A DNA stretch of 64,000 bases, from the NCBI RefSeq assembly GCF_029873635.1, contig NC_080418.1:9934062-9998061 (forward strand), written 5' to 3'. The notes beneath the pieces are model-generated. The model saw only the letters and a program-made list of their open reading frames with translations. It searched no databases and was not told where the DNA came from. This stretch comes from Malania oleifera. Lineage: Eukaryota > Streptophyta > Magnoliopsida > Santalales > Ximeniaceae. Position numbers and translations under genes: made by a program. Shown piece after piece: positions 1 through 64,000 of the stretch; the first letter of the stretch is position 1, and every line of letters begins with the position of its first letter.

Positions 1-1274
1 TTTGGATCACTACATTCTCCCCTCAAAAGAATTTCTTCCTCGAAATTCGCTAATCAATTCTTGTACCTAACCATCATCATACCATGAATTCAATATACTC
101 CACGAATGTGCATAAATATGTTACTTAACATTCAAATCCTCAATTAAAACATCAAGCACTCAACTTGATCATAAACCGTCAAATCACAATACCCAAATTA
201 CCAAGATTCTCCTTTAAAGACTTTTCTCCTCCAATTAACTAACCTAATCTTCGAGTTCAAATTTCAAGTTCCAGTCTCTTTGCTCAGAAACATCACCGTC
301 GATAGATTTACTATGTTTTTTTTTAAACTCGCGACTGATTCAGAAAATCACAGAAGACCATTAAGGGGTTTCTGCCTCCAAGCTTTGAAACAAAACTCAA
401 AATTCCTACCAGTATCCTAATCTACCCGTTCCTATCCTCATCACCATCCATACCTATACTCTAGTAATAACCCTCCTAAAGTCTACAGAATCTATTTCCT
501 AACCTTTGATACCACCTTGTAACGCCCCGAACCCGAAACTGGGGTTCGGAGTGTTATTTAAAAATAAATCACTGATACCAAATAACTATATAGCGGAAGA
601 CCTCAATATTCATATACCAGAGTACTAAAAACCTTTTATTACATGAATATCTCCAATAAAAAAACTAATACATCCTTGGAAATTCTAAGATAAACCACAT
701 ATAACAAATTTAATAATTAATTTAAACTACTATTTTTAACCCCACTCATGCTTCCACTACACTACTCTAATTCCTGGCATACTCCATAGGGCATTTGAAA
801 AATATTTGATAATGATGGGGTGAGACACTTGTCAGTAAGGATGGAATAAATTATTATCAGTGTGTGGCAAATGAGTTTTAGTGTAGTCAAAATATAACAG
901 TTTAATAATTCACCAATAACTGAACAAACACTTGCAGACAATACTCGCACATACATCATCATCCATAACCAAAAATCGGCATACACATATATCATATGTA
1001 TTACCATAGTACATCCACCATCACAGATCACACCACAACATATCCACAATCACAATGCATTCAATTCACAAACACTATTATTTATAGCAAGAGTTTCCGA
1101 AGGATTGGGGAGTTTACATGCCCATACAAGTAACGCCCCTTTACTATGATACCTTATGTAAGTTTGCCCATTTAGCCTGGGTGCAGCTACAACTGATACC
1201 TATCAGGGTACTCACCTTATTCAGTAAGCTCTCGGGTGGAGAGTTTACTTCACTTCAATCATACAAAATGTCAC

Positions 1275-1690
1275 AGTTACAACACACAATACCTTATTCA
1301 TAGTAAATCGGTAAAACGAACTCCTCATCCCACTGCCAACGTTTTATCCCATTTATATAAATGACGATATAACGACCTCTTTATATCATTGCCAACGTTA
1401 TATCGTAATTTACATGAACGACAATACCACACCATAATATCAGTTAAATACACCACAACAATCACATCATTTCCACAATTACAACACACAAGACCTTGTT
1501 CATAGTAAATCGGTAAAACGAACTTCTCATTCTACTGTTTACCCCATTTATATAAATGACGATATAATGATCTCCTCATATCACTACCAACGTTATATCG
1601 CGATTTATATCAAGTATGATATAACAACCTCCTCATATCACTGCCAACGTTATATCGCAATTTGCATGAGCAACAACACAACATTATAAC
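1275..1690. repeat. About 203-bp tandem repeat inside the LTR
   Basis: A block beginning with ACAACACACAA and containing TAGTAAATCGGTAAAACGAA occurs at about 1278 and again at about 1481. Within and after it, a shorter unit with TGCCAACGTTATATCG recurs at about 1390, 1590 and 1645. Internal duplication within the minus-strand LTR; no gene here. Confidence 0.6.
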
Positions 1691-1877
1691 ATATCAATTA
1701 AATGTACCTCAACAATCACAACCAGTTTATTAGATATATAAAAACAAATTAATCTCATGCCACGGGATTTGAGTACTAATCATACTTGAATAAACTACCT
1801 GTAGAAAATATAACATATTATCCAAAACCTTTATCTTCATCCGTTTAATTCATTTAGAAAATCTTTTACACCATACA

Positions 1878-1878
<1 letters not shown>

Positions 1879-1930
<52 letters not shown>
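1879..1930. repeat. (TA)n microsatellite
   Basis: About 26 uninterrupted TA dinucleotides inside the LTR of the leftmost element. Confidence 0.9.
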
Positions 1931-1932
<2 letters not shown>

Positions 1933-2434
1933 CCCAAAACTATCATTTTCATATACTTGAATAATTCAAAAAAAATTCATATATCAAATCCTTGCAATTT
2001 ATTTAAATTCTAAAATATTCCCAAAAAAATATGATATAATCAAATACTACAATTTAGTCAGTTAATTTTGAAAATAACAATTATTATAAAATCTCTAGGC
2101 TCACAAACACCAATTTAATTAACTCGTACTAATACTAGTAATCTAAAATCTAATTTCCATATGTCAAAATATTCAGAAAAACGTATATATAATTTATGTA
2201 ATCTCATATTACAATTTAATTGGTTAAATTATAAAAATTCCTGGCATAATTTATTCCCCTTACCTCACCCCAAGAGTGGTGCCTACGATGCTCTTACGAC
2301 AAATCCACTCTAGTTAAAATGTCGGTGGTGGAGAATGGAACCCAGTGGTATTTTCTATTCTCCGATTGGCCAAAAATCGGAGAATAAATTGAAGAGAGAG
2401 GGAGACGAGCAGAGGAGAGAGAAAGAGACGTGAG

Positions 2435-2440
<6 letters not shown>

Positions 2441-2483
<43 letters not shown>
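2441..2483. repeat. (GA)n microsatellite
   Basis: About 21 GA units. On the minus strand this is a CT-rich stretch, comparable to the CT-rich leader just after the TATA box in the neighbouring LTR family (8.53 kb). Confidence 0.85.
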
Positions 2484-2485
<2 letters not shown>

Positions 2486-2603
2486 CTGTTGTTCAATTTC
2501 AATCTGAAATCCTGAAGGATCTCAGATCCTTTAGGTAACTAATATATATATATATATATAACTTATATTATAATATATTATATTATATTATATAATTTAA
2601 TAT

Positions 2604-3199
2604 AATGCGGCCAGCTTCGGGTCGAAGGGTGTGACGTCATCGCTTACTTGATCGTGTGTGTGTGTGTGATGAGCACTATACTAGAACTGTTTTGTGAAAA
2701 TACTGGAATTGTATTGAACTGTGTATGTTTTATGTCATGATAACACTCATATGCCACACACCGATATAACCTGGATCTGCCTTACTAAGAAGTGTCGCAC
2801 CCCTATTGTACGTATGTGCTTTTCAGGTCCTTCGAGTAACTGGAACTAGCGTCCTTGTGTTAGGAGTGTAGTGGTTGGTGTACTGGGGGTAGTACTTGTG
2901 TAAGTACTAGGACTTTATCGGGTTGTCATTTTGGGTTTTGGTTGACACCTAGGTTTATGTATTGTATTATGGAGCTTAGACTACTTTTGTATAAACTATG
3001 GTATGGTACAATGTATGTATAGAAAGAACAGTTTTTGCTGCCTATTTTTCATAAATGTGAATGTGTATAGGGTGTATGGGAACCCCATAGGGTCGAACCC
3101 TCATTCATTATGGAGTATCATTGGTATTTTGTATGATATAGGGACATGTTAGGTTACTAATTCACCTTTGGGTCTCATTACCAGGTTCTGGGCGTGACA
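2604..3199 (+). repeat. 5' LTR (3' portion only) of the 2.6-12.0 kb gypsy element
   Basis: This segment matches 11430-12000 almost base for base in order, including the CTTACTAAGAAGTGTCGCAC block, TTTTCAGGTCC, and the terminal GGGCGTGACA. The left two thirds of the LTR are absent. The primer binding site TGGTACAGAGC follows directly. Confidence 0.9.
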
Positions 3200-3465
3200 A
3201 CTTGGTACAGAGCTAACCAGGTTGCTAGGTCTTGTAGACTTGGTTAGGCGTAGCTATGTGTACTAACTAGAGTATAGGATGTAGGAAATGGGTAGAGTAG
3301 GTCGAGGGTTGTTTTTGTTGCTAGACAGGGACTCGTTGACGGTATTTTGTGCTTTTCCTGGAATGACGATTTTAGTAAAATCATGGCTAACCATTGATGA
3401 TTTCGTGTCGGTGTGATAGGACAGACCTGGACCCGTGAGATGGTAGTTAACACGATTAGTTGTAA

Positions 3466-4520
3466 ATGATTACGTTAATTGTACGTGACGTAGGAGTGCT
3501 AATAGATTCCTATTGTATTTTCAAAATGGAGCCCAAGGATAATAACTTGGAGAGTGGCTTCGAGGAGACTACGAGTGATGAGTCTCCTTCTGTGCCTCGA
3601 GGGTTGACAAGGCAAGTTATGTGGGAGATCGGGTGGAGTGTTAGGAGACGTGAACACTCTCCTACTACTATAGGGTGTACCATCGAAAGGTTCATAGGTA
3701 TGCACCCTCCGACATTCTCAAGAGGACCCGATCCGATGATAATGGAGGACTGGGTCGAGAAGACCGAGAGGATTCTGGAGGTTCTACACTGCACAGATAA
3801 GCAGAGAATCCTCTACGCTACCTTCCAGCTGTCTGGAGAGGCGAGGCGATGGTGGACTATGGTGCATCTACTGGAGAAGCAAAGATTCGGTCCTATAGAG
3901 ATGATATGGAGCCGTTTCAAGGAAGTGTTCTTTGAGAGATACTTCCTAGTCTCCATACGTGATGTAAAGGAGGATGAGTTCTTTGCTCTGATACAGGGAG
4001 ATATGACGGTGCAAGGGTATGCTGCTTGGTATATAAAGCTATCCTGTTTTGCTCTGTGTTTGATCTTGAACGAGTACGAGAAGACTCGGAGGTTTGAGAA
4101 GGGCATAAGGAAAGACATCCACAGGTTAGTGGGAATGCTTCAGATCCGTGAGTTTTCAATTTTGTGGATAAGGCCACTATGATTGAGACCGACATCCGAG
4201 AGGATGAGGTGGATCAGGAACCGAAGAAGAGGTCAGTAGCTTCTGGTTCTTAGTCTGGATCTCATCAAGGATCATGGAAGAAGAAGAACAAGGGCTCGGG
4301 TTACCGTCAGAATACTAAGTGCTAGAGTTCTCAGGTGAGTCAGTCGGGTGACCATTGTATCAGGTGCCACAGATGGCATAGTGGTGAATGCCAGCCATTT
4401 AGGGGTAACTGCTACAACTGTGGCCAGTTAGGTCACATGGCTCGGGATTGTCATGCACCAAAGAGGGGTATGCCCACTTCGAGTCAGAATCGGGGAAGTA
4501 ATCAGGTATCCCGAGGAACT
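3466..4520 (+). pseudogene. gag remnant of the gypsy element
   Basis: A Retrotrans_gag-type domain lies at about 3.7-4.15 kb (WVEKTERILEVLHCTDKQ, then GEARRWW). It is followed by a CCHC zinc knuckle (CYNCGQLGHMARDC) near 4410-4455. In life this would be the capsid/nucleocapsid polyprotein packaging the element RNA. Part of a broken fossil element. Confidence 0.85.
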
Positions 4521-4559
4521 TATCAGGCGAACACAGCTCCGGCAAGGGTATACTTGCTT

Positions 4560-7500
4560 ACTCCAGCGGATGCTGAGCATGCGGGGAATGTGGTGACAGG
4601 TACTATGATGTTACTTTTAAATAAAGCTGTGATTTTATTTGATTCAGGTGCGACCCACTCTTTTATATCTGCTAATTTTGTAAAATTGTGTGAGGTGGAG
4701 ACCTAAGTCATGAATGAAGAGTTGTCTGTAGCTATATCATCTGGGAGTGTATCATTCTTTAGGAGGATGTTAGAAGACTGCCCAGTGGTAATTCAGGGAA
4801 GACTGCTACTGATGAATCTTGTGGTATACGACATGTCTTGGTTTGATGTCATACTGGGGATGGATTGGTTATCCTCTACTTATGCTGTGATCGACTGTTG
4901 TGGAAAGGTGGTAGTATTCAGACCTCTTAGGGAACGGGAGTACGAGTTTGTAGGATCGTGTGTGCGTTCGACGTCATAGGTTCTATCAATGATACAGGTG
5001 AGGAGGTTACTCTTGGAGGGATGTCAGGGGAACCTAGCTTGCATGAGGGAACCGTCGCGAGATGAGTTGAAGCTTGAGGATATTTGAGTGGTTAACAAGT
5101 TCCTGGATGTGTTTCCTGAAGACTTACCCAGTTTACCTCTGGATCGTAAGGTGGAGTTGTGATGGAGTTGTTGCCTAGTAAGGCACCGATCTCTAAAGTT
5201 CTGTACCGGATGGCTCCAACAAAACTTCAGGAGTTGAAGGAGCAGTTGCAGGAATTACTAGACAAGGGCTTTATCAGACCGAGTGTTTTGCCCTGGGGAG
5301 CTCCAGTTCTGTTTGTGAAGAAGAAGGACGGGTCGATGCGTATGTGCATTGATTATCATGAGATCAACAAGGTGACTATGAAGAATCGTTACCCATTGCC
5401 TCGTATCGATGATCTCTTTGACCAGCTGCAGGGGACTCGGGTCTTTTCAAAGATGGACCTACGATCAGGGTATCATCAGGTGAGGGTTCAATCTGAGGAT
5501 GTTACAAAGACTGCTTTCCAAACCAAATACGACCACTATGAGTTTTTAGTCATGCCTTTTGGGTTAATGAATGCTCCAACAGTGTTCATGGATCCGATAA
5601 ACAAGGTTTTTCATAAGAACCTAGATCAATTTGTAGTGGTATTTATTGATGACATTCTGGTATACTTGAGGAGTTCGGAAAAGCATGGAAACCATCTGAA
5701 GTTGGTGCTATAGATTCAGCGGGAGAGGAAGTTGTATGCCAAGCTAAAGAAGTGTGAGTTTTGGTTGAATTAGGTCGCATTTTTAGGCTATGTGGAGTCT
5801 AAAGGTGGTATCTTAGTTGATCTTAGCAAGATCGAAGCTGTGGTGGACTAGGTGAGACCGAAGAGTGTGCAGGAGGTTCAGAGTTTTCTGGGACTGGCGG
5901 GTTATGATCGTCGGTTCGTGGAGGGATTCTTTAAATTGTCTGGACCTCTGACACGATTGGCCAGGAAGGGGGTGAATTTTGACTGGACCGAGGATTGCGA
6001 GCAGTGTTTCCAGGAGCTGAAATAGCGATTGGTTATTGCTTCGATTTTGATCATTCCTTCAGGGGATGGCAGTTTTGTTATCTATAGTGACGCATCTCTG
6101 AAGGGTTTGGGATGTGTGCTTATGCAACAGGGTAAGGTAATAGCTTATGCTTCTCGACAACTTAAGGAATACGAGAAGAATTACCCTACGCATGATCTGG
6201 AATTGGCTGCTGTAGTCTATGCACTGAAGATCGGGCGACACTACCTGTATGGTGTTTAGTGCGAGATTTTCATTGATCACAAAAGTCTCAGATACTTTTT
6301 CACACAGAAGGAGTTGAACATGAGACAGTGGAGGTGGCTTGAACTGATCAAGGACTACAATTGCACCATTAGCTATCACCCGGGGAAAGCCAATGTGGTG
6401 GCTGATGCATTGAGTCGAAAATCAGAGCGTGCAATAGTATCAGTCGTGGTAGCTCAACATCATATCAGACCGGATCTAGAAAACCTTGGTATAGAGTTGG
6501 TGTCCAATGATCATCAGGCTTTCATTACTAGTTTGGTAATCCACCCGACTTTGTTTGAGCATATTAAAGCCGCGCAGGCTAATGAGGTTTGGAACCAGGC
6601 TGGGGGAGGTGTGTTGAGGTTTGGAACCAGGCTGTGTGTTCCAAATGACAACGAGATCAGAAGGACAATTCTGGAGGAAGCGCATCGTTCTTTGTATATG
6701 GTACATCCGGGTAGTATGAAGATGTATCGGGATTTGTGCGAGACCTTCTGGTGAAGTGGTATGAAAATGGAGATTGTTCAGTTCGTGAAGTAGTGTCTGA
6801 CGTGTCAGAAGGTGAAAGCTAAACATCAGAGGCCGGTAGGGCCGGTACAGCCCTTAGCTATTTTGGAATGGAAATGTGAGTATATTTCCATGGACTTTGT
6901 GACCGGATTGCCGCCAGCACTTCACGGGAAAAATGCCATTTGGGTGATCGTGGACAAGTTGACAAAATCTGCTCACTTTTTACCGATGAATATTAGCTAC
7001 TCTTTGAGTAGGCTAGCACATTTGTACGTGTATGAGATAGTTAGAATGCGCGGGGTACCGGCGTCCATTGTGTCAGATTAAGACCCGAGGTTTACCTCTT
7101 GTTTCTAGAAGAACTTGCAAGAAGCAGTGGGGACGAAACTTACTTTTAGTACAACGTTCCCCCAGACTGATGGACAGTTGGAGAGGACAATACAGATCTT
7201 AGAGGATATGTTACGGGCTTGCGTGTTAGACTTTGGTGGTGGTTGGATGCAGTTTATGCCACTAGTAGAGTTTGCCTATAATAATAGCTTCGAGGCCAGT
7301 ATCGGGATGGGACTGTTCGAGGCTCTGTATGGTCGGAGGTGTCGGTCTCCTTTGTATTGGAATGAGGTTGGTGAACGTTAGGTGTTAGGACCTGAACTTG
7401 TGCAGCAGGTGTCTGAGAAGGTGGGTTTGATCCGAGATAGGATTAGATCGGCTCAGAGTTGGCAAAAGAGTTACACAGATGTTCGCCGCGTGAGTTGGAA

Positions 7501-7923
7501 TTCGAGGTGGGGGGTAAGGTATTTTTGAGGATCGCTCTAATGAAAGGGGTGATGAGATTCGGAAAGAAGGACAAGTTAAGCCCAAGGTATATCAGACCAT
7601 TCGAGGTTCTCAAGCAAGTGAGTCCGGTAGCCTACAGGATTGCACTACCCCCGACCCTCTCGAGGATCCATGATGTATTTCACGTATCCATGTTGAGGAG
7701 GTACGTGTCGGATCCTTCGCATATTATTAGTTACGAAAACTTGGAAATTGGGGATACTTTAGCATATGAGGAAGTACCTGTTCAGATTCTGGACCGTAAA
7801 GTTCAGAAGTTACGTACCAAGTATATACCGTTAGTGAAGGTATTGTTGCAGAATCACGAGGTTGAGGAAGCTTCTTGGGAATTGGAAGCGAAGATACGCC
7901 AGAAGTATCCACAGTTGTTCTGA
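4560..7923 (+). pseudogene. pol remnant of the gypsy element: PR-RT-RH-INT-chromodomain
   Basis: Recognisable parts in order: retropepsin-like protease (LFDSGATHSFIS, about 4.64 kb); reverse transcriptase (about 5.2-5.75 kb) with [27 protein letters not shown] and the catalytic FIDDIL; RNase H (about 6.03-6.4 kb, [15 protein letters not shown], then [15 protein letters not shown]); and integrase (about 6.6-7.4 kb, [22 protein letters not shown]). The 3' end has the [12 protein letters not shown] block and a chromodomain-type carboxy region (about 7.7-7.92 kb). The order RT-RH-INT plus chromodomain places it in the chromovirus branch of Ty3/gypsy. Broken. Confidence 0.9.
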
Positions 7924-8213
7924 GTTGTGGTTTTAATAGTAGAATCAGTGAGTATGTATGTTACCCTACTATTGGATTGGGATAAGTGGTTAGTTGTTGG
8001 GAGTGTGAATTATTGTGAACTCTTGAGATGGTTTATGTATGCAACCACGGTATTCTTCTACCATAAGTGAGGATGTGTATGTATTGTGACGAGGCTTCGA
8101 TGTAAGTAGCCGCCGGTCCTTTCTAGAGTTGAGAGTGTGTTTGGTGGTGTGAATGAGTTCATGAATGAGAAATTACAAATTTCGAGGACGAAATTTTTGT
8201 AAGGAGGGGTGGT

Positions 8214-11200
8214 TGTAAGAACCCGAATCGTGATATATGGAATAAATAAATAAGAGAAAGGTAAAATGATAATTGAGCAGGCTTTGTCGGCGAAACTAGA
8301 ATTCATCGACGAGGGCCCTTCTGTTGTTTGGTGACGAAATGCAGGTGTTCATCGACGAGGAGAAACCGAGGGGTTTTGGGAAATCTGAAAATCTCAGGCT
8401 CGTCGATGATGCCACCGCTTCATCGACGAAATCCATTTGTTGACTCATTAATGAAGACACCGCCTCGTCGACGAGGTTGACCAAGTCAAAGGGCTATAAA
8501 TATATTTTTCCATTGCTTCTTAGTTAAGTAATCAAAATCCTCTCTCTCTCTCTCTAGATTTCTTCGTCGTACGTTGCTAGAATCGACGATTCGACATTAC
8601 TACAAGGATCAGGGAAGGAATCTCTTCGAGATTTGTGGAACGAATCTTCGTTTCGAGCGTTTTTGGATTTTGACTCAAAATCGAGGTAAGACTTGGTTTT
8701 AATTCTAATATGGTAGTTCTGTAGAAATTGAAATTGTAAGTATGTTTTGTACTGTGGTTTATAAGTTTTGGGAACTCGGTTCGCTGTTTAGGAGCCTTAA
8801 TGTGGGTTTTGGATTTTGGGGAAAGGTAAAGGGATTCTGTTTATATCGGTTATTTTCGAAATCGGACTCGGTAGAACTGTGGTTCGCGGTCCTGTGTGTG
8901 TTTTGGTTGCTCATTTGGGGAAATCTAACAGGTAAAATTATGGGTTTTGAATATTATAATTTTGGGAAAAAGGGGGCATTGGGTTGCATCTCTGGTTTCG
9001 TTGGAAAACTGTAAATATATTGTGATATATATTGTGTTATGGAGATGGTCATGCCTTGACTTGTTTGAAACTGTATTTTGAAAATCATGATTGTTGAAAT
9101 TCCCAAATGAGTGTGGATTGATTTGTTATATGAATATGCATGTGTTGTGGTTTTCTGAAATGAGATATAGAAACGGGGTTCCGAATTGTTCCAGGTTGTG
9201 AAAGAGTGTCCGACTCTATATCTGAGGGTGTGAAATATTACCTACTAATGATTGGTAAGAGTGTTCGGCTCTATATCCGAGGGCGTGAGTCTTTCGGCTG
9301 ATCACCGAAGGGTGTGAATCCACCAGTTGTACTAGTACGATGCCATGCGAGCCTGGGGCTAAGCCATGTGCCAGAAACGCCGTGTAATGCAGGTCGGCTT
9401 CGGGTTGAAGTGTCACGCCCCAAACCCGCAGGTGGGTCCCAGGTGTGAATATAGTAACCTAACCTGTCTCTGTATCAATTCAAGCATACATAATACAATA
9501 CAATAAGAGGGTCCGACCCCGTAGGGTACACGGATGCCCTATACACATATACATATACATCCATACTCATCAGATACGCAGCGGAATACGATCTTTCTAT
9601 ACATGAACAGTACCATACTGGAGTTTATGCAAAACTATAACATACATTCCCATAATTACAACATACTCCGGGCGCCAACAGAAACCATCCTGACAACCCG
9701 GATACAAAAACTCGTACCTAGTAGGCACTAGCAGTAGCTAACGACACCCCCACTTCCGAATGCTAGGATGCTATACACGACTACCTGATGGACCTAAAAA
9801 AAAAACATTTGTACATACATTCGGGGTGAGACGCCTCTCAGTAAGGAAGAAAGCAAGTTATATCAGTGTGTGGCATACCGATGTTATTTTACATAAAACA
9901 TAACACTATACAATACGATACAGTTCAAAAACATTTCCATATAGTTCTAGTAATTTCACACATGCATTCCAGTACATACGATACCAAAACATATGGTCAG
10001 TGTCGTCACACTAATACGCAACTATGCTATGAAACCCAAAGCTTCAAGCGATTACATTGCCAATACGATGTAGCTCACAACAGTACGCAACTACTCAATG
10101 AATCCAAAGTTCCACAGCGATTACATTGCCAACACGCAACTACTCCATGAAACCCGAACTTCACAGTGATTACATTGCCATACAGTGTAGCTCACACCCC
10201 TTGGTGACCAGCTGGGATACATAGTGATATTTCACATCCTCGAATATAGAGACTGACACTCTCGCCCACGATTTTCACACCGGTTCATGGCGCAGCATAC
10301 GGTAATTAGCAGCCACATAGCTATTTCGGCGTACGGTAATTAGCCGCCACGAACCGATTTCACAAAACCTGGAATCATTTTGGAGCTCATACTCCTATAC
10401 ATATCAGCATACGGTAATAAGCCGCCACATAGTTGTTTTACAACATACCTGGAACAATTACATACAACCATACATACCACACTTATTTGGTTTACGGCAA
10501 ATCATATCATTTTCCATTTCAAGTATACAATTTATGCAAATATGGATAACAGTCATCTCAATAATACAGTTTAAAAAAAACGAACGATTTTCCAAACAAG
10601 GTAGAGATGATACCCGAAATCCCCAAATTTTTCCAAAAACTGTAACCCAAAAAACTTATATTTTACCCGATAAATTTTCCCAAATAAGTTACCAAAACAT
10701 ACATACGATCATAGCCTATAGTCTTACCGATTCTGATTTAAAAAATAAACTGATATAAACTGAATCCCCTTACTTTAACTCGAATTCCAACTACAAACTC
10801 TATGGTCCCCAAAACTACGAACTGAGACTCCAAAACCTACAAACCATAGTACAATACATGCTTACCATTCGTACTACTACACATATTCTAAATCATAAAT
10901 GAAAACCAAGCCTTACCTCGATTTTAGCCCGAAACCCAAAAACGCTCAAAACGAGATTCCAATATGCTAGAACTGTAGAGGATCCTTCCATGATCCTCAT
11001 AGTAACGTTGGATTTGTGAATCAGGCAACGAATGGCAAAGAAAACTAGAGAGAGAGAGTTCTTCAAGTTCTAGAGAGAGAGGGAGAGGATATTTGAGATT
11101 ACTTAGCTTCAAAGCAACCATTTTGGATATTTATAGCCCTTTGACTCGGCCGCCTTCGTCGACGAATTGACGTTCTCGTCGATGAGTTTGCCATTAGCTT

Positions 11201-12000
11201 CGTCGAAGAAGCGGTGGCCTTGTCAACGAATCGAATATTTCCAATTTTTTTCCGAACCACTTGGCATTCCTTCGTCGACGATCCTCTGAATTTCGTCGAC
11301 GAGGAGCCTTTAGCCTTCAGCCTTCGTCGATGAATGATGACCTCATCGACGAAGTCTGCACAATTACCTTTTTACCCCTCTCTTTCCAAATATCAAATCC
11401 ATATACCACGGTTCGGGTTCTTACTGGTGTGACGACATCGGTTACTTGATCATGCACACGTGTGTGTGATGAGCACTATACTCGAACTATTTTGTGAAAA
11501 TACTAGAATTGTATTGAACTGTGTATGTTTTATGTCATGATAACACTCATATGCCACACACAGATATAACATGGATCTGCCTTACTGAGAAGTGTCTCAC
11601 CCCTATCATACGTACATGTTTTTCAGGTCCTTCGCGTAACCAGAATTAGCGTCCTTGTGTCAGGAGCGTACTGGCCGGTGTAATGCGGGTAGTACTTGTG
11701 TAAGTACTAGGACTTTATCGGGTTGTCATTTTGGGTTTTGGTTGACACTTGGGTTTATGTATTGTATTATGAAGCTTAGACTCCTTTTGTATAAACTTTG
11801 GTATGGTACAATATATGTATAGAAAGAACAATTTCCGCTGCCTATTTGTCATATATGTGAATGTGTATAGGGTGTACGAAAACCCTACGGGGTCGGACCC
11901 TCATTCATTATAGTGTATCATTGGTGTTTTGTATGATATAGGGGACAGGTTAGGTTACTAATTCACCCCTGGGTCCTATTACCGAGTTCGGGGCGTGACA
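8214..12000 (+). repeat. 3' LTR of the gypsy element, split by a nested solo LTR
   Basis: It starts TGTAAGAACCCG just after a GGAGGGGT polypurine tract and ends GGGCGTGACA. Without the insert it is about 1.77 kb. The U3 (8290-8490) is packed with TCATCGACGA/TCGTCGACGA palindromes ahead of a TATA box (CTATAAATATA, about 8495). A CT-rich start and a GAGGTAAGAC donor-like site (about 8685) follow. The inverted insertion occupies 9411-11425. Confidence 0.88.
9411..11425 (-). mobile_element. Solo LTR of the same gypsy family, inverted and nested
   Basis: On the minus strand it begins TAAGAACCCGAACCG and ends GGGGCGTGACA. It contains the same landmarks as the host LTR in reverse: TCGTCGACGA palindromes (11.15-11.36 kb), a TATA box (GCTATAAATATCC, about 11130-11142) and the GAGAGGCGTCTCACCCC block (about 9820). 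No interior or second LTR is present. Internal short repeats occur: GCGATTACATTGCCAA-type units (10045-10175) and ACGGTAATTAGCCGCCAC units (10295-10430). Target duplications are not clear. About 2.0 kb, slightly longer than the LTR it sits in. Confidence 0.85.
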
Positions 12001-13440
12001 CGCCAAATGATGTGAGCGTGCAAGTGCTTCATGGCTTCCATTTTGCATTGGTCATTTGTGCTTATAGAAATGTAAACCTGTTCATTTACTTAACACACAA
12101 ATGAGATGTTGTGCTTTGTCATAATCAAAACGAGATAGGACTTAAAAAATCAACACTAATACATAGTAAAAAGACATGATTAATAATATATAATAATATT
12201 ATTACATAGCTTTAGTTCAATGTTGGAATATAATATGAATTTAATGAAAGAAAATTGAATGTCATATTCCTGTTTCATGTTTGGTTTGACACAGAATCAT
12301 AATCGAAATTGTATTATAGTGTTTGGTATATATAGACATATGAACCGTAAATGAGTCTAATACATCAATTAGGTCATTATGGTATTAAAAATTAATTTAA
12401 TATAAAATAATGATATTATAAATATATAATTACTCTATAATATTATTTTATTAAGCTATATAATAAACATTTTTTTTTACAATAAAATCATTTTTATAAT
12501 TATGTACTTGATTATGCTTTAGCTATTTTATTTTACCCTTATTTAATTATTATTTTGTTTGAACTAAGATATTAATATTAAATTTTGTATTGTGTCTATA
12601 ACTTAATTCAATATAATAAAATAGTCACTATAGCATTATGTTTTATTTCACAATAGTATTTTATTATTATTTTATATATTATATCATATACATTTTTATC
12701 AACGACATTTTTATTTTATTTTAAAGTTATAAGTAAATATATAATGAATAATCATGCCACAATGATATCATATATTCTATAAATTAATACTATTTTTATG
12801 TATTATAATATTATTATATATAATATAAATTTCAATAATAATGGTTAAAATATTATATACTAAAAATATTATGATATATTTAAATTTAATGAAGTCATAA
12901 TTTTAATATTTTTTTTATAAATTTTATGTAGTATATATTTTATTATATATATAATATTACATTATAATATATATGAACCTGTGTATATTTAATATACAAT
13001 AATATTATATTTTTTCTATTCTATAACATTATCAAATTTTATTTTTATATATTTATAATTGATGATAATAATAAATATTGAATTTTATTTTAAGATTATA
13101 AATAATAATATAATATATTAATAATTTTATATTATTAAAATAAATAATAATATTTTAAATATTGATAATGATATAATAATACTAATATTATTTTTGAATT
13201 TAATGTAATATATGTTGTGTAATATTAATATAGAATATTATATTATAATAAATATTATATTTTTAGGAATTATGATTTGATTTTAGAGTAAAAGTGAAAA
13301 ATTAAAATATAGGTAAAAGAAAGAAATTATATTCCCGTATGAAATAGAAATTCGAAATGAGATGGTCCTAAAATAAATATTAGGAAATTAGAAATGAAAA
13401 GTAATCATTTCCATTTCTCTTAGAATTAAATGCTAATTAC
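12001..13440. other. AT-rich intergenic DNA, no gene seen
   Basis: Very AT-rich sequence dominated by short TAATAT runs. The edges (about 12240-12330 and 13310-13440) carry 'mirror' blocks such as GTTTGGTTTGACAC and GAAATGGAAATG on opposite strands. That hints at an old, decayed inverted-repeat element, but I could not define terminal repeats or a target duplication. No coding region or RNA gene recognised. Confidence 0.5.
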
Positions 13441-13611
13441 TAAACACCATCTTAATTAATTTAATAATTGTTTCTCAAAACTCACATCAAGAAGCGGTTT
13501 CTCAAAATATAAGAGAGAGAGAGAGAGAGAGATAGAGGGAAGCTCTGCGTCTTCCGTCCGCGGCAGCGCCATCGACCATCCTCCGACGTCGGTAGTGCAG
13601 CAGCCTCTCCT

Positions 13612-16600
13612 CAGAATGTCCATGGAGAAAGGCAAACCAGGTTCAGCTTCGACCCAGAACTCCACCCCAATCAAGCAAGATCCGACGGGGAGAGCTCGAG
13701 GAGGATGGCGGAGAGGCTCTGGACTTCCTACGGCCGCCGTGCCAGGTGATCGGCCCCGACGAGACCAGCTTGAAGGAAAACACTACTCCCGCTCGCATCC
13801 GTAAGCTCGACAAGGCTCGTCTCAGCGAGCGCGCTACCGAGTGCCGCTACCGGGCCAAGTTCGGAGACGCCATCGACGAGGAATCGGCAGCCATCGTCGT
13901 GACCGAGCTAGGGCTCCTGGTCTGTGTTACTTTTTTTTTTTTTTTTCATTTTTTTCCGCAGCATTTAAAAAAATAATCGATTTTTTTCTGAATATATCCA
14001 TAGACGTGTGCTTCGCCGTGTTTGAATTGATATTGCGTTGATATCTTTTTGTTATTGCAATTCAGATATTTATGTTTGCTAAAAATTTGTTGAAAGTAAA
14101 AGATGTTGGATTTTTCCTGCACCCTTGTTGGATTCATTTTGCACTTCATAGCTTATATTTATGTAGTGCAGTGCAAATATTCAAGTATTTGCTTTCTTAA
14201 AGCCTTGAAGTTTGCTCGAGTATGATTCTGTAGTTATGTTGAGGAAGTCGATATGAAAGTATCTGTGTTTGAGATCTATTTGGGCTCTTGTTAATTGTTA
14301 TGCGTGCCAAAAAATAGATACCAGAATTTTGTATTGTCCTTAGTGTGAAATGAGTTTTATTTCGACTGTTAACCCTGAAGTTTTTCTCATTTGAAGATTG
14401 TAACGCATGGTTACTGATAAAATTTACCAAAATAAGGAAAAAACATATAGGAGGTAAATCTTTCATTGTTATAGACTCTTAAATTGTCTTATCCTATGTT
14501 TAGAGGGATATTGGATTTGGATTTGTATTAGATTTAGACAAGATGTAATATAAAATTATATTAAAATTTGTCCAAATCTATACAAATTTAAATTCAAAGA
14601 CCAAAATCCATGCTCTCAAATGCAGCATTATAATTCGGTTCATGGCTTAAAAAATTGATATGATTATACATTCTTGTATCGAAATAGTATTGTCATTTCT
14701 TTATCACCCACTGACTGAATTTTGGTTTTGCCGCAGTTTTCAAGTCAATGCAGTTATACCAAATATAGTTTGGGATTTCGGATGTGTGTTTACTATGTGC
14801 TGTCCAGCTTTTGAACAGCATTTGTGGTTTTCTAGGTTTCAACTGCTCTTCAGGATTGTTCACTGTTTCATTATTTTATGATGAGCTTTCCTTGAAATGT
14901 GAGCTTGTCGTAGCGCATTTTATGTGTTGGCAAGTTATTTTATTTTACTTTTCCCTGTTTTAATGAAAGTTTTCCCTTTTATCTTTATGATTTAATATCT
15001 GATGGCTGGTCTTATTTGTGTGGCGTGATTTGCCCATGCTTTCTTTCAGATTTTATTTCGATGTATTCACTTTTTCCTTTTCTGTTTTTTTTTTTTTAAA
15101 TTTTTCTGAAGTAACAAGTTGTATCAAGAAAGAATTATCTGAATGGGCATGTAAATATGATAGTACACACACACGCACAGACAATCCACAAAAGAAGTGA
15201 ATCCAAAAATTTTGTAAAAGGTGCCCTATTTCCCTACATTATTCAGATCATTCAGATTTAATGTCTCTTTGCAGTTATGTTGTTCAATTTAGAAAGCAAA
15301 GACCAGAACTAATTTGTCTCCCTAGATCATCCTAAAGATAGCATGTGGCCTTGTGCTTCGAACTTTCTTAATATTTGTCCTGGTATCATGGTTTCTCCAA
15401 ACCTGAATAAGAACAATGACTGATCAAGGAATTTTCTGCACAAGTAACTATACATGCAGAAACAATGATTTTTATTAGGATGTTAATGACCCTTTTTGTT
15501 TTAGATACATATGATTGCTCATTACAACATGCTTGAGTAGTAATTATGCTTGTTTGCCCTTTTTCTGGCCATCCTGCCCCCTAACTGCATACATGTAGTC
15601 CAAGCCTGACTGAAATTATATTTGGAGTTCCAAGTCTTTGAAGATCTAGCCCTAGTAACTTGATTTATCAAATCAACAATTTTGTAGTAATGAGACTTAA
15701 ATATTGATATATCATGTAAGAAACAAGTTATTAACTGAGGAAATCAAGAACATATTTTTCGCTTTGCAGGGGTACAAAGTATACTGTAACAATGTATCTT
15801 GGTGGATAAAAACATGATTATGTATCTGGTGAACATGATCGTACATTTTGTGGAAAATAGGAGTGATGAGTCCAGTTAGGTTTAATCCACCTAAATAAAA
15901 AATTCTACCGTTCACCTCACATATCCTTTGTTTCAGTCTAAATTGGACATTTTCCCCTATTAGTTTTTTGGCAAATAAAGAAATTTATTAAGAAGAAAGA
16001 GATTACAAGGACAAGATTTCACCCAAAAATAGAAGCCAAAATGAAGTGACCAAAGAAAATCAGTGAGTGAAGCCCTCTAGTTGCGTTGCATATCTAACAA
16101 AAGAAAACTGTCAAGACAATTACTCGTAATGAGGCAAGATGAATAATTCAAATCCCAACCAAATTGGGAGAATGCTGTCTCTTAAAATTCTAGCATCCTG
16201 CTCCAGCCAAATACAGCCTTAGCCCTTACTGTTTTAATCAGATTTACCGCTTGACATTGTAACCCTGTAGTTTTTTCCCCCACAAGGACTTTCATCCTGT
16301 ATTTCATTGAATACTTAATTTGCTCTCTTACTCTCTTATAACATGTGGAATTTTAGCAGAAATAAGAAGCAGGCTTTAGGGTTTTTTGGTGTGTACAAGT
16401 GTGTGCGTGTGTGAGAGAAGGGGGGAGGGGGTTCATAACATGTATTCTATGACATGCGAACCAATATTTGCAAGCCATTTTCAGCAGATTCTCTTCTTTG
16501 TATGATGCCATTTCCTTTTTCCTCTTTGCAAATTGATTGGTTGTTTATGACCATGTAGTTTTTAGATAACACTGCATATCAAACCTGGTTAACTATTGTC

Positions 16601-17290
16601 AGCTCTTGCTGATACTTAATAGCAGCCACTCCATACTATTTTTTTTTTCTTTTGGTGTACCACAGTACAGTGTTCTGCCTTGAGAGTTGAGACTGCTTGT
16701 GCTTACATGACTGCAAGGGCAAGAGTGGATGGTCCTTCCTTGGAAAATTTAGGCATCTTCTATGTGGTGAATTTTCCATGTTTTGTTCATCCAAAAATAT
16801 AGTTCTTAGAAAACATAGCTCTTTTTGTTCATCTGAAAATTTTCATTGTTTATTTTAGGTTTTTTTTTTGTCTTTTTGTCCTTTTTCTGATATCTTTGTG
16901 TTTTACCATACGTCTATGCTTTTTTTTTTTTCTCCTTACATCCTCTGGATATGAAGTTCTTATGTTAAACTATTTTTCTTGAGAACTACCAACAGGTGGG
17001 TAGGCTGAAGAGATAAAGGTTGCAGGAGACTCCTTGGCTAAACTTGAGAGAGGAGCTGCTCTTTTGTTGTGACGGACTTTTGGCATAAGGGGTGACTACT
17101 GGACTTCAAGCTCTCCTGTCCTTTTTTTGCTGTTGATGAGAAAATTGGCATGAGCAGAGGATTTGGCTTCATGAACTTTCTGAACAAGTAAGAAGCTCAA
17201 AGTGCCATCAAGAAGCTGAATAATGGGTATGGCTATCATGATAATCTCATCCTCAAGAGTCAAATGGGCCTCGCCAAGATCAAACCAGAA
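13612..17290 (+). pseudogene. eIF3 subunit G (eIF3G) pseudogene, two exon remnants around a long intron-like gap
   Basis: The first remnant (about 13.67-13.93 kb) encodes GELEEDGEALDFL, RPPCQVIGPDE, RIRKLDKARLSERA and KFGDAIDEE. These match the amino-terminal region of plant eIF3G, normally GELDEEDGEDLDFLLPP, QVIGPDE, RVRKL and KFGDA. The segment normally between GPDE and RVRKL is mostly missing. The upstream Met codons (for example 13618) lie in another frame, so the start is frameshifted. A second remnant (about 16.99-17.29 kb) encodes AEEIKVAGDSLAKLERGAALL. It then carries a damaged CCHC knuckle region (GDYWTSS) and, after a deletion of roughly 100 codons, the RRM core SRGFGFMNF and a degraded KLN-GYGY-DNLIL end with an in-frame stop. 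The live protein is a subunit of the eIF3 translation initiation complex in the cytosol. The roughly 3-kb gap with splice-like edges argues for a decayed duplicate rather than a processed copy. Confidence 0.82.
13931..16985 (+). other. Intron-like gap of the eIF3G pseudogene
   Basis: T-rich sequence of the intron kind (many TTTGCAG-type acceptor look-alikes, for example about 15770). No coding region recognised. The right edge (TTGAGAACTACCAACAG, ending about 16995) is a plausible 3' splice site in front of the second eIF3G remnant. Confidence 0.5.
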
Positions 17291-17533
17291 TATGTTTTAA
17301 TTCCAAAACAAGCTTATCAAATATGTTTTTTTTTTTTCCTGAAAAAATGTTTTCTTAAAGTACACTACGCCCAGATACCCATACCCCTTTTCTGTTTATG
17401 TTTCAGATAATTTTTGTAGGGCTTTTCGTTTGGTGGAGGTTGATCTTGTGTTTTTTTGCTTGATATTTTCATTTGAATAATGTTCTATTCACATGGTTCC
17501 TTTGCTATGTTTTGATCATTTGATCATGGTAGC

Positions 17534-18036
17534 TGTTGGAGCAGCTATTGATTTTCATGGGCAGCAGCAGCTAGCCACCAGCCTCCATTGTTGATTTCAC
17601 ACTCGCAAGCACCATTTTTGAAATAATGCAGCCCCATCATATTTGAATCTTGTGGCAGCCAATTGCCTATATAAGGCCATGCATGCTCAACTGTGTAATC
17701 CATCCCAAAGCCAGAAAAATTGAGTGATATATATATATATATATATCCAATTTTGTGTATATCCTGTGAGGATTATTGGTTGTATTTGGGTTTTGGGTTT
17801 GAGAGTGTGAGTTGCTAATATTTTGTATTCTACTATTTTATTTAGTGAATACTGCTGATCCGTCTTCATCCGTGGAGTAGGCACACTGCTTAACCACGTA
17901 AATCTTCTGTGTCTTGTGTGTATCATTTTATTTATTTATTTATTTATTTTTACCATTAATTTCTCGTAATCATATTCAACTTCAAATTTTGATCTTGCTA
18001 GAAATATTATTTATTTTTGGGTCAAATTTTGTAACA
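17534..18036 (+). repeat. 5' LTR of the copia element
   Basis: TG...CA bounded, about 500 bp. It contains a TATATAAGG promoter box (about 17669), a (TA)n run at 17728-17747 and a (TTTA)n run at 17927-17950. About 300 bp is shared with 21695-21996. Confidence 0.7.
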
Positions 18037-21000
18037 AACTGGTTTTAGAGCTATTTTAATTTTTTGATATCTATTTGGAGTTTTTTTTAATTTTCAAAAT
18101 GGCAAAATTTGTTTCAGTTTATGGCGTATTAAAATGCATGTCATTTTAGTCCAACAAGGACTGCAAAAGGCACTATGACCACGAGAAAAATTGCCTGAAG
18201 AAAAAGGAGCCAATTGCAAGGCTCCAACTATGACCATGTCGGCTGCAAAATTGGCAGCCTCGACCGCAACGATCGTTTTGATGAAAATAGTATCAGCTGT
18301 GGAGTTAACAGAAGTAGACAAGAAAGCTCGCAGTACAATTATTCTCAATTTATCAGATAAGGTGTTATGCAAGGTTGTGGAGGAAGACAACGCGTTGAAA
18401 ATGTGGTAAAAGCTCGAGAGTCTCTACATAACGAAGTTTCTCACCAACAAGTTGTATCTTAAATAAAATCTTTACATACTACGGATGAAAGAAGGTATGC
18501 CTATTAAAGAACACATTGATGAATTTAGTTAGGTAATTATGGATCTAAGAAATCTTGAGATTAAAATTGATGATGAAGATCAAATCATTATTTTATTATG
18601 TTTATTGCCCCATTCCTATGAACATTTTGTCACCATTTTGCTTTGTGATAAAGACTCCGTTAGTATGGAAGATGTTAAGACATTTTTAAATTTGCAAGAA
18701 TTAAGGAAAAATGTTTCTAGCAATAACACTTAAGAAATTGGGGACAATCTTATTTGTGAGGGGGAGGAGTCAAAATAAGAGATCTGAAAATAGGGGTTGA
18801 TCTAAATCTAGATCAAAGAAAAATTTTGAATGTTTCTATTGTCAAAAGAAGGGGCACACTATGTGAAATTGTCTTAAACTTAAGAAAAATAATAAATCAA
18901 ATCAAAAGGAAGATAAGGATGAAATTTCTTCCGTTGTTGTCAAAGCTGTAGAAAATAAATCTTCAAATGCTGAATATGTTCTTTCAGTTACCGTTGTTGA
19001 TTTTAGTTAAAAAAATGAGTGGATTCTTGATTCAGGTTGTTCCTATCATATGTGTCCCAATAAAGATTGGTTTACCATATATCAATCAATTAATGGTGGT
19101 ATCGTCTTAGGTAATAATATGACGTATAAAACTGTTTGAATAGGTACAATTCAACTTAAGATATTTGATGGTATTGTAAGGACTTTGACAGATGTTCGGC
19201 ATGTTTCGGAGTTGAAGAAGAATTCTTTAGGTACTCTTGATGCTATCGGTTGTAAGTTTTCAGCTCAAGGTGGAGTACTGAGAGTTTCGAAAGGTGCACT
19301 AATTATGATGAAAGGAAATAGAAGAAATGGTCTTTATTTTTGTAGGGCAATATAGTTTATGACTCTGCTTCAATTTCTTCATCAGTCGACTTAGATTCAG
19401 ACACTATTTGGTTGTGGCCTATGCGCTTGAGTCATATGAATGAGAGGGGCATGACCAAATTGAGTAAATGTGGTTTACTTTGTGGACAAAAGATAGGTAA
19501 AGTTGACTTGTGTGAAAATTGTGTTTTTGGTAAATACTTGAAAATTAAATTTGGTACTGCAGTGTACACAACCAAAGAAACCGTGAATTATATCCATTAT
19601 GATCTTTGGGGTCTTTCACAAGTTCCCTCTCTCAATGGTTCCCTGTATATATTGACTTTTATTGATTATTTTTTCCACAAAGTTTGGATTTATACCTTGA
19701 AAAATAAAAATGATATGTTCGAAAAATTTAAGGAGTTGAAGGTATGATAGAAAATCAGACCGGTAAAAAGGTGAAATGTTTATGGGCTGATAATGATTTA
19801 GAATTCTGTTCAGGAGAATTTAATGAGTTTTGCAAGAGTAAAGGCATCGCTCGATACCGTACAGTTAAGGGTACTCCACAACAAAATGGAGCTGCAGAAT
19901 GCATGAACAGAATTCTTTTGGAGAGAGCACGATGTATGCTCTTTACTGCAGGTCTGCCAAAGAAATTTTGGGCCGAGGCAATCAACACAGTTTGTTATCT
20001 AGTAAATAGGTCTCCATCGACTGCTATTGAATGTAAGACACCTGAGGAGTTATGGTCAGGTAAACCTGCTGATTATTCTTGTTTAAGAATTTTTGGTTGT
20101 CTAGCCTATGCTCATGTTAATGAAGGGAAATTAGAGCCTAGCGCCAAGAAATGCATCTTTCTTGGATACAAACAAGCGATGAAAGGATACATGTTGTGGT
20201 GTCCTAATCCTAAGTCACCCATGTTTCTAATCAGCAGGCATGTCACTTTTGATGAATCTTTTATGCTTCACTAGAAAAAGGACTCTTCCGATACAGGTTA
20301 TAGTGAAAGTGGCAGACATCAAGTGGAATTTCAATTTGATGTTTCAAAGACGATGCTTGAAGCACCAACAAATCAGCCTACTAAGGAGGAGGAGGTCCAA
20401 TATGAAGAAGCACCGCCACCGCAATAGGACAGTATTGTTGTTCGGAGACAGCACAGGCAGATTAAGCTCCCCTAGAGGTATGCTTATGTAGATTTAGCTG
20501 CTCATGCTTTGCCTATGGTAAAATTCATTGAAGAGGATTAGCCTTCCACGTACCGTGCTGCCATTCTAAGCAAATAATCTATTAAATGGATTGTTGTTAT
20601 AACTGAAGAGATCGAGTCTCTTCATCGAAATCAGACATGGGAGCTAGTTAAACTGCCGAAGAGCCAAAAGGCTATTGGTTGCAAATGGGTTTTCAAAAGA
20701 AAAGAAGGAATTCGTAGAGTTGAGGATGTTAGGTACAAGAACGTTTGGTAGTAAAAGACTACAGTCAAAGGAAAGGTGTAGACTTTAATAAAGTTTGCTC
20801 ACTTGTGGTAAAACATACTTTAGTTCGTGTTTTACTTGCTTTAATTGCCTTATATGATCCGGAACTTAAATAGCTCGATGTAAAAACTACTTTTCTTCAT
20901 GGTGAACTTGAAGAATAGATTTACATGCATCAACTTGAAGGTTTTGTTGTCTATGAAAAAGAAGACCATGTTTGCTTGTTGAAAAAATCATTGTATGAAT

Positions 21001-21694
21001 TAAAGTAATCTCCAAGATAGTGGTATAAGCAGTTTGACTCCTTTATGATTGATCATGGTTATTATAGAAGTAATTATGATAGTTGTGTGTATTTCAGGAA
21101 GCTCTCTGATGATTCGTTCATATATTTATTATTATATGTTGATGATTTGTTAATTGTTGCTAATAACATATCAGGAATTTCTAGGTTGAAATCTTAACTA
21201 AACTCTGAGTTTGAGATGAAAGACTTAGGAGTAGGTCGGGAAATTTTGGGCATGGAAATTTATCATGACCATCAAGTTAGAAAACTTTGTTTATCTCTGA
21301 AAAATTATATTGAAAAAGTGTTTGAGTGGTTTGGGATGGAAATTCCCAAGCTAGTTTGTATACCACTTGCTATGCATTTTTGCTTATCAGAGGAGTTGTC
21401 CTCGTAGACCAATGAGAAAGAGCATATGTCTCACGTGTTCCTTATGCTAGTGCTGTTGGCAATCTTTTGTATGCCATGGTATGTTCTTGTCTTGACATTT
21501 CATATGCAGTTAGTATTATTAACAGGTACATGGAGAATCCAGGAAAAGAACATTGGCAGACTATGAAATGGATATTGCGGTATTTACGAGGTACTTTAGA
21601 TGTTGGTATGGTATTTGATCATAACAGTGCTGACACTTCTAAAAGTGTTGTTGGATTTTTGGACACTCACAACCACTAAAAGTTATAAAACTTT

Positions 21695-21996
21695 CTGCCT
21701 CCATTGTTGATTGCACACTCACAACCACCACTTTTGAAATAATGTAGCCCATCATATTTGAATCTTGTGCCAACCAATGGCCTATATAAGGCCATGCATG
21801 CTCAGCTATGAGATCCATCCCAAAACCAGAAAATTTGAGTTATATATATATATATATATATATGGTTATTGGGTGTATTTGGGTTTTGGGTTCGAGGGTG
21901 TGAACTGCCAATATTTTGTATTCTATTATTTTATTTAGTGAACACTTCTTATCCGTCTTTGCCCATGGAGTAGGTATACTGCCGAACCACATAAAA
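21695..21996 (+). repeat. 3' LTR of the copia element (partial)
   Basis: Aligns with 17580-17905, differing at scattered sites and by a deletion next to the TA run. Both outer parts of the LTR appear to be lost. Confidence 0.7.
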
Positions 21997-22314
21997 TAAC
22001 TCTACATAATTTAACTCATGTTAATATTTTATTATTACGTGACAAATATGGAGGAGTTCAAGTCGGATGGCTTTGGTTGCATCGCTAGATGCATGCGCAT
22101 AGTATTAGTTTAGATCAAAGATATTATTTGGAGAAAAAATATTATTATTATTATTTTTTAAGTATATCAGGTACTATTAAAAATAATAAATAATTCTAGT
22201 ACGATTAAAAAGTAAGAAACTTAAATATTAATAAAGTGTCTATTTTTTTGGTACTTTTAAAAATTTCTTTCTCACTTTTCTTGATACTTAAAAAATGAAA
22301 AAGTGGATCATTTG

Positions 22315-24034
22315 TGTTAGCCCTGACAGTTACACTATCTTAGTTTATATGTTTTGATGATATTAATCTATTTGTTGTTCCTAGTATTTTTCATCCTTAC
22401 AGATCTTATCTAGTATAGGTACAAAGTGTCGGATACACGGAAGTACTAAATTAGAAGCAAAGATCGGACCAAGTAAACATCAAATTGGAAAGATCGGAAA
22501 GACGCTAACTCAAAAGCACCAAAACACATGCTGAAGTTTTTATTGTGTATAAATTAATTATAATAAGGGTTGTGTGAGTGAGTGTGTATTGTAACTCTTG
22601 CGTTCAATGTCTAGCATGATTTTTGAGTAAGAATTGAGTCATTGCATAAGCATACTAGGACACATGAGCATATATGATCTACACAAAAGTAATAAACTCA
22701 CAATTCATAGTTTTCTAAGTTAAAACAAGAGTTTGTCAAATGAATACTAAAACTAAAATATGTTTTCTAAAATATGTTTTCAAAGGGATAAGTTTTTAAC
22801 ATTTTAGTTTTAAGAACATTTTTATACTTAGTCACAATTGTGTTAAAACAAGTTTTATATCCTAAAGATTCAAAGAAAGTCAAGTATATTTATAAAAGGA
22901 CATACTAAGCATATAAAATATCAAAATGGATTTTCAAACGTGTTTTATTAATTAAGATATCTTGTATTCAAAAGGAAACTCATTTGGACAAGTTTTAATC
23001 TTCATTAGACTTAATATATTTCATATACTTTTGTCTAAGTATGTTTTGAGTCATTAAAACGCTTTTTGATAAGGAAAAACAAAGCAATCGTCAGTACCGT
23101 AGTGTAGCCTTGAGTCCTGAATACGTTTCAGTATTTTGGGCATAACTTTTGCTAGGAAAGTCAAAATGGGACAATCTCAGTGTCCTTGGAAAGTTAAGAC
23201 AAAATGCCACAACTTTCATGTTGATGACTTTTTCTGATTCAGGGATCTCGTTGATGAACACAGGGGATTCATCGACGAGGTGTAGTATATGATTAGTCGA
23301 CGAGTCCAACGAGTAGAATGACGTTAAAGGACGAAAAACGGCTAGTTTATCAAATAAAATATCTTTTCTTTCCCCCAACGACTAGTTAACGGCTCCTAAG
23401 GCTCTTGTGCTATAAATATAAGCTATTAGACTTGTATTAACATGGTTTTAAAGGTTTTTGATCATTTTTAGTGAAAAATATCTTTTTACACCAAAACTTA
23501 AGCACCTAACACTTTGCATTGTTGTTTTTCATTCACAAGTGCTCATTCTCTCTTACTCTTTAATTGTGTTTGATTCATTACTTGAGAGATAGTGCGAAGT
23601 TTGCTTTGCATTTAATATTTGCTCATTTAAGGAACATCATATTATATTTCCATCATCTTCTTATAAGGTTCTTTGTGGACCATTTGGTGAAGGTTCTTTG
23701 TGAACCGAACAGACTCTTGGTGAGCAGGTAGGGATTTGTTCCTGAGTTGTAAGGCTTCTTCACCAGTGAAGGAGATCGTATAGTGGAATCCTTGAGTTGG
23801 TCTCAAGGCGTGGATGTAGGCTTGGTGCCGAACCATGTAAAAATATCGGTATTGATTTTCTCTTCCTATACTCTTTATTATTTGTCTTGTGTATGATTTA
23901 AATTTCATATATTGTGATATAATTGCTTGCATTTTGCCAAGTGTTTTATTTTGTAGAGAAAGTTTATAATTCCGCAAAAGAGTCCATTCACCCCCCCCTT
24001 TGGACTATATACTCCCGAGCTGGGACAACTAACA
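22315..24034 (+). mobile_element. Solo LTR (1720 bp) with intact ATTTG target duplication
   Basis: It begins TGTTAGCCCTG and ends GGGACAACTAACA, giving a TGTTAG...CTAACA terminal inverted match. It is flanked by ATTTG at 22310-22314 and ATTTG at 24035-24039. A TATA box (GCTATAAATATAAG, about 23411) sits after TCATCGACGAGG and GTCGACGAG motifs (23270-23310). The 3' end has the CATTCACCCCCCCC stretch typical of long Sirevirus/Maximus-like copia LTRs. No interior remains: the usual outcome of LTR-LTR recombination. Family assignment to Ty1/copia is inference. Confidence 0.88.
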
Positions 24035-24090
24035 ATTTGTATTTTTCTTTCATTTCTCTAATATATTTTAACTTTTAAACGAGCTATACG

Positions 24091-24393
24091 TAGGGGTGAG
24101 CATAATTCGGTTTTAACCGAATTAATCTACTGAATTTTGTCGGTTCGGTTTAGTTAATTTGTAGTTTGGTACAGTTCGGTTTCATAATAGGTTAAATTTA
24201 GGTATTTGATTTTTGGTTCAATTTTGGGGAAAATGTAATTCGGTTAACTGAATGATCCGAATTTTAATTAATTAATAATTAAATATAAATTATTAAATTA
24301 TATGATTTTAAGTTAGAATTCTAAACTTTCAATATTCCATTCGGCCATTCTCAGATTTCCTTCCCATTCGGCCATTTCCATTTTGACATATAA

Positions 24394-24439
<46 letters not shown>

Positions 24440-24608
24440 TTTGATTAAATTCGTTTAACCGAATTATCCGACAATTCGGTTCGGTCAGGTACGATTTGAT
24501 TTAAGAGTTCAATTCGATCGGTTCAACTATGAGATGGGCTTAACCGAAAAAATTTGATTAATTCGATTAATTAGCCGAATTGAACGAACCGATCCGTTGC
24601 ACACCCGG
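24091..24608. mobile_element. hAT-like MITE, right end worn
   Basis: The left end TAGGGGTGAGCATAATTCGG matches the terminal repeat of the MITE at 37357-37914. The body is AT-rich with repeated TTCGGTTAACCGAA-type words, and the right side has the complementary CCGAATTGAACGAACCG words. It ends in GTTGCACACCC instead of a clean TGCTCACCCCTA. No matching 8-bp target duplication is seen. A (TA)n run lies at about 24399-24432. Confidence 0.7.
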
Positions 24609-24639
24609 GCCATTGGAATTGTGTTGCTTATTATGTACC

Positions 24640-26780
24640 AAATCATGTTCTCGTTTAATACGTTGAGCAAGCAAGGCAAGAATCACGCGGAGCCTGCATG
24701 TTGTCGTTGTCACATCAAATGTCAATCTCTAAAGTTTTAGATAAGAAGTACTTGTGAAGAGCATCAGTTTTCTTATTTCAAAAGGGTCATGATTGGATCT
24801 CGCATGTTGCGTTGACGACACTGAGTTTAGCACTACGCATAAGCTTAAATCCTCCGAACATAAAAAAAACTCATTCAACCCACTTCTTTAAAGAAATTAA
24901 CCAATTCTTTTTAAAATTTACATATTTTTTAAAAATTTGCAGAAAATATTTATTAATTTTATTTTTTATTACCAGGTTCAAGCCTAAAATTATGAAATTT
25001 AGGCTATATATTTTTATTAAATATTAAGTTTAATACTGCACTTGAAGAATTCGTTGGTGGTTGAAGTTCTTATCTAATAAAAATTATTTTTTAAGTAAAA
25101 TAAAATTTAAAAAAAATGTATAGCAAATGCTAAATAAACCATTTAGCATAGATGATGCTATCCAAACTCACCCCAAAAAATAAAAATACCATTATTCATA
25201 ATTAAATGTTTTAAATGATTATTTTATTTTTTAAGAGAAAGTAGAAAAAATAAAAAAAATTGCCATTTTCAATGGGAGAGCCAAGTGTTTTATTTGGGTG
25301 CTAATAGTTTCTTCCTTTAGCAAATTTCTTGTCCAATTTAAATTGAATTAAGCATGCTTTAGGCATTGAGCATAAGTTGCATTAAATTGGGCAATGCGAC
25401 AGTTAGACTACAGATACAAGAACATTACTATTGAGTTTAAAAGATTTAAAAATAAGAAAAAAATAATTAATTAATTAATTTATAGCTATCATCTTCAAAA
25501 TAAGCAAAATAAAGTTTGTATTTTGATTCAGTCAGTAGATGTTTCTATTTTTGAAGTTTAAGTAATTTTTAATTAATGAATTTTTTTTAATTCATTGAAA
25601 GCTGATATTAGTCTGATCTACATAATAGAAGACAACACATCTCTTATCTTATATCTCTCTGTTTCCCTTTAGGATTCATACTTGACGCCTCAAACATATT
25701 CAAACTTTAAGCACTAGAATGTTCCTTAATTATCGGTTGAAATCAAATCGTTTCACAATCACCCAAATTTTGAAAAAAATTGATTGTACTAATTCTCAGT
25801 GAAGGCTTTATGAAAATAATCGTCGATGGATGGACCCTCAAAATTAAATGAGCTTCATTTTTTTCAGCAATGGAATAAACTCTCTCTCTCTCTTTCACAC
25901 AGACACAGACACACACACATAGATGCGCGTTGTTAATGACGATGGACAAGTATGCAAAATTGGCTGAATTTATTGACTAACATGATTAAATTGAAAAGAG
26001 AATTAAGATGAATTTGTTTTAATGGTTAAAGTTCCTAAATAGCAATGCATATCAGAAGTGTTAATGAGTGAAGAATTGTGACAATTTGTTAAGAATTCTT
26101 TTTGGTTATTTTTATTTTCTTTAATAATGTAAATTGAAAGATTAAAGTGCAACTTGTATATGTTAGAGGCTTAATTTTACTTGAACGCATAAATATGATA
26201 TTATTTGACAATTTCAAAAAAATAAATAAAAAATAAAACAATAGTGCACATTATTAAAAATCTGTCTCAATTTTAATACCTCTCCTCACTTTTATTTAAA
26301 ATTTATAGAAGGCAACAAATTTGGGTGAGTTGGACATTATAGTGGTGGGACCACTAAATAGATGGTAACGACGTGGTCAAACTTGCTCGACACAATAGGT
26401 ATTTTTTGTTTTCTAAATCTAACTCTTAGAGTAAGCCTTGAAAGAATTATTTGAGGTAAGGACAAAAAATAAAATGTACATCTTTATAAAAATGGTAACT
26501 TTTAAAAATATAGCTTACAATTATTTAATCATATGAGTTTTATTTTATTTTCTTTTAAAAATAGAGATCATGAAGTAAGTAATCTTTTATTTAATTTTTA
26601 TTTAATGGTGAAAATAATGATGATAATAATAATAGGGGATGAGTGGTACAAGGCATGTGAACGTATGATTCCTCTTTTCCATAATTTGTTATTTTTATTG
26701 TTTTTTATTTTTCACTTTGCGGGGGTGAAGAAATATTAATGTCAATACGAACGATGAAATGATTCACGCCCCGTGCACAT
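24640..26780. other. Intergenic DNA upstream of SMO2, no gene seen
   Basis: AT-rich, no supported coding region. It contains a composite (CT)n/(AC)n microsatellite at about 25879-25919. Open frames here are short and low-complexity. Confidence 0.6.
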
Positions 26781-26789
26781 TCCACAGAA

Positions 26790-26797
26790 TATAAAAG
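26790..26797 (+). promoter_or_regulatory. TATA box of SMO2
   Basis: TATAAAAG sits 191 bp upstream of the SMO2 start codon. A C-rich then CT-rich leader (26805-26945, CTCTCTCT runs) follows, typical of plant 5' UTRs; transcription would start near 26825. Position and motif only; not tested. Confidence 0.65.
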
Positions 26798-26987
26798 CCC
26801 AGATCCCCCCCACCCCACCCCACTCGGCGACAGTCTGGCCTCTCTCTCTCTCATGGCCTGCCTCACCTCTCACTAGTACTCCACCGGCAATCCCACACCG
26901 ACTGTCACTACTCTCTCTCTCTCGCTCTCTCTCGCTCGCTCTCTGAGTTCGTTTCGGCCGGCGGTCGGCCATTCCTCTCCGGTGCTT

Positions 26988-29900
26988 ATGGCGTCGATTG
27001 TCGAATCTGGTTGGCTGGTACCGCCTTCACTCTTCACTACTCGTGCCTCTACAATTTACTCCGCTTTTTGCTGCTTTTGCTGTTTTGGCTGTTTTTGCTG
27101 CTCTTGCCCTAGATTTGATCTCTTCGCTTGAAATGTCTTGTCTGTAGTCCCGCATTGCTGGTTTTGGATCTGTTGATTTCTTTGTGTGCTCACATTAGAC
27201 TCTGTTTTCCTTTCACTCTGTTTATTGACTCGTTTTGATTCATTTTTTTTTGTCTTTTTCTTTGTCACCGTTCAAGAAAATATATATATTTTTTATTTTT
27301 CATTTTTCTAACATCTTGTCTGTAAAATCAGGATTCCCCCTGCGCTGTACACTTTGAATCCTTTTTTTTTCCGACGGTTCTAATCCGCATTTGTGCGCTT
27401 TTATAGATTATCAAAAAAAAAAAAAAAGAAGCCACAGTGGGGGTCGTATAATTCTTTTCTTTTTCACGTATATAATCCACATCTATATACGCTGTTACCG
27501 ATTAGTCAAAAAAAAAAAAAAAAGGTGGACGGTGGGGTATGCGGTTGTTCGCTTGAATGCCAATCATGATGGCTAGGTTATACTCCTATGAGTGATAGCG
27601 AGTGTGCTTAAATATCACAGGTTCCTCCAATTTTTTAGTTCTGTGGATGCGGAGATAGGAAAGTTTGTTGCGTAAAGTACTCTGATCAATATAAAAGCAT
27701 TGATCATGAACGGTTTGCAAATTCAAGATCAGGATTATTGGCTTGAATAGACATTAAATTAGTCAAATAGTTCAGGATTATTATTTTCTGTAATTGCGAC
27801 TGAACGTGTGAGCAGTCAAGATTATTGAAACTGACTGCGGGGAACAGCCTCCAGCAGTATCTACTGTCTGAGTTGGATCAAATGACTTAAGTTTGTTCTT
27901 TTATATGGTGGAAAATTTTGTTAGTTCTGTAATAATACTGCACATTATATGAACCAATCCTCCCCCTGCGCTCCTTTTTAAAGAAGTTATGGAAGACGGT
28001 TTTCAGTTTATGCTTGTTCTCATTCATTAATCTTGTTTGAAACTGATTGAAATTCGAAGTTTGCCAATTTCGGAAGGGAAGGGGTTCCAATTTCAGGTGC
28101 AAAAGGGAACACCATTATGATTCCCTGCTGGGGTTATTGTGGTTTGGAAAGTTGATATGGATTAAATCATTTTCTGCTTTCTTCACTGGTCCTAGAATGT
28201 GGTTATCACTTTTGTGAAATCCTTCTGTGTACATGATGCAGTATCTGATCACTCATTTCAGCGATTTTCAACTGGCATGCTTGGGAAGTTTCTTTCTTCA
28301 TGAAAGTGTCTTTTTCTTATCGGGTCTACCTTTTATATATATTGAGAGAGCAGGATGGCTGAGCAAGTACAAGATTCAGGTTCTGCCTTTTACACTTCGC
28401 AGTTAAAATTGAATTGCAATTACTATGTTCTTTGTGCAGTAGTATTTAATTCAGTTTGAGTATCTTATGGTGTTGAATTTTTTCTTTAGCCAACTTTATT
28501 TGGGATGTTCTAAAGGAAAATTTAATTCACAATTGTACACAGTCAAATATCTGGCTGCAATAGACTGCACAATGTTCATTGAGACATTATCATAATGTTT
28601 GCGTCAGTTGGGTTCTTGTTTTGCTGGGATATGGTTCCTTTTGTTTGTGACAATTTGAAGCAACCTCCAAAGTTTGCATCGGTTCAATTCTTGTTTTGTT
28701 GGGTTTTGTATCTTTTTGTTTGTGACAATTTGAAGCAATTTCGAAAGTTTTTCCTATTGATTTGACTGGTGGATCCCTGATGCACACTTTGTTTTGGTGG
28801 ACTGGAAAAATGCTAAAGAATATTCTCCTTCCTATTCTATTTGGGGGCTCCTACAATTGAATGGAAACTGAACTCTTGTCAAATGAATTAGGTGTAAAAA
28901 TGAGGAAGAAGAAAAATGATATATGATATTATTGGTTGCATATTTTAAGTGTTTTTGTTAGAATATGGTCATCATGAGAATATTTTCTTTGAGAGGGGAT
29001 TTAAGTGGATTGTTTAATTTGTAACATGCTAAATAGTTTCTCTTGAAGTGAGACTTTTTTATTAGCCGGTACCTTTATGTGTTTGTCTTGTCTATATGAA
29101 GGGCGCATATGGTTGTGGAAGGAAACTTATGAAAATTGAATAGAGTTTTAGTTAAACTATTAGTTCTTTTCCATATGAGTTGTGTGGCTTATTGTTGATC
29201 GGATGTTCTAGATTGTGTGAGGAAAAAATTGGTTTATCCCAATCTATAATTTAAGGTTGATTGAGCATTTAAGATTGATTTTGATCATGCCAGATCCATT
29301 AGTATCTGCATCACATGCACTATGTGATTTATCCCAACTTGCTTAGCATACTCTCTTTGAAATTCTTAATTTACTACCATTTATCTGCTTCCATCTTTGA
29401 GGACTACTTGTTTAATAGACTCTCTTTTATATTCTTAACGTGTTAATGGAGTAAAGATTGAAAATGGCATAATAGCCCTCAAGATCACTAACTTATGATC
29501 TTTTTTTCCTATTATGAACTTCTTTTTCTCCCAATCAAGCCATTGTTTATTTTACCATTAATGATGCCTCTAGTAAATGTAAAAAAGCGCACTGAATTAG
29601 ATGATGACATGATGTGGCGCTTGTTCATAACTACTTGGCTATTTATAGCCCTTTTAACCCAATCTAATTTGTATAACCTGGCCTTGCGTTATCAGAGCAC
29701 GTGAGGTCATGTGATATCCATTATACATCATCACATGATATCATCTTTATAAATCATAAGGATTCTTCAATGACATGGTTTGTTGCGTCTAATTCATGAC
29801 ATGGACTAGTGGTTCAAACCAGTTGCTAAGAAGAAGCGGTTTGATAAGGTAAATGTTGAAGCCATAATAGCTCATAAAGATTTAGAATACTTTGGGAGTA

Positions 29901-31507
29901 ATGCACTAATGCACATGTTGAGAAGAAGAAATAGAAGGAGAGAGAGGGAGGTTTAGTTCAAGTGGCAGCGACCTGTATCTCAAGCACAGGAGCATATTTT
30001 GATGGAAAGGAGTGTTTTACTTTGATGTTAAATAGGAGTTTGATGAAATTAGATAAGCTTTACTTAGCTATGACATGAAAAAAGTGGCACTTCATCAAAT
30101 TTAACGTCGCTTCTAACATTTTCATAGACGATGTTAGCAGCTGGATAAAATTGCTAAGGTTTAAAAAGTTGAATGCTTTGTTGGCAAAAAAAAAATATAT
30201 AGAGGATATATACCAATAACTAGTGGCACTTTGGGTTTTGGAGGCTATTAACCCATTAGGAATTGATGGATGGAGCAAGATTTGATTGTGTTGGTTGATC
30301 AATGTTAATCAGTTTGTGCTGGCTGCTATGTTGATTAGTGTTTTGCAGTCCAACAATTCTATCAACTTAACTGCTGCTGTCATTCTAATTTTTCAGCTGC
30401 ATTATTTACCCCAAAGAATTGCTTTGCATCCTTCTTTTCTCTCTGCCCTGTTTTCTTCATTTGCAGCAGCAGATGAAGAGTGGCAACATTTGCTTCTGGG
30501 CCATCTAAGAGGTGCTAGATCTCAGCTTTTGACTCTCTGACTGCCAGCAGCAGTGAGAGATCTGAATATTCTAGACTTTTCTATTTGTTTCAGTAATGTG
30601 GTGGTTCATCAAAGAAAACTGTGCCTGCCTGGAGATTTTATCAAGACATTGTCATTATTTAAATTGATTAAAGAGTTCTTCAAATTACCAACTTTTTGTA
30701 GATATTTAAGAAAATGTTGATCCAGCTTCAAGAAGTTTCTGCAACCACGCCATCTGAATTTTGAACTATCTTTCAAGTGTTTGAGGGGACCTGTGCATTT
30801 TTTTAGTTACGTTAATATTGATATTCTGATGATTTGATTGTAATTTTAGATCTTCAGTTTTATGTTCATGGGTCATGATAATTTTTTTCTAATGCTATGT
30901 TTCCATGGTCTAGGACCATTTGAGGCACATGAATTTGCATCTACAATCATGTCCCATTGTAGTTGGGTTTGCCCTATGGTTGATGAATTTGTTCTGTGCA
31001 TCAAATTTTTTGTTTTTTTTTGTTTTTTGTTTTTAAATTTTCTGAGGGAATAGTGCTGTCTTGCTTTCCTATGGCTGATTTTCATTTGTTAGAGGAATCA
31101 TTTTTAAGGATGGGCCTTGGCGCATCAGTAAGTTTCCTCCGTTGTGGCCGAGGCATCATCTGTTTGTCGAAACAGCTTCTTCGTGTGCAGGGGGGAAGAC
31201 CATGCATCAGTCCACTTACCTCAAAACCTGAAGTGGTGGCATTGTTTTGGGGGCGGGCAGGCGGGCAAGGGGGGTGGGGTTGCATTTTCTTCCAGTATTC
31301 TAATTCCACCGTGGGGAAACTAAAAAGGCATCATATCATTTACTTCATCTCTGCAATAATTTTGGACAATTTAGTGAACCAGACTGGAAGACCATCCCTC
31401 ACTGTTTGTGTCTGATGTAAGTAACTAAAAATTGGGGAAAAGCTGGAAGCTGTATCCTACTAGGTTTTGCATAGCAAAGAAAATTGTGCATATGTACAAA
31501 TTCTCTT

Positions 31508-31550
<43 letters not shown>

Positions 31551-34500
31551 CATATATTGTTTGTATTAATTTGTAGGTAGCTTTCTTATGCTAATGGTAG
31601 TATTCGACATTCATTTCTATTATCATCACTAACGGGCTACTTCTTCTACATATGACGATATGTAATGAACATACTTGTGTTGTTCGCCTCTTAGAAGGTA
31701 TATATTTCCTCGCACAGTTACTAATTTTGATATTCTTTGCAGACTAAAAATAATTCCCCTGCAGCTCAGGAGAAATGTATTACTCGCCTATTGCTATATC
31801 ATTTTGCCGTCAATCTTCCAGTTATGGTTGTTTCTTACCCCGTATTCAGGTTCATGGGCATGCGCAGCGGTCTTCCATTGCCCTCCTGGTATTTTCAGGT
31901 TCTTTATGTAATCAGGATTCATAAATCCATGATATATTCTGTTGCTTTAATTGCTCTGCATAAATGTGCCTGGCCATCTCCTCCCTTTTCATGTACAGTT
32001 TTGTCTTTCCCACTGCATAGTAAGCTCAATATTTCTTGTGTTCTGCAGGAAAGTGGTTCTAACGCAGATACTCTTCTACTTCATACTGGAGGATTTTGTA
32101 TTTTACTGGGGGCACAGGATTTTACATACAAAGTGGTTGTACCAACATGTGCATAGTGTCCATCATGAGTAAGTGAGAGTCTCAAGAGCCTGATGGGTGT
32201 ACAATTTTTGGAAATGTTGTCTCTGAGCTTCTATTTGGGTGCTCTAATGTGTTTTGTCTATTGTGTCGTCAGATATGCTACGCCATTTGGACTAACTTCA
32301 GAATATGCTCATCCCGCTGAGATATTGTTCCTTGGCTTTGCTACCATTGTTGGTCCAGCAATCACTGGGCCTCACCTGATTACTCTTTGGCTGTGGATGG
32401 TGGTTAGAGTCTTGGAGACTGTTGAGGCACACTGTGGTTACCATTTTCCATGGAGCCTGTCCAACTTTCTACCTTTGTATGGAGGGTGAGCTACTGAGTT
32501 TGTAAATTTTTCTTGTTTCTGCTTAGGAGCCTCTTAAGAGTTTGTCTGTGCTAAGTGTCATGCCTAAAATTTGAGTTTCACTTATTTTCAGTGCTGATTT
32601 TCATGACTATCACCACCGTTTACTTTATACCAAGTCTGGAAACTACTCATCAACTTTTGTGTACATGGACTGGTAAGTTTTTGGTGTGCTCTGCTTTAAG
32701 CTATACTTTTCAGTGGGTGGAAAAATTACATTAATAGCCATTAATTTGCTGGGTCAAATTTATGTGGAGTAGATGACGGTTATATTGAATTTTACTGCTC
32801 TTTCTTTTTCTTTTTGCATCAGTCAATTCATTTATTAGGGAAGTATTAAAAATAAAGCTTATGGATGCGGTTTACTTGAAAACTGTTCATGTTGATTAAT
32901 TTTCAAATCAGGAAGGCGGTTATTTTACTCTTTGCCAATTCCAAGAAGTGTTTTTTCAATGCTTGCAAGATGTGACTTGTGAGAAGTGGAAAATTAATCA
33001 ACATGAGCAGTTTTTTCCTGATGCTTGTGGACATGGTTGGGTGATGAAAGTATACTCTTTGAGGCATGAGTCATGATTAGCTTATCAAGTTGTTACAGAA
33101 AAGGAGAGAGCATCGGCGGGGAAGTTAGTATTAATTGCAAGTGGGAGTTCCAAATTTTGCTACTACCTCCACTTGGCAGCTGTTGTGCATTTGATACACT
33201 TTCAGGAATTAATCAGCTCCCAGATAGCACATTGAACAGTTGCTGCCAATCTTCCCTTTAATTGTGTTATTTGCAGGATGACGAATCTTTTTTGCTGTTA
33301 TGAGGGCTTATATAAGGAAACTTGCATATCTTCAATGCTATCAAATCCACTAACTTGTACAAGCCACTTCCCTGATTCAAACCTCCAAATCTGTCTGCTA
33401 AAATTCTCTAATCTATCAGCACACAAATCAAGCTTATTGAACCTGTTGGAAGGAACAATAAGAAGAAGAAAGCCTGAAGACTTTGTGTGTGTGGGGGGGG
33501 GGGGGGGGGGGGGAGATGGGGGTTGTATTGTTTTCATAAATATGAATTCTTCTCCGTCTTTTCCTTAATCTAGGCCGTCATCATCTGAATTGAAACATCT
33601 TTGTGTTCTTTCCTACTATACCCCAATCCAAATTATTATACTGCTTATCTCCCTCCTGCTGCCTCAAACATCAATCAAATCACTCTTTTCAATGATGCAC
33701 AATCTAGTATACGTTTGAAGCTCCTAACCATCTCAATTGCTCTTCCCTTGTTTTTTCAGCGGGAACCTTTTTGTATGTTTCTATGTTAAGTGTTTCATGG
33801 GTTCCAAATAGTTGTTGTAAACTGGTAATAAGAACTCGAGGAATTTGAGTTTCTGACTTGTTACAAGTATGCAGTGACTGAAGTTTAATAATGCATCAAC
33901 AACCAAGTTTTCCCACTACAACTCCCGCCATTTCCCCATTAGAACAACTAAGATCAGTGTTCTTATTCATCTATCATTATCATGGCAGCAACCTTTAAGT
34001 TTTGAGGCAGATGATGACATTCTTAATTTGATAGTTGCTCCACTGGTGCCTGTCGTGCATCCAAACATGGTTACTTGGTTTTGCAGGAGATTCCTTGGTT
34101 ATATGGTCCTTCTTCAACCTCCTTGATATGCATTCCATTATAGGACGGTACAGTCTTTGTCCTATGTGAGATAGCTGTGCCATTTGATGGGGCCCTTTTA
34201 CTAGTGGGTTGCTTCATGAGTTATGGGGCATGAATGGTGGACCAATTGGATGCTACAGGTTGCAAATGACTTGGTGCTTTTGTGACATTGCCTTGTAGTT
34301 GTACCATGCATAATCTACACTACCACACTATACGTGTATGCATGTATAGTGTGTGTGTGTGTAGTCAGTGAGGTTTCTTATCCTTGGTATTAAATTTACC
34401 ACTGAACTGTTGTTCACATAGCTTTGTATATCATGATTCTAATTTTTTTAGAATTATTCTATATTATATGCATTACATCCGTATATAATATATAGTATTT

Positions 34501-35151
34501 ATATATGTGCATGAACACTATGCATAATTATATTATACCAAATATAGTAGGTATAATTGATCCAAGGCTAATTAGCTAAGCATTCTTTTGTCTATCTAGT
34601 GTTTGAGCAGGGATATTATTCCTAAAGTTTTTCTATACAAGTACTAGCTTTAATCTTAGGGTTACCACCCTATATAAATATCCCCTATGATATACTTGCA
34701 AATTTTCTTTTAAGTCCATTCTGGTTGATTTTCTACTGCTGAAAGTCCTTGTTTTCTGTCCTTTTGAAGCTATTGCCTACAATGCTCTTGCCCAATGACT
34801 TGATGCATCAGTTGTATAAACAAAATTTTTGTACTTGCTGCTTTGTACATCATCATCAATACTTTAGGGGCTATGCGTTGTACTGCGTGATGCTTTCTCC
34901 ACTTCTTCTGCTTATTCAAATTCTGATTTCCTTCATAGCCTAATGCTATGGGATTTTGATGGCTAGGGTAGGGTGATCGTAGAATTAGAAAATGCATCTT
35001 TCACTGATGGGATTTGATACTAACAAGGACGCTTGCACTGACAGTGGCTTGTGTTTCTCGTGTTGGCAGGATATTTGGGACTGATGCAGGTTACAGAAAA
35101 TTGAAGGCACTGAAGGCTACAGGAGTGGAAGCAGGCAGCAAGGAAGCGTAA
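26988..35151 (+). CDS. SMO2: Sterol 4-alpha-methyl oxidase, SMO2 type (7 exons, 269 aa)
   Basis: Endoplasmic-reticulum membrane di-iron oxygenase of the fatty acid hydroxylase superfamily. SMO2 enzymes remove the 4-alpha-methyl group of 4-methylsterols in phytosterol synthesis. Coding exons: 26988-27017, 28242-28379, 31743-31888, 32049-32168, 32273-32485, 32592-32672 and 35070-35151. Every intron is GT-AG and phases join cleanly, giving one open frame of 269 codons plus TAA; plant SMO2 proteins are about 260-270 aa. The three histidine clusters that bind iron are intact: HRILH (127-131), HSVHH (140-144) and HDYHH (220-224). A hydrophobic segment at about 26-48 and others around 65-85 and 108-125 fit a multi-pass membrane protein. 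The start MASIVESGW matches the family amino end. Introns 2 (3.36 kb) and 6 (2.40 kb) are large. Looks fully functional. Confidence 0.96.
28380..31742 (+). other. Large intron 2 of SMO2
   Basis: A 3363-bp intron with GT...AG ends. It contains a (CA)n(TA)n microsatellite at about 31511-31552. Short open frames inside it are chance; no inserted gene or element with defined ends was found. Confidence 0.85.
32673..35069 (+). other. Large intron 6 of SMO2
   Basis: A 2397-bp GT...AG intron. It includes an unusual uninterrupted run of about 21 G (33493-33513) and a (GT)n run near 34350. No gene recognised inside. Confidence 0.85.
33493..33513 (+). repeat. Poly-G tract in SMO2 intron 6
   Basis: About 21 consecutive G preceded by GTGTGTGTG. 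Long G runs can form G-quadruplexes; the length may also be affected by sequencing error. Confidence 0.8.
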
Positions 35152-36600
35152 CTATAGGTGAGAAATATAATATTTTTGGGTAGTCGGAGGGCGGGGGGAT
35201 GGGTTCCTAATTTAAGGACACACCCTAGAAGAGGCTTTTGACTCTTTTCACCCCCTTCCTCATCTTGTGCGTGCACAAGAGTTCTTTTTTCCTGGTGTTT
35301 AATTTTGATGGTTATGGGTTGGTGGTGTGAGAATGTGGAATCGGTGGAAAGCTTTCTTTGGACATTTTGTACCTTCTTACAAAGCGTGCATGAAATGCAG
35401 TTCTGTCCCTTTTCTTCTCCTTCAGATCATCTTCCATTCCTGAGAGTCTCTTCTTCTTCTTCTTCTACTTCCTCTTAGCATTATGCTGGACACTCTGGTT
35501 GATATTATATATTTTGTTCATTCCCGTCCTTTTCCCCTAGAGACTTACAGTTTGCATTTTAATGATTTGATGATTTTGATTCTGTTCCGTTAAACCCCAC
35601 TTCTAATGTTTTCCCAAATGTGGTTGCTGCTCAATATTTGCTGAGACATTTGACAAAATTGGAGGGTTTCGGAGACTTCAAAGCTTCAAAAAATAAGCTT
35701 GGATGAATAAATCTTTCATTACCCTTAAAAATAAAAATAAAAAAACATTTGCTTTTTTTTTTTTCCCTGTTCAATTCATTACTTATGTATTTGAGCTTCT
35801 TGAGAACTCATTTAATTCACTCCCCTGTATAAAGAAAAATGGGATTACGTGAAGGGGTTCAGGGGTGATATGATATTGTTGTCAAAAATTATGAAAATAA
35901 TTACAAATGAAAGTTAAAAATTAGGAACAAAAATTTATTAAAAATTAACAACTTATTTGGTTGATATTTATGTCACTAATATAAGTTCAAAACTTGATTA
36001 AACAAATACCAATTTTTATTCTTGAAACAAATAACAATTATGAAATATGATTTAAATAATAAATTTTTTTTAAAAAAATAATAAATGTTATGGTAAAAAT
36101 TTAAATTGATATATTTATTTTACTTAATTATTATGTTTCAAAATTCATTTTTTATTAATGCAAAAATAATTTTAATCAGCATGAAAATTGAAAATAGTAA
36201 GCAATATTTTTAGCAGGAATTAAAATTGAAGGATATGCTATAAAATTGTGTATAAAGTGGATGATTTACTTTGTTATGATAGGTTGAAGTGGATTAAAAA
36301 TTATGAAATTTAATTTTTAAATTTTAAAAATTATAAAATTGATAATGTTAACAAACATGAAATTATAATATATTTTTTTCTGTATGAACTGAAAACTAAA
36401 AATAAAAATTAAGAATGATAAGCACTTAATTATTAATTTACTTCCCAATTTTGTACAATGAAGTGTTGATTTAGAGGGGAGGGACACTGCTATAGGGGTC
36501 TGACTGTCAAAAAGCTTCTTATTAAACGCCCAACAAATCCCAATTTCTATGGCAGCTTACTAGGACTGCCAAAAATTAGAAAAAGCGACGACGGCTTCCC
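35152..36600. other. SMO2 3' flank and intergenic DNA
   Basis: Contains the presumed SMO2 3' UTR, with AATAAA-like signals at about 35705 and 35730. AT-rich sequence without a supported gene follows. Confidence 0.5.
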
Positions 36601-36609
36601 TTTTTCATT

Positions 36610-36630
36610 CCTAACCCTAACCCTAACCCT
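36610..36630. repeat. Interstitial telomere-like (CCCTAA)n / telo-box cluster
   Basis: Three and a half CCCTAA units in a row followed by ATGGTGAAT. In plants, telo-box motifs (AAACCCTA) near transcription starts mark translation-related genes. The downstream frame stops at once, so no gene is supported. The unit is CCCTAA rather than the plant telomere CCCTAAA. Confidence 0.7.
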
Positions 36631-36699
36631 ATGGTGAATTAAGCCACCAAAAGCACCCTCGTTGGGGGACCCATTTGCTTTCATCCTTCCCTAACCTCC

Positions 36700-37043
36700 G
36701 GCATGCGAGCTATTCTTAAACTTAATTTTATATCTAATTATAGGAGTATATTTAAATTGAGTACTAAATCAACATAATGTGGTGTATGTGTTGAAAATAT
36801 TAAATTTGAAATATAAAATGTCAAAAAAACCGAATCAACATAATGTGGTTTAACTCGACTTGAAAATATTGAATTTGAAACTCAAATCGAACTCGGTTGA
36901 TTATAAATTTGTTGAACTCCAACTCGATTTTGTTATAAGTTTTTAAAATTCGAAATTGATTCGATTAAACTCAATTTGATTATAAATTATTATAAAAAAG
37001 AAATGCAAAATAATATAATGTACATTGACCAATTAATGTATGC

Positions 37044-37079
<36 letters not shown>

Positions 37080-37350
37080 GACTTATACAATATGCAATAA
37101 TATAATTACAAAAAGCTTGATTAGGTTCACGAGTAGTATTACAAAACTTGAACTCAACTTGATAAACTATTCAAGTCGCTCGAACTCGATGTTCACAAGT
37201 ACTACTACAAAATTCAAATTCAACTCATTAAACTAATTGAGTAGGTCAAGCTTGATTCCGACTCGAGGAGAATTGAGTTGCATTGGGCTGCAAAACGAGT
37301 TGAACATGAGTAACTTGTGAGAATTTACTCTAATACTCTTGTGATACACT
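36700..37350. other. AT-rich repeat-like DNA, no gene
   Basis: Contains recurring ACTCGA/TCGAACTC words on both strands around a (TA)n run (about 37047-37076), resembling a decayed inverted-repeat element. Ends not defined. Confidence 0.4.
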
Positions 37351-37356
37351 CATGGG

Positions 37357-37914
37357 TAGGGGTGAGCAAACGGTCGGTTCGGTTAAATTCGGGTAATTAA
37401 CCGAATTAACTGAAAAATTTGGTTAATATAAACCATTAACCGAACCGACCGAATTGACGAAAGACACCGAACCGACCCCAACCGAATTGCCCATTCGGGT
37501 AATTCGGTTAACCGATTTTAACCGAAATCATTTAAAATTAATTGTTAGAAATATAATACAATTATAAATTTTTTTTAAAACCAAATCCAACTTAATTAAA
37601 TACCTTATTTATTAATTTTATTAATGAAAATAATATTTTACCATAGAACAAAGAATCCAAATAGGTTAATTAAACTCCTTAATGTACTTACATGAGCAAA
37701 ATTTATATTCATAAATTATATTTAAAATCTACTTAATTAGTAATTCGGTTAACCGAAATTTTTTTACCCTTAACCGAACCGAAATCGATTAACCGAAATT
37801 TTGTAGAATTATAACCGAACTGACCGAAACCGGGATTTTTACCCGAACCGAACAGACCAATTTCGGCCGGTTAATTCAGTTAATTCGGTTTTCACCGAAT
37901 TTTGCTCACCCCTA
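37357..37914. mobile_element. hAT-like MITE (558 bp) with perfect 8-bp target duplication
   Basis: Terminal inverted repeats TAGGGGTGAGCAAA and TTTGCTCACCCCTA are flanked by CTCATGGG at 37349-37356 and CTCATGGG at 37915-37922. The 8-bp duplication and the TAGGGGTG end are characteristic of hAT elements. The interior is AT-rich with many CCGAATTAACCGAA-type words and no coding region, so it is non-autonomous. The perfect duplication argues for a fairly recent insertion. Confidence 0.92.
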
Positions 37915-37922
37915 CTCATGGG

Positions 37923-39590
37923 CAAGCAATTATGAACACAAATAATTATTTTTAGTTAATGGTTAGATTCAATTCTATCATCTAGATGGTTAAGAATTAA
38001 ATTCTTGTTAATTTCATTTTTTGACATTTATATTTTAAATGTGGTATAAATATTGTCCAACATATGATAAAAATTCATTGGTGGCTTGTGTACTGAACTT
38101 AAATTAGTCCATATAACAAAAATAATCAACTTTACCTATATCTTTTAATAAAAAAAACATTTCAAAATTATTTTAATGAAATTACCGACTATAGAAATTG
38201 AAACATGTAATAAAATATAAAAGCACATAAAACTAGGGAGAGTTAGAATACGTGAGAAGATTTCCTTAAATAATATTTTTGTCCAAAATTTTTGAGTAAA
38301 TAAAAAAAAATATCAATGATTCCATTATTTAGGTGTGCATATTGGAATTTAATAGTTTGCAAAATATACATGTGGATAATGTCATAGTGTGATTAAATAT
38401 ATTCAAAGCACCTGTCTTATTAATCCATAACTATGGATATAGGCATAGTTAAGTTTAACCGAATCAAGTCAAGCCAAAATAATAAGATACTCGAACTTAA
38501 ATTTGATCGAAAATTTGAGACTTAAAACTCTAGTAAGTCTAGAGTTGCACATAATTATTTCCTATACCCTTCAAATAAGTCTTTGATTTGGTTGTTGAAG
38601 ACTTAACTTAAGTGCTCCGGTCGTTAGTAAATTTATCAAAAAGATAGCGGATCTTGTAGTGAACTCAAGATGTGCTTTAGTGTACATATTAGAAATTTTG
38701 CACATACAATTAGTTCAATAAATTAATGTGTTTGTGAACTTTTGAACAAATTGATTCAAATTTTTACCAAATTCAAGATATGCTGTACATGTATCAACCA
38801 TTTTTTCCTTCAAAATCTAATACTTTCATTCAATTAAAATAATCACATTGGGAAAACTTATGTTCTCACAACCATAGCCTAAAAAAAAGTGAGCAGTGAC
38901 AGAAGATGAATGACATAGTTCTCCTTCAATAATACATTAGTAATTTGTATTTGTAGCAATGATCTTGTAATTAAGGGCCAAGGTGCATTTCGAACTTTGA
39001 AAATTTCAACTTGTCACAACACTACTCCTACAACTGTTTGACCCATTGCAATATGGTCCTCCATTGTACACGTAAAGGGGGATATGGAGGTGGAGTTTCT
39101 ATTGATTGTGCATCCTCGTCAACAATTTGATAAATTACATCAATGGTTTTAGAACTATTATCCAAGTTGTACTTGAATTTCGAAACTTGAATTTTGACTC
39201 AGTGAATCAGTGTGGTCTTGCATAACGCATTTAATAGGGAGTTTAACGAACTGGAATTTTTGTTGACCATGCAAGGTTTTTTGCCAACTTAGACCTTTGG
39301 CTAAAAAAGTATGTTATTCATTAAGCATTAGGGCAAATCTCAATTATTATGATTTCTATGAACGTGAACCAATTTAATTAGGTAGACCCCATGATTCAAT
39401 GGACGATGAAGTAAACCAATATAAATACTCGCTAATTAGCTAGAAAAATTATATTTCAAAAGGAATGTATTTATTCAAGAAATTATACACAATGTTCAAG
39501 GAATAATCATGTATTAGTTGGTACTATATATTCACAAGACAAGCGCTCCAATGGTGCTATTAACCCAATAACTTTTCTTAGTGTAACCAA
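37923..39590. other. Intergenic DNA, no gene seen
   Basis: AT-rich sequence on both strands without a supported open frame, RNA gene or clear element ends. Confidence 0.5.
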
Positions 39591-39596
39591 AAACTA

Positions 39597-39760
39597 ACTC
39601 CCCTTTTGGTTTGCAATAGGAATGGAATCAGAGTAGGAATAGAACCAGTATTGAAATGTCATTACTGTGTTTAGTTAGCCACACAAAATTAGTGTTGGAA
39701 TGCAATTTTTATTCCTTTCCCACGTTTGGTATTCCTGGAATAAGGATTGGGATTAGGAAT
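39597..39760. mobile_element. Left end of a MITE of the CCCC-TTTGGTTTGC family
   Basis: CCCCTTTTGGTTTGCAATAGG followed by AATGGAATC-type words mirrors the end at 54520-54576 (TTTCGCAAACCAAACGGGG). It appears to be the host sequence into which the hAT-like element inserted. Its right end was not identified. Confidence 0.5.
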
Positions 39761-40483
39761 GACAAAACGAGTTAACGGGTCGAGTTCGGACTGGTCATAA
39801 ACGGGTCGGAGTTAATCGAGTTCGGGTTTGGGTTGATCCGTTTATAAATGGGCGACTAATATGTAAATCCAAATTCGTCCGTTTAATAAACTGGTTACCC
39901 ATTTAAAAAATATAATTTTTTTTAAAAAAATTTACATAATTTTTTTTTTTTAAAAACACTCCATTTTATTTATTAATATCTAAATAAAAGAAAAGTGTAT
40001 CTGTGGGCCTGTGGCAAGCTTGCCAAGCTGTGATCCTGCCTTAGTTTCGAAATAGGAATAGAATCAAAGTAGGAATAAAATCAGTATTGGAGTGTCGTTA
40101 CTGTGTTTAGTTAGTCACATATAATCAGTGTTGGAATGTAGTTTTTATTCCTTTCCTATGTTTGGTATTCCTAGAATAAGGATTGGGATTAGGGGTGACA
40201 AAATGGGATAACGAGCCGAGTTCAGGTGGATCATAAATGGGTCGGGGTTAATCGTGTTTGGGTTTGGGTTGACCCGTTTAAAAACGAGTGACAACTATGT
40301 AAGCTCAAACTTGCTTGTTTAATAAACGGGTTATCGATTTAAAAATATAATTTGTTTATTTTAAACTTTTTAACATAATTTTTTTTAAAAAAAACACTCC
40401 ATTTTATTTATTAAATATCTAAAGAAAAGTGTATCTGTGGGCCTGTGGCAAGCTCGCCGAGCTATGATCCAGTCCTAGTTTCG
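39615..40483. repeat. Two-copy tandem duplication, unit about 436 bp
   Basis: Copy 1 (39615-40050) and copy 2 (40051-40483) align throughout. Both start AATAGGAAT and share TTACTGTGTTTAGTTAG, the TGACAAAA terminal-repeat start, the ACGGGTC/GGGTTTGGGTTGA block and GTGTATCTGTGGGCCTGTGG. Each ends TAGTTTCGA. Each copy holds the left end of the hAT-like element plus its flank, so the duplication followed insertion. Confidence 0.88.
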
Positions 40484-41789
40484 AATCTAGCGGATTCTCA
40501 CTTCTCAGCATCAATGCTCAGTGATCGAAACATCGAAGAGGAGTGACATTGCTACTTGAAAATCAAACGATCTTTGTGAATCTTTCTTTGATCACGATCA
40601 CCTGAAAAATATCAAACAAGAATGACTTAGAGGTCCTAGGGTGTAGTTTGGGAGATCACTCTGATGTCTAAGTAAGAAACTAATGAGAGGCTCTAAATTG
40701 CAATAGTAAGAAGAAGTGGATATGAGATGCTTATGTCCCCCTAAATTCCCTTTTTATAGTAACAAGGGCAGACTTTTCCCCATTCATGAGATACCATTAT
40801 ATCTATGAGGGTACGAATATTTTATGGGTTGCAAGTAACTCATGAAAATGACTTGCAGACCATCAATTGCTGTTTCCGTAACCGCATTAGGGATTATTAA
40901 TAATTTAATGGGAGTTACGCGAGACAGCCAACATTACCCAAAGCCGAACGGCTGCCTGCCTGTATTGATTTTAGCCGTATCAGCTGGAATTCTAAATGCC
41001 GATAATTTAGCCCAACGCACTTCCGACGCTTAGATGGCGACCACTCTCCGCCAAATGAACCCCAAAACTTCTTTCCAACACAGTTGTTAACATTCCAATT
41101 CCAAAAGGTGATATTTAAATGATATTTAAACAGAAGTTAGATCATATCAAGCCTCCATGCCCAAAATACAGAAATAAAAAGAACTCCTGCCTCCTGGAAG
41201 CTCCATTCATGCCCACCTATCGAGTCGAGGAGGCATTCCATTGTTATTTCTCACTTAAGATCATTCTCTTCCTGCTCTCATTCAGTCCAAGCCAAGGGAA
41301 AAAGGCTTGCAAATAGTGCAACTCCACTCTCTTCTTTCAGCCCTAATAAATAAAACAAAAATCAAGAAGATTGTCGTTTGCGAGTTCGAGTGGAGACTGG
41401 AGAGTGGCATGGGGGGTACTGTCGATGTGACGGGCCAACGGCGACGGCTGGTACTAGCTGAGGTGGGATCTGGCTGTTGCAGTGAGAGGCTGAGACTGAG
41501 ATGCGGAGAGGGACGTGTAGCACCGTAGCAGGGAGAGCCTGAGACTGAGAGGAGGAGAGGGATGGGTAGGGTACTAGGGTTAGTTTCATTGAATCATTTT
41601 ATTTATATAGGAATATAAACGGGTCACCCAGTGGATGACTCGACCTGAACCCGCCTAACTCATTTAATAAATGAATTGGATATGAGTTAATCCGTTTATA
41701 AATAGGTCAGGTTGTCTTAAATCTAAATCTGATTTAAACGGGCGGTTCAGGGGTCACACATTGGGTTTCAACCCGTTTTGCCACCCCTA
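40190..41789. mobile_element. hAT-like element (1.6 kb) with 8-bp target duplication
   Basis: The left end TAGGGGTGACAAAATGGG and right end ACCCGTTTTGCCACCCCTA are inverted repeats. They are flanked by ATTGGGAT (40182-40189) and ATTGAGAT (41790-41797), an 8-bp duplication with one mismatch. Subterminal regions carry AACGGGTC-type words on both sides. The middle (about 40.49-41.58 kb) is not hAT coding sequence. It includes an LTR-like fragment and a GC-richer stretch (41.38-41.58 kb) with short open frames I do not recognise. Non-autonomous; may carry captured DNA. Confidence 0.88.
40490..40830 (-). repeat. LTR-like fragment inside the hAT-like element
   Basis: On the minus strand there is a TATA box (ACTATAAAAAGGGAA, about 40755), then ACTTAGACATCAGAGTGATC and a stretch ending TTTTTCAGGTGATCGTGATC. 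This arrangement is common in plant LTRs: TATA, then a 'cttgagcatcggagtg'-like word. No boundaries found; low confidence. Confidence 0.35.
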
Positions 41790-42005
41790 ATTGAGATAGA
41801 ATAAAAAATAAGCCAATTTCTAAAAATGTCACTATGTTACTATTGCAGAATTATTTATTTTAGCAATATTTAATTATATAATTTTAATTTAAGTTGTAAT
41901 TTAAAATTTTGTCATACAATAAATATAGACTATGATGAAATATTTAAAGGAGTTATATTCCAAAAAAACTTTTATCACAAAGTTTAACATATTACAGATA
42001 TGTTG

Positions 42006-42039
42006 TGTGATGACCCAAAAATATATATACGATTAAAGC

Positions 42040-42079
<40 letters not shown>

Positions 42080-42334
42080 TAATAATGGTCATTAAGTTAA
42101 TATCAATACAGAAGTGCTTTCTATAGGATCCTTGATTCTATGTTTGATGCCTAAAAAAGATCTTATCTTAACGAGTGTTTAGAGATCATTGCGGCTCAAT
42201 CGCTCCTTGGAAGTCGGTCTGATTAAAATAGAATTTCATAAGATAAACAGGATAGACACTACTTGTACACGTAAATAAGTACATATACATAAAATAGTAT
42301 TTTGACAGATATGATTTGTAGAAATACATGACAA

Positions 42335-42380
<46 letters not shown>

Positions 42381-42578
42381 GATATCCTATATGGGGCCCA
42401 TATGAGACCCGAAGTCGTGTGGGATTCACATGAGTCCCGGAATTATGTAGGACTCATAAAACCGTGTAAAGACTATTGGAGTTACATAGGACCCACTTAG
42501 GTGTCGAAGTGGTGTGGGGCCCACATGAGTTTTCGAAAGTCAAATTTAATTCTTTAAATACTAAAACATAGCTTAAAG

Positions 42579-42615
<37 letters not shown>

Positions 42616-44400
42616 TTTAATAAAAATTAAAAAAAATAAATTATTTAAAAATTAATTAAAGAGAAGTGGTGGCCCACATGACCTCCATCCTTATCCCATA
42701 CCTAATCCGTGCCTAACTCATCCCATGCCCATTTTTTAATTTAAAAAAATTATAATTTCACCAATCTCCTTACACTTTTACAAATTTTATTTTCTTCCCC
42801 AAAATTTTCCTATGAATAGGAAGCTCTCAACCTTCATTTTTCATAAAAATTTTTAAAGGAAGAGAATGATTAGTGAGTGAAAGAATTAGTGGTGGAGAGA
42901 AAATTTTTGAGTAAGTTATCACTCACCCATTCTTTCCGATCTCATTTCTTAGAGATAGTCATTGTGTTTGTAGCACAAGGTAAAAGAAGATGTAAATAAA
43001 TTTGATTATGTTAGATATTTATTTAAAATTCATAACTGAATTTATTTGTAAGTAAATTTCGATTATGTTAGTTAGTTTCATAAAATTCTCTTGAATTTAT
43101 TTTTATGCATATTTAATTATACTAGTTTTATCTTTAATATACTTGTATTTATTTTTGAGTTAAGAAATGTTCTAAACCCCTCAGGTATTTTACATCATTA
43201 ATTTCTACTCAAGAAAAAAAATTTTAACATGAAAATTGTGTGGCATAAGTTTATTTATACTTTGCATATTTCACGAAAATATAAGTAAAGATTACATGAG
43301 TTGTTTTTTTTTACGTTGCGTATTTCACGAAAATATGAGTAAAAAAGAGATTTTCATGATATTATTTTAATTGTACAAATTATATAATAAAAATATTTTT
43401 AAAACCCCTTATGACAAAAAAAAGTTCAAAATTATAGATGTTCGGTACCGCAACTTAAAGTTTAAACGGATCAGAGTGCACCTACACTATTTACAGACTA
43501 GTTTTATATGGTAGTGGATTTCTCTTGAATGCACACGTAGGTCGGACCAGGGATATGGAAAATCTCACTTAATGATGATGTACGTTAATTTAATTTGGCC
43601 GGCCAGCCACTTAAGTCTAATCGTCGGACCGCACAACACAATCATGAGGGTAAACATGACTTACGATTAACAGGACTAAGAATGATTTTTACAGTATATG
43701 TATATACATATTTAATTACGTGTACAGAGTTATTGATGATTTGAAGGTAATGTGTAAGTTTATATGAACATGACCATTATTATGTCTAAATGATGATCTA
43801 AAGGAAACGTGTAAGGAAATATATTTATATAATTAAAAATTATAATTACAGTTTTTAAAGTTAAAAGTTTAATTAAATAGTTATAGTTTTAAAAGTTAAA
43901 AAGTTAAGTTTAACAGTTATAGTATGTGATTATAAAATTTTACTGTTGTAATTGATGACAAAAGTTTTTATGTAAAAATTTTAAATTTTATTTTATTTTA
44001 AAAGTATTTTTGAAGTTATAGTATTAAATATTATTTTACGAAATTATGAAAGCTTATTTTAGTCATATACTAATAATAATAATAATCTTATTTACTTATT
44101 CAATGTCGTCTCACCCTAATCATTATTTTACATTTTAAATCATTTTGAGGAGCGTACCAGAAATCTGGAATAGTAAGTACATGGACGGGAGTAGAAAGAA
44201 AAGAGTAGAATAAAAATTTAGCATAATACAATTTAGAATACATTTGTGTATTTTAAAATTTTAGAATTTTACATTTTAATAATTGAGACATATATTTGTA
44301 ATAAAGCTAATTAGTGTTCTAGTAATAAAAATGATTTAGATTTATTTGCGTTCGCTAAAAAATTTATATGTAGGAACCCACTCGGATTCGGGTCCTTACA
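42006..44400 (+). repeat. 5' LTR of the WOX-carrying element
   Basis: 2395 bp, TGTGATGACCC...GGTCCTTACA. It carries three (AAT)n arrays (about 42043-42083, 42337-42380, 42580-42613), a TATA-like CCTATGAATAGG (about 42810) and a TGAGGAGCGTACC block near the 3' end. Confidence 0.93.
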
Positions 44401-44563
44401 ATTGGTATCAGAAAATGGGATATAAGTTCTGCATACTCTAGCATATAAATTTTACCAGAACTTAGATATAAAACATGATTTGGGTAGGATTTGATAGTTT
44501 AGAATATTTATTTAGTTTGTTCTACGATTTATTATTTTAAAATAACATTTGATCTTTGTTTAA

Positions 44564-44630
44564 TAATGGATTCTAAAGATAGTAACATTGGAGGAAATGA
44601 GATTAACGTGAAAGCTCCTAAGGACAGGTA
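44564..44630 (+). other. gag-start-like stub
   Basis: ATGGATTCTAAAGATAGTAA with the following codons (MDSKDSNIGGNEI) resembles the gag start of the 2.6-12 kb gypsy element (MEPKDNNLESG). Little else of gag is recognisable, so this marks where an ancestral coding region was replaced. Confidence 0.45.
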
Positions 44631-45442
44631 ACAATCTTATATTCTCTAAAAAAAATGATAGTATTATTGAAGACACGTTAATTAAGTTAAATAAGTTATT
44701 TATATTTGTAGAAACACGTACCCATATTGATGACTCATAATTATTTGTTAGATCATATGCATTAATAATTTAAATTTTTCATATATATAAATATAATAAT
44801 ATAATAATATCCAAGATTTATTTATTTTCGCTGTTATTATTTTGACTAAAAATATAAGAAGTAGCACATTTTACCCTCTTAGGTTTGGAGGTACTACACA
44901 TACAAATAGACATGAATAAACGGTTTATTATGAAATCTAAATTTACTCAAAATTTCTTTGCATGTGCAAGTTGGATATGAATATGTATTTTTACGTTGCA
45001 TATTCAGTTCATATCAAAATATTCAAGCTTAATTTAGGAATATATATTTTAACGAAATCTTTAATTTTAATTTTGTATTAGTTTATAAGGAATTAAATAG
45101 AATTTATATACACATTGTATATTCAATTCTCATCAAGTATCCAAATTTGATTTAGGAGTACAAATTTTGATGGAATCTTTAATTTTTATTTTGTATAAAC
45201 TTATAAAAGTTAATACAACTTAAATTTTACTATATTATAAAAAAAAACTTTATATAGTAAAAAAAAAAATTTCATTAATGAAAGTAATATAAAAATTAAC
45301 TAATCTTCTTCAAATAACTAACCAATGTCAAATCATCGATCGGTCAAACATACCCAACATATATTTGATCTAATAATAATAATAATAATAATAATAAAAT
45401 AATACTAATAATATTCGAATATAAATATATATATATAGCAGT

Positions 45443-45592
45443 AAAAAAAAAACCTTATGGGTGGAAATCATCGGCTATAGCTCACTTACCCCTGAAGTAA
45501 GGTCAGGGCATGAGATTACTTGGGCATAGTGGGGATTCGAACCCACGATCACATGGATGTATGGCCGATTCCTTACCACTAGGCCACCCACC
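45443..45592 (-). mobile_element. tRNA-derived SINE with oligo(T) tail
   Basis: The minus strand has pol III A box TGGCCTAGTGGTAAGG (45586-45571) and B box GGTTCGAATCC (45543-45533) in a tRNA-like head. A short unique body and a run of about ten T (45452-45443) follow. A T tail rather than an A tail is a feature of the Au SINE family of plants. It lies inside the WOX-carrying element and runs opposite to it. Target duplication not clear. Confidence 0.78.
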
Positions 45593-45652
45593 CAAGTGGT
45601 GACTTGAGTATGAAATTAATTATAATTAAAGCATTAATAAAGATGTAGAAAC

Positions 45653-46230
45653 ATGAACAAAACCTTGAGTCCACAAATTTTGCAATACGCGTCGCTCGTT
45701 CAATTTCTGCAGCACGCGTCACTCTCTCTCGATTTTTCTGACACATATTGTTCTCCCTCGATTTTTGAAAAATGTGTCACTCGAGGCATGCGTCGCTCTC
45801 TCATGATTTTCATGACACATATCGTTCTCTCTCGACTTTTACAAAACGCGTCACTCAATATCGGTGACTCGCGTCGCTCTCAATTCTCGCGGCACACGTC
45901 GCTCTTCTTTGATTTTTGCAAAATGCATTGTTCGATATTTATGACACGCGTCGCTCTCTCTCGATTCTCGCTGCACACGTCGCTCTCCCTCAATTTTTGC
46001 AAAACACATCGCTCTCTCTCGATTTTCGTGACACACATCGTTCTCCCTCAATTTTTGCAAAACACGTTGCTTGACATTGGTGACACACATTTCTCTCTCT
46101 CGATTGTCGCGACACACGTCGCTTTCCCTCAATTTTTACAAAACTTGTTGCGCGATATCCGTGACACGCGTCGCTCTCTCTTGATTCTTGCGACACATGT
46201 CACTCTCTCTTGATTTTCACAACACGCGGC
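45653..46230 (+). repeat. Tandem array upstream of the WOX frame, 81-bp higher-order period
   Basis: Degenerate repeats are built from words such as CACGCGTCGCTCTCTCTCG, ATTTTTGCAAAACAC and GATATCCGTGACAC. In the right half three subunits recur in fixed order every 81 bp. The strand is T- and CT-rich. An uninterrupted frame (186 codons) crosses it only because the period is a multiple of three; I do not regard it as a protein. It ends about 10 bp before the TATA box. Confidence 0.85.
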
Positions 46231-46239
46231 CATTTCCCT

Positions 46240-46247
46240 ATAAAAAA
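46240..46247 (+). promoter_or_regulatory. TATA box in front of the WOX frame
   Basis: CTATAAAAAAGG lies about 120 bp before an ATG at 46364 and 180 bp before the homeodomain. A short leader (TAAGCATCACAACTT...) follows. It is not part of the LTR promoter, so the cargo seems to have its own promoter, perhaps taken along with the gene. Confidence 0.6.
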
Positions 46248-46447
46248 GGTATGCCCTCCTTGACTCTAAGCATCACAACTTTCTATTATCTTGAATAACC
46301 ACATTTCGGTTTGTAAAGATTAGCTCTACCCAACTTTTCTCTTGGTTGTCTCATTACTCGAAAATGTTGCCAAATCAACCAACTCCTTAAGTTGCTGAGG
46401 GCAGCACTAGATCGCCAATTCAAAGATGGAAAGCCAGTAAGGCACAG

Positions 46448-47095
46448 ATGGAGATTTTAGAGGAGGTCTTCTGCAATAGTCAAGGGGAACTCCCTTCTGC
46501 GGAGCTGGATATCTTGCTTGCAGCACTACTCCGACGATATGGTCCAATCGAGTCGAGAAATATACGATTTTGGTTTGAAAACCGTAGGCGTAGGCAGGGA
46601 TCAGTTGAAGAAGCCACTATCTTAACTACTGCCCCACCAACTATCCATCTTACCTCCTCTGCCACTACCGCCCCGAGCAGTGCTCTTGCCATTTTTCCAA
46701 CCACTTGTCCCTTCATCCCTATCGACAATATTCCGTTTATGAAACTTACAACTAATATCACACCAATGAGCCATACCCTTTACAATGGCAGTATCGCAGT
46801 CACCACACTAAGGGTTTCAGATAATGTTGGCCTACTCCACCATTGTAAAGAGATTCAATACGCGTTAAGACACATGTATGGGCCACCGATGACTCGTTAT
46901 GATCATCCCCACCAAAGGTCACAAGGGGAAGAGGGCAGCTCTTTGTCCCTCGCCGAACAAACAAGTGTTCTCTCCCTTTTTCCGACCCAAGTTGGCAACA
47001 TTACAAGAGATCAATTCCGCCAAGAAAGAACCCAAACAGTTAGTAGTGACACCGCTAGCACTTCGATAAATTTTGACGTTGATCTAAGGCTCTAA
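46448..47095 (+). CDS. WUSCHEL-related homeobox (WOX) protein carried by an LTR element
   Basis: The frame is 215 codons from the first Met. The homeodomain starts slightly upstream in the same frame, at RWKASKAQ (from 46424), and continues ILEEVF...LPSAELDILLAALLRRYGPIE...NIRFWFENRRRR to about residue 49. Spacing between helices fits WOX homeodomains, with the RYG-x-IE word and N-x-x-x-WF-x-NRR helix 3. The residue equivalent to homeodomain position 50 is Glu, where WOX proteins have Gln. Further on are a WUS-box-like SVLSLFP (173-179) and an acidic carboxy end FDVDLRL (209-215), similar to WUS-clade repressor motifs. WOX proteins are nuclear transcription factors of stem-cell and organ development. 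No intron interrupts the homeodomain. The frame stops 250 bp before the polypurine tract. The native start is uncertain; expression is unknown. Confidence 0.82.
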   Translation: MEILEEVFCNSQGELPSAELDILLAALLRRYGPIESRNIRFWFENRRRRQGSVEEATILTTAPPTIHLTSSATTAPSSALAIFPTTCPFIPIDNIPFMKLTTNITPMSHTLYNGSIAVTTLRVSDNVGLLHHCKEIQYALRHMYGPPMTRYDHPHQRSQGEEGSSLSLAEQTSVLSLFPTQVGNITRDQFRQERTQTVSSDTASTSINFDVDLRL

Positions 47096-47357
47096 AGGCT
47101 AGATTTCGTTTCATTATATATATATAATTATCTTTTTCCACATCTTCTGAATTTTTTTTCCATTTCAATCCCTATTAGACTGACGATTCACACTTTAGTT
47201 CCCAAAATAAAATATTTCGCCAAATTGACCATCAATCTATTTAAAGACTTAATCAAATCGTTCATCAATTTACTCTTTCAAATAGCACAACCAATTATAC
47301 AATACTCATTTTAAATTAGCAAATTTCGAGGATGAAATTTTTATAAGGAGGGGAGAA

Positions 47358-47667
47358 TGTAATGACCCAAAAATATATATACGATTAAAGCATAATAATA
47401 ATAATAAAATAATAAAAATGGTCATTAAGTTAATATCAATACATAAGTGCTTTCTATAGGATCCTTGATTCCATGTTTGATGCCTAAGAAATACCTTGTC
47501 TTAGCAAGTGCTTCGAGACCATTGTGGCTTAGTCGCTCCCTAGAGATCGGCCTGGTCAAAATGAAATTTCATAAGATAAATAGGATTGACACTGTTTGTA
47601 CACGTAAATAAGTACATGTACATAAAATAGTGTTTTGATAGACATAATTTGTAGAAATACATGGTAA

Positions 47668-47704
<37 letters not shown>

Positions 47705-49595
47705 TAGGTATCCTATATGGGGCTCACATGAGTCCCGAAGTCGTGTGAGATTCACATGAGTTCCGAAGTTATGTAGGGCTTATAAAATCGTGTAAAGACT
47801 ATTGGAGTTACGTAGGACCTACTTGGGTTTCAAAGTTGTGTGGGGCCCACAAGACCATATGGGGCCCATATGAGTTTTCGAGAGTTGAATTTAATTCTTT
47901 AAATACTAAAACATGGCTTAAAGATAATAATAATAATAATAATAATAATTTAATAAAAATTAAAAAAAAAAATTAATTAAAAATTAATTAAAGGGAAGTG
48001 GTGACAAGCACTCTCACATGACTTCCATCCCTATCCCATACCTAACTCATGCCTAACTCATCCCATGCCCATTTTTAATTTAAAAAAAAATTAATTTTAC
48101 CCCTCTCCTTACACTTTTACAAATTCTATTTTCTTCCCCAAAATTTTCCTATAAATAGAAAGCTCTCAACCTTTATTTTTCATAAAAATTTTTAAAGGAA
48201 GAGAAGGATTAGTGAGTGAAAGAATTAGTGGCGGAGAGAATTTTTAAGTTCTCACTCACTCACTCTTTCCGATCTCATTTATTAGATATAGTTATTGTGT
48301 TCGTAGCACAAGGTAAAAGAAGAGGTAAGTAAATTTGATTATGTTAGATTTTTATTTAAAATTCATAACCGAATTTATTTGTAAGTAAATTTCGATTATG
48401 TTAGTTTCATAAAATTCTCTTGAGTTTATTTTTACGCATATTTAATTATACTAGTTTTATCTTTAATATACTTGTATTTATTTTTGAGTTAATAAATATT
48501 CCAAACCCCTCGGATATTTTACATCATTAATTTCTGCTTAAGAAAATATTTTTTAACACGAAAATTGTGTGCCATGAGTTTATTTATATGTTGCATATTT
48601 CACGAAAATATGAGTAAAAATTACTTGAGTTATTTTTTTTTACGTTACGTATTTCATGAAAATATGAATAAAAATGAGATTTTCATGATATTATTTTAAT
48701 TGTTCAAATTATATAATAAAAATATTTTTAAAACCCCTTATGACAAAAAAAGTTCAAAGTTACAAATGTTCGGTACCGCAGCTTAAAGTTTAAACAGATC
48801 AAAGTGCACCCACACTATTTACAGATTAGTTTTATATGATAGTAGATTTCTCCTGAGTGCACACCTGGGTCAGACCAGGGTTTAATAGGGAAAATCTTAC
48901 TTAATGATGATGTACGTTGATTTAGTTTGGTTGGCCAGCCAGTTAAGTTCAGTCTTCGGACCGTACAATCCAGTCATGGGGGTAAACATGACTTACGATT
49001 ATTAGGCTTAAGAGTGATTTTTACAGTATATATATATAATTAAAAATTATAATTATAGTTTTTAAAGTTAAATGTTTAAATTAATAGTTATAGTTTTAAA
49101 AGTTAAAAAGTTTAGTTTAATATATATGATCATAAAATTTTATTGCTGTAGTTGATGACAAAAGTTTTTATGCAAAAATTTTAAAATTTAAATTTATTTT
49201 AAAAGTATTTTTGAAGTTATAGTATTAAATATTATTTTATAAAATTATGAAAGCTCATTTTAGTCATACACTAATAATAATCTTATTTACTTACTGAGCG
49301 TCGTCTCACCCCAATCATTATTTTACATTTCAAATCATTTTGAGGAGCGTACCAGAAATCTAGAGTAGGAAGTGCATGAGCGGGAGTAGAAATAGTGGAG
49401 TAGAATAAAAATTTAGTATAATACAATTTAGAATACATTTGTGTATTTTAAAATTTTAGAATTTTGCATTTTAATAATTGAGACATATATTTGTAATAAA
49501 GCTAATTAGTGCTCTGATAATAAAAATGATTTAGATTTATTTGCATCCGCTGAAAAATTTATATGTAGGAATCCATTCGGATTCTGGTCCTTACA
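47358..49595 (+). repeat. 3' LTR of the WOX-carrying element
   Basis: 2238 bp, TGTAATGACCC...GGTCCTTACA, colinear with 42006-44400. It is shorter mainly through shorter AAT arrays (47672-47703, 47925-47948) and a block of about 130 bp absent near 49030. Confidence 0.93.
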
Positions 49596-49600
49596 TGTTG

Positions 49601-50205
49601 CATGTTAGTTTCATGCAATTTTAATTTAAATTTTGGAATTATACATGCAAATTGTACCACGATCTTTGTTAATAAAAAAATGGGCAACATCTCATTTTAA
49701 ATTTTGACAGCATCATTTTGTTAATCTCACTTGTGATTATATAATTTCAATAAAAAATGACAGTATCTTCTCTTAAAAATTGATATTCCACTTGTAAATT
49801 ACAAATTACCATCTTGCTAATCAAATAATTTTTTATCTAATCCCACAACAAACATCAACCATAAAACATCACTTAAAATAAAATCTTTTAAAATCTCAAT
49901 TGCAAATTACAATAAGCTATCACCATGGAAAATATATTAAATTGACCAAAATAATAATAATAATAGTATCCAAAAGAACAATCCAAAATAACAAGTTTTA
50001 AACTTCAAACATCTACTAATAAGTTACAACTTGCATCAAAAAGTGACAAAATCATCTATCAATAACCCAAGTTTGATATACAAGTTACTAATAATTTCCA
50101 CTAAAAGTGACTTCAAAACTTCTAAACCAACCATCTAAACATCATATTTGGCCTCTAAGCATCCCCCTTATCCAGTCAAACCGGTTATCATCATGTATGA
50201 CAAGG
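49601..50205. other. Intergenic DNA next to the Harbinger remnant, no gene
   Basis: AT-rich; probably the non-coding 3' part of the PIF/Harbinger element whose genes follow on the minus strand. Element end not identified. Confidence 0.4.
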
Positions 50206-50226
50206 AAAGGGTCAATTGACTCTGGA

Positions 50227-51012
50227 TTATGACCAAGTATCCTCCCAGTTTTCCAATGATCCATTAAAATTAAGTCTGTCATCGAATTCATCTTTGTGCT
50301 TTGTTAATACATTAGAAAAAATCACAATGTTTTCTTTCACTTTTGTAGCTAGAATTGTTGCAACTTTAATCAAATTTGACTCACCATCATCACTTCTAAC
50401 ATTGTTTCTCCTTTTCCTTTTCCTTGAATTACTTGCAGTATTTGGATAGCTATTCAAAGTTTTAGCTACGACCGATGCATTTGCTCCTTCCTCAAATACC
50501 AAAATTAGTATCATTAATTTCATTTTCTCCAATAGTGGTTCCATACTCCTATTACTTATCCATCTCCTCAACCATGTCAACCGGTTCTTGTGCATCTTTC
50601 CGAGTTGCACAATTCTTGCCAATATGATGCTTAATTCTTTAAAGAATGGAAATGGTATATTTCTATATGTTCCTGCATCCCTATGCCCTTGTAAAATAAA
50701 AATATAGAATATGAATTTTGACAAGTAGTACTAACCAAGAAATTTTTTTTTGCTGTAAGTAAATTTACTTCTCACTTTTAAATATTCATCCCACATAGGT
50801 TTGTCTGCAATTACACATTTTCTCTTAGAATCCCATCCAAATTCATTTGTACTTCCTCCATAAATTAGGTCATACACAATAAAAAATTGGTGTTTCAGCG
50901 TCTTCATCCTAAATTCAATTTGTGACTTTGGTAAAATGGCATAACCTCGTAATTTCTTTTGCAGCATCCCTTCTAGGGTCCCTAATACTCTTAGTCTAAA
51001 TCCATTATCCAC
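50227..51012 (-). pseudogene. Myb/SANT-like protein of a PIF/Harbinger transposon (remnant)
   Basis: The minus-strand frame 51012-50731 encodes a Myb/SANT-like DNA-binding domain of the kind paired with Harbinger transposases (Myb_DNA-bind_3 type): QIEFRMKTLKHQFFIVYDLI, then FGWDSKRKCVIADKPMWDEYLK. The downstream frame 50724-50227 continues with TYRNIPFPFFKEL, normally the next block of the same protein, and a basic, charged carboxy part (SRKRKRRNN). Between them the reading frame is interrupted, either by a short intron or by damage. The amino end before 51012 is missing. In live elements this protein helps bring the transposase to the element ends. Confidence 0.75.
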
Positions 51013-51364
51013 TTATTACTCTCCCATGTTTCATATCTCAAACAATTATTCAATAATTTTTTCATCCTCCTCGTTGGTTCATTTCCTTTTGTGTCTTCTT
51101 TAACCTCGTTATTGTTGTAAGTTTTTGATATTTTATGACAAACAACATTAGCATCATCAATTATGAAACTAACAAATAATCATCTAATATCTTGACATAC
51201 ATGAAGAATATGATGTTTGCATTTAAAAGTCAACACAAAAAGATAAACCAATCAACATTATAAAAATGAAGATTATATAACACATTCTAAAACACAAATA
51301 CATAACAATGTCAAGAATTCCACACTAAATAATACATAACAATATGAAGTTTCTAAATATATGC

Positions 51365-51650
51365 CTATTGGCTTAGACACATGTCTAGCCATAATTTATT
51401 TTGCCTATTAGCCCTCCATTCATTATACATTTGATTAGCCAAATTAGCTCTAAGAGAAGTCCATTCATTTGAAATATCCATAATTGTTATACAATCTCCA
51501 TCAAGTCATGAGCTAGATTCATCTACATTTAACACAATGTCATTATATTCCATCTCAATTGACATCTCTTTTTTCATTAAATTGTGGAGTAAGCAACATG
51601 TTTTGATGATGTGATTTTGAGTTCTAAGGGGATAGTAATCCCCTTAATTT
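51365..51650 (-). pseudogene. PIF/Harbinger transposase, carboxy-terminal fragment
   Basis: The minus strand encodes YYPLRTQNHIIKTCCLLHN, then ISNEWTSLRANLANQMYNEW, ending with TAG at 51367-51365. YPIKTQ-x-x-II-x-ACCxLHN followed by the EW-x-x-x-R-x-x-LA-x-x-M-x-x-EW tail is the typical end of the DDE Harbinger transposase. One in-frame stop (after VDESSS) and an upstream stop near 51650 show decay. The catalytic region is missing. It lies upstream of the Myb-like frame on the same strand, the usual two-gene arrangement. Confidence 0.8.
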
Positions 51651-51659
51651 GAACCGATT

Positions 51660-53027
51660 AAAATAATATATTTATTTATTTAAGAATTTGAAGGTTATTT
51701 CAAAAATCAACCGTTCGAAATGGATTTTACAAATCTAGGATATATAGTACGGTATTTTTAATAAAAACGAACGGTGGAAAGTTTGATTGTTTGTATGGTT
51801 ATGTTTAAATGTTAAAATCGTGTGACCGATGATTATTTGGTAGGATTTATTGTTTAACTAGATTTAAGAATGTTTGCGAAATACTGGAACTGTTTGTGAA
51901 ATACTGACATTGTTGCTAAAATACTGGAATTGCTTGTGAATAATGTAGGAATTTGGTATGATGACCGAGGACCGAGTTTTAATTGACGGCTATACGCTGA
52001 GTTGTATTTTGTGCCGAGGGTCAGGTTTTTTGGAATAACAATAAAAATATGTGAAATGATGTTTTACATGGTATTTTCTATTATCTAAATTGCATGATAT
52101 GCTTTAGGAACTCTGGGGACCAATGTATTGTGAGTACGGTACCGTTGCTAGGGATTTGTTATGTGACCGTGTGCGCCCACACTTGTACTGAGAGGTGTAG
52201 GGTGGCCTTGTCCGATTTGCCTACGTGAGGCTAATGCACCCCCCTGGGTGAGGGCAATCGGATTAGTAGTTGGAGCTGCATATACCCGTGGAGTATGTTA
52301 GCGTAGAGTACAGATGACTACTATCTGGGTGGATCCCCCAAGATATTAGTCCAGCATTCGGGCCGCACAACCTGTGCCATGGGGGAAATAATGGCGTGTT
52401 TGTCACAGGAAGTGTCTTATATGCATATATGTTAATTTATTTGAATACTAATAATTAATAAAATAATTTCGAGGGCTTGCTGAGAAAGGCGAGTGCCCTA
52501 GTAGAAGTAATGGTATTAGAATAGAGGGAAGGTACTTGTATGGGTGGGTAATCTTCCCTATCCTCGACTAATTGTGTGTGAGTGTAAAATAAAAATGTTT
52601 TCATAAATATGTTTATCTACTTAGTGAACTGGTTATTTTTTGTATACTAAATGCACGCTGACCACACACTGACATTAACTTAGTCATTCCCTTACTGAAT
52701 TGTGTCTCACCCCTACTTTACAAACTATTTTTTCAGGTAAACCTAGAGATCGGGTCTAGCAAGCTAAAGGAACCGGGCTAGAGGTGTAAATTTATGTAGG
52801 TAGTGTGTAGATAGAGATTTTATTTTTGTTTAGTTTTATGGAATGTAATTATGTGACAATGGATATATTTGTGTATAAAGATAGTTAAAACTTTGGTAAT
52901 GTAATTTGAGGATTTTGTATTTTATTTTCGCTGCACATATGTGTTTTATATATGATAAACAAGGTATTAGGTATACAAACGTCACTAAAGTAGCACTCCA
53001 GGCCCACATAGCGGGTCGGGGTTGTTA
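51660..53027 (+). mobile_element. LTR remnant of a Tekay/Del-like gypsy element
   Basis: No coding region. Near the right end is CCTTACTGAATTGTGTCTCACCCC followed by TTTTTTCAGGTAAACC, matching the conserved LTR block of the elements at 2.8, 9.8 and 11.6 kb. The right end reads GGGTCGGGGTTGTTATA and then TTGGCACCATGG, which could be an LTR-primer site junction. The left boundary abuts the Harbinger fragment and is not defined. Solo or truncated LTR. Confidence 0.6.
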
Positions 53028-53368
53028 TATATTGGCACCATGGTTAAAGCGAGAAAACGTATGTTTAGTGACAAATTATAATTCGTCAAGTTAAGCTAAG
53101 CTAATAGCATCTAGGCTTAACTAGAAAACACTACAAGAACAAATGAAGAAAAACAGAAGCTAAGTCATATTTGAAATTTTCTTTTGCCCAAAATGTAGAC
53201 TATAGAGTCTCCCAAGACTTTGAAATATTAATCTCATTAATCTAAGATTATTGCAAACAAAAATTAGAAGAAAGATTATAATTTAGAACCATTTGACCCA
53301 AAGCACAGGAGAATAAGAACATATGGACCAAAACAACTTTAAGGAAAATGAGGAAAATGCGGATTTCC

Positions 53369-53371
<3 letters not shown>

Positions 53372-53424
<53 letters not shown>
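53372..53424. repeat. (GA)n microsatellite
   Basis: About 26 GA units. Confidence 0.9.
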
Positions 53425-53428
<4 letters not shown>

Positions 53429-53545
53429 TACAAGAAGATGATGGAGGCAACGACTAAAGTAAAGCCGCAGTAGAGACGATGACTATAGAGTTGCAGTAAA
53501 GATGCTTTAAGCTGCGACGACTACAAAGATGTTGGAGGTTGTGGC

Positions 53546-54211
53546 TATTAGCACCGGAGGAATCCATATGTGAGCTTGATACACATGGGTGAACACCAAT
53601 TTGACCCAAAAGCTTAAGCCTATTGGGTCTTGAGTCCCAACCGTGTATATAAACACCCATCATCCACTCAAATATTCTAATGTGGGACAAACTCACAAGT
53701 AGATTTCTCAACAATCTCCCCCTCATTTGTGAATTTCCACTACTCCCCTTTGAATGAAAATCGTCTCCTTATGGAAGTGAGCTCAATTCCCCAATAGTTG
53801 CTCAATTGGGCCTTACCACTGGCGCCTTGCGTGCGTTGGATTACATTCCATGTGCTTCTGAACCAATTCTACCTCTCACGTTTTGACCCTATTTGAATCT
53901 ATCCCCAGCCTAGATGATCTTTATTGGCCTCAACCGCACACTTGGTCCGCCAACTGTTAGCACATCAGGAGAATTAGGTTTCACGTCTCAACTTTTTATG
54001 ATGTCGCTCACCTAAAGTTACGAATCGTCGGCTTTGATACCACTTGTTAGCAACGGAGGAGCCCATGGGTGGGTTTGATACACATGGGTGAACACCAACT
54101 CAACCCAAAAGTTTAAGCCTATTGGGTCTTGGGCCCAACCATATATATAAGCACCCATCATCCGCTCAAATTTTCCAATGTAAGACAAACTCACAAGTGG
54201 AATTCTCAACA
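53546..54211 (-). mobile_element. TRIM (miniature LTR retrotransposon), whole-looking
   Basis: Direct repeats at 53546-53713 (168 bp) and 54045-54211 (167 bp) share ACACATGGGTGAACACCAA, AAGCCTATTGGGTCTTG and CAAACTCACAAGT. On the minus strand each reads TGTTGAGAA...GCTAACA. The primer site TGGTATCAAAGCC lies at the inner edge of the right repeat. A purine run (ATGAGGGGGAGA) lies at the inner edge of the left one. The interior is only about 330 bp and non-coding. Flanking GTGGC (53541-53545) and ATGGC (54212-54216) are a likely 5-bp target duplication with one change. It moves only with enzymes from other elements. Confidence 0.9.
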
Positions 54212-54399
54212 ATGGCGAGTACGAAGTTGATGGAGGTTGCGATGCTAGGGTATAGAGGATGAAGGCTGAAACACTTGGAAGAAATGGAGGAGGCTGCGAC
54301 TAGGGTTCCTTCAAGAGAGGTGCGAAGAAAAGAATTAAGGCTTATTTAGATTTTTGGTATTTTTGGTATTATTTAATTTGTTAAAGGTCATTATAATAA

Positions 54400-54577
54400 T
54401 ATAAAAAATTGAAGTAGGAATGGAATGGTGATTCCCATGAGTTTAAGGAGGAAACACTATTCCCCCAAATGATGGAATCACCATTTTAGGTGGAATCACA
54501 TTCTACCCTTCATTTCGCAAACCAAAAAAAGGAATGAGATTCCATTCCTAACCTAATTTCGCAAACCAAACGGGGGT
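54400..54577. mobile_element. Right end of a MITE of the CCCC-TTTGGTTTGC family
   Basis: Repeated GGAATGGAATG/ATTCCATTCC words end in AATTTCGCAAACCAAACGGGG, the reverse complement of the end seen at 39597. TTTCGCAAACCAAA also occurs internally at about 54519. The left end is not certain. Confidence 0.55.
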
Positions 54578-54624
54578 AAGTGTTAGATATGAGTGTCAAG
54601 TCATCCATTTACAAACCATAGGAT

Positions 54625-55225
54625 TAAGAGCCTTTCCAAAGAGGTAGTAAGTCAAATCAACCACATATTGAACATATAACCAGGAGTGCATCCTCAAGAG
54701 AAGCAGGTTAGGTCAGTCATATGTTGGCAATATGACCTTCCAGTTGGCCATGGACGCCTATGTAGACCACATGGCTAAAACTACCTCTCCAGAAGGAGTA
54801 GTTTAAGTCATCCATGTGTTGACCACATGATCAAGGATGTCATCCTAAAGAGAAGGCAACTTAGGTCAATCGTGTGTTGACCACATGATCAAGGGCATCA
54901 ATTCCTCAAGGACAAGCAGGCTAGGTTAGCCACGTATCAACCATGTGACACACCTCCTTAAAATGTGTGTAGGTGAGGCTAGTTACATCTGGACTACATA
55001 ACAAATGGAGTTCCTTAAGGTGAGTAGCAGGTTAGGTTAGCCAAGTACTAATTGTGTGTAGATCAAGAGACTTCCTAGAAGGAAAAGCAATTAAGGACAA
55101 CCACATATTGACATGTGACCAAGAGGCTTCCTTAGGAGGGGAAGGGGTGGGCTTGGTCAATTTGATGCTGACCAGACAACAAAGAATGTTCCTCTTGGGA
55201 GTAGGTTGAGCAATCGCAATAAAGA
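54625..55225. repeat. Imperfect tandem repeat, unit about 60-75 bp
   Basis: About eight degenerate copies of a unit built from TTAGGTCAGCCACATGTTGACC, ACATGACCAAG, and a C/T-rich AAGGAGAAGCAGG segment (for example 54700, 54800, 54860, 54925, 55030, 55090). It is purine-asymmetric and non-coding. Confidence 0.7.
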
Positions 55226-55229
55226 AGTG

Positions 55230-56790
55230 TCACACCCCTAAATATGTAGTTGAGTACCATTCAAGTGAAGTCCTCCTCTTGGCCCAAGGGTAACAAAAAT
55301 GATGATTTCCCTTAATTACCAAAACACGAGGTAGATTATTTACAATTGAAGAATATTATTCTATCACGACTAAAAAATTGAAGAGAATATGGAATAATCG
55401 ATGTCTATCATATGACTACTACCTAAAAGAATAGGTAGGGGAGAGTACTCCCTCAAGTGAGCATGAATTCTTACGTTCGCTTACTCATACTATCTTCTCT
55501 CTCCCTCTCTCTCTAAAGATCTCTTGTTGACTTGGGCCTAGAAAAGGTTGCTTGGAGGCCATTGAGTCCTCCTAAGTCTCAATCCTTTTTTCACTTTTGC
55601 AGATTTTAAGGTTGATTAGATAACATGATAATTTCTATCGACACTACCAAGAACAACTTTATTAGTTTATTACTAACATGCTCATTATTTGTGCTAAAAA
55701 AACCTACATAATAAGACAAAAAAATCTATACATTTTTATATGCATATTCATCTTGATAAATAACTAGATGAAATATACAATCAAGAAACTTACCCATTAG
55801 AAGTCAAAAGAGAACATAAGTTGATGACTAGAAACAAGTTAGAAGAAAACAATAGTCCTTGCCAAATCACCCAAATTGTTGACAAGAACAATTTTCCCCG
55901 ACTCCCACATCCAACTATGCAATGTAATATCATATTGCACAAAATCAAACACTGATTCAATTTATATCAAAATTAGAAAAACCAAATGATGATGTTATAG
56001 TATGCAAGGTGTGTATATGTATTAGAAATTTCATACATAAACAATAACAATAAAACCAAACTTAAGTCCCACTAAATAGAGTCATTTATATGATACATAG
56101 GATATAATTAACTTTTATTTTTTGTTTTCAAAAATGAACAAAATGAAGATTTAATGACACAAGTTATTTAATGAAATTTTAAATTATTTTAATTTTAAAA
56201 ATATCACCAGACATTTTACTGATTCTTAACGTCCTTACTATTAAATTTTTATTTCTGACTTTTCTTTTCATAACCTTTTAAAGCCAAATAAGTTGATAAC
56301 ACTTAAATTTATTCAGGTATAGACGAGACATTGGAATATCTAAGTGAGTTTTCCCATGTCCAATAAATTGCGCGCGTCAAGAATTCCAAAGTTGACACGA
56401 CAGAAGATTTTGTATAATCAAAATTCAATTTCGAAAAAAGAGAGAAACATAATCAAAGTTAAAAATGCACAAGTATTTGCCAATCGAATCGCATTAATTC
56501 GCAACTTCAAAACGACAAAATGGCAACCACACAAACCTCCATTGATCCAAACATATCCGGCATTTTTTTTCAATTCTCAAGTTACAATACTCTCCCATTT
56601 GCAACTTTGTCCCTTCCCCTCCTCTTCGACTATTCCCAATTCTGATCAACAATTAAATAACCAAATAAAAAATTTAGGGGAAAAATAAAAAGAGAGATTT
56701 AAACTAGAGAGATCGAAATCAACAAACACTTTTTTTTTTTTTTTTTTTAATTTTAACATTTTCTGCCGGGAAAGTACTTTCTCGCCCTAC
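55230..56790. other. Intergenic DNA downstream of PP2C, no gene seen
   Basis: AT-rich sequence. The right part (from about 56700, with a run of T at 56731-56749) is probably the PP2C 3' UTR and flank. No supported coding region. Confidence 0.5.
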
Positions 56791-56794
56791 TCTG

Positions 56795-58410
56795 CTATGT
56801 ACCCCGCCGGAGATCGATGACAAGCACGCTTATGTTGTCGGTACTCCGCCGGGCGAGAGCCAGCCTCGTTAGAAGCATTGAAGCGTCGGAGCATGCCTTG
56901 TCGGAGACTTCACCGGACGCCTCGTTGCCCGTGGACGGCGGGGGCGGCGGAGCCTTCCCGCGTAAGCACATCCGCGCAACTCCACAAGCCATCTCGTTCG
57001 ACACCACGTCCCACAGGCCGTCGCTCGCCAAAATCAAGCACTCGTCCTCTGCCGTTCGGTCTTTGATCGTTACCTCCGGCTCGCAGCTAACGTACGGTTT
57101 CAGGTAGTTGTCGCCTGACAGAAGGAAGAAAAGATGATCGTAAGAACATCGCGGAATCGCTCGAGCATACAAGAAAATTACACATGTTAGATCTGATCCT
57201 TACCGATGGCCCTGGACATGGCCAGAACTCCGAGAACCCGCGCCCCATCCCAGTATATTACTCTACCCCCGGCTCCTTGGATCCGCTGGAGTTCGTCCGG
57301 TCGATCCGGCTGCAAAATAGAAACAAAAAATGATTCACTTTTTAAAATTGACTCAACTGAACATGATTTTAGTTTATCAAGCACCTAATGCCCTAATTTC
57401 TAGGTTGAAAAATTGAAGATTTCACGCTTTTTCAACAGTACTGTTGCATCCAGCAAAATTATATTTCTATCCTTGCAAACGATGCTAGTTGAAATCTTTT
57501 CAACCGTTCGAACGGAAGTGCTTTCTGCGGAGCGAAGTAGCTAACTAACCTTATGATCGGACGAGAGAGGAACAGCTTTGCCATTGCGACACAGCACGGC
57601 GCGAGAATCGCCACAGTTTGCAACGAGAATCTTTTCGGGTGTAACGATCGCCACAACGGCCGTAGATCCAACCGCATCGCACTCTGGCGATTGAAGCTCA
57701 CATCGACAAGTAGCGCCCAACACAGCTAATTCATTCCACGCAGTCGCCTCCTTATCCATGCGAGAGAAGCTCCGCCGCATCGCCTCCTTCCACTCTTCCA
57801 GCGATTCACTGTTCTCCAACTCTTCCTTCACCAGCTCATGCAACCGATCTCTACATTTCATCGCCACCTACAGATCAAAAGTCGGAAAACTCAAATCATG
57901 CCCTAAAAAACAAAAAATGGAACTGCGACACGAACTCATGTAAGAAACTCAGAATCAGACTCCTACATGTGAGCATCCGTGACCGTCGTAGACACCGTAA
58001 TAATGCATATCGGTACTTGAACCCTGCCCGGAGACGCACAAAGACGGGTGAGTGGCCACTGCGTCCTCCATCTCTCTCCTTCTGCCACAGATGGACACTA
58101 CGCCGAACTTCGGTAACTCGTACGACGACTCCGCGCCCACTTGAACCGTTGACGGAGACGAGCTTAGACTCGAAACCGAGCAGGACTCCTTTTCCGAGTC
58201 CGATGCAAACCTCTCCGTAGTGTTTTCGCACACTCGAGACGGCGGAGTAACATCCAATCTCCGACGTTTCTGTTCGCTTCCATCCCCGGCGTCGACGAAC
58301 CTGAACCGTCGCACATCCATTCTCCGGCGCCTCGCCGTCCGCGAACTCGGTTCGCAGGGAGAGGACCCCGCCTCGCTCTTGCCCACCACTCCACAGCAGA
58401 TCTCCGCCAT
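56795..58410 (-). CDS. Clade A protein phosphatase 2C, AHG3/HAI type (4 exons, 395 aa)
   Basis: Mg/Mn-dependent Ser/Thr phosphatase that blocks abscisic acid signalling by dephosphorylating SnRK2 kinases until an ABA-bound PYR/PYL receptor inhibits it; nucleus and cytosol. Coding exons on the minus strand: 58410-57967, 57867-57550, 57309-57204 and 57114-56795. Introns are GT-AG and phases join into 395 codons plus stop, close to AHG3 (about 399). The start MAEICC fits the family (MAEIC); an in-frame Met ten codons upstream is less likely. Motifs: [10 protein letters not shown]; metal-binding DGHG (142-145); GDSRAV; Trp274 in [16 protein letters not shown], the receptor 'Trp lock'; DGLWD (321-325); TDN (381-383). 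A basic segment [13 protein letters not shown] near residue 30 may be a nuclear signal. Family resemblance is split between AHG3 (amino end) and HAI (SCEPEVTI). Appears intact. Confidence 0.96.
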
Positions 58411-58682
58411 CGCCCGATCGAACCGCGCCACAAAGCCCACGTAAAGTTAATTACCTGCTAGGAATCCATCCTCAAAATGAAACGAAACGAAACGAAATGA
58501 AAGAACCTCTTCTGCTCGCATCATGACCTTTAAAACCAAATTCGGAGCGTGGTTTGCACGGGCAGCTGCCCGTCACCATCGCGGGCAGAGGGCGGGCCTG
58601 ACTTCCGTGACGCTATGCTCCTGCGCCTAATTGAGCCCATCTCGACCGTTGATCTGCACACTTCTCATCTGTCATGATCAAA

Positions 58683-59643
58683 CACGTGTACCTGCCGGTT
58701 CGGTACGTGTTCATACGTGTCCCAATAGGATCGTCCCAGCGCGACGATTGGGGGACTTGCTTTCTTGACACGCTTGTGGTCCAAGGCGCCGTTCGAGGAG
58801 GAGGGGGAAGTCGTGGACACGTGTTCCGATCTTAGAACCCGAAATTGCGGAGCGGGTTTAAAAAAAGGGGTCCAGCCTTATTCCGGTGGGCTTATGTGGT
58901 CCAATGGCAAGCGAGTACGTATCTGAAATGATATTGACGTGTGGGGCGTGCTGTCTCCGTCCGTTGACGCAGACGGGAATATCTGAATTTCGGTTGCCGT
59001 GTAGATCGACACGTGTCCGGGCGGCGCGTGCTTCCGATGACCCGACCTGGTTAGCTGTCTTGGACACGTGTCTCGTCATCAATAAGGTAATTTGATAATT
59101 TCTCGTTCCCCTTTTGTTTTTTTGAAGTTTTCAATAATCATGCATGCGACGAGGTGGAGGTAGCAAAAACTTTCGTGGGAAGAGGAGATGATTTAATTGG
59201 GAGATATCTTTATACGTGGCGGGAAAAGAGTGGGCAACGTGTGAAGGTGGGGATTGGACAGTACGGTAGGTGGGGACAGGAGTCTATGAGATTGGACTGG
59301 TGAAAAGGCGACACGTGGAAAATCCGGCTGGCAAGCAATCTCCCCTCCTGCTGTACTCTCTCTCTCTGAGTCTCTGTCTGCCTCTCTGTCCTCTGCATGA
59401 AATTGACACAAGGGGAAAGCAGCGCCACGTGAGAAGGAGCGTGACCGTCACTCGCGATTCACGAATCCTTTTACACGACGACCTGACTCGGGTTACACTT
59501 CCAACCCAACCTCTGGTTAACTCTGGGCCCGGTCCAGACTCCGAATCCCGAAAAATACGGTGGATCCGAAACTCGGTTTGCTGCTTATATACAATATGGA
59601 AAATAATAATAATAAAAATAAAACCAGAAAAGGCCGCCACGTG
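58683..59643 (-). promoter_or_regulatory. PP2C upstream region with a cluster of G-box/ABRE motifs
   Basis: Perfect CACGTG at 58683-58688, 58818-58823, 59010-59015, 59065-59070, 59312-59317, 59426-59431 and 59638-59643. Further ACGTG cores occur at 58705, 58715 and 59214 (ACGTGGC). CACGTG/ACGTGGC are abscisic-acid-response elements bound by ABF/AREB bZIP factors. Known clade A PP2C genes are ABA-induced, so this fits feedback control. The nearest box is about 270 bp upstream of the start codon. Confidence 0.85.
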
Positions 59644-59759
59644 TAGCTCACTTTGCATGAAAATGGCCATAGAAGGAGGAAGGAGTCGCGGAGAACTTGA
59701 CAGTGAAATTACTGAGCACACTTTTCAAATTGTAATCCTCTTTGGTCAAAATAAATATT

Positions 59760-61685
59760 AGAAAATGAAATCCAAGATTTTTTAATTTTATTTTAAGCTA
59801 AAAAATAAAAATTGTTAATAGGGTTTATATTTATTTTCAATTTTTTGAAATGTCATTATCTATAGCATTTATAAATTATACTAAATTTAGTAGCTACTTG
59901 ATAATTAAGGCCTTATTAATGATGAATACTAAAAGTAAAAGTTTTTTATTCTTAAATTTTGATTTGTATATATCATGTCTTGATAAAATTTAATGTAATT
60001 TAAATTTATATTACATTTTGTTTAAAAATATATGCACAAATATGAAATCGAAGTTTTAATTTTAAATAATTATCCACGCTAGTGGGGCAAATACTATCCA
60101 TACCCATTAATTTACCCATAACCATAATAAATAAAAGGGTTAGGACACGCCGTTATAATTATGTGAGTAAATGAGTGGCCTATTAAATGAGTGACCTATT
60201 TTGACCTTACCCATCTTAACTCATACCCATCTATTTAATATGTCTAATTTGGGGCACAAATATATAAGGTAAGTATAGATTATTAGGTATTTATTAATAT
60301 TATTTAATGAAAAATCTTCAAAATGATTTTTCTTTTCTAAAACTAATACTTTGATAATAATATAATAAATGCTAAAATAGATATTAGAGAAAAAATTACA
60401 AATTAAATAATACATCTATTATATATATATTAGCATGGGGTAGGAATGTAGACTCTCAACGTTATTCACTTTCAAAGAAAAAAAAATATTTTTAACAAGC
60501 TTCAAAAATAAAATTTTATAATATATGCTTTCTTTTTATTTTGTATATTAACTTTTTGAGGGATACTATAATTACAATTTTACTTGTTTGAACAAAATTA
60601 TTTAATTACACTTGTCATATATCATATATAATTTTTTTTTATTATTGAAATTGCGTCATGACTGTATATCTTACACACCAAAATACCTTTTAATCTTATA
60701 GATAGGCTTAACTTTGTGAAATTTATATTAATATTTGTCAGTAAAATATTTCTTTTGAAAATTTTTATTTAAGTAATTATTATAAATACCTCATTTTATC
60801 TGGGCTTATGTAGCAGAATTTATTTATTTATTTAAGTCTATTCCTAGTGTCCATTTGGATCTATTTCTTAGTCCAATTTTTGAAATTTATGCATAATTAT
60901 ATTAATTCAATAAAATGAGAAAATAAAAATTTTGAATATAGGAAAAATGAAAAAAAAAATTGAATACATTAAAAATTTAAAAAAAAAAAAAAAAGCAAAC
61001 CCAGGGGGTCACATCTTTAAACCTGCAAGTACAAAAGGAAAAAAAATTAGACATGTGAGATTGCACAATTAACATGTGGGTAAAATTAGACTAATTCAAA
61101 TTAAATTTGATTTTTCAATTAAGTACTAATTGATTTAATAAGAGTTAATTGAGTGGTTCCCAAAAACCTATAAATAGTGAGTTTCAGAAGGCAAATGTGA
61201 GAAGGTGGGAATCACGCATTGCAAAGAAATTGAGAAAGAATTGCGAGGAGAAAGCTAAGTGAAGAAAGAATGACGATCCAAAGGCTTGAATTGCAAAAGA
61301 CACACCGAGGTTTGACAAAAAAAAAAAAAGACAATAACTTCTCATGAAGTTTCAAAAATTTCAAAAACTTTTCCCAAAGTTTGTGAAAAAGACAAACATC
61401 TTCTTACATTTTGTAAAAAGATAAGTTTTTCTAGTAAAAGTTTGTGTCTTTTTTACAAACCTCAGGATAGGTCTATGGTATTTTTTGAAACCTCAAGAGA
61501 TGTTTTGTGTTGTTTTTGACAAAATTCAGAGGAGGTTCCTGAAATTTTTGAAATCTCAAGAAATGTTTCTATTTTTTTTTTGCCAAACCTCAGGAAAAGT
61601 GAGTGTCTTTTACCCTTTTTTGTTATCATAAAAGTTGTTCGACATAAATTCCATACCAAAATACTAAGCTTACCTCCTAAATATC
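59760..61685. other. AT-rich intergenic DNA, possible LTR remnant at right
   Basis: 59.76-61.0 kb shows nothing. From about 61165 there is a TATA-like CCTATAAATAGTG followed by A-rich leader sequence. Repeated AAACCTCAGGA/AATCTCAAGAAATG words follow (61455-61600) and may come from an unidentified LTR. No gene. Confidence 0.4.
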
Positions 61686-61689
61686 ATAT

Positions 61690-62141
61690 TGTTATGAAAT
61701 ATAGGTAGATGTTCGCCATGTCAACTATGAACCTACCCTATATATCTACACTAAATAATGTCTCATGTAAACCTGCCTCATATGTTTGTACTTATAAAGT
61801 GTATGTCACCCATCTTCCACCCCTTTGATTTTCTCCCTAATAAATGCTTAGCTATCCATATTGCCCTATAAAAAGGCACCCTCCCCTTCTCATTTGGGAT
61901 ACATTTTGATGTTTCTATGTAAGTAGATATATAGTGAGGATAAGAGAACAGGAGAGATAAAGTGCAGAAGGGATAAAGAAAAGATATAGATATTTTGTAC
62001 AAGGTCGGTTCCATATCTTATTGTAACCCCTCCCATGATAGTGAAGTTTTGATCTCATCCGTTCGTGAAGTTGGCATAACCAAATCACGTAAAATTTTTG
62101 TCTCGTCTCTATTTTTTAATTTTTTTTACATTTTTATAACA
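61690..62141 (+). repeat. 5' LTR of the Ale/Retrofit-like copia element
   Basis: 452 bp, TGTTATGAAAT...TTTTATAACA, with TATA box and downstream purine-rich leader. Its partner is outside the window. Confidence 0.82.
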
Positions 62142-62309
62142 CGTTATCAGCACGACACTCTATCCAGCAAACATATTTCTTTAATTCTTATTTAATTCAC
62201 GAGACTAATCGACTAAAATATTTCTATATACCGCCTCAATGGACGATTTTATTTTTGTTTATACCGCCTTAATGGTAGGTTTTATTCGTGTACCGCATAT
62301 ATATATATC

Positions 62310-62715
62310 CACAAGATATGGTATAATAGTCCTTTTGAAGAGGCTATATATTTAAATCTTTCGTATATATATCTCCCAAAGAGATGGTATAATAGTCCTC
62401 TAGAAAAGGCAATATATTTAAATTTCTCATTTACATATTTAAATTTCTCGAAGAGATAGTCTTCCTGAAGAGGCAATATATTTAAATTTCTCATCTATAT
62501 TTTTAACCTCATGAAGAGATGTTAAATTCGACCTCTTGAAGAGGTGAAACATTTATTCTCCAAATGAAATAGTATATTTAACCTCTGGAAGAAGTGTTAA
62601 ATTATTACTCAATTTAATATTGTAAACTGGAATCATACTCCTAAATAGTACAAATTAAGAAAAATAAAATAATATTCCTGAAGAAACATATTTAAGTACC
62701 CCAGAAGGGTGGACA
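62310..62715 (+). repeat. Hairpin-word repeats in the copia leader
   Basis: At least eight variants of a short palindromic word, CCTCxTGAAGAGG (for example CCTTTTGAAGAGG, CCTCTAGAAAAGG, CTTCCTGAAGAGGC, CCTCATGAAGAGATG, CCTCTTGAAGAGGTG, CCTCTGGAAGAAG). They are spaced by ATATTTAAATTTCTC-type spacers between primer site and gag, and would fold as a series of small RNA hairpins. Confidence 0.75.
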
Positions 62716-64000
62716 TACTATTATATTTTTATCTCAGTTTTATTTTAGTTTTTAAATTTTGTTTTCTAAATTGTTTTATTACTGTTAATTTATTTAGATG
62801 TCGAATCTAAGTAAAGTTGAATTTGTTCCGCTTGATATCAAAGGCAACAATTATTATCATGAATTCTTGATGTTGATATTCATCAAAATGCAATGAACTT
62901 GGGAGATACTATTTTATATGGAAATACCGCATCCCTGTAGGATCGCGCAGAAAGTTATGATCTTCCTCCGTCATCATTTAAATGACAAATTAAAGACTGA
63001 ATACCTCATTGTTAAAGACCCACTTATCCTATTGAAAAATTTAAAGGATAGATTTGACTACTAGAAAATTGTAATTTTACCAAAAGCTCGATATGTATAG
63101 TTGCACTTGAGGATGCAAGATTTTAAAACAGTCGGTGAATATAACTCAGCCCTACATAAGATTGGCTCGAAGCTAAAATTATGTGGTGAAATATTATTGA
63201 TGAAGACATACTAGAAAAAACTTTTTCTACTTTTCATCCCACTAATGTGCTCCAGCAGTAGCAATATGGGGAGAGGAAATTTACTAAATTTTCTGAACTT
63301 GTATCATGTTTTTTTGTCGTTGAGCAAAATAATGAGTTTTTGATAAAAATTCACCAAACTCATCAAACTGGTTCGACCCCATTACCGCAAACATGGTCGT
63401 GGGCGTGGTCATAGTCGAAATAATCACTGACATCAACGTGAGGCTACAATCCCCCAAAAGAGAGATAACCCCCAGAAGAGGGATGACTGTTAGAAGTGGG
63501 TAAATCATCAAAATCAACGACCTAAACAGCATGAAACTGAATGTTATAGATGCGGAGGAAAAGGTCATTGGTCGGGTACCTATTGTACGCCCAGACACTT
63601 CGTAGATCTATGCCAAACATCTATAAACAAAAAGGAAAAGACTAAAGAGGTTGAAACAAATTTTACTGATAATGTTGTTCCAATAGGTGCTGGTCCATTT
63701 AATTCTGTTTATCCTGACGTTGCTGATTTCATTGTAAATCCAAATGAAAATAATGATGTAACATTTTAGGATATATAGTAAGTAATATTGTATTTTGATA
63801 AATTGCTACTATTATCAATTATAGTAATGAGATTTTAAATTATTTGTCATAGTGTGAATTGTCTTAAAGCTTTGATCGATTATAAGATGTCTTTGGAAGA
63901 AATTCAATTAGCTAACAATGCTACAACACACACAATTCTTCAAGATAGGAAATATTTCCATTACTTGAATATATATTCAATAAATGTTAATACAATATTT

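Follow-up and report, generated by a model that had tools for sequence, protein, structure and literature searches.

A single LTR retrotransposon insertion occupies positions 42006–49595 of the window, the 64-kb stretch of Malania oleifera DNA analysed here, and a WUSCHEL-related homeobox (WOX) frame lies between its LTRs. It is probable that this is an old, decayed, non-autonomous and Ty3/gypsy-related LTR insertion, in the interior of which a WUSCHEL-like frame has taken the place of gag-pol.

Architecture and interior of the element

The original prediction of paired LTRs, a TGTTG target duplication, a primer site and a polypurine tract could be confirmed in full, and these features were located as follows.

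42001–42005: target site duplication (TSD) TGTTG, left copy
42006–44400, forward strand: 5′ LTR, 2395 bp
44403–44412, forward strand: primer binding site (PBS) TGGTATCAGA, starting two bases past the 5′ LTR, which we take to be of the initiator tRNA-Met type
47313–47353, forward strand: homology, at 92.7% in 41 columns (E 1e-9), with 8170–8209, where the window's Ty3/gypsy element has its tail
47345–47357, forward strand: polypurine tract (PPT) AAGGAGGGGAGAA, abutting the 3′ LTR
47358–49595, forward strand: 3′ LTR, 2238 bp
49596–49600: TSD TGTTG, right copy

The hallmarks of an LTR retrotransposon are thus present, namely two direct LTRs with TG...CA ends, a target duplication, a PBS past the 5′ LTR and a PPT ahead of the 3′ LTR, which together indicate one insertion and a single element. 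The LTRs are identical at 2006 of 2206 aligned bases (90.9%, K2P 0.098), differing by 151 transitions, 49 transversions and 15 gap runs, and the TATA-like box of the 5′ copy (42809) is degenerate relative to that of the 3′ copy (48148).

A Pfam scan of 12 of the 49 frames (at least 35 aa) that overlap the interior found no gag or pol domains; the sole match above cut-off was the homeodomain, and below cut-off OpgC_C (E 0.02) appeared in a frame of the minisatellite. In a tblastx comparison of the interior with the rest of the window, only the 3′ tail fell under E 0.1 among the best 20 matches, so that the earlier claim of no recognisable pol was borne out in both searches. The window's Ty3/gypsy element (3466–8210), whose frames match gag, protease, RT, RNase H and integrase Pfam families, shares with the WOX element the 41-column tail ahead of the 3′ LTR, but it has a decayed gag-pol whereas no pol was found in the WOX element. 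An integrase following RT/RNase H, which defines the Ty3/gypsy superfamily, could not be assigned, with no pol in the 12 frames or by tblastx. Since just the 3′ tail is gypsy-like, we call the element, on sequence likeness, gypsy-related rather than a member of Ty3/gypsy. Its structure, with long LTRs and a long interior in which no gag-pol was found, makes it a candidate LARD-type non-autonomous element, a type that by definition also occurs as several copies mobilised in trans. Within the window (blastn, low-complexity filter off), neither the LTR nor the WOX stretch had a second match among the 30 best matches listed, in which, besides the tail, AT-rich matches reached E 7e-6 and were taken as low complexity. 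The WOX-bearing element is therefore seen as one copy in the 64-kb window, an observation that counts against the preferred reading; the original prediction's idea of a family spreading the gene in this host is conjectural.

The remainder of the interior is patchy, with a tRNA-like piece, a minisatellite and AT-rich stretches.

44566–44631, forward strand: short ATG frame, 21 codons, no Pfam match
45533–45586, reverse strand: tRNA-like box A (45576–45586) and box B (45533–45543)
45695–46225: minisatellite array, units of about 29, 58, 74, 81 and 139 bp

The 21-codon frame is possibly, as a guess, a vestige of a gag start, and the tRNA-like boxes could belong to a putative tRNA-derived SINE or tRNA relic of about 45450–45605 as judged by eye; ARAGORN called no tRNA at these boxes, and Rfam returned nothing at E 0.1 or better over 41–51 kb. 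A 190-codon frame (45641–46213) was rejected as coding, being a minisatellite read through.

The WUSCHEL-like frame

46238–46246, forward strand: TATA-like CTATAAAAA, upstream of the WOX frame
46364–46390, forward strand: in-frame ATG, stopped after eight codons
46391–47095, forward strand: WOX (WUSCHEL-like) frame, 234 codons
46421–46594, forward strand: homeodomain, residues 11–68 (Pfam PF00046, E 4.5e-6; PDB WUSCHEL, E 4.1e-8)
46967–46984, forward strand: WUS-box-like VLSLFP
47078–47092, forward strand: C-terminal EAR-like VDLRL

The frame at 46391–47095 is a WOX homeobox with a WOX-type homeodomain, in agreement with the original prediction of a sense-strand WOX frame. Pfam Homeodomain scored 26.8 bits (cut-off 22.9), and in a PDB sequence search the best matches were WUSCHEL (36.6 bits) and STENOFOLIA (33.3 bits), followed by ZHX2 at 15.8 bits, so that a homeodomain search that might have placed the frame outside WOX led back to this family. 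Foldseek with a homeodomain-only model (pLDDT 75) ranked WUS first to fifth and STENOFOLIA sixth, and these PDB matches reach just E 4e-3, none being below 0.001; a model of the whole frame was of low quality (pLDDT 36.6) and was left unused. Identity of the homeodomain to ten WOX sequences, two of them from PDB, is 30–37%. In a WOX tree with 10 reference homeodomains (again 2 of them from PDB) the terminal branch leading to the query measures 7.78 changes per column, and the homeodomain is left unplaced.

The homeodomain aligns to WUSCHEL with no gap and to STENOFOLIA with a one-residue gap, and thus carries the one additional residue which, together with a terminal LELxL, marks WUS proteins in the available part of PMC2584047. 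The same part of that source gives TLxLFP as common to the whole WUS/WOX1–7 group; VLSLFP differs from this core in its first residue. Helix 3 reads RFWFENR instead of FYWFQNH, the mark of the WUS/modern clade in the accessible text of PMC9968055, and the terminal VDLRL fits the EAR-like definition [LVI]x[LVI]x[LVI] given there, not LELxL. Strict TLxLFP and strict LELxL are both absent from the frame, while the predicted SVLSLFP and acidic DVDLRL end are both present. The frame therefore looks WUS-like, with features in loose form as judged from its residues, and no clade membership is claimed, given that the FYWFQNH mark is lacking. Among 200000 shuffles of residues 76–234, 231 contained the WUS-box-like motif, 4639 the terminal EAR-like motif and 3 both, the last being an optimistic figure because the pattern, [TSV]LxLFP, was widened from TLxLFP once VLSLFP had been seen. 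The homeodomain itself contains a further EAR-like match, LDILL at residue 39.

None of 2000 first-order Markov shuffles of 46240–47110 gave a forward open frame of 234 codons (longest 211, mean 84). From the preceding in-frame stop (46292) up to the frame, a single ATG is in phase, that at 46364, and it is cut off by a TAA at 46388; the next in-frame ATG (46448) falls within the homeodomain. The segment 46364–46390 is the probable disabled N-terminus of the frame, and since its ATG, the only one upstream in frame, is stopped after eight codons, the WOX copy is probably dead and without a full protein product. Under neutral decay since insertion, the frame stayed free of stops in 37% of simulations (indels excluded), so that its openness is uninformative on present function. 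Under neutral drift to about 41% homeodomain identity, 234 codons remained stop-free in 0.2% of 1500 simulations, which start from the present frame, count stops, omit indels and assign to the query a distance of which the WUS side accounts for part. Given this figure and the LTR K2P of 0.098, the greater part of the divergence was probably acquired under constraint and predates the present insertion.

Origin of the cargo

According to the preferred reading, the frame would have been captured from a host WUS/WOX gene well before the present insertion, by way of a chimeric transcript or of template switching, and would have entered this site together with the element, which may have been mobilised with proteins borrowed from an autonomous gypsy relative. 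During its divergence the frame could have been kept open either while still part of a donor gene that evolved fast or within the mobile lineage, and the present copy would no longer yield a full protein. From intact copies, if any, a DNA-binding repressor with homeodomain, WUS-box and EAR-like motifs would be expected, the latter two being of the kind that recruits TOPLESS corepressors.

The intronless homeodomain had earlier been regarded as fitting capture through RNA, and this argument has to be given up as evidence, since 18 sunflower WOX genes are likewise without an intron there, as described in the available part of PMC9968055. The intron-free run to the C-terminus fits an RNA origin better, and the RNA cycle of the element itself would likewise strip introns; the TATA-like site upstream of the frame could reflect capture from genomic DNA instead.

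This TATA-like site, together with the patchy interior and the single copy seen in the window, also suits a two-step history, in which an unremarkable LTR element lost its interior after insertion and this single copy then received a WOX gene or retrogene, so that the LTRs never carried the frame from place to place. We regard such a history as unlikely, because direct repeats of at least 9 bp common to 45600–46364 and 47095–47357 numbered 0 (1.47 9-mers expected from shuffles; duplications under 9 bp are possible) and A-runs of seven or more were absent from 46990–47357, giving no sign of later retrogene insertion. Furthermore, the PBS and PPT ends are intact, and WOX genes borne by LTR elements, TSDs included, are reported from Vigna (PMC10714607, in the portion available).

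A narrower form of the preferred reading, in which WOX is a standing accessory gene of an LTR family shared among plants, the Vigna elements included, is doubtful. The gene would putatively be kept because the element profits from it, perhaps through activity in meristem cells or through the repression of other genes. In its favour, the homeodomain is very divergent and yet the frame is open, the repressor-like motifs stand in the order expected of WUS, LTR-borne WOX genes are independently reported from two Vigna species (PMC10714607, accessible part), and certain extra ORFs are present in the majority of a family's copies and recur in distant species (PMC11963269, likewise in part); the present copy is nevertheless probably disabled, and no second copy was found in the window. 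Also doubtful is a long-lived plant LTR lineage whose WUS-derived repressor stayed open through element-level selection, the Vigna burst being a recent outbreak; the repressor might perhaps work in those cells of the shoot meristem from which the germ line derives. That a host WOX gene still in use merely lies between LTRs of unrelated insertions is very improbable, since the one matching TSD together with one PBS and one PPT defines a single element, the ATG in frame upstream runs into a stop and the homeodomain is far from canonical WOX, although no stop interrupts the 234 codons of the frame and a TATA-like site of its own precedes it.

Comparison with known systems

Captured gene pieces are common in LTR elements. 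Within the literature covered here, the cargo is unusual in being a stem-cell transcription factor whose DNA-binding domain and repressor-like motifs are arranged as is usual for such proteins, and the only parallel found is that of Vigna. If the Vigna elements and the WOX element share one origin, retrotransposons have a developmental regulator among their regular genes, and the service of the cargo to the element becomes testable via dN/dS among copies. WOX gene counts in new plant genomes may also take in element copies.

The words WUSCHEL, WOX and homeobox are absent from PMC13317346, as are WUSCHEL and homeobox from the main text of PMC3726574. In collections that are not for plants, and are uninformative on them, the frame query had one unconfirmed pattern match and the LTR start none among viral contigs, plasmids gave no match, and none of 17 pattern matches in genome contigs was confirmed.

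The original prediction held that the known plan of the family has no place for such a gene, a view at odds with the extra ORFs known between pol and the 3′ LTR of Retand, Grande and RIRE2 (PMC11963269, in the text available) and with the LTR-borne WOX genes of Vigna (PMC10714607, in part). Retand, Grande and RIRE2 share with the WOX element an extra ORF next to the 3′ LTR, a putative DNA-binding protein and tandem repeats in the same region; according to the same partial text, their extra ORFs are antisense and in Retand mostly TRP28, whereas the WOX element has a sense WOX frame and no pol found. With no RT found, and a sense WOX frame in place of antisense, mostly TRP28 ORFs, it lacks what defines the Retand lineage. 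Maize Bs1, a gene-capturing LTR element, likewise holds host gene sequence inside an LTR element; what sets the present element apart is its cargo, a transcription factor of development in which the homeodomain and the WUS-box-like and EAR-like motifs follow one another in order.

The closest likeness is with Vigna marina and V. riukiuensis, from which the available part of the meeting report PMC10714607 describes LTR-borne WOX genes with target duplications, the same arrangement of WOX between LTRs as in the present element. V. riukiuensis has more than 1000 such copies with mostly identical LTRs, which indicate a recent burst, whereas the WOX element, likened to them by description, is seen once, with LTRs 9% apart and the upstream start disabled. 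LTR-borne WOX genes being already known from Vigna, as far as that text goes, the element is a remarkable case of a type already described and not wholly new.

Structure and content of the LTR element

The region at 42006-49595 (hereafter the WOX element) is one single LTR retrotransposon insertion, carrying LTRs of 2395 bp (5′, 42006-44400) and 2238 bp (3′, 47358-49595). The paired LTRs, target site duplication, primer site and polypurine tract of the original prediction are all borne out, by the LTR alignment, by TGTTG (5 bases) on either side, by TGGTATCAGA two bases downstream of the 5′ LTR, which presumably pairs with initiator tRNA-Met, and by AAGGAGGGGAGAA directly adjoining the 3′ LTR. 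The LTRs share 2006 of 2206 aligned bases (151 transitions and 49 transversions; K2P 0.098), with 15 gap runs, several within (TAA)n tracts. If sites change at 0.7e-8 to 1.3e-8 substitutions a year, this divergence would date the insertion to about 4-7 million years ago, and to an earlier time if the rates were slower. Just upstream, 39605-40340 holds a pair of 300-bp repeats, 82% alike and lying 436 bp apart.

Features of the interior (44401-47357)
46391-47095, sense strand: WUSCHEL-like homeobox (WOX) frame of 234 codons, the homeodomain starting just after the frame start
45533-45586, minus strand: tRNA-like piece with box A and box B, a tRNA-derived SINE or tRNA relic

The interior is overlapped by 49 stop-to-stop frames with a minimum length of 35 codons, of which 12 were run against Pfam; the single match above cut-off was the homeodomain, and one match below it was OpgC_C (E 0.02) in a frame of the minisatellite (~530 bp). 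Neither gag nor pol was recognised in these 12 of 49 frames or by tblastx of the interior against the rest of the window, which to this extent agrees with the predicted lack of a recognisable pol. ARAGORN called no tRNA at the tRNA-like piece, and an imperfect duplication of ~110 bp was seen by eye at 44985-45215 in the AT-rich interior.

A stretch of 41 alignment columns, its end four bases short of the 3′ LTR, shows 92.7% identity (blastn E 1e-9) to the tail of a Ty3/gypsy element located at 3466-8210. Frames of that gypsy element have Pfam matches to the gag, protease, RT, RNase H and integrase families. A reverse-strand copy of the gypsy tail lies at the window edge (15-54; 83.7%, E 7e-6). 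The remaining blastn rows listed between interior and rest of the window, with the filter off, were AT-rich matches; besides the gypsy tail, tblastx gave nothing under E 0.1 among the matches listed, and the LTR had no other match in the window at E 1e-3. We call the WOX element non-autonomous and gypsy-related.

The gypsy element itself is decayed, with stops interrupting its gag, protease, RT, RNase H and integrase frames, and is surrounded by repeats at 2660-2959 and 11460-11759 (92%). Elsewhere in the window, a Ty1/copia-like fragment with GAG-pre-integrase and SH3_retrovirus domains (19346-20274) has partial repeats on either side (17633-17902 and 21748-21995). The minus strand at 56798-58446 includes a protein phosphatase 2C piece (56798-57199; Pfam E 7.5e-17), and 57958-58446 resembles its N-terminus by eye, with no Pfam match.

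Identity and divergence of the WOX cargo

The predicted WOX cargo was confirmed, as the homeodomain scored above the curated Pfam cut-off (E 4.5e-6) and a PDB sequence search, for which an outcome outside WOX had been named as refutation, placed WUSCHEL (E 4.1e-8) and STENOFOLIA (4.3e-7) on top, followed by ZHX2 at 0.095. The homeodomain aligns to WUSCHEL without gaps and to STENOFOLIA with one gap. Its structure model (homeodomain only; pLDDT 75) has three helices, and a fold search ranked WUSCHEL chains 1-5 and STENOFOLIA 6 among 174 PDB matches, the best at E 4e-3 and none under 0.001. PMC2584047 describes TLxLFP as a motif of the entire WUS/WOX1-7 group, and a terminal LELxL-type motif plus one additional homeodomain residue as limited to WUS proteins. 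The predicted WUS-box-like motif and acidic end stand as VLSLFP (residues 193-198) and as VDLRL, the C-terminal five residues of the frame, but the strict forms of TLxLFP and LELxL are absent. At the helix-3 site, where the WUS clade is marked by FYWFQNH according to PMC9968055, the frame has RFWFENR. The likeliest donor is a WUS gene or close relative, much changed, and we call the frame WUS-like without clade assignment.

Against ten WOX homeodomains the frame is identical at 18-22 of 59-62 residues (29.5-37.3%), and the seven WUS-clade homeodomains among these ten share 61.7-78.3% among themselves (median 68.9%, 21 pairs), a comparison to be taken as a lead. Part of this distance accumulated in the known WOX genes. 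In 1500 simulated runs of neutral drift to ~41% homeodomain identity, 0.2% kept all 234 codons free of stops (1.1% at 56% identity; 0.13% at 28%), and LTR divergence permits only ~5% change since insertion, so that the bulk of the change probably predates insertion and arose in lineages keeping the frame open, which may have been those of a host gene evolving fast or of the mobile element.

Possible route of capture and present state

The intron-free homeodomain, previously read as evidence of RNA capture, fails as such because 18 sunflower WOX genes likewise have no intron within the homeodomain (PMC9968055). The frame lacks introns all the way to its C-terminus, which agrees with passage through RNA, but any transposition cycle would give the same. 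Given a TATA-like site upstream of the frame, the WOX frame may also have been captured from genomic DNA. With one copy known, it is possible that the WOX stretch landed afterwards inside an existing LTR element, but there is no sign of such later entry, since neither a direct repeat of at least 9 bp common to both flanks (a search blind to shorter duplications) nor a downstream A-run of seven or more was found.

Between the in-frame stop at 46292 and the frame start there is one in-frame ATG (46364), followed by a stop after eight codons, and the next (46448) lies inside the homeodomain. The TATA-like box is degenerate in the 5′ LTR and not in the 3′ LTR. When neutral decay since insertion was simulated 20000 times, counting stops and not indels, the 234 codons stayed open in 37% of cases, so that an open frame gives no evidence that the cargo functions today. 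Most likely, this copy is inactive.

Comparison with known elements

The WOX cargo may represent a one-off capture, or an element lineage that has made a WUS-like gene part of its own equipment. In Vigna marina and V. riukiuensis, WOX genes are reported to have been amplified, most of them lying between LTRs that are identical and flanked by TSDs, with >1000 copies in V. riukiuensis (PMC10714607, a meeting report), and no other LTR-borne WOX was noticed beyond Vigna in the titles and abstract openings of the matches listed. Copia and Gypsy elements are described near WOX genes in Brassica and cotton (PMC6482515, PMC5501002), but not as elements that enclose a WOX gene. More widely, gene capture by LTR elements is treated in a review (PMC13317346) and a rice and sorghum survey (PMC3726574), and the extra ORFs of Retand elements (PMC11963269) provide a further example of this wider kind.
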